25,842 nucleotides of DNA. Source: a virus. The notes under the pieces were generated by a model that was not told where the DNA came from, made no database searches, and saw only the letters and a program-made list of their open reading frames with translations. Position numbers and translations under genes: made by a program. This document shows, piece by piece, positions 1 to 25,842 of this stretch (positions within the stretch are counted from its first letter, which is position 1; every line of letters starts with the position of its first letter). The stretch covers positions 1 to 25,842 of the IMG/VR virus record IMGVR_UViG_3300028739_000027, one strand, 5' to 3'.

Positions 1-646
1 ACATTTTTATTTTAGAATTTTCACTCCAAGTTTTACCTGTGAAATGTGCGGATAACTTTAATTTTGTTTCTTTTGTGTGTGTTTTGCCTAACCAAAGTTG
101 TTTCCCTTTCATTAAATCGGATTGCGATTTGTTATGTTCTAAACTCCAATGGTTTCCATAATTCCAGTGTTTATCACCCGCTTGTTTTCCCTTATTAGAT
201 TCGGAATTTAATGATTTGGTTTCTTCATCCCAATGTTTCCCGAACATGTGGTGTTCGGTTCCGCAATATTTACCTTTTCTAGATTTTGAAATTTTTATAC
301 GGACTGAAGTTAATCTAGACATAGACCCCATTCCGAAATTATTGGCAGTTCCTGGTAATATGTTATATCCTAATTTACAAGAATCGTATTTCCTTATGTA
401 ATGTTCTTCCAACTTATCAATTACTTTTTGGTTATCAACTTTGATATAATGCAAAACTTCTCGTTCAAAATTAACAATAAATTTCCTTCCAAACAATTTT
501 CTGTATTTGCTAATAATTAATGATAACTCGGAACCGCTACCCAAGTAATTAGAATCAAGCGTTTTTTGATTTTTTATCCTGTGCTGTCCAATGTATATTT
601 TCCCATCAGGCAAATGTGTTGTTTTATATATTATTGCTATAACCAT
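1..646 (-). CDS. GIY-YIG homing endonuclease, Seg-like with NUMOD3-type repeats (3' end beyond window)
   Basis: Translating the minus strand from the ATG at 646-644 gives 215 codons without a stop before the left edge, so the C-terminus is missing. The N-terminal domain fits the GIY-YIG nuclease family: IIYKTT at residues 5-10 (the usual GIY reads IIY), KIYIGQHR at 16-23 with the expected catalytic Arg at 23, NYLGSGSEL at 33-41, and LEEHYI at 79-84 holding the metal-binding Glu. GYNILPG at 93-99 is the usual domain end. From about residue 115 follow Lys/His/Trp-rich units such as KISKSRKGK, FGKHWDEETK and WLGKTHTKETK, resembling NUMOD3 DNA-binding repeats of phage homing enzymes. It lies 39 bases after the DnaB-like gene on the same strand and is probably a free-standing selfish gene that cuts a cognate site in related phages. 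The family call is solid; the exact target is unknown. Confidence 0.88.
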   Translation of the reverse strand, partial: MVIAIIYKTTHLPDGKIYIGQHRIKNQKTLDSNYLGSGSELSLIISKYRKLFGRKFIVNFEREVLHYIKVDNQKVIDKLEEHYIRKYDSCKLGYNILPGTANNFGMGSMSRLTSVRIKISKSRKGKYCGTEHHMFGKHWDEETKSLNSESNKGKQAGDKHWNYGNHWSLEHNKSQSDLMKGKQLWLGKTHTKETKLKLSAHFTGKTWSENSKIKM

Positions 647-685
647 AACTCGGACTGTTTGATATATAATACTTGCTAAATATAT

Positions 686-2035
686 TTAATCATTCCAGTC
701 TGCATTTAACGTCTTTTTACGGTCGTAAAATCTCGAAAACGAGAAATTATTATATATGAATATGGGGTCTCCGTTCTTGTAATCTCTTAATTTATCTGTA
801 TTTAATCTCATCATTTCTTCTTTGGCTTCATCCCGAGTTTGATTTATCGTTATGAAAATATCAAACGGTCTTATTTTTCCACGGTCTTCTGATAAGTTGG
901 AACGAGTTATCAAAAACGCTGGGTCATTACGTTGTTCTTCCGGAATGGAGTTACTTTGAGTTGCGGTATGCACAACGGCATTAAATTCCATCGCCAATTG
1001 TTTCATGCCCTTTGCTAATTTAGCTTGTCTGAACCGCTCTTCACTTGGAGAATAGTTGTGACCATCGCCGACTTCAAGAAGTTCTAAATAATCTATAATT
1101 ACAACATCAATTTTACCATAGGCTTTCTCCATTTCCTTTAACTCGCGGTGAACATCAACCAATGTTTTAGCGTTGAAGCTTTCTTCGGAAGAAACCAATA
1201 TGTCGGACTTGCGGAGTTTCTTGATAATCTTCTTTGATATCTCCATCCGTTTATCAGATATGTTACCAAGCTTGACATCTGAATATAAGGTACCCGTCCA
1301 AGCGGCATCGTACCTATTTAAGCATTGCTCCCTCGTGCCTTCTAATTGAAAGTGTGCTACTCTGTGACCGTTACGCGCGGCTGCTACTCCAACGCTTACT
1401 AAACATTGAGATTTTCCGGAGCCTGAATCTCCTAACCATAATACACATTCCCCTGTTTCCGGACCGCCAAACTGACCTCCCAACCTGTAATCAAGTTCAT
1501 CAATATTAGTGGGAACCTTAAAACGAAAATTGTAGTCTTCAGATTTACGTTTTGTTTGGCGTTCTTCAAAATCATTAAAAACAGCTTCAAACTTTGCATT
1601 TTGGATACTAAATTTAGCTATGTCGTCGGCGTACTTTATTAACAAGTCATATGACGCATCTTTTTCTCCTCTATTATAAGCTTCAACTATTTTATCGTTA
1701 GCCTCAAGAAATTTCATTTGTTTAATGTATCTCTCAAAAGTCTCGACTATCAGTTCAGCTTCATTTTCGTTGGTAGGTTCAAAATCTTTTATTTCTACTA
1801 TTTTATTGAGTATGTCTTCATCATCAATAAATTCTTGTTGCAGTTGACCTATCGTTGGCACCACGCCCGTTTTATCATACCGTTTAGATATCCATTGCCA
1901 CATTTTCTTCTCAGACTCCTCTTGCAGGTAAGAATATTTCAGATATTGCTTAGCAATATCCATTATGGTGCGTTTCTGAAGTGCTACAGCCAATAACTCT
2001 ACAATAAAATTCTCAGCCAGTTTATTATTCGCCAT
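686..2035 (-). CDS. dnaB: DnaB-like replicative DNA helicase
   Basis: This 449-residue protein fits the hexameric replicative helicase family that unwinds DNA at the phage fork. Residues 1-110 are helical, like the N-terminal DnaB domain. The RecA-like ATPase core follows: Walker A GDSGSGKS at 202-209, Walker B VVIIDY at 311-316, and TATQSN at 357-362 in the position of the DnaB glutamine sensor motif. The stretch around NLSEDRGKIRPFD (380-392) matches the DnaB/RadA-type late motif region. Length agrees with the family (about 450). The ATG lies inside the last codons of the upstream 195-residue gene (11-base overlap), implying translational coupling. No separate primase is seen in the window. 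There is no sign of an intein or intron despite the homing endonuclease next door. Confidence 0.9.
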   Translation of the reverse strand: MANNKLAENFIVELLAVALQKRTIMDIAKQYLKYSYLQEESEKKMWQWISKRYDKTGVVPTIGQLQQEFIDDEDILNKIVEIKDFEPTNENEAELIVETFERYIKQMKFLEANDKIVEAYNRGEKDASYDLLIKYADDIAKFSIQNAKFEAVFNDFEERQTKRKSEDYNFRFKVPTNIDELDYRLGGQFGGPETGECVLWLGDSGSGKSQCLVSVGVAAARNGHRVAHFQLEGTREQCLNRYDAAWTGTLYSDVKLGNISDKRMEISKKIIKKLRKSDILVSSEESFNAKTLVDVHRELKEMEKAYGKIDVVIIDYLELLEVGDGHNYSPSEERFRQAKLAKGMKQLAMEFNAVVHTATQSNSIPEEQRNDPAFLITRSNLSEDRGKIRPFDIFITINQTRDEAKEEMMRLNTDKLRDYKNGDPIFIYNNFSFSRFYDRKKTLNADWND

Positions 2036-2612
2036 ATCCCCTTTTTATATATACTTTATTGTATTCTTGTTTTAATAGTAATTTGCATTCGTTCTTGTTG
2101 GAACACATCACACAAAAGGAACTTTTATGGAAGTACAACGTTGTAGTTGCTATGCACCATAAAAATCCTCGGTCGGTGTTTAAATGTAAAGCTTTTTGTT
2201 TTTCTTCCCTTTGAATCAGGGTGACGACAAGTTCGTTAATCTTAGAGTTTTTCTTAATAACGTTGATGCGATGCCGGATTTTTATACCCGCTCTAGTCAT
2301 AAAGACATTCGTTTCCATAGAGCACATATTCCAACGCTTTATAGCACTGGCTCCAAATATCCAACTAATTCGTACACGACGGGAGTAATCAATGTCAGAT
2401 CCGTCATTAAACCAGCTCTGCATCCCATACTCAAGAAACTTCCTTATAAAGTCTTCTCCTATCTCGTCGCCAAAATAATCCATAAAATTATTGAAGCTGT
2501 TTACGTCGTTATCATTACATTTTAGCGGGTGTTTGTTTTTTGTGATTTGTTCTAGTAACTCAATTAAAGTATCAACCGCGTACCTAAATAATTTTTGTCT
2601 TCTCTTATTCAT
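2025..2612 (-). CDS. Conserved-looking Cys-rich protein between two helicases, function unknown
   Basis: I do not recognise this 195-residue protein. It is helical and charged at the N-terminus, has an FGASAIKRW segment at 86-94, and ends with a cysteine cluster: Cys153, then C-x2-C-x5-C at 167, 170 and 176, which could bind one zinc ion. It sits between the UvsW-like gene (2 bases between the coding ends) and the DnaB-like gene, whose start it overlaps by 11 bases, so all three are probably co-translated. Context makes a role in replication plausible, for example helicase loading or a primase-associated factor, but that is inference from position only. Codon use looks like the neighbours. 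The start is the ATG at 2612-2610. Confidence 0.75.
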   Translation of the reverse strand: MNKRRQKLFRYAVDTLIELLEQITKNKHPLKCNDNDVNSFNNFMDYFGDEIGEDFIRKFLEYGMQSWFNDGSDIDYSRRVRISWIFGASAIKRWNMCSMETNVFMTRAGIKIRHRINVIKKNSKINELVVTLIQREEKQKALHLNTDRGFLWCIATTTLYFHKSSFCVMCSNKNECKLLLKQEYNKVYIKRGYGE

Positions 2613-2614
2613 TT

Positions 2615-4114
2615 TTATATTCTAAACCATTTAGCTATCCAACGTTCAAGTGTGGGGAAACAATCATCAACTGAAGTGTCTAAAATTCCGACTTCGTCTT
2701 CCCCGATTGCCTTAATATAAGTATTTAACCTTGTTTCGGAATGTTCGCTAAAATACAGCGAATATACGTCAAAAAAATCGATTATCAGGCTTCTGTCTTT
2801 AGTAGCGGTTGTTCCTAAAACACGCCCTTTCTTTTGTATTGTGTTCGCGTCTTCCAAACCTCCGTCTACATTTATCAATACTTCAACCTCGCTTACCGTT
2901 ACCCCCTTTTTGAATATTCCGGAAGCTAACAAGAATCCGCCGCTTTCCTTCAAGAAGTTATTTTTTGCTTCTTCGCGCTCTTCGGTTTTAGTACCGCCGT
3001 GTATAAACTTAATGCCGCTTGCTTTGGAAATCTTTTTACCATGTTCAATACTCTGAAACAATATCAATGTCTTCAAATTTAAGCGTTTCAATATGTCTAT
3101 AACGTGAAACAATGCATTGTTGCGTATCACATTTTCGAATATTATCTTTTTGCGATATTCGTTGTAATCGGTATTGTCCTCCATTTCAGCCCCGTAATCA
3201 ACTTGGTTATGGTCTAATAGCAGCATGAATACTTTATAGTCGCTCAATACCTTTCGGTCTCTTAATGTCGATTCTTTAATAGTGTAAACTATTCCGCCTG
3301 ACCAAGCCTGAAGTTTTAAATTTTGAATAAACGAATTAGCACGGTATGGAGTTGCTGAAAGGCAAAGCAAATAATCAATCTTATGACATTTCTTATAAAT
3401 AGACAATCTTGTGTCTGAACAGTTGTCGTGTATTTCATCGATGCAAAGAAATTTCAAATGTTTTAAATACTCCAACATCTTTTTCTTTTTTGCCTTGTCT
3501 TTGCAACGCGTCGATACCGCTTGTTGAACGGTTTGAATCATAGCCACTGTAACTAAATGATTCGTGTCTATTCTGCCAGCCCGTATTTCCCCAATTTCAA
3601 TACCGCCGTATGGCTCAAAAAACTCCTTTATATCTCCAACGGCTTGACTGAACAACACATCTGTATCGACAATAAATAAAAACTTATCGGTTGGGTTGTT
3701 GTTATTAAATATCCGTATTATTTCTGAAGCGATGAAAGTTTTACCGCCTCGGGTTGGAACTACAATGATGCCAAATCTTTTCTCAAAAAACGCTTCAACT
3801 GCTTCAGATTGGTGGTCATATTTTCCCGACATACGAGAATCAATAACCGTTCCCGTTGGAAGTGTATATTCATAATTGTATAAATCGTACGTAATGTCGT
3901 TTTCTTTTAAATAAGCCTCCAATACGCTCAACATTCCAATCTTAAATGTATAAATACGCTTATCAAACATTTCGCTGTATTTCTTAGCGGCGTATGGGTC
4001 GGGGTTTTTGAACGAAAGTGCTTTCCCAACGTGTTTCAACCCAATCTTAGTTGATTTAGCAAAACTGAACTCAAAATTACTTATTCTTTCAATGGTCACA
4101 ATGGGCTGTTTCAT
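2615..4114 (-). CDS. SF2 DNA helicase, UvsW-like
   Basis: The 499-residue protein has the superfamily 2 helicase motifs in order: a Q-like YDHQ at 99-102, motif I VPTRGGKT at 119-126, motif II DEIH at 226-229, motif III SATP at 253-256, and motif VI QKKGR at 427-431. The N-terminal 100 residues before the core resemble the small accessory domain of T4 UvsW, a helicase that remodels recombination intermediates, regresses stalled forks and unwinds R-loops to switch from origin- to recombination-dependent replication. It is the first gene after the structural-operon terminator and is followed closely by the 195-residue gene. The UvsW assignment rests on motif spelling, length and phage context; another phage SF2 helicase, such as a RadD or restriction-type translocase, is possible. 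Its ATP-dependent nucleic acid remodelling role is secure. Confidence 0.85.
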   Translation of the reverse strand: MKQPIVTIERISNFEFSFAKSTKIGLKHVGKALSFKNPDPYAAKKYSEMFDKRIYTFKIGMLSVLEAYLKENDITYDLYNYEYTLPTGTVIDSRMSGKYDHQSEAVEAFFEKRFGIIVVPTRGGKTFIASEIIRIFNNNNPTDKFLFIVDTDVLFSQAVGDIKEFFEPYGGIEIGEIRAGRIDTNHLVTVAMIQTVQQAVSTRCKDKAKKKKMLEYLKHLKFLCIDEIHDNCSDTRLSIYKKCHKIDYLLCLSATPYRANSFIQNLKLQAWSGGIVYTIKESTLRDRKVLSDYKVFMLLLDHNQVDYGAEMEDNTDYNEYRKKIIFENVIRNNALFHVIDILKRLNLKTLILFQSIEHGKKISKASGIKFIHGGTKTEEREEAKNNFLKESGGFLLASGIFKKGVTVSEVEVLINVDGGLEDANTIQKKGRVLGTTATKDRSLIIDFFDVYSLYFSEHSETRLNTYIKAIGEDEVGILDTSVDDCFPTLERWIAKWFRI

Positions 4115-4354
4115 TTTCTTAATATTTTACAGGAGGAAGGATAAAGAAGAAGACCACCCCCTCTCCCCTCTTTGGGTTACTTTTACAGTATGAAAGTCGT
4201 GAGTTGTTAATAGACCACCCCTTGTTCAGACCGAAACAGAGCTCACACGTTAGACTTAAACTTTGAACTAAAAATGTTGATTTTAAAGCATCCTACGCAA
4301 ACTTGAAAGCTCTTTCATATAAGTAGTTGAACGCAGATAGAAAGTTTATTAACA
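4115..4354. other. Gene-free stretch between structural and replication groups
   Basis: There is no credible coding frame here. The stretch includes a pyrimidine-rich patch near 4157-4173 and a 10-base direct repeat (AGACCACCCC) at 4151-4160 and 4212-4221. On the minus strand it is the leader of the UvsW-like gene and the logical site of a promoter for the replication genes. I could not find a convincing Bacteroidota -33/-7 pair (TTTG and TAnnTTTG) or a T4-like late promoter, so no promoter is called. Confidence 0.5.
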
Positions 4355-4385
4355 AAAAGAGCGGGCATGAATAGCTCGCTCTTTT
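4355..4385 (-). terminator. Bidirectional rho-independent-type terminator ending the structural operon
   Basis: The arms at 4355-4366 and 4374-4385 pair over 12 bases with a single G-T wobble around a 7-base loop (ATGAATA). The stem core is GC-rich (GAGCGGGC with GCTCGCTC) and is flanked by A's on one side and T's on the other, so on the minus strand the transcript ends in a U-rich tract. It lies 20 bases beyond the stop codon of the last structural gene, exactly where the late transcript should end. Confidence 0.85.
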
Positions 4386-4405
4386 AAATGATAAGTAATC
4401 AAGTT

Positions 4406-5224
4406 TTATATTAAGTTGGTGCCGTCCCATACATAACTCAAATTGTTGTATACATAAATTGTACCGCTGACTGGCGTAACCCCGTCGTCGAACAAAAAAT
4501 CTCCATCTGGGCGTATTATGGAATGAATATTTTTATCGGCTACCGAAAAATATTTATCTCCCAATTGTAGAGCGCGTGGGTCTGGTTCTTCGCCTGTTAT
4601 TTGAATCAATCTAACTGGAGGATTAACGTAACCCAAGAATGGTTGCAATTCCCAACCCTCAAATATTTTTGAGTAAAACCCATTATTAGAAAATGTTGGG
4701 TCTCCTTTCACTGAAACGATTTCTCCGTAATTAATATCCAACCCGTCTACACCAATTGAGGATAATGAATCTGCTTGCATATCTGACTTTAAAGCGTATG
4801 TTTTTCTCACGTTTAAAGTTCTTGTGTAATTGTTAGTTTGATAAACAGCGGTAACATTTGTTTCAAAAGTCTTAACTTCCCAATATTTTGTATTCCACAT
4901 GAGTATTGCTATAACACCTGAATCAACAGGAGTCGTAATAGTTATCTTGGAACCGTTTACATCATGGAAATTAGCAAATGTAATTGTGCTGCCTTTGCCG
5001 ACTCCAGATATGTAACTCACCCTCGAAGTATCGGGTTGTATTGGGATTGTATTAGCAATAGCAAAACCTGTTAACGAAGACTGAGTCGCCAATTCCAAAC
5101 CGCGGATGTAATCTAACATGCTCAAAGCATACGCTTGTTCACTTGCTGGAGTTATTTCAGTTCCAACTGGCCTGCCTAACAAAGCGGCTATTATTAAATT
5201 TTTGGTATCAATATATCCAGACAT
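4406..5224 (-). CDS. Putative tail or baseplate structural protein (last gene of the structural operon)
   Basis: The 272-residue protein is not recognised by family. It looks like a virion protein: low Cys, many Thr/Ser/Asn, beta-rich patterning and no signal peptide. The N-terminus (about 1-60) is helical, then beta-rich from about 68 (VSYISGVGKGSTITF). The final ~60 residues contain GDKYFSVADKNIHSI and end in YVYNNLSYVWDGTNLI-like strands, a pattern common in small C-terminal domains of tail fibre and tail tip proteins. It follows the 299-residue gene by 12 bases and is closed by the hairpin at 4355-4385. The position at the fibre end of the tail cluster suggests a baseplate-periphery or accessory fibre protein; that is inference. 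Confidence 0.75.
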   Translation of the reverse strand: MSGYIDTKNLIIAALLGRPVGTEITPASEQAYALSMLDYIRGLELATQSSLTGFAIANTIPIQPDTSRVSYISGVGKGSTITFANFHDVNGSKITITTPVDSGVIAILMWNTKYWEVKTFETNVTAVYQTNNYTRTLNVRKTYALKSDMQADSLSSIGVDGLDINYGEIVSVKGDPTFSNNGFYSKIFEGWELQPFLGYVNPPVRLIQITGEEPDPRALQLGDKYFSVADKNIHSIIRPDGDFLFDDGVTPVSGTIYVYNNLSYVWDGTNLI

Positions 5225-5236
5225 AATTATTTTGTT

Positions 5237-6136
5237 TTAAGAATAAGATTCTTTTTGATAATTTGGGTCAAAATTTTCACTTTCAATTAAGTCGTATTCT
5301 AAAATAAATTCAACTTCTTCACCCGTATTGTTTATTGTTTTAGCCTTATATTCGGCAAATAAAACCTCATCTGTTTTATTGCTACTTTTTTTAATCAACC
5401 TTTGTACCCAAATTCCTATTGCCCCGCCTGACAAAAATGGCTCGTCGTTATTAGTCAAAGCAACAGAGTTATCAGCTTTGTTTTTATACTCCCCGTCGAA
5501 TTGCAATACTAATTCACCGTCCGTTATAAAGGAGCATGTCTCAGGCACTGAAATAACCATCTCGTCCGTGCGTTCAATCCTCATAGTATCATCCGTTAAC
5601 CGCTTAACCGTATAATCTGTATCTTCAAGAGCCGAGTCAATAGCACTATAAGTACCGTACATCCCTTCGGAAATAGATTCACACATTACATCAAACGGAT
5701 ACAATACAAAAGATTCACCTACCGCCGCAGGTTTGACTATTTTTAAATTTACCCCCGCTCTATAAAACGCGGCTGAAAAGAACTCTGCCTGTATTGGTTC
5801 TTGATATCTGCTAGATATTTTCTCCATAAATAACTCATTCCCCACAGGAACCGCAGCCACTTTAAACTCGGCTAAATTAGTGTCGTCACCAATAATTTTC
5901 AAAGTCACGTTTTTTACGGGAAAATCAAACTTATTAACCAAACAAATTCCAATAGTTTCTTTTTGTCTTTTTTCGATTGTCAAAGAAGATATTAAATCAA
6001 ATAAAACATTCACGGCTGCATTGGGAACGGGAGAAGAAGAAACAAATCCGCCAAGGCTCCTCATTGGGTCTGTTTGAGGAAATTCTCCTCCAGACTTTAC
6101 GAGTGAAGAGGACGAGCCTGTTAAGTATATCATCAT
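5237..6136 (-). CDS. Putative virion structural protein, function unknown
   Basis: The 299-residue protein starts with two adjacent ATGs (6136 and 6133; either could serve). Residues 15-35 are a Gly/Ser/Pro-rich strand (GGEFPQTDPMRSLGG), followed by an alternating hydrophobic pattern typical of beta-sandwich virion proteins, for example TIGICLVNKFDFPVKNVTL near 61-79. The C-terminus is acidic (LIESENFDPNY). No enzymatic motif is visible. It is 4 bases from the upstream 451-residue gene and 12 bases from the downstream 272-residue gene, so all are one transcript. A peripheral baseplate or fibre-connector role is likely from position but unproven. Confidence 0.72.
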   Translation of the reverse strand: MMIYLTGSSSSLVKSGGEFPQTDPMRSLGGFVSSSPVPNAAVNVLFDLISSLTIEKRQKETIGICLVNKFDFPVKNVTLKIIGDDTNLAEFKVAAVPVGNELFMEKISSRYQEPIQAEFFSAAFYRAGVNLKIVKPAAVGESFVLYPFDVMCESISEGMYGTYSAIDSALEDTDYTVKRLTDDTMRIERTDEMVISVPETCSFITDGELVLQFDGEYKNKADNSVALTNNDEPFLSGGAIGIWVQRLIKKSSNKTDEVLFAEYKAKTINNTGEEVEFILEYDLIESENFDPNYQKESYS

Positions 6137-6140
6137 AATT

Positions 6141-7496
6141 TTATGAGTATTGTCGGGTTGTTGTTATTTTGTTTATATTAATCGCAAAAGAAGATTCTGA
6201 CAAAATTTCAGTATCGTTCAATAAATTTTTGAAATTAGCAATGCAAAATTTTTGTAAAATTGTTTTCACATTACCTATTAACCTATAACGCAACGATATT
6301 GTGCTTTTACCGTAATCGACAGGCACTGATATGCGATTATAAATGTTATCAATGTTGAGTTTGTAGTATGCAGGGTGTGCTTGACCAGATACTGAAACTT
6401 CAAACTCAATTTCGTCAAAATCAGGTATGATAACAAAATCATTTTCTGTGTCAGAAATAAAAGAAGAGTCCATATCAGGAACCGATAAATCTTTGTTGGC
6501 ATTGGAAATTATTTTTGCTCGCTTCATGTTTGAGCGATTCAACAAAATCCAACCGTTGAACATATTATCAGGTATGGAGCCAACTCCTAAATAATTGCAA
6601 CCGCCCGTTATGCGAAACGTGTTATTAGTTGACAATGGAAAGAATGAGAACGAAGATATCTTGTATCCATGTTCAATTGAAATCAACAATTGTCTTTCAG
6701 AGTGAATAGCCGCGTCTAATATGCTAACAATGGGGTTAAGTGAATTTTTATTTGCGTTAGCTGAATCGTTAAAAACCGAAATTCCTCTAAGATCTTTTAT
6801 CTCCAAGACTCCGTTTTGATATTCAGTTTGGGCTAAAAAATATTGGTCTTCAGCTAATATTGGAGCGACGTCTGATACTAGTTCTATAATAGAACAAGAG
6901 TCATATTCGTATATCAGTTCATCGTCGTTTATTTGTTCAGATCCTGGTGTAAACGTTCCGATTGCGCTGTACCTCAAATTATTTTCAGGAGCAAACGCCC
7001 CGCTTAATATAGCAGAAGTGTCTGAAATAACTTTCAAGACTTCATAATCGCTAACATTCAGATTTGAATTTAATCTTACTTTATTGGGGAAATTATTTCC
7101 GCCGCGTAGAACTTCTGTAAAATTAGTTCCAACTCCCGTTAAAGAACCATTTGCATTTACGCTTACCGAACCAGTTTCTAAATTTGTTGTTTTGTATTGA
7201 GCAACGAACCAATGTTTGAAACCGTCGGTTGAAACTATGACGCTAATAGAATTAGACAGCGTTATTAAATTAAGTTTGGAATCAACAGCAATTCCAGGAT
7301 TGAAAGTTATGGAATTTACATTACCTAACGATTTAGTTGCCTTTAGATAAGTATTTTTAGAGTCTCTAACAACTCCAAAAGATTTTATCATCGCCCCTAG
7401 AATTTTCAGATATCCGTTCTCTTTCATAAAGCTTTGGAGCTTGTTTAACTCACAAGCTTCAAGGAACAAATCGGGACTTATTTTTAATCTTGACAT
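6141..7496 (-). CDS. Putative baseplate or tail-fibre-network protein with GTGTNF-type beta domain
   Basis: In this 451-residue protein the N-terminal 50 residues are helical. Residues 109-142 carry the signature GSVSVNANGSLTGVGTNF followed by a basic turn and strands (NKVRLNS). This 'transition / G-x-GTxF' beta element recurs in phage baseplate and fibre proteins, where it builds small beta barrels. The next segment, VSDTSAILSG at 157-166, continues that repeat pattern. The rest is beta-rich with no catalytic motif. It is 28 bases after the 448-residue gene. A virion role is well supported by pattern and position; the exact place in the baseplate is not. A 74-residue frame inside it at 6278-6502 is a shadow. 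Confidence 0.75.
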   Translation of the reverse strand: MSRLKISPDLFLEACELNKLQSFMKENGYLKILGAMIKSFGVVRDSKNTYLKATKSLGNVNSITFNPGIAVDSKLNLITLSNSISVIVSTDGFKHWFVAQYKTTNLETGSVSVNANGSLTGVGTNFTEVLRGGNNFPNKVRLNSNLNVSDYEVLKVISDTSAILSGAFAPENNLRYSAIGTFTPGSEQINDDELIYEYDSCSIIELVSDVAPILAEDQYFLAQTEYQNGVLEIKDLRGISVFNDSANANKNSLNPIVSILDAAIHSERQLLISIEHGYKISSFSFFPLSTNNTFRITGGCNYLGVGSIPDNMFNGWILLNRSNMKRAKIISNANKDLSVPDMDSSFISDTENDFVIIPDFDEIEFEVSVSGQAHPAYYKLNIDNIYNRISVPVDYGKSTISLRYRLIGNVKTILQKFCIANFKNLLNDTEILSESSFAININKITTTRQYS

Positions 7497-7524
7497 ATCT
7501 ATAAATCTTTCTTATTAATACTTG

Positions 7525-8871
7525 TTAAATGTATATTGTTATGTTATTCAAATTATAAGGCAACAGATATTTGTTAGATATAAATGTTATTTGTTCATCC
7601 GTCAAGCCCTTGTTATTATTCTTAGCGAATATATAAAACAAATTATATGATTGTATAAACCCATTGCTTTTAGCATTGGCATCTCTGCTTTTCATAGGAA
7701 GTATATTAGTACCCCAAACTAGAGGTCTAACTTTGTAATTCCAGATGGAAACAGCTCCTCCCGCGTTGCTGTCAATCTGAATAAAGGGCAACATTGATTT
7801 CACAAACTTGTTATTGAAATATAAATTGTTACCAATATTCAAATTGTTTGTGTAATTGTCTTTGTTGACTGAGGAATAACAATGTATTATTCCTCTAACA
7901 TTATACCATACATCGTTTCTAAAACCAGATAGTGGAGCATCAAAGAACAAGTCGGTGATAGAATCGCCGTTTGGAGTTATGAACGCGTCAACTAGTTTGT
8001 TTTTTAAATTATCAAATCCTTCTACTCCAAAAATTAGTTTATCGTTTGGTTGTAGATTTCTTAATTTAAAACTAAATGTTATTTCGTAATCAATGGAGCT
8101 GCTAACTTTTATGAGATAGTTTGAAGCGTCTTCTGACATAGAAGTTCTTCCAATGCCACATTTACCGCTATCGGATGATAATATCAAAACTCCTTTTCCT
8201 TCTAAAAGACTCACGCTAACATTGCTGTTTTCAGTGACGAAGTAATTGTTGGCATCTACAAAGTCAGCCGTATTTTCTTTTGTTTTGTTTAAAGAGTTTA
8301 CTCCATTAATCCCCCTATACAACGGAGAACTATTACCAACAACCCAACCCATTTTAGTTTTAGGTAGTTTTGAATTTAACAGTTCGTCATTCGTGTTTGA
8401 GTTTAATACTCTTCTAAACTCACCATCTATTGGCATAACTTTAGAGTTGCTATATAGCTCACCTTTGCTTTTGAACACCAACGTTGTCCCGCGTTTGCGT
8501 ATTTCGTCGTACAAATGGTATGATAAATATTGAAGGTCTTCTAAGGTAATGTTTGATTCATCAAAGTACAAATTGTTTTGTCGGACGTTTTCTTTCATCA
8601 AATCTATGTCCGAATTAAAATTTTCAAACCTTTTTGAAAAACGTATAACCAACGAAAAAAATTTAGATATTGAAGAAAACAAGGAGAGATAATCGGCGTC
8701 AACCTCTTCGTCCCTATCATCCCCCCTTGTTATATAACAGGGAATAATACCCCTAAAATACAACTTCTTCAAAAGATTTGCACTAACAACTTCAGTCAAT
8801 GAATCGTTTAGTATATTTTTGAATATACTGGAATTTGTTACGACAAATTCATCAACTTTAGGTGCTTCCAT
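7525..8871 (-). CDS. Putative baseplate/tail protein with C-terminal jelly-roll-like region
   Basis: The 448-residue protein has a helical N-terminal half with motifs spaced as in a family of phage tail proteins I recall only loosely: IRKRGTTLVF at 124-133, DGEFRRV at 149-155, and GWVVGNSSPLY at 175-185. From about 215 to 390 the pattern becomes a beta sandwich with a hydrophobic strand series (YEITFSFKLRN, WYNVRGIIHC, AVSIWNYKVR), the layout of carbohydrate-binding modules. The last 60 residues end in short strands (NLNNITIYI). A carbohydrate-binding role is only a structural guess. It follows the 180-residue gene by 12 bases. The start is the ATG at 8871, which has no Shine-Dalgarno box. 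Confidence 0.73.
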   Translation of the reverse strand: MEAPKVDEFVVTNSSIFKNILNDSLTEVVSANLLKKLYFRGIIPCYITRGDDRDEEVDADYLSLFSSISKFFSLVIRFSKRFENFNSDIDLMKENVRQNNLYFDESNITLEDLQYLSYHLYDEIRKRGTTLVFKSKGELYSNSKVMPIDGEFRRVLNSNTNDELLNSKLPKTKMGWVVGNSSPLYRGINGVNSLNKTKENTADFVDANNYFVTENSNVSVSLLEGKGVLILSSDSGKCGIGRTSMSEDASNYLIKVSSSIDYEITFSFKLRNLQPNDKLIFGVEGFDNLKNKLVDAFITPNGDSITDLFFDAPLSGFRNDVWYNVRGIIHCYSSVNKDNYTNNLNIGNNLYFNNKFVKSMLPFIQIDSNAGGAVSIWNYKVRPLVWGTNILPMKSRDANAKSNGFIQSYNLFYIFAKNNNKGLTDEQITFISNKYLLPYNLNNITIYI

Positions 8872-8883
8872 GGTGTGTGATTA

Positions 8884-9426
8884 TTACTTTTTCTTTTTAG
8901 TTTTATCTGCCTTTATATCAGATTTAGACACTTCTTTTTTCTCCCAATTTTTTGCATCAAAGAAGAACGACAATACGGCTGATTCATCAACGCCTAATTC
9001 TATAGGGATAATGAAATTCTTGTCATCTACAGTAACCGCTTGCACTAATTGCTTTTTGTCGATTACTTCAAGAACCACGTTGCGATTTTCTTGCATTGAT
9101 TCATCGTAAACCGCCCTTAATTTGTCGTATGATTCTTTGTCTTCTTTTGAAAGCAACGCAACGGAAAGTTTAAAATCGTAATCTTCTTTTTTGCCAGCTG
9201 ATTCAGCAGCCTTTTTCTTTTCGTTGGCTAATTGAATAGCCTTATCTTCTAACTCGATAAGTTCCGGATCTGTACACTTATTTATCAATTCAACTTCTTT
9301 AGACAGTATTTCCAAATTTGATAATAAACCCAAATTAAGATGCAAATTTTTGATTTTGTTTCTCTTACAATAATTAAGAAGTTCTTGTACGTTTTGATGT
9401 ACGATTTTTATTTCTATCAATTTCAT
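8884..9426 (-). CDS. Small charged protein of the tail cluster, function unknown
   Basis: The 180-residue protein is not recognised. Residues 35-115 are a highly charged, probably coiled-coil or long-helix segment (AIQLANEKKKAAESAGKK), and residues 127-160 look beta-rich (VQAVTVDDKNFIIPIELG). The C-terminus is very Lys-rich (DIKADKTKKKK) and probably disordered. It starts 2 bases after the stop of the 113-residue gene, so these two are tightly coupled. A small virion part or a dedicated assembly chaperone for the fibre system would fit, but nothing proves it. Confidence 0.7.
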   Translation of the reverse strand: MKLIEIKIVHQNVQELLNYCKRNKIKNLHLNLGLLSNLEILSKEVELINKCTDPELIELEDKAIQLANEKKKAAESAGKKEDYDFKLSVALLSKEDKESYDKLRAVYDESMQENRNVVLEVIDKKQLVQAVTVDDKNFIIPIELGVDESAVLSFFFDAKNWEKKEVSKSDIKADKTKKKK

Positions 9427-9428
9427 TT

Positions 9429-9770
9429 TTATTCAGCGATGATTGTACAATCGCTATACTCTGGGGTTGTTAATAAATATGTTTCGCAATTTGTTTTCAA
9501 GTCTCCCGTTAGAAAATACTTATCAAACGGATTGATTTGTTCAGGAGTTGGCATAGGCGGAATATTAAAATTCATTCCTTGACCTACTGAATAGTGCCTA
9601 TCTGGGATAATCGAGCCCAAACCTTGTTCTTTTACTTCCTTATTTAGATAAGTACGAACGTTGAAATTTACGGTTTTGCCCACATAATCAATGTTAGCAT
9701 TGACTACTTCTATGCAAGCCGCGTCGGTGATGACTCCGTTTTTGAAGTCCATTGCTGTTTTGAGTGACAT
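9429..9770 (-). CDS. Small hypothetical protein beside the tail fibre
   Basis: The 113-residue protein has no recognised family. It reads as one compact beta-containing domain (IEVVNANIDYVGKTVNFNVR at about 20-39), then a Pro/Met/Ile-rich loop (IPPMPTPEQINPF at 70-82), and a C-terminal half with two Cys (94 and 108). It is 13 bases after the 359-residue fibre-associated gene and 2 bases before the 180-residue gene. Size and position resemble fibre chaperones or connector proteins seen after tail fibre genes. Function is not assigned. Confidence 0.68.
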   Translation of the reverse strand: MSLKTAMDFKNGVITDAACIEVVNANIDYVGKTVNFNVRTYLNKEVKEQGLGSIIPDRHYSVGQGMNFNIPPMPTPEQINPFDKYFLTGDLKTNCETYLLTTPEYSDCTIIAE

Positions 9771-9783
9771 AATTTTTTATTTT

Positions 9784-10863
9784 TTAATAATTGTTTAAAT
9801 CGAAACTTGTCGTTAAGGATGAGTCTCCATAATAGTATGTTATATCGACAACAGGGCTACCTGTAGCGGACTCATAGGTTTTCCCCGTTGGGGCTAATTC
9901 AACTATTATTGAACCATTAGCAGGTATTGTAACGTTTGTTGAATCTAAACCGCCAAATGTAGACGCATCAGCCATTGTTGCTGTAAGGTATAATGTTACA
10001 TCATAGTTATTTGTATTTTCAAATAGTATCTTTAAACTATCCATAAATACAGTGTAATTACCGTATCCGCCGAATGCAATGATTTTGCTATTGAAACTTA
10101 CATTTATAGCTCCTAACACAGTTCCTCCGCCGCTTCCTATTATGGTTATTGTAGTAGGCAATGCTGGTAACAAGTAAAATGTCCCGTAGAAGGTAGAATT
10201 TTGATTAAAGTACAATAAGCTATCATTTGCTTGACCTGAATGACTGAATAAAACAGGAACTATATGCCAATCTCCCAACCCTAAATCGCTCAAAATATTA
10301 ATGTTCAATTGTGAGTAATCTCTTATGTCAGATATTTTATAAAGATACCCATTGCTTGTGTTAGCCCAATTGTTCACCAATATAAAACCGACATCTAAAA
10401 CTCCTACAGCCGTTTTTGCGAATAGAAACTTATTAAAGTTTGTTAGGTAAGATACTTCAACTCCCATATTGAAAGTCCTGTTATTACCATATTCCACGCT
10501 CGCCCCTCCTCCGTTCATTACTAACGTGAACCAATTAGTTGCAGCGTGATTATAGCCTCTAAAATCTCCCAGTCGGAAAGGTGAACCTGCTCCGCCTTGC
10601 GGTTTATTATAAGTCCATTTTGTACCTGATATTAAAGCATTGATTAAATCAAGAGGGCTAGAATATGTCGGGATTGTAAATCCATCATCAATAGCAAAAT
10701 AATCGGCTTCGACTAAACCGCTTAATTTATTAAAAGAAACTGGTTTGTAAAAGCTCCATTGGTTTACATTTGACGCAACGCATAAACTTCCGACATCGCT
10801 AATTGACCTGCCCAGTGCACTGTTTACTGTAGATATGCTTACATTTGTTGTTCCTATACTCAT
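9784..10863 (-). CDS. Putative fibre-associated or tail tip structural protein
   Basis: The 359-residue protein starts 1 base after the fibre stop codon. The N-terminus (MSIGTTNVSISTVNSALG, then LCVASNVNQWSFYKPVSF at 27-44) resembles a head-end motif seen in phage tail tip or fibre-network proteins that dock on the virion. Residues 120-230 are aromatic and beta-rich (FILVNNWANTSNGYLYKI). From about 240 there is a glycine-rich, immunoglobulin-like beta segment (ITIIGSGGGTVLGAINV and TVTIPANGSIIVEL type strands). There is no enzymatic motif. Likely part of the fibre apparatus; a receptor-binding role is possible but not shown. Confidence 0.75.
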   Translation of the reverse strand: MSIGTTNVSISTVNSALGRSISDVGSLCVASNVNQWSFYKPVSFNKLSGLVEADYFAIDDGFTIPTYSSPLDLINALISGTKWTYNKPQGGAGSPFRLGDFRGYNHAATNWFTLVMNGGGASVEYGNNRTFNMGVEVSYLTNFNKFLFAKTAVGVLDVGFILVNNWANTSNGYLYKISDIRDYSQLNINILSDLGLGDWHIVPVLFSHSGQANDSLLYFNQNSTFYGTFYLLPALPTTITIIGSGGGTVLGAINVSFNSKIIAFGGYGNYTVFMDSLKILFENTNNYDVTLYLTATMADASTFGGLDSTNVTIPANGSIIVELAPTGKTYESATGSPVVDITYYYGDSSLTTSFDLNNY

Positions 10864-10864
10864 T

Positions 10865-13800
10865 TTAATTGCCTTCTAAAGTGTTTATTTTCGCTGTGAG
10901 TCCTTGAATTGCACCGATCAGATAAGGTATTAACTTGACATAATCAACACTTAAATATTCATCATTATAAACTGTATGTACCAATTCAGGAAGTACTTCT
11001 TTTAATTCCTGTGCAATTAATCCAACATCTTTTTTATCTGTTTTATTTGAATTTAATTCTTTTGCTTTCTCATTCCAATTGTATGATACAGGATTTAGTT
11101 GGTTGATAATATCTAATGAATTACCTATTGATTTAATATTACTTTTCAATCTTTTATCTGATGCAGAATAAGCAGTGATTTCACCTGTTGCTTGAATATT
11201 CCCACTTATAATTGCACCTGCTCCAATAAATCTACCATTTGAAATAATATCACCTTTTGCCCCTATTGAACCGTTTCTTGCATTAATATATACTGTTCTT
11301 GTACCATCTCCATATATATTTCCCGCACTGCCTATAAAACCAATACCTTGCCAAGATTTAATGTCTATGTTGCAATTATCATAACTTGCATCATCCCCAG
11401 TTCCAACATATACCCCAGTACTATTAGCTACAGTAAACTGTGTTGCTTGTATTGAACCATTAAATTTAGCTGATCCAGATTCTAATGAAAATTGTATTTG
11501 TTTAGAGCCATTATAACCCATATATAATGAGTGTCCATATCCAGGAATATTATTATATGTATAACCTAAACCATATGCATTTGCAACAGATGCCCAACTA
11601 TTTCCAATTGTCCAAATAACTTTATCAGTTGTGCCATTTTCATCATAATCACCACACATTGCAACAGGTGATGTTGTTTTAAAATATGTATTGGTTGTTA
11701 CTTTTGCTGTAAATTCCCCAGAACCTATAAATTTATGTCCATAACCAGTTTGAGTTGGTATATATTCAAAATTACCATTAGTGTTATTTCTACCAATAGT
11801 CATACTATATGTGGAATTACCAACTATAATATTATTTGCTGTTAAATTTCCATTTGCACTTACATTTGATGCAAATGTTGCTGTTTTATCACTATTCAAA
11901 CTTAAAACTCTATCGCTCTCTTTATCACCTGAGTCACCAACATAGAATTTTATATTTCCTGATGATTGTTTTGCAATTATAGATAGTTGTGCCCCACTAC
12001 CCGAATAATCCTGAGTTAACCCATAGTATTCACCTGATGAATCCGATTTAAAAGTAAACAGTTTAGCTGCATAAGTGTAACCATAACCATTATCATATAA
12101 ATCAATACCACCATAACCACCGTCAGATCTGATATTTGAAGTTGGCTTAATTTGATTTATATATAAAGTTCTTGCATTCCAATCAACTGTTGATAAATTT
12201 GAATTTTCATTATGCCAAAACTTTTTATAATTACCCCAATCCCCACCACTTTGACTTCTATAATATAAATCAGAACCATCACAAACTAATATCTGTCTGT
12301 AATCTAGATTATCTGCAAATGGCATTTGTATGCCCTGTATCCAAGTTCCACCCGATGGTTTATTTATCGCATCGGCTGCACAATTAAAGAAACCATAATC
12401 ATTGGGAATATTTGGGGTTAAAACATCAGATGAAAAATATGCATATCCTGCAAAATCACCTGCATTTAAACCATCCAATTTATCAGAATTGATTGAATAA
12501 CCTGCTGTTAAACTACTTGCTGTTCCTGTTAATCCAGCACCATTTCCAATAAATTGACTTGCTGAAATATCCCCCGAAAAATTACCATAGTTACCATAAA
12601 TACCTTTCCATCTCTTCCCACTATCACCTAAGTAATAAGCATTATCTGCATTAGGTGTTAATCTATCTGCACTACTTGTAAAAATATTATCAGCAAAATA
12701 TGTTGCATAAACTGTTGATGTAAATGTGGCTGTACCGTCATTTTTCAACAGAAACATATTAGAACCTCCATTATTTTTAGCTTCGATTAGGTAATGACCT
12801 GAATTACCGTCCCCCCATAACGTTAATCTACCATCCGATGCAGGTGTACCTCCTATTGATGAATTACCTCCAAATATTCCTATTCCATCCACCCACACAC
12901 TACCACTTTGAGCACTTGTTGGGTTATTTTGGATATACTTACTATCTAAAGATACTCCTGCAATAGTTGGGGCAAAATCAAAATCAAATAATCCATTTCT
13001 ATGAATTGTATAAACACCGCCCAAATATCCACCCGAATCGTCAAATCTATACAATCTTAAATCACTGCCAACATTCCCACCCGTTTCAGGTGCTTGGCTT
13101 TCAAATTCCCATCTTAGTTTAGTTCCTACACTTGAGCCATTATATACTTGCATCACGGCTCCAAAAACTGTAGATCTAAATGTATTACTTACCTCTATTT
13201 CATCCCCCCACAATTTACCCAATCGACTTGCACTTGAACCTATTGTTTGTGGGGTTGATTGAGATGTTAGTACTGCACCTAAGTAATTGCCTAAATTGTT
13301 GTTGAATTGACTAAGATTTACAGGCTTATCAGTTAAAGAATTATAGCTTTTTTCTGATAAGTTATTTAGTGAGTGATTATGAGTTGATAAAGAAAATGTA
13401 CTGCCCAAAGTAGCCGTAATTAAATTACCTGTTTTACTTATCGACGTGATCGCATTCCCTGAACCCGTAACACTCAATGACGTTGCCGAACCACTCTCGA
13501 CATTTACCAACCTACTATTGATTTGATTAATGGTGTAGGCGTTGAATGTGTCAGTAAGGTTCGAGTTATTGAAAGAACCGCCCAAGCTTGAAAGAGCATA
13601 GACCGTCTGTACAAGACCGCCACCACTACCGCCTACACCAACACCATACGCACTCAAAAAGTCTGTTGAGTATACGCCTTTGTCAATCGATAAAAAGCCA
13701 TTAGCATCAACAATTAAATTTACTGATTTAGTCCCATTGCTAATTGTTAAACCATTTAATGTTGTAGTATTATTTACATTTAAATTACCTGTTATTGTTC

Positions 13801-15397
13801 CTCCCGCTAATGGTAAATATGTTGATGTTGCTAATGCCTTTGTTAAATATAATGTTGCCGCATTTGTTATTGTTAAATAGGTTGACGATGCTTGTGACTT
13901 TGTTAAATATGTTCCTGCTGCTATACTTGTTGTTAAATATGTACTATTGTCATAACTAATAGTAGTTCCGCTGATTTTGACAAATCCCGAACCATTTAAT
14001 TGCGGTTGCTTTGTGCCGATTAAATTAGTTACTGTTCCGGCAAAGTTCGGGTCGTTCCCGAGTGCATTTGCAAGCTCGTTAAGGGCATCCAAAGAAGCGG
14101 GTGCACTACCAATTAAATCATTAAACCTGCGATCCACATAAGCGGTTGACGCTCCATTTGCCTCTAAAATTGAAATTCTCTTTTTCAGTTGTTGAGATGA
14201 AAAAGCATTGAAAGTGTTTGTTAAATCAGCATCTGAAAACGTGCCATCTGAAGCGTCTTGCAGGTCTTGATAACTAAACACTTGACTTATCAACCCTCCT
14301 CCTGAAACGCCAGTGCCTGAGCCAACGCCATATGCGCTAATTTCAACGTTCGAATATACTCCATTATCAATAAACAAAAAACCGTCGGAGTCTACTGATA
14401 AATTAACCGAATTAATTCCGTTTGTTATTGTTAACCCCCTAGTGGTAGTCGTCGCATTTACAGTCAAAGCTCCTGAAAGAGTGCCTCCAGTCAACAACAA
14501 ATAAGAAGTCCAAGGAGTTTCGGTTATCCCGTATCCAGCGAATGTTGTGGGGTGTGAAGTTAGGTCAGAAAAAGCATGGCTATGATTTTTTAATGCGTAA
14601 TTATCTGCGTACCCTTCGACGACAGATAATCTATTTGCTATTTTGCTTGTTGTGTAAGCATTAAAGGTAGAATCTAACGAAGAATTATCAAATTCTTGCG
14701 CAAGATCGTCATATCCAAAAACTTGCGATATAAGTCCGCCTGTTCCTCCCCCGCTTGGCATACCCGCGCCATACGCTGATATTTCATCTAAGCTGTAAAC
14801 CGCCTTATCAATTAAAAGTTTACCATCACAATCAACCGTTAAGTTTACGGTTTGATTTCCATTTGTTATAGCCAGCCCTCTAGTAGTGGTCAAACCGTAG
14901 GAGGTAAAAGTTTTAGCAACCCAATCAATAGTTGGTAAATTAGCGGTTAAAGCATTATAAACAGAGTTATCGTACACAATATCTGTGCCGTTTACTTTCA
15001 AATATCCGTTACCTGATAATTTGTTTTGTTTTCCGGATAATGCAGTTGCCACTGAATCTACCCAAGGAGTATCAGTTATGCCATATCCTGCAAATGTGGT
15101 CGGATGTGAAGTTAGGTCAGAAAAAGCATAGGTTGGGTTATTTGGTAACGCCACAGAAATTACTCCTTCATTATCAATAGAGATACCGCCCCCGATACGA
15201 ACACCCCCGAGCAAAGAAGAAGTTGCAATGGGCAAAACATATTCGGAAGACGAATTTAATTTTATTTGAGTTGCGATAGCCGCCGACAAGTTCAACGACA
15301 AACGAGCGATTGACTTTTCAGGACTTGAGTCATTCGTGTTTATTTGAAACGCTTTAGCTATGTCGTCTTGAAATTGTGGATAATTTATTCCGCTCAT
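10865..15397 (-). CDS. Long tail fibre with C-terminal S74 intramolecular chaperone
   Basis: This is by far the largest gene (1510 residues). The C-terminus from Ser1413 (SDKRLKSNI) to the end is the S74 peptidase/chaperone domain, which trimerises the fibre and then cleaves itself off. The Ser1413 and Lys1418 pair fits the family's Ser-Lys dyad, so the mature fibre would end near residue 1412. The N-terminal half has three about 95-residue repeats (roughly 170-262, 318-414 and 545-636), each with GL-[AT]-I-[TS]-NG, an ISAYG or LSAYG stretch, a Gly run and a short helix. The motifs LTGGTLSGALTVN, AGGTITGNLNV and LDALNELANALGNDPNFAG are common fibre elements, and two NHSH/HNH sites could bind metal as in T4 gp37. 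The distal part, from about residue 650, has strikingly low CpG. Confidence 0.95.
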   Translation of the reverse strand: MSGINYPQFQDDIAKAFQINTNDSSPEKSIARLSLNLSAAIATQIKLNSSSEYVLPIATSSLLGGVRIGGGISIDNEGVISVALPNNPTYAFSDLTSHPTTFAGYGITDTPWVDSVATALSGKQNKLSGNGYLKVNGTDIVYDNSVYNALTANLPTIDWVAKTFTSYGLTTTRGLAITNGNQTVNLTVDCDGKLLIDKAVYSLDEISAYGAGMPSGGGTGGLISQVFGYDDLAQEFDNSSLDSTFNAYTTSKIANRLSVVEGYADNYALKNHSHAFSDLTSHPTTFAGYGITETPWTSYLLLTGGTLSGALTVNATTTTRGLTITNGINSVNLSVDSDGFLFIDNGVYSNVEISAYGVGSGTGVSGGGLISQVFSYQDLQDASDGTFSDADLTNTFNAFSSQQLKKRISILEANGASTAYVDRRFNDLIGSAPASLDALNELANALGNDPNFAGTVTNLIGTKQPQLNGSGFVKISGTTISYDNSTYLTTSIAAGTYLTKSQASSTYLTITNAATLYLTKALATSTYLPLAGGTITGNLNVNNTTTLNGLTISNGTKSVNLIVDANGFLSIDKGVYSTDFLSAYGVGVGGSGGGLVQTVYALSSLGGSFNNSNLTDTFNAYTINQINSRLVNVESGSATSLSVTGSGNAITSISKTGNLITATLGSTFSLSTHNHSLNNLSEKSYNSLTDKPVNLSQFNNNLGNYLGAVLTSQSTPQTIGSSASRLGKLWGDEIEVSNTFRSTVFGAVMQVYNGSSVGTKLRWEFESQAPETGGNVGSDLRLYRFDDSGGYLGGVYTIHRNGLFDFDFAPTIAGVSLDSKYIQNNPTSAQSGSVWVDGIGIFGGNSSIGGTPASDGRLTLWGDGNSGHYLIEAKNNGGSNMFLLKNDGTATFTSTVYATYFADNIFTSSADRLTPNADNAYYLGDSGKRWKGIYGNYGNFSGDISASQFIGNGAGLTGTASSLTAGYSINSDKLDGLNAGDFAGYAYFSSDVLTPNIPNDYGFFNCAADAINKPSGGTWIQGIQMPFADNLDYRQILVCDGSDLYYRSQSGGDWGNYKKFWHNENSNLSTVDWNARTLYINQIKPTSNIRSDGGYGGIDLYDNGYGYTYAAKLFTFKSDSSGEYYGLTQDYSGSGAQLSIIAKQSSGNIKFYVGDSGDKESDRVLSLNSDKTATFASNVSANGNLTANNIIVGNSTYSMTIGRNNTNGNFEYIPTQTGYGHKFIGSGEFTAKVTTNTYFKTTSPVAMCGDYDENGTTDKVIWTIGNSWASVANAYGLGYTYNNIPGYGHSLYMGYNGSKQIQFSLESGSAKFNGSIQATQFTVANSTGVYVGTGDDASYDNCNIDIKSWQGIGFIGSAGNIYGDGTRTVYINARNGSIGAKGDIISNGRFIGAGAIISGNIQATGEITAYSASDKRLKSNIKSIGNSLDIINQLNPVSYNWNEKAKELNSNKTDKKDVGLIAQELKEVLPELVHTVYNDEYLSVDYVKLIPYLIGAIQGLTAKINTLEGN
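10921..12720. other. CpG-depleted distal tail-fibre segment (likely acquired)
   Basis: By my count about ten CG dinucleotides occur in these 1800 bases, and none between 11341 and 11880. The fibre's own proximal end is very different, with about 16 CG in 15181-15400, and 9781-10140 next door has about 13 in 360. A second moderately poor zone continues to about 13440, after which CG becomes frequent again (seven in 13441-13500). Confidence 0.75.
14553..15129. repeat. 25-base direct repeat within the fibre gene
   Basis: An identical 25-base string occurs at 14553-14577 and again at 15105-15129, 552 bases apart. It encodes part of the duplicated AFSDLTSHPTTFAGYGIT module (fibre residues 91-108 and 275-292), a widely occurring phage fibre unit. 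Confidence 0.9.
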
Positions 15398-15412
15398 GTT
15401 TTAACTCTTTAA

Positions 15413-16615
15413 TTATATTGTAGCTAACACAGATTGTTGAAAAGAATAATCAGGTTCATTTGGATAATAAAACGAACTTAGCACACCCGCGTTATCATAT
15501 ATCAGATTACCATCTAAATCCCGTATTACAAACCCTCTAATCCTTGGTAATTGACCTTTCGGTACGTTCGTGTCAGCGCGAGGGTAAAAGTTTGTATCAG
15601 GCACATAACGGACGTCAGTTGTATTTTGAGCCACGAACAATAGATTTTCCCATTCTATCTTATCGCCATCTTTCCAAAATCTGTAATCGAAAAGTTTCGA
15701 CATTTGAATTTGTAAATCTTTTCTCACTGTATCTTTATCCGCCGCTGGATTTATGTCCAACCTGAATTGTATATCAACTAAAAACCATTTCACGTTATTC
15801 AGTTGCAATGAAAAGGTAGAGGCATCGGTATAATTCAAAAATTCGCTTATTGATAAAAATTCTTCAGACCTTGACACCATATCATTTATTTCGTCGGTCG
15901 TAAAGTCTTGCCCGTTACACGGAACAATGGTTAGGTTTAATTTACCTGAAGCGTCAACTCCGCCCTTGATAACCCTCAAGACGTTATTATTGATTTTCAT
16001 CAATATTTGCTCAATATAAGAAATTGTATTTCTTGCTAATTGATTAACGCTTTCCTTTACCCGTATTCGATAAGTATCGTCACTTTCAGAGTCTGTGCCT
16101 CCAATTGCTTGATATTCGTTAGTGCAAGAAATATGACCTTGCGGAATTACGGACATTCTATTTATAGAAACTGGGTCTACTTTTGTACGTATGCCCGTCG
16201 AGTCGCTCTTTACTTTTGCATATTCAAACCCTTGAGATCCTATGGTCACATCCGTTTCAAGAGAAAAATAAATACCGCTCGTACTTATGAATTTATTATC
16301 AACGGCTGAATAATAAGTTCCTGCATCTGCTACCAAACGAATGTAGGTCGAGCTTCCGGAAGCAGGAAATCTTTCAGATACGCCTTTTCTTTTAGCTGCT
16401 TCGTCAAGATAACTGCCATATGAAGAGTCCGGAAATATATGCCCCTCAACTACAGCTTGATTCACTAAACACTTTTGGCCAATTTTCCCTACACCATAAC
16501 CTATGCCGTTGAGCACAGATTCATTTGATATGTCGTTTACCTTATCGGTCTTATTTAAAAATATTTCCAAGAATATTTGCTTCAACTCTTGAACTGTGCT
16601 TACTTTAGTTATCAT
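15413..16615 (-). CDS. Baseplate wedge protein, gpJ/gp47-like
   Basis: The 400-residue protein fits the baseplate assembly protein J family (P2 gpJ, T4 gp6 type), which forms the wedge ring around the hub. GSYLDEAAKRKGV at 67-79 and the diagnostic segment GGTDSESDDTYRIRV at 172-186 match the family's conserved GG-x-D-x-E-S-[DE]-x-x-[FY]-R-x-R signature. The C-terminal third, with strands and a WENLLF segment near 315, is usual. It overlaps the upstream wedge candidate by four bases (ATGA) and lies 15 bases before the tail fibre gene, which it presumably helps attach. Length agrees with the family. Start ATG at 16615. Confidence 0.9.
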   Translation of the reverse strand: MITKVSTVQELKQIFLEIFLNKTDKVNDISNESVLNGIGYGVGKIGQKCLVNQAVVEGHIFPDSSYGSYLDEAAKRKGVSERFPASGSSTYIRLVADAGTYYSAVDNKFISTSGIYFSLETDVTIGSQGFEYAKVKSDSTGIRTKVDPVSINRMSVIPQGHISCTNEYQAIGGTDSESDDTYRIRVKESVNQLARNTISYIEQILMKINNNVLRVIKGGVDASGKLNLTIVPCNGQDFTTDEINDMVSRSEEFLSISEFLNYTDASTFSLQLNNVKWFLVDIQFRLDINPAADKDTVRKDLQIQMSKLFDYRFWKDGDKIEWENLLFVAQNTTDVRYVPDTNFYPRADTNVPKGQLPRIRGFVIRDLDGNLIYDNAGVLSSFYYPNEPDYSFQQSVLATI

Positions 16616-17532
16616 ATACTTATCTTTTGCTCAGTTTTGTAATTATATTTGGTCTTGATATCGCAAGTCAATGTCATGTCCCCGTCGGAAAAATTGAAAC
16701 TCTTTACATTTACGTATTCAAACAAATCGTTTTGCATGAACGTGTTTGTGATATCTTCCACTAAAATAGGATATGAAAATTGTTTAACCGTACTTCCTGA
16801 TATCAGCGACATATCCTTGCCGAATAAGGGATTTTCCGGAACATCCCCTCGATTTAATTCTAATAATATAACACACTTTTGGTCTACATTATCGCGATAT
16901 TGAACTATTTCTAAATCATTATCGATAAAAGTTATTTCTTTACAAATGTCTTTACCATAAATTCTTTCGCCTATTGGTTGGTCTAATATCGTGGTCACGA
17001 CTATGTCCGTTGCGTTATTCACAAAAGCACTTATGGATTTAAGTTCATCAATTTCCCAATCTGACTCTTCCAAATCGTTATTCAGCATCAAATCAACCCA
17101 ATCGTAACTTTCGCCGCTTACATTCTTAATTGAATTGGCCACATCTTCCATCGTCCTCATGCCTCCTACGGTAGTGTCTACTTGTATATAAGGTTTATAC
17201 CCATATTTTGTTTTTGAAGTTCTTAAAAATTTGGGTAGTTTGTTTATCTTCTCTAATGTAACATTCAAAGTTTCCACTAAATCCATTAGTTCCCAATATC
17301 CACAAGTGGAAAATTTAGAAGAGAAATTCTTAAATTGAACGCCCAATAATACGCAATCCTTTGTTAATTTAGATAGCGAGTTCAAATGAACATTATCAAT
17401 TGAGTCAGACTCCCCCGAAAAGTATTGAAGAACTATTGGATACGAATTAAGCATGAACAACCGATAGTCGTTCAAGAAATTTAATAACGGGTATTTTGTT
17501 ACTTTTTCAAATTCGTATATTATTGAATCCAT
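16612..17532 (-). CDS. Putative baseplate protein, XkdS/DUF2634- or gp25-like
   Basis: In this 306-residue protein the last 80 residues read like the compact baseplate domain that precedes gpJ in contractile systems: RGDVPENPLFGKDMSLISG, then QFSYPILVEDITNTFMQND, and closing strands (FNFSDGDMTLTCDIK). Gene order (immediately before gpJ with an ATGA overlap) is also what gp25/XkdS-type proteins show. Residues 1-130 form a helical region without a known match, longer than the stand-alone family, so this may be a fusion of an extra domain to the wedge module. Assignment is by pattern and context and remains tentative; the virion role is well supported. Confidence 0.7.
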   Translation of the reverse strand: MDSIIYEFEKVTKYPLLNFLNDYRLFMLNSYPIVLQYFSGESDSIDNVHLNSLSKLTKDCVLLGVQFKNFSSKFSTCGYWELMDLVETLNVTLEKINKLPKFLRTSKTKYGYKPYIQVDTTVGGMRTMEDVANSIKNVSGESYDWVDLMLNNDLEESDWEIDELKSISAFVNNATDIVVTTILDQPIGERIYGKDICKEITFIDNDLEIVQYRDNVDQKCVILLELNRGDVPENPLFGKDMSLISGSTVKQFSYPILVEDITNTFMQNDLFEYVNVKSFNFSDGDMTLTCDIKTKYNYKTEQKISI

Positions 17533-17535
17533 CTG

Positions 17536-18300
17536 TTATAATTTTAAAGCCATGCCGAAGTTCTTAATTGAACTCGTTATTAAATTATTCAACAATTTAG
17601 CTATTTGAGAACTTGCAACCGTAGTCAAAAATTTCTTCATATCTTTGTTTCCAGAGAAACTACTTTTTATGATGTTCCCGTCGGCTACCGCTTTTAATTC
17701 CACTGAATAAAACCAAAGCATATTATTTTCCACACCTTGAGAAAATGATTGCTGAAGCGGCTCAACTACGTACGATGTATTAAGCGCGTAATTGTTGAAT
17801 ATTAAGACATGGGGCTTCTTTTTGTCATCAAGTTCCCAAGCTGATTCGAGAATATTCTCCATCATCTTCAGAAGACCAAAACCAGTTTTAATCAATAAAT
17901 TTTCTTTCCCTATTTTTACACCCGTATTTCCTCCAAAAAACGGGATTGTTGATACGTTACCCGTAGGTTGCACACCAGTAATCAATCGCAATTTCCTTCC
18001 AAAACAACCTTGCAACGAAACGTCACGAGGGCAAAATGTATCATTAAATAATGTAGTTACGCCTGTATTAGTCTTTGTTATCGTTGCTATTTGAGTCTTG
18101 GAGTCCATTATATTATTAGGCATTACCGTGAAAGTCATATACCCTTTTGTAACCCCTGAACTATCAATCAATTCCAAAGAACAAAGATAATATTCTATTT
18201 CATCTGGATAAAGCGCATGTAATGCTGCTCTTCCCATAGAAGATGTGGCTGAAGCCAAACCTGAAGCGGCACTGTTTAATCCATTAGAAAATAAATCCAT
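17536..18300 (-). CDS. Putative baseplate hub-proximal or tail-tip protein
   Basis: The 254-residue protein begins with a small-residue helix (SAASGLASATSSMGRAA at 10-26), then a beta-rich section: YMTFTVMPNNI at 54-64, a Thr-rich strand, and FCPRDVSLQGCFGRKL at 89-104. The 'F-x-V-M-P-x-x-I ... P-x-x-I/V-x-L-x-G-x-F-G' layout recalls small tail-tip and LysM-adaptor proteins of phages, but I cannot name a family. It lies between the spike (1 base away) and the wedge candidate (3 bases away). The C-terminal 40 residues are amphipathic helix (IAKLLNNLITSSIKNF). A connector between spike/hub and wedge would fit. Confidence 0.7.
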   Translation of the reverse strand: MDLFSNGLNSAASGLASATSSMGRAALHALYPDEIEYYLCSLELIDSSGVTKGYMTFTVMPNNIMDSKTQIATITKTNTGVTTLFNDTFCPRDVSLQGCFGRKLRLITGVQPTGNVSTIPFFGGNTGVKIGKENLLIKTGFGLLKMMENILESAWELDDKKKPHVLIFNNYALNTSYVVEPLQQSFSQGVENNMLWFYSVELKAVADGNIIKSSFSGNKDMKKFLTTVASSQIAKLLNNLITSSIKNFGMALKL

Positions 18301-18301
18301 A

Positions 18302-19198
18302 TTAATCTGTATTTGAAAGCTTAGACAACAAACTGCTGAGTTTACCTTTAATAGTTGTTAATTTTAAGACTGATGGCGGCGAAAGCACAGCAGTTGGCAT
18401 TGATACGGACAGTACCATAGTCGATATTGCGTCTATTAATTCTCCTAACAGGTCGTTCATTGAATTTCCTAAAACTAATGGTTGCTTACCAGAGCCCAAG
18501 TTTATAGTTTTTGATTCAATTTTTATTTCGTTCTTCGTTGCGGTTATCTTGTTGTCAAATTCATCTGTGTAAGTAAGACCCTCTCCTAACACGTACTCGA
18601 TACTGCCCTTCGTTACCCCCTCTTCCGTAACATTCAAATTCAGGTTACCGCTTGTGCTTATGTTTATTTCTTTATCTGAAGTTATGTTGAGTTGGTTATC
18701 GCAATAAATGTCAACCATTGAGTCTTCATTTTCGCTGTTCACTTTTATCTTAAGATTTGCCGGATTATCTTTATCTCCCAGCAAACTTATTTGCAAAATA
18801 GATTCTTCGCCGTCCATAAAAAATTCGACAGTTTTTGAAGAACCATTTCCACGAACTAAACGATATTGGTTTCTATCCATCAAAAATCCGTTCCCCTCTT
18901 TTGTCAGATATGCGACTATGATTGGTAATCCAGAAACTCCATCTTTTATCCAAACGACTGGAGTACCAAACCCGTTGTCTTCGGGGAAATGTATGTTTTC
19001 CATTACATACGGCGGGCACATCACATTGTTAAAAAAACCGTAACCTCTACCGCCTTGTATCGTAACCCTATGAGTCAGATAGCAATCGTTTATATACCCT
19101 TCTCGTTCGTTTTCGTCAGGCACTACCACATACCCTACTCCACCGTTGCCGATATCAAGATTGTTGTTGTGTATGCCTAGAATATCTTTTTGCTGCAT
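18302..19198 (-). CDS. Baseplate spike protein (gpV/gp45-like)
   Basis: This 298-residue protein has the architecture of tail spikes. A putative OB-fold-like domain spans about 15-110 (HRVTIQGGRGYG, then TPVVWIKDGVSGLPIIVAYL). It is followed by a strand-repeat stalk at about 145-238 (VDIYCDNQLNITSDKEINISTSGNLNLNV, shortened here; then IKIESKTINLGSG), which in the family forms a trimeric beta-prism needle. The last 60 residues are helical (LGNSMNDLLGELIDAI). No PAAR tip gene or HxH tip is visible in the window. It follows the M23-bearing hub gene by 4 bases. The spike would plug the tube and pierce the envelope. Confidence 0.85.
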   Translation of the reverse strand: MQQKDILGIHNNNLDIGNGGVGYVVVPDENEREGYINDCYLTHRVTIQGGRGYGFFNNVMCPPYVMENIHFPEDNGFGTPVVWIKDGVSGLPIIVAYLTKEGNGFLMDRNQYRLVRGNGSSKTVEFFMDGEESILQISLLGDKDNPANLKIKVNSENEDSMVDIYCDNQLNITSDKEINISTSGNLNLNVTEEGVTKGSIEYVLGEGLTYTDEFDNKITATKNEIKIESKTINLGSGKQPLVLGNSMNDLLGELIDAISTMVLSVSMPTAVLSPPSVLKLTTIKGKLSSLLSKLSNTD

Positions 19199-19202
19199 GT
19201 GA

Positions 19203-20759
19203 TTATTTTGTATTTAATCTACCGTGTTTTATCAATTGTTCTTTTCTCATAAAATATCCGAATACTTCTTTGTTTACCTTCCATTTAGACATAACTTTTT
19301 GCCAATTAGATTCGGTTATCTTTTCTTTGTTAACGCCAAAATCTATAATATTGAAGTAACTATGTCCGTCAACCCCCTCAATAAATTCGCGATACATCCC
19401 TCTAGATACTCCCAATACTGTTTTCCGAGTTATGTTGTCTTTGCTTATACTCCAATCATTTGTAACGCTATCAATGTAAAATACCTCACCTGAAGTATGC
19501 AAAACAAGAGTGCCTTTTTTATAACGACGGTCTCCATTTAACGTAATAGTTCCCCGCCGCGTGAACGGAGCATAAGCGTTGCATTCTATCAGATATTGTA
19601 AATCGGCAAAAGCAGATTGGATTGTATTATCGTCGTTCGTTTTATTTTTGTCAGAATTAAATTTCCCCTTACCGACCCAAGTGTAGTAGTTACTTTCAAC
19701 CGCTAATGGTTTAGAACCCCAAATTGATGCGTACTCCGGAAAGAATACGGCAGGAACCATAGTGGACAATTCAAATTCCCCGAGTTGAAGTTGATACTTT
19801 GGCATATATTGGTACCATGAATAAATGCCTTCTGTATTCCAATCCAAAGCAGTGGACACTATATCATCTGGATTTATTTCCAACATGGCAAGTTCCATCA
19901 TATTAACAAATCCTTCTTTGTCAAGCGGCGGTTTTCGTGCTATCAAATAGTATTGGTCGCCATAAGTATCCCCGAAAAATTCCACCATAGGTTCTTGACA
20001 AACTTTATGAAAGAAATTTAATAACGAGCCTTGCTGTGAAGCTATGCTGGAATCAACCACTTGCTTATTTGAAACAGAACTGTCCATTATTAACTTCATA
20101 ATTCCCCAAACTCCGGCAGCCGTTCTTAAAGAAGCAACCGTATTTTGAGGAGACACTTGTTCATCTTGTTTTTCAGTTGCGTTTTCAATTATGGTGTTTG
20201 GTATAATATTAGCTATTTTATCTGATATAGACACAAAATCAGTTTCCCAAACCATATAGCCGCCAGGAACAGAAGTATCATATACGCCTCCCTTACCATA
20301 AACCTTATTTGTTTTTTGTATAATAAGTTTATGATACATCAAAAAGTCTATCGGGTCTATCGGCGTGGAAATATGTCGTATCTCTAAATGCAAATGTGGC
20401 CCAGTAGAATGACCTGAATTTCCAGTCTTGCCGAGATAATCACCAATATTAACGCTTTCACCAATTCTTATTTTTGAAGATATGGAACTTAAATGGGCAA
20501 AATATATGTCCAAATAATCTCCTGCCATTATTTCGTATCTGACAACAACATGCTTGCCGTACCCCTTTATTTCGTTAGCTATTTTCGTTATAACTCCGTT
20601 CATGGGACAAGCTATTGAAATGCCAATTGGTGTGCCAATATCTATTCCCTTATGAAATTTGTCCCCTCTCTTGGCACCGAACATGCTTGTTATCCAAAAA
20701 GTAGGATATCCAACAAGAAAATTTTTCAAAAATACGGGAGCTTGTAATATAGCACTCAT
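19203..20759 (-). CDS. Tail hub second half with N-terminal M23 (LytM) endopeptidase domain
   Basis: The 518-residue protein combines two parts. Residues 25-140 are an M23 zinc endopeptidase with a complete active site: H36 and D40 in HKGID, H89 in AHLSS, and H122/H124 in GPHLHLE. Its substrate is the peptide cross-bridges of peptidoglycan. From about 244 the sequence becomes a hub-like domain: GSLLNFFHKV ... PMVEFF ... ARKPPLD (a pattern of gp27-like hub proteins), then RRGTITLNGDRRYKKGTLVL at 401-420 and EVFYIDSVTNDWSI (hub C-terminal fold). The gene overlaps its upstream hub partner by one base (TAATG). It would act in the tail tip, opening the wall for the tube. The M23 call is strong; the hub call is by pattern. 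Confidence 0.9.
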   Translation of the reverse strand: MSAILQAPVFLKNFLVGYPTFWITSMFGAKRGDKFHKGIDIGTPIGISIACPMNGVITKIANEIKGYGKHVVVRYEIMAGDYLDIYFAHLSSISSKIRIGESVNIGDYLGKTGNSGHSTGPHLHLEIRHISTPIDPIDFLMYHKLIIQKTNKVYGKGGVYDTSVPGGYMVWETDFVSISDKIANIIPNTIIENATEKQDEQVSPQNTVASLRTAAGVWGIMKLIMDSSVSNKQVVDSSIASQQGSLLNFFHKVCQEPMVEFFGDTYGDQYYLIARKPPLDKEGFVNMMELAMLEINPDDIVSTALDWNTEGIYSWYQYMPKYQLQLGEFELSTMVPAVFFPEYASIWGSKPLAVESNYYTWVGKGKFNSDKNKTNDDNTIQSAFADLQYLIECNAYAPFTRRGTITLNGDRRYKKGTLVLHTSGEVFYIDSVTNDWSISKDNITRKTVLGVSRGMYREFIEGVDGHSYFNIIDFGVNKEKITESNWQKVMSKWKVNKEVFGYFMRKEQLIKHGRLNTK

Positions 20760-22051
20760 TATTTCTTTGGTTTTAAATCTATGAATTTAGTTCTTTTATT
20801 GCCGTATGAATCAAAAACATAATTCGGCACAACTTCTATGTTTGATAATTGAGACACAACCCCCTTCAATATATAATCCAAGTCCATATTTATTTTATTC
20901 CTGAATATGTCTATTTCAGTTGAATCTAGCCGCATTCTAAAGATAGGGTTGTTTTGAACTCCGTTTATGAAGTTTATGTCTTTTGAGTCTCCTTGTACTT
21001 CGTTAGCGAATACGGTTGATTCAGATTTTGTAGTAGACACGTTAAAGAAGAAAGACCCATCCTCAATTAAAAGCTTCATTAAGTCCCTCCCAGTGACCTC
21101 TACGTGAGCTTCTCCATTCACGTTATCGGTTACCACTCTGACGTTGTCAACCAACGCTATCATGTCGTAAACCTGCCCCGCTATTTTTGTTTCTATGTCA
21201 AAGCTGTCAGAATCAGAATTTTTGTTTTTGCGTATCTTTTCCATTTCCAATTCTTCAAAACTAATGAACAACAAGTCTTGAGAGGAAATTAACCAATTGA
21301 AGTAATTCGATTCAACTTTTGAAAAAGGAGCCTTGCTGTAAAACTCTTTGCCATTTTCGTAAAAAGATTTAGACCCAAATTCACTATCTTTAATAGCTTG
21401 ATGATACATTTTATCTTTGCCGTTTACCTTAGTAAAATAATCATCGACAGCTGACATGCTTATTATAGGCAATGAAATAGTAAAGCTGCCGCCTTCGGCG
21501 GTTGAAGCGGTGTTTACACTTGTTAAATGCCTACTCAAATCTACGAACTGGCTTGACTCTGGACCAGTATATATTAATTTGTCTTTTCTTGATTCAGTAA
21601 TATAGTACAAACTTTTGAACCAACCGAATACCTGACAAGTCGGGTTTCTTTTGCTCAGCCCGCTCGCTTTGTACCCTTCATTTTGATATATTTTTTGTAT
21701 TTCTTCGTGGGCAAAAGCAATAAATTTTTCATTGTCTATTTGAAAGTTGGTTTGGCTTATGGCGAGTTCACGAGTTACTTTTGTCGGGTTTATTCTTAGA
21801 TTACACGGACAAGGTAAGGTCATGTTTATGTCCAAATCGTTAACAGTCGGCCAATTCTTTTTGTTATTTTCTTTAGACCAAGCCGTCTTATCGAAAGCAG
21901 TCATTTGAGTAAATATCAAAGCACGATTACTTTCAAAAAAATCCTTTTCTGAAATTGCGTACACGCCAGACCGTTCCTTAAAATCTTTTATGGTCTTTAC
22001 GCTCGAATTGTTGTGACGTAAAAATATGTATTTGTTGTTATCTTTTGCCAT
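20759..22051 (-). CDS. Tail hub first half (gp27/gp44-like)
   Basis: The 430-residue protein matches hub proteins at a diagnostic spot: VYDMIALVDNVRVV at about 294-307 and HVEVTGRDLMKLLIEDG at 316-332. An earlier part (FVDLSRHLTSV and GGSFTISLPII at 169-197) matches the strands of the same ring-forming fold. The C-terminal 100 residues are helical and strand mixed with no enzyme motif. The stop TAA overlaps the ATG of the M23-hub gene by one base, so the two halves are coupled and should assemble in fixed ratio. Start ATG at 22051 is 2 bases after the tape-measure stop. The hub assignment is by motif memory and context. Confidence 0.78.
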   Translation of the reverse strand: MAKDNNKYIFLRHNNSSVKTIKDFKERSGVYAISEKDFFESNRALIFTQMTAFDKTAWSKENNKKNWPTVNDLDINMTLPCPCNLRINPTKVTRELAISQTNFQIDNEKFIAFAHEEIQKIYQNEGYKASGLSKRNPTCQVFGWFKSLYYITESRKDKLIYTGPESSQFVDLSRHLTSVNTASTAEGGSFTISLPIISMSAVDDYFTKVNGKDKMYHQAIKDSEFGSKSFYENGKEFYSKAPFSKVESNYFNWLISSQDLLFISFEELEMEKIRKNKNSDSDSFDIETKIAGQVYDMIALVDNVRVVTDNVNGEAHVEVTGRDLMKLLIEDGSFFFNVSTTKSESTVFANEVQGDSKDINFINGVQNNPIFRMRLDSTEIDIFRNKINMDLDYILKGVVSQLSNIEVVPNYVFDSYGNKRTKFIDLKPKK

Positions 22052-22053
22052 TG

Positions 22054-24063
22054 TTAATGTGCGCCTGCTCTACCTGTCGCTGGGGCTGAAGGAGCTGGCT
22101 TATTAGTAGTCATGTGAGTATAAATATTAGCAACAGATTCTTGTATTCCAGAAAACATTTTTGTCCACATGTCGTTCAGTTGAGTTGTGTTCTGAACCAT
22201 GTTGTCTTTGAAGTTATTTGTGGCAGCTTGTTCTTCTGTAGTTTTAGTCGGGTCAGCTTTTAACAACTTACTTCCTTCCCCGCCATTAGTGAACGACTTA
22301 ATCTCGGCATCTAAACGGTCAGGGGCGATGTTAGGAAATAAACTTTTCATTGTAAAATAACCTAATGTAGTATCCGTTCCGCCATTTTGGTTTTTGAGTC
22401 GTTGCAATACGGCTTGTATTAATTTTCCTTCATTTTTAGGGTCTCTTTTATCCCTATCTAATAAGTCCATCCTTCCTGCGTGCTCCGGAAATAAATCAGC
22501 CACTGAACTAAATACCAAAGCTTTCATTCGATCGTTTTGAGGGTTTTGTATTACATCCTGAAACGAAGCCATGTCGGAGCCGACCCTCTTATCTTGAGTT
22601 ATCCCTTTAACTGACGAGAATGCCGCCAACATATTATTTGCTACATTGTAGTTTGGTTTGTCAGACCTGTCCATGTAGCTTCCCATTACTTGTTGTTGTA
22701 TGTCAAACTTTTCTTGAACCCGAGTAAAATCATCCCCGCTTACTCCTGAACCCTTTATGCCTGATAAAACAGCTACCATGCGAGACAGAGCGTCGGTAAC
22801 ATTTATGCCATATCGGTCATATTGTCCGCCTTCAGTTAAAGCCCCCGATTTCATACCGAGCGATTTTTCCATCCCGTACCCTTGAATAGTTTGGTTGTAC
22901 CAGTCATCAGCCGTTCCCCTTGCTCTTATTCTATCCGCGGCTAGACCTCCAAATTCTCCTCTATCCATACCAAACCCGACATACCTTTCGCCTAATTCAC
23001 CGTCAGTGTCCATCGCATTCTTCAAATAATCCCAAGACTCTCCGCCGCTTCTACCGCCAGTAGCTGCATTCATGCCCGCTAAACTCAATAACCCCTTATT
23101 AGATTCACGACCGCTACCCATAGTTCCAATCAAAGCTGCCGCGATTCCTACTACCGCATTCATTTTCATGGCCATTTGAGCACTCATTCCGGCTATTGAA
23201 GAAACTCCCATAGAAGCCCCCATCATCATCTCGGGTATGCTTCCAGAAGTAGCCCCGTTAACAAGCGACGTCATCCCCTGAGCCCCCATCAATGTTCGGT
23301 CAAATACTGGATTAGCTTTGTTGCCACCCATTGCTCCAGCTATCTTGCCGTCGTATTCTTCAACGCGTTTTTGAGCAGCTGCTGCTTCTTCGGCTGTCAT
23401 AGCGTTATCTCTGTCATGCATGGCATCTTTTCTGCCTTCACGCATTTTATTCAAAAACGAGTTGGGGTCTGTACCTCCCCTACCGCTCGTTATTTCGTCG
23501 GTCAAAGCCCTTATCGCTTCGGCTAAATCTGCTTCAGCATTTTTCTTTTCTGCTGATTCTTCAGAGTTTATTTGTTCGTCTTCTTTGTCGTACTTTTTCC
23601 CTATTTTTTCGTACTCGCCTTCTCTTAACCTTTCATATTGTTGGTCAATATTTTTTCTATGTAGTGGGTCATTTTGATACGCCCCGTCCATAGTTGCTAT
23701 ACGTTTTGCTTTTTCAATCTCAACTTGTTTGTCGATACTGTCGTAATCGCTGCCCATGCGACTTTGCATATCAGCGCGACGAGCGTTGTATTTATCGGAT
23801 ATGTCTTGGCTGGTACGTTCAGACTCCATCTTCTTCACGTTCTCTATGGCTTCTTTTGTTCCCATACCTCGTTGTTGCTGAATCTCATTACGAACTTCAT
23901 CTATCAAACGAGTATCAGGTGCCAAAGAACCTCTAGAATCACGATAATCTGCAGTTCCGTCTTGACCTATTCTACCGCTATCAGGCAAACCGCTACCGAC
24001 AGAATCAATCTCTTGTTTTAGCTGTTCAGCATTACCCCGTATATTTACAACCACGTCTCCCAT
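22054..24063 (-). CDS. Tape measure protein
   Basis: Position between the chaperone pair and the hub is the standard slot for the tape measure, which sets tail length and is ejected on infection. The 669 residues have a charged, helical region at about 50-195 (ERTSQDISDKYNARRADM type), a hydrophobic stretch at about 277-316 (AVVGIAAALIGTMG at 303-316) suited to membrane insertion, and a long Gly/Ser/Asp-rich remainder. At about 0.15 nm per residue the predicted tail is near 100 nm, an estimate that assumes the whole protein is extended helix. The sequence gives no lytic domain. Start ATG at 24063 overlaps the last base of the upstream frame. No close homology can be claimed, but the role is well supported by context. 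Confidence 0.85.
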   Translation of the reverse strand: MGDVVVNIRGNAEQLKQEIDSVGSGLPDSGRIGQDGTADYRDSRGSLAPDTRLIDEVRNEIQQQRGMGTKEAIENVKKMESERTSQDISDKYNARRADMQSRMGSDYDSIDKQVEIEKAKRIATMDGAYQNDPLHRKNIDQQYERLREGEYEKIGKKYDKEDEQINSEESAEKKNAEADLAEAIRALTDEITSGRGGTDPNSFLNKMREGRKDAMHDRDNAMTAEEAAAAQKRVEEYDGKIAGAMGGNKANPVFDRTLMGAQGMTSLVNGATSGSIPEMMMGASMGVSSIAGMSAQMAMKMNAVVGIAAALIGTMGSGRESNKGLLSLAGMNAATGGRSGGESWDYLKNAMDTDGELGERYVGFGMDRGEFGGLAADRIRARGTADDWYNQTIQGYGMEKSLGMKSGALTEGGQYDRYGINVTDALSRMVAVLSGIKGSGVSGDDFTRVQEKFDIQQQVMGSYMDRSDKPNYNVANNMLAAFSSVKGITQDKRVGSDMASFQDVIQNPQNDRMKALVFSSVADLFPEHAGRMDLLDRDKRDPKNEGKLIQAVLQRLKNQNGGTDTTLGYFTMKSLFPNIAPDRLDAEIKSFTNGGEGSKLLKADPTKTTEEQAATNNFKDNMVQNTTQLNDMWTKMFSGIQESVANIYTHMTTNKPAPSAPATGRAGAH

Positions 24064-24470
24064 TATTCTTCTTTTTTATCAAATTCAGAGTAGTCTAAAT
24101 TGTCAAATGCCTCATCAATTTCGGCTTGACTTAAAGCATTTCCGTCTTTGTTTTCATAATAACCTACCGATTCATAATCTTTATCGCTTACATCGTTGGA
24201 TTTAGATGCCTTCTTGTTGATATCTAACTCTTCTTGATAGTCTATAAGCATATCAATAAAATTCATTTCTCGGTGCGCTTTGGAACCAAATGGCACATTA
24301 TATTTCTTTCTCCACCAATAATCTATGGGGAATGAATGCCATTGTTCTAAAAACTCACTCGCTTTCCTTCTCAGTGTCTTTTGTTGCTGGAACATCTGGC
24401 TCGCTAGATAAATAAAGTTCTTTTGAAACTGATTCGTACCAAGGCAATAATTGCTGTTTGTAAAAACCAA
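24063..24470 (-). CDS. Tail assembly chaperone, distal frame (probably frameshift extension)
   Basis: The open frame begins after a TAA at 24473-24471; the TTG at 24470 is its first possible start and the first ATG is at 24395 (110 residues). Residues PIDYWWRKKYNVPFGSKAHRE form the conserved core that I associate with the second part of tail-assembly chaperones located just before tape measures. The C-terminus is acidic (YSEFDKKEE). It is offset +1 (equivalently -2) from the upstream frame and overlaps it by 116 bases. The usual arrangement is that this frame is read only by a fraction of ribosomes that slip from the upstream gene, producing a fused longer chaperone (G/GT type). Independent initiation at ATG 24395 cannot be excluded. 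It overlaps the tape measure start by one base. Confidence 0.8.
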   Translation of the reverse strand: MVFTNSNYCLGTNQFQKNFIYLASQMFQQQKTLRRKASEFLEQWHSFPIDYWWRKKYNVPFGSKAHREMNFIDMLIDYQEELDINKKASKSNDVSDKDYESVGYYENKDGNALSQAEIDEAFDNLDYSEFDKKEE

Positions 24471-24744
24471 TTAGCTCTTTAGCGTCCAAAGGATCCATTT
24501 TAGTATAATCTTCCAACTCCAACATACGTTTTACCTTCGGGCAAAGCACTTGAATAAATACTATCGCGTCTACTAAATCTAATGCTAAATACATTGATTT
24601 AATTCCGGAAGCCGACATTGAGCCGTAACGGTTATTGGTCAATGCTAACTTCATTGATTCCATGTCAAGAAGTTGTCCCACGTTGGGGAATTTTACAATT
24701 AGCTTTTCGCCTTTGAATATACAGGCGTGTTCTTTTTCAATCAT
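24355..24744 (-). CDS. Tail assembly chaperone, first frame
   Basis: The frame is open from a TTG at 24753, but the ATG at 24744 (giving MIEKEHAC) is the better start, yielding 129 residues. The mid part (FPNVGQLLDMESMKL and ALDLVDAIVFIQVLCP) fits the small helical chaperones that hold the tape measure while the tube polymerises. The C-terminus is disordered and acidic (ATKDTEKESE), as expected for the unshifted short form. It sits directly after the tube and the 24780-24804 terminator, and before the tape measure, like lambda gpG. Function is by position and gross pattern. Confidence 0.8.
   Translation of the reverse strand: MIEKEHACIFKGEKLIVKFPNVGQLLDMESMKLALTNNRYGSMSASGIKSMYLALDLVDAIVFIQVLCPKVKRMLELEDYTKMDPLDAKELIGFYKQQLLPWYESVSKELYLSSEPDVPATKDTEKESE
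24358..24470 (-). other. Candidate +1 (or -2) ribosomal frameshift zone between chaperone frames
   Basis: The second frame is open only downstream of 24473, and the first frame stops at 24357-24355, so a slip must fall in this zone. On the minus strand, candidate +1 sites are GGT TTT TAC at 24468-24460, where the P-site TTT can re-pair perfectly with TTT, and AAA followed by G at 24423-24421 and 24381-24379. No classical -1 XXXYYYZ heptamer can give the required frame. Confidence 0.5.
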
Positions 24745-24779
24745 GATTTTCAATTTTTACGTTTATTTATAAAACAAAA

Positions 24780-24804
24780 AGGTACTCCGTTTTGCAGAGT
24801 ACCT
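24780..24804 (-). terminator. Hairpin terminator between tail tube and chaperone genes
   Basis: The arms AGGTACTC (24780-24787) and GAGTACCT (24797-24804) pair perfectly over 8 bases around a 9-base loop. In the minus-strand direction the hairpin is followed by T5-G-T4, a typical U tract. It begins 22 bases past the tube stop. It probably reduces read-through to the chaperone and tape measure genes, matching the much larger amount of tube and sheath needed. Confidence 0.75.
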
Positions 24805-24825
24805 CTTTTAATAGTTGATTTCACA

Positions 24826-25329
24826 CTAAACGACGCCGTTGAACAAAATTGGTTCAAGATACTCAAACTCAGTATCACGTCCTGAAATTTGCCCTTCTTG
24901 GATATCAAATCCTTCACGGGTGACAAAGGCAGCGTTGATTTTAGCAAACGTTTCAAACTTTGCTTTAATTTGCCCTGTTTTTATATCAATAGCCCCGTCT
25001 TTCACCTTTCGCATTATAGCTATTTCCAGCCCTTCTTCTTGCAGAAGCAATGCGTTTGTCCAGTCTTCGATGGAAGCTGAATTACGAAAACTTCCCCTGA
25101 CCATTTTATTAGCCAGAAGATTGAAATTGATAGTGTACGAGGAGCAAGATAAAGAACCGCTCCATTCTACTGGAGGAAGTTCATCTGGGTTGAACCGACC
25201 TATACCCGTAACCTTGCTTCGGCGGATATTTTCAGTAACTCGAACGCTTTTCATTTTACCGATAGTTATCCCATCGATTTGTATGATTGCGATTGGCGCC
25301 GTCATTACCTTTTCGTTTTTATTAGCCAT
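24826..25329 (-). CDS. Tail tube protein
   Basis: This 167-residue protein directly follows the sheath gene, the universal place for the tail tube subunit of contractile phages. It has the compact beta-barrel composition of the XkdM/gp19 type: ITIGKMKSVRVTENIRR at 21-37, then VEWSGSLSCSSYTINFNLL at 54-72, and a C-terminal strand pair GQISGRDTEFEYLEPILF. The family's length is about 140-180 residues. Fold assignment is by pattern and neighbours. The leader holds an A12 run (minus strand, 25358-25347) plus further A's 17 bases before the ATG, and no Shine-Dalgarno, which suits high expression in a Bacteroidota host. A hairpin at 24780-24804 follows. Confidence 0.85.
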   Translation of the reverse strand: MANKNEKVMTAPIAIIQIDGITIGKMKSVRVTENIRRSKVTGIGRFNPDELPPVEWSGSLSCSSYTINFNLLANKMVRGSFRNSASIEDWTNALLLQEEGLEIAIMRKVKDGAIDIKTGQIKAKFETFAKINAAFVTREGFDIQEGQISGRDTEFEYLEPILFNGVV

Positions 25330-25365
25330 GATTGTATATTTTTTAATTTTTTTTTTTTGTTTATA
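25330..25365 (-). promoter_or_regulatory. A-rich translation leader before the tube gene
   Basis: On the minus strand the sheath-tube gap contains an A12 run (25358-25347) followed by TT and A6 (25344-25339) and no GGAGG-like box. A/T-rich leaders are typical of efficiently translated genes in Bacteroidota and their phages, where the anti-Shine-Dalgarno is poorly exposed. Confidence 0.45.
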
Positions 25366-25842
25366 TTATACTGTGAAATCAAGCATATTTCCCACAAAGA
25401 ACATCTTGTTGTTCGGTACGTTTGGCACAAAATCGTAAGTAATGAAGAAGTCACCATTAACAGCCGTAACCTTAACATTTTTCCAAGTGATAATCAAGTT
25501 GTCATTTCCTGGTCTAGCAACTCTTGAAGCCAATTTGGTTTCAGTAAAGTTCTTCAAACTTTCTGGAGAGGCTTGTGCTACAGTATCGCCAGTGAACCGA
25601 GCGGCTGCGTCAATGATAAGTTCTTTATTCAGTTGAGCCTTGATAAGCGCGATTGATAACTCCAGACTTTCTCCATCGTCAGCGATAGTCTTTAAGTTGT
25701 CTTGTATCGTAGTGACACCTTGATTGATGCACCAGTACCCGTTCACGTTACGAACGTGCATAATACCCGCTTGTAAAGCATCCACCCGTTCTTGCTTTTT
25801 CAAATCATAAACGAAGTTTTTGTAGCCAATCCGTTTAAAAGT
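25366..25842 (-). CDS. Tail sheath protein, C-terminal part (5' end beyond window)
   Basis: The frame is open from the right edge (158 codons plus stop). An internal TTG at 25803 is not a real start because the frame continues upstream as TFKRIGYKNFVYDL. The sequence KKQERVDALQAGIMHVRNV and NGYWCINQGVTTIQD matches the C-terminal domain of contractile tail sheath proteins, which binds the tube and extends donor strands to the neighbours. The last 40 residues are a beta domain (VKVTAVNGDFFITYDF). The sheath fixes the virion type as a myovirus. It is 36 bases upstream of the tube gene with an A-rich leader between. Confidence 0.9.
   Translation of the reverse strand, partial: TFKRIGYKNFVYDLKKQERVDALQAGIMHVRNVNGYWCINQGVTTIQDNLKTIADDGESLELSIALIKAQLNKELIIDAAARFTGDTVAQASPESLKNFTETKLASRVARPGNDNLIITWKNVKVTAVNGDFFITYDFVPNVPNNKMFFVGNMLDFTV

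Follow-up and report, generated by a model that had tools for sequence, protein, structure and literature searches.

Tail fibre gene and its CpG step

The analysed stretch, hereafter the window, comprises 25,842 nucleotides of the IMG/VR virus record IMGVR_UViG_3300028739_000027. Its minus strand carries a gene of 1510 codons (positions 10865–15397), the product of which matches PHROG families of tail fibres and of long-tail-fibre distal subunits. A T4 gp36-like stretch (PF03903, 37.1 bits) precedes a C-terminal Peptidase_S74 (chaperone of endosialidase) domain (PF13884, 69.1 bits against a curated cut-off of 22; residues 1413–1474, positions 10976–11161), placing the protein in the class of T4 gp36/gp37-like distal fibres with an S74 intramolecular chaperone. 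This domain opens with SDKRLK or SDERLK in all aligned tips, and self-cleavage and a role as a trimerising chaperone are predicted for it. In the T4-type long tail fibres with gp37 and gp38, the distal fibre is swapped between conserved segments. The window fibre resembles the gp37 system in its matches to PF03903 and gp37-type PHROGs, but the T4-type tip relies on a gp38-type protein, while the tip of the window fibre ends in an S74 self-chaperone.

The fibre gene is located directly downstream of a gene of the CpG-normal backbone (15413–16615, minus strand), encoding a Baseplate J-like wedge protein (PF04865) related to those of Chryseobacterium phage MA9V-3 and Bacteroides phage DAC16. It is followed on the same strand by a gene for a protein of 359 amino acids (9784–10863), a probable second adhesin or fibre-associated protein judging from its alignment with a relative in the phage G002. 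Other relatives of this protein are found in Parabacteroides phages and in the human-gut phages cr106_1 and cr112_1, by their names crAss-like phages. The phage kin of these two neighbours suggest that the recipient is probably a contractile-tailed Bacteroidota phage (myophage). A search of isolated phages with the fibre yielded only weak matches to the shaft or the S74 domain, and alignment of the tip against genome contigs produced no match beyond one of 28% in a Flavobacteriales MAG, so that no host was assigned; by kinship, the host of donor and recipient was narrowed no further than Bacteroidota.

Analysis of the window in bins of 500 bases revealed CpG observed/expected ratios of 0.18, 0.09, 0.48, and 0.41 over positions 11001–13000, and of at least 0.78 in all other bins. 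Under a null model in which the fibre protein was recoded by sampling codons from the remaining window genes, the best two-rate segment found by maximum likelihood spans 10921–13411 (residues 663–1492), with 21 CpG observed and 99.6 expected (Poisson P ~1e-21). The rest of the fibre, containing 91 CpG versus 84.8 expected, includes the proximal shaft built of repeated modules (residues 1–662, 13412–15397). A second method, a two-state segmentation, assigned residues 661–1490 to the CpG-poor state. The initial annotation had described a CpG-depleted distal fibre with an abrupt change inside one open frame and a CpG-rich proximal part; the bins and both segmentations confirm this, and the best-fitting segment agrees with its limits (10921–13440) within 30 bases. 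Its counts of about ten CG pairs in 1800 bases and none over 540 bases are also borne out, with ten CpG in 10921–12720 and none in a run of about 588 bases (11326–11913), while the segment makes up about 55% of the fibre instead of the two thirds that had been proposed. The dinucleotide and codon-usage analysis that it recommended shows, besides the fall in CpG, a drop of GC3 from 0.21–0.41 to 0.09–0.23 and a rise of CpA to 1.64 in the tip, with a CpA/TpG value of 1.30 for both strands combined.

Tip switching by an invertase or a shufflon was considered and rejected, since no suitable repeats are present: the search for repeats in the window found one weak 24-base inverted pair only, both arms of which lie inside the downstream gene, and no alternative tip cassette was found among the open reading frames of the window.

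Relatives and silent-site divergence of the shaft and the tip

The two parts of the fibre have different relatives, as would be expected of an exchanged tip; the initial annotation had named such a difference as support for a swap. The best relatives of the shaft are sister phages (L004 and others), which share about 80% DNA identity with the window over the tail genes and are likewise CpG-normal; the last shaft module (residues 565–660) also occurs in the CpG-normal contigs L009 and L013. Sisters aside, the relatives of the tip were found in CpG-poor contigs, namely G002 and G006, which have siphophage-like tail genes, and crAss-like phages, including G001 and G003, the capsid protein of which is of the crAss type (PF23898). 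The CpG ratios of these contigs are 0.36 (G002), 0.45 (G006), 0.52 (G003), and 0.58 (G001), with values of about 0.3–0.5 in the late block of G001. A tip domain covering residues ~1206–1391 (11225–11782), with close relatives at 55–70% amino acid identity, was found only in CpG-poor phages and is absent from the sisters. Beyond the sister lineage, residues ~910–1205 lack a good relative, and therefore the exact donor was not found; over residues 1233–1391, the closest donor shares only about 50% of amino acids in a global alignment and is not the immediate one.

Among 48 relatives of the S74 tip, the CpG content of the tip tracks that of its contig (r = 0.81, slope 1.0); that is, tip CpG usually reports the genome of residence. 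The window and its sister deviate from this relation by −5.0 and −4.5 SD, respectively, and their tips have therefore lived elsewhere. The composition of the window tip is that of the donor genomes and not that of the recipient, and the donor contigs show over their whole length the same loss of CpG with an excess of CpA/TpG. Recoding of TGA was rejected as a cause of low CpG, since the crAss-like phage MT835470, with 39 TGA versus 398 TGG in its open frames, behaves as a standard-code phage and is CpG-poor as well (0.46).

Divergence at silent sites, measured as the fraction of identical codons at same-residue positions between the window and L004, falls at the same place as CpG. The fraction is 0.51–0.63 for backbone genes lying upstream of the fibre and 0.82 for the S74 domain. 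At the junction, synonymous identity changes from 39 of 77 positions on the shaft side (residues 569–668) to 44 of 57 on the tip side (residues 669–728; Fisher P = 0.002). Just inside the CpG step, and within 6 bases of it, lies an exact match of 74 bases to L004 (13332–13405), likely the crossover side of the junction, and alignment and motif positions place next to it a joint motif common to crAss-like fibres, NLSQFNNNLGNY (residues 694–705, 13283–13318). Judged by silent sites, the S74 domain and the junction are thus younger than the backbone, as an exchanged tip should be, while residues 664–910, with a four-fold-site identity of 0.57, are near the backbone level and not clearly younger. 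The sisters differ strongly between the conserved joints. At the distal end (residues 1392–1510), the window shares 85.4% DNA identity with L004 and 83.8% with L033, a G002 locus. Outside the fibre, a non-coding stretch of the window (4115–4405), likely a regulatory site or RNA, matches the sister exactly over 72 bases (4182–4253), while silent sites in the genome are near saturation.

The CpG step recurs in the sister L004 at the homologous joint. Its S74 region shares 90.5% DNA identity and 0.92 codon identity with that of L033, and beyond the tip and the beginning of the following gene no close DNA match between L004 and G002 was seen. On the S74 tree, L004 joins G002 (98/81) apart from the S74 of the window, in a small group with long branches contained in a fork with support of only 85/77. 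The gene downstream of the fibre has a different history in the two sisters. In the window it is an old resident, with 67% protein identity to its G002 relative, saturated four-fold sites (0.36 identical), and CpG of 0.95 versus 0.32; its window-level CpG shows the effect of long residence. The L004 version is a different one, with CpG of 0.40, and was apparently imported together with the L004 tip. A second CpG-poor patch, in the shaft of L004 (codons 451–675 of the gene at 9001–14097; 8 CpG versus about 24 expected), has relatives in CpG-poor G002 and in the window's own shaft, and is perhaps another import.

Origin of the distal fibre segment

Composition, homology, and silent-site age are three lines of evidence that the swap is real and well delimited. 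Very probably, the outer 55% or so of the fibre was acquired by recombination from CpG-poor Bacteroidota phages with other tail types. The tip, together with its self-chaperoning S74 domain, would have been recombined in from a pool of such phages, with one crossover end in the block of shaft and joint around 13332–13411, including the NLSQFNNNLGNY motif, and the other in the conserved S74 domain and the first part of the following gene. Homologous recombination would be the simplest mechanism, and we infer the direction of transfer to be from the CpG-poor phages to the lineage of the window. The CpG-poor composition of the donor would have been retained owing to too little time for change since entry. 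A tip that moves with its own chaperone would stay foldable and, judging from its position only, the new tip could change the attachment target and hence the host range.

An assembly chimera joining the fibres of two phages could also produce a sharp step, and the repeats of the shaft can mislead assemblers. However, contigs 3300028774_000021 and 3300028767_000072, originating from separate metagenomes, are identical in sequence across both edges of the segment, and therefore the step is not an assembly join; with a homologous junction present in several contigs of the sister lineage as well, this explanation is hardly credible. Depletion of CpG in place, by selection for avoidance of a CpG-recognising defence or by local deamination, would agree with the CpA of 1.64 in the tip and the CpA/TpG value of 1.30, as expected from change of CpG to TpG/CpA. 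It is nevertheless very unlikely, since it explains neither the sharp edge within a single gene nor the step in silent-site divergence at the junction, the tips of the 48 relatives follow their contigs in CpG, and the contigs of the donors bear the same signature throughout.

The initial annotation had named a similar CpG profile in relatives as an argument against a swap, and the closest relative, L004, does have such a profile. A single import before the split of the window and L004, with CpG depletion persisting in both, would account for the step at the same joint and for the backbone-like silent divergence of residues 664–910. On the other hand, silent sites in the S74 domain and the junction block have diverged far less than those of the backbone, the S74 domain of L004 is nearer to that of G002 than to that of the window, the sisters lack the 1206–1391 domain, and a gene resident for that long (9784–10863) has normal CpG; a single old import is thus improbable. 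Because the junction and the S74 domain are younger than the backbone split, and because the S74 domain of L004 groups with that of G002, the data favour repeated draws instead of a single event: it looks as if the tips are younger than the phages that carry them, both sisters having drawn repeatedly from one CpG-poor pool at the same joint. The proposal of the initial annotation, a recent replacement of the receptor-binding half from a different phage or host, therefore stands in large part on relatives, composition, and silent sites, with repeated acquisition in place of one event and without an exact donor.

Phages of different shapes are known to exchange fibre modules. In the Alteromonas phages A5, V22, and P24, a host-recognition module is common to podo-, myo-, and siphophage shapes owing to horizontal transfer (PMC10579305). 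The segment in the window resembles this module, in which a tail fibre and its cognate chaperone are exchanged across phage shapes, but the Alteromonas chaperone is a protein of its own and the transfers are thought to be old (PMC10579305), while in the window the S74 chaperone is inside the fibre and the swap point is intragenic and marked by a CpG step. In a protein-level study, tail fibres and tail spikes were the only proteins in which recent mosaicism between phage families was found (PMC10684548); the window adds a composition signature of the donor and a difference in genetic code between the sharing phages. Beyond these studies (PMC10579305, PMC10684548), the analysis contributes this particular mosaic, CpG as a marker, and a possible code-crossing pool. 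For uncultivated phages, the analysis locates the cut-and-join points of the host-recognition part within a fibre gene and shows what kind of phages supply it, and CpG content offers an inexpensive way to detect recently imported fibres in metagenomic data.

TGA codons in the fibres of recoded phages

Some of the donor-side phages read TGA as tryptophan: the FISUMP motif reads SPSG[TGA]HVPT, and open-frame coverage of L012 increases from 0.59 to 0.90 when TGA is read through. G001 and G003 encode a 74-nt tRNA with the anticodon UCA, and G001 uses mainly TGG in early genes and TGA in late genes. Reading of TGA as tryptophan in late genes has been described for crAss-like phages (PMC7886860); G001 and G003 resemble them in having it largely confined to late genes and in the UCA tRNA, but differ in lacking TGA in the fibre tip and the gene after it, amid TGA-rich late genes. 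TGA accounts for 154 of 233 tryptophan codons in late genes, a tally that leaves out the fibres, the adjoining gene, and a TGG-only gene of 754 codons, and for 0 of 22 in two fibre tips and the next gene (P = 3e-10). Over the fibre tips of TGA-recoded phages, the count is 0 of 39, the tip being taken to begin after the last TGA, which makes the split within the gene partly post hoc. In the G001/G003 fibre, all six TGA codons precede residue 692 and all ten TGG codons lie from residue 731 on, with a joint, KPTLLSQFTNDLGNY, similar to that at the window junction, between the two parts. Three other fibres have one TGA near the N-terminus followed by TGG codons only (13 in G002, 9 in G006, and 7 in the second G001 fibre); these single TGA codons are probably homologous. 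A brief literature search found no earlier report of TGA-free tips in recoded crAss-like phages.

One could tentatively suggest that the pool of tips circulates between standard-code phages and phages reading TGA as tryptophan, the tips acting as code-neutral cassettes, although we consider this somewhat less probable than the contrary. A TGA codon would truncate the tip in standard-code phages, and tips in the pool would thus be kept free of it; in recoded phages, a TGG-only tip would be joined near the joint motif to a shaft with few tryptophan codons, all TGA. The proposal is put forward only as a possibility because of the post hoc definition of the tip, the probable homology of the three TGA codons, the few genomes on which the pattern rests, and the existence of other TGG-only genes, namely a capsid gene, the 754-codon gene, and one G002 tail gene. 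If it is correct, the switch from TGA to TGG would mark exchange independently of CpG. Should the TGG-only pattern extend to more genomes, phages can trade host-recognition parts despite a difference in genetic code, and the pattern would predict the genes that a recoded phage has to keep legible under either code. The tail gene preceding the fibre is rich in TGG (9 of 9 tryptophan codons in G002, L033 4036–6192; 9 of 11 in G006, L008 4818–6968), and therefore the region free of TGA may extend to further proteins in contact with the host.

The crAss-like contig G001, 213 kb in length, contains some two dozen tRNA genes, including that with the UCA anticodon in L049, and a tmRNA gene (L051 8160–8566) in the L051–L052 region. 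Its fibre region seemingly occurs twice (3–34000 and ~203000–213486), with fibres at 5895–10631 and 211201–213486 and the same neighbours, which seems to be a terminal repeat or an assembly overlap. In G005, a member of the window's sister lineage, a permuted tmRNA-like gene with the tag GKTINFSNAPLRAVA was predicted (L069 12208–12586).
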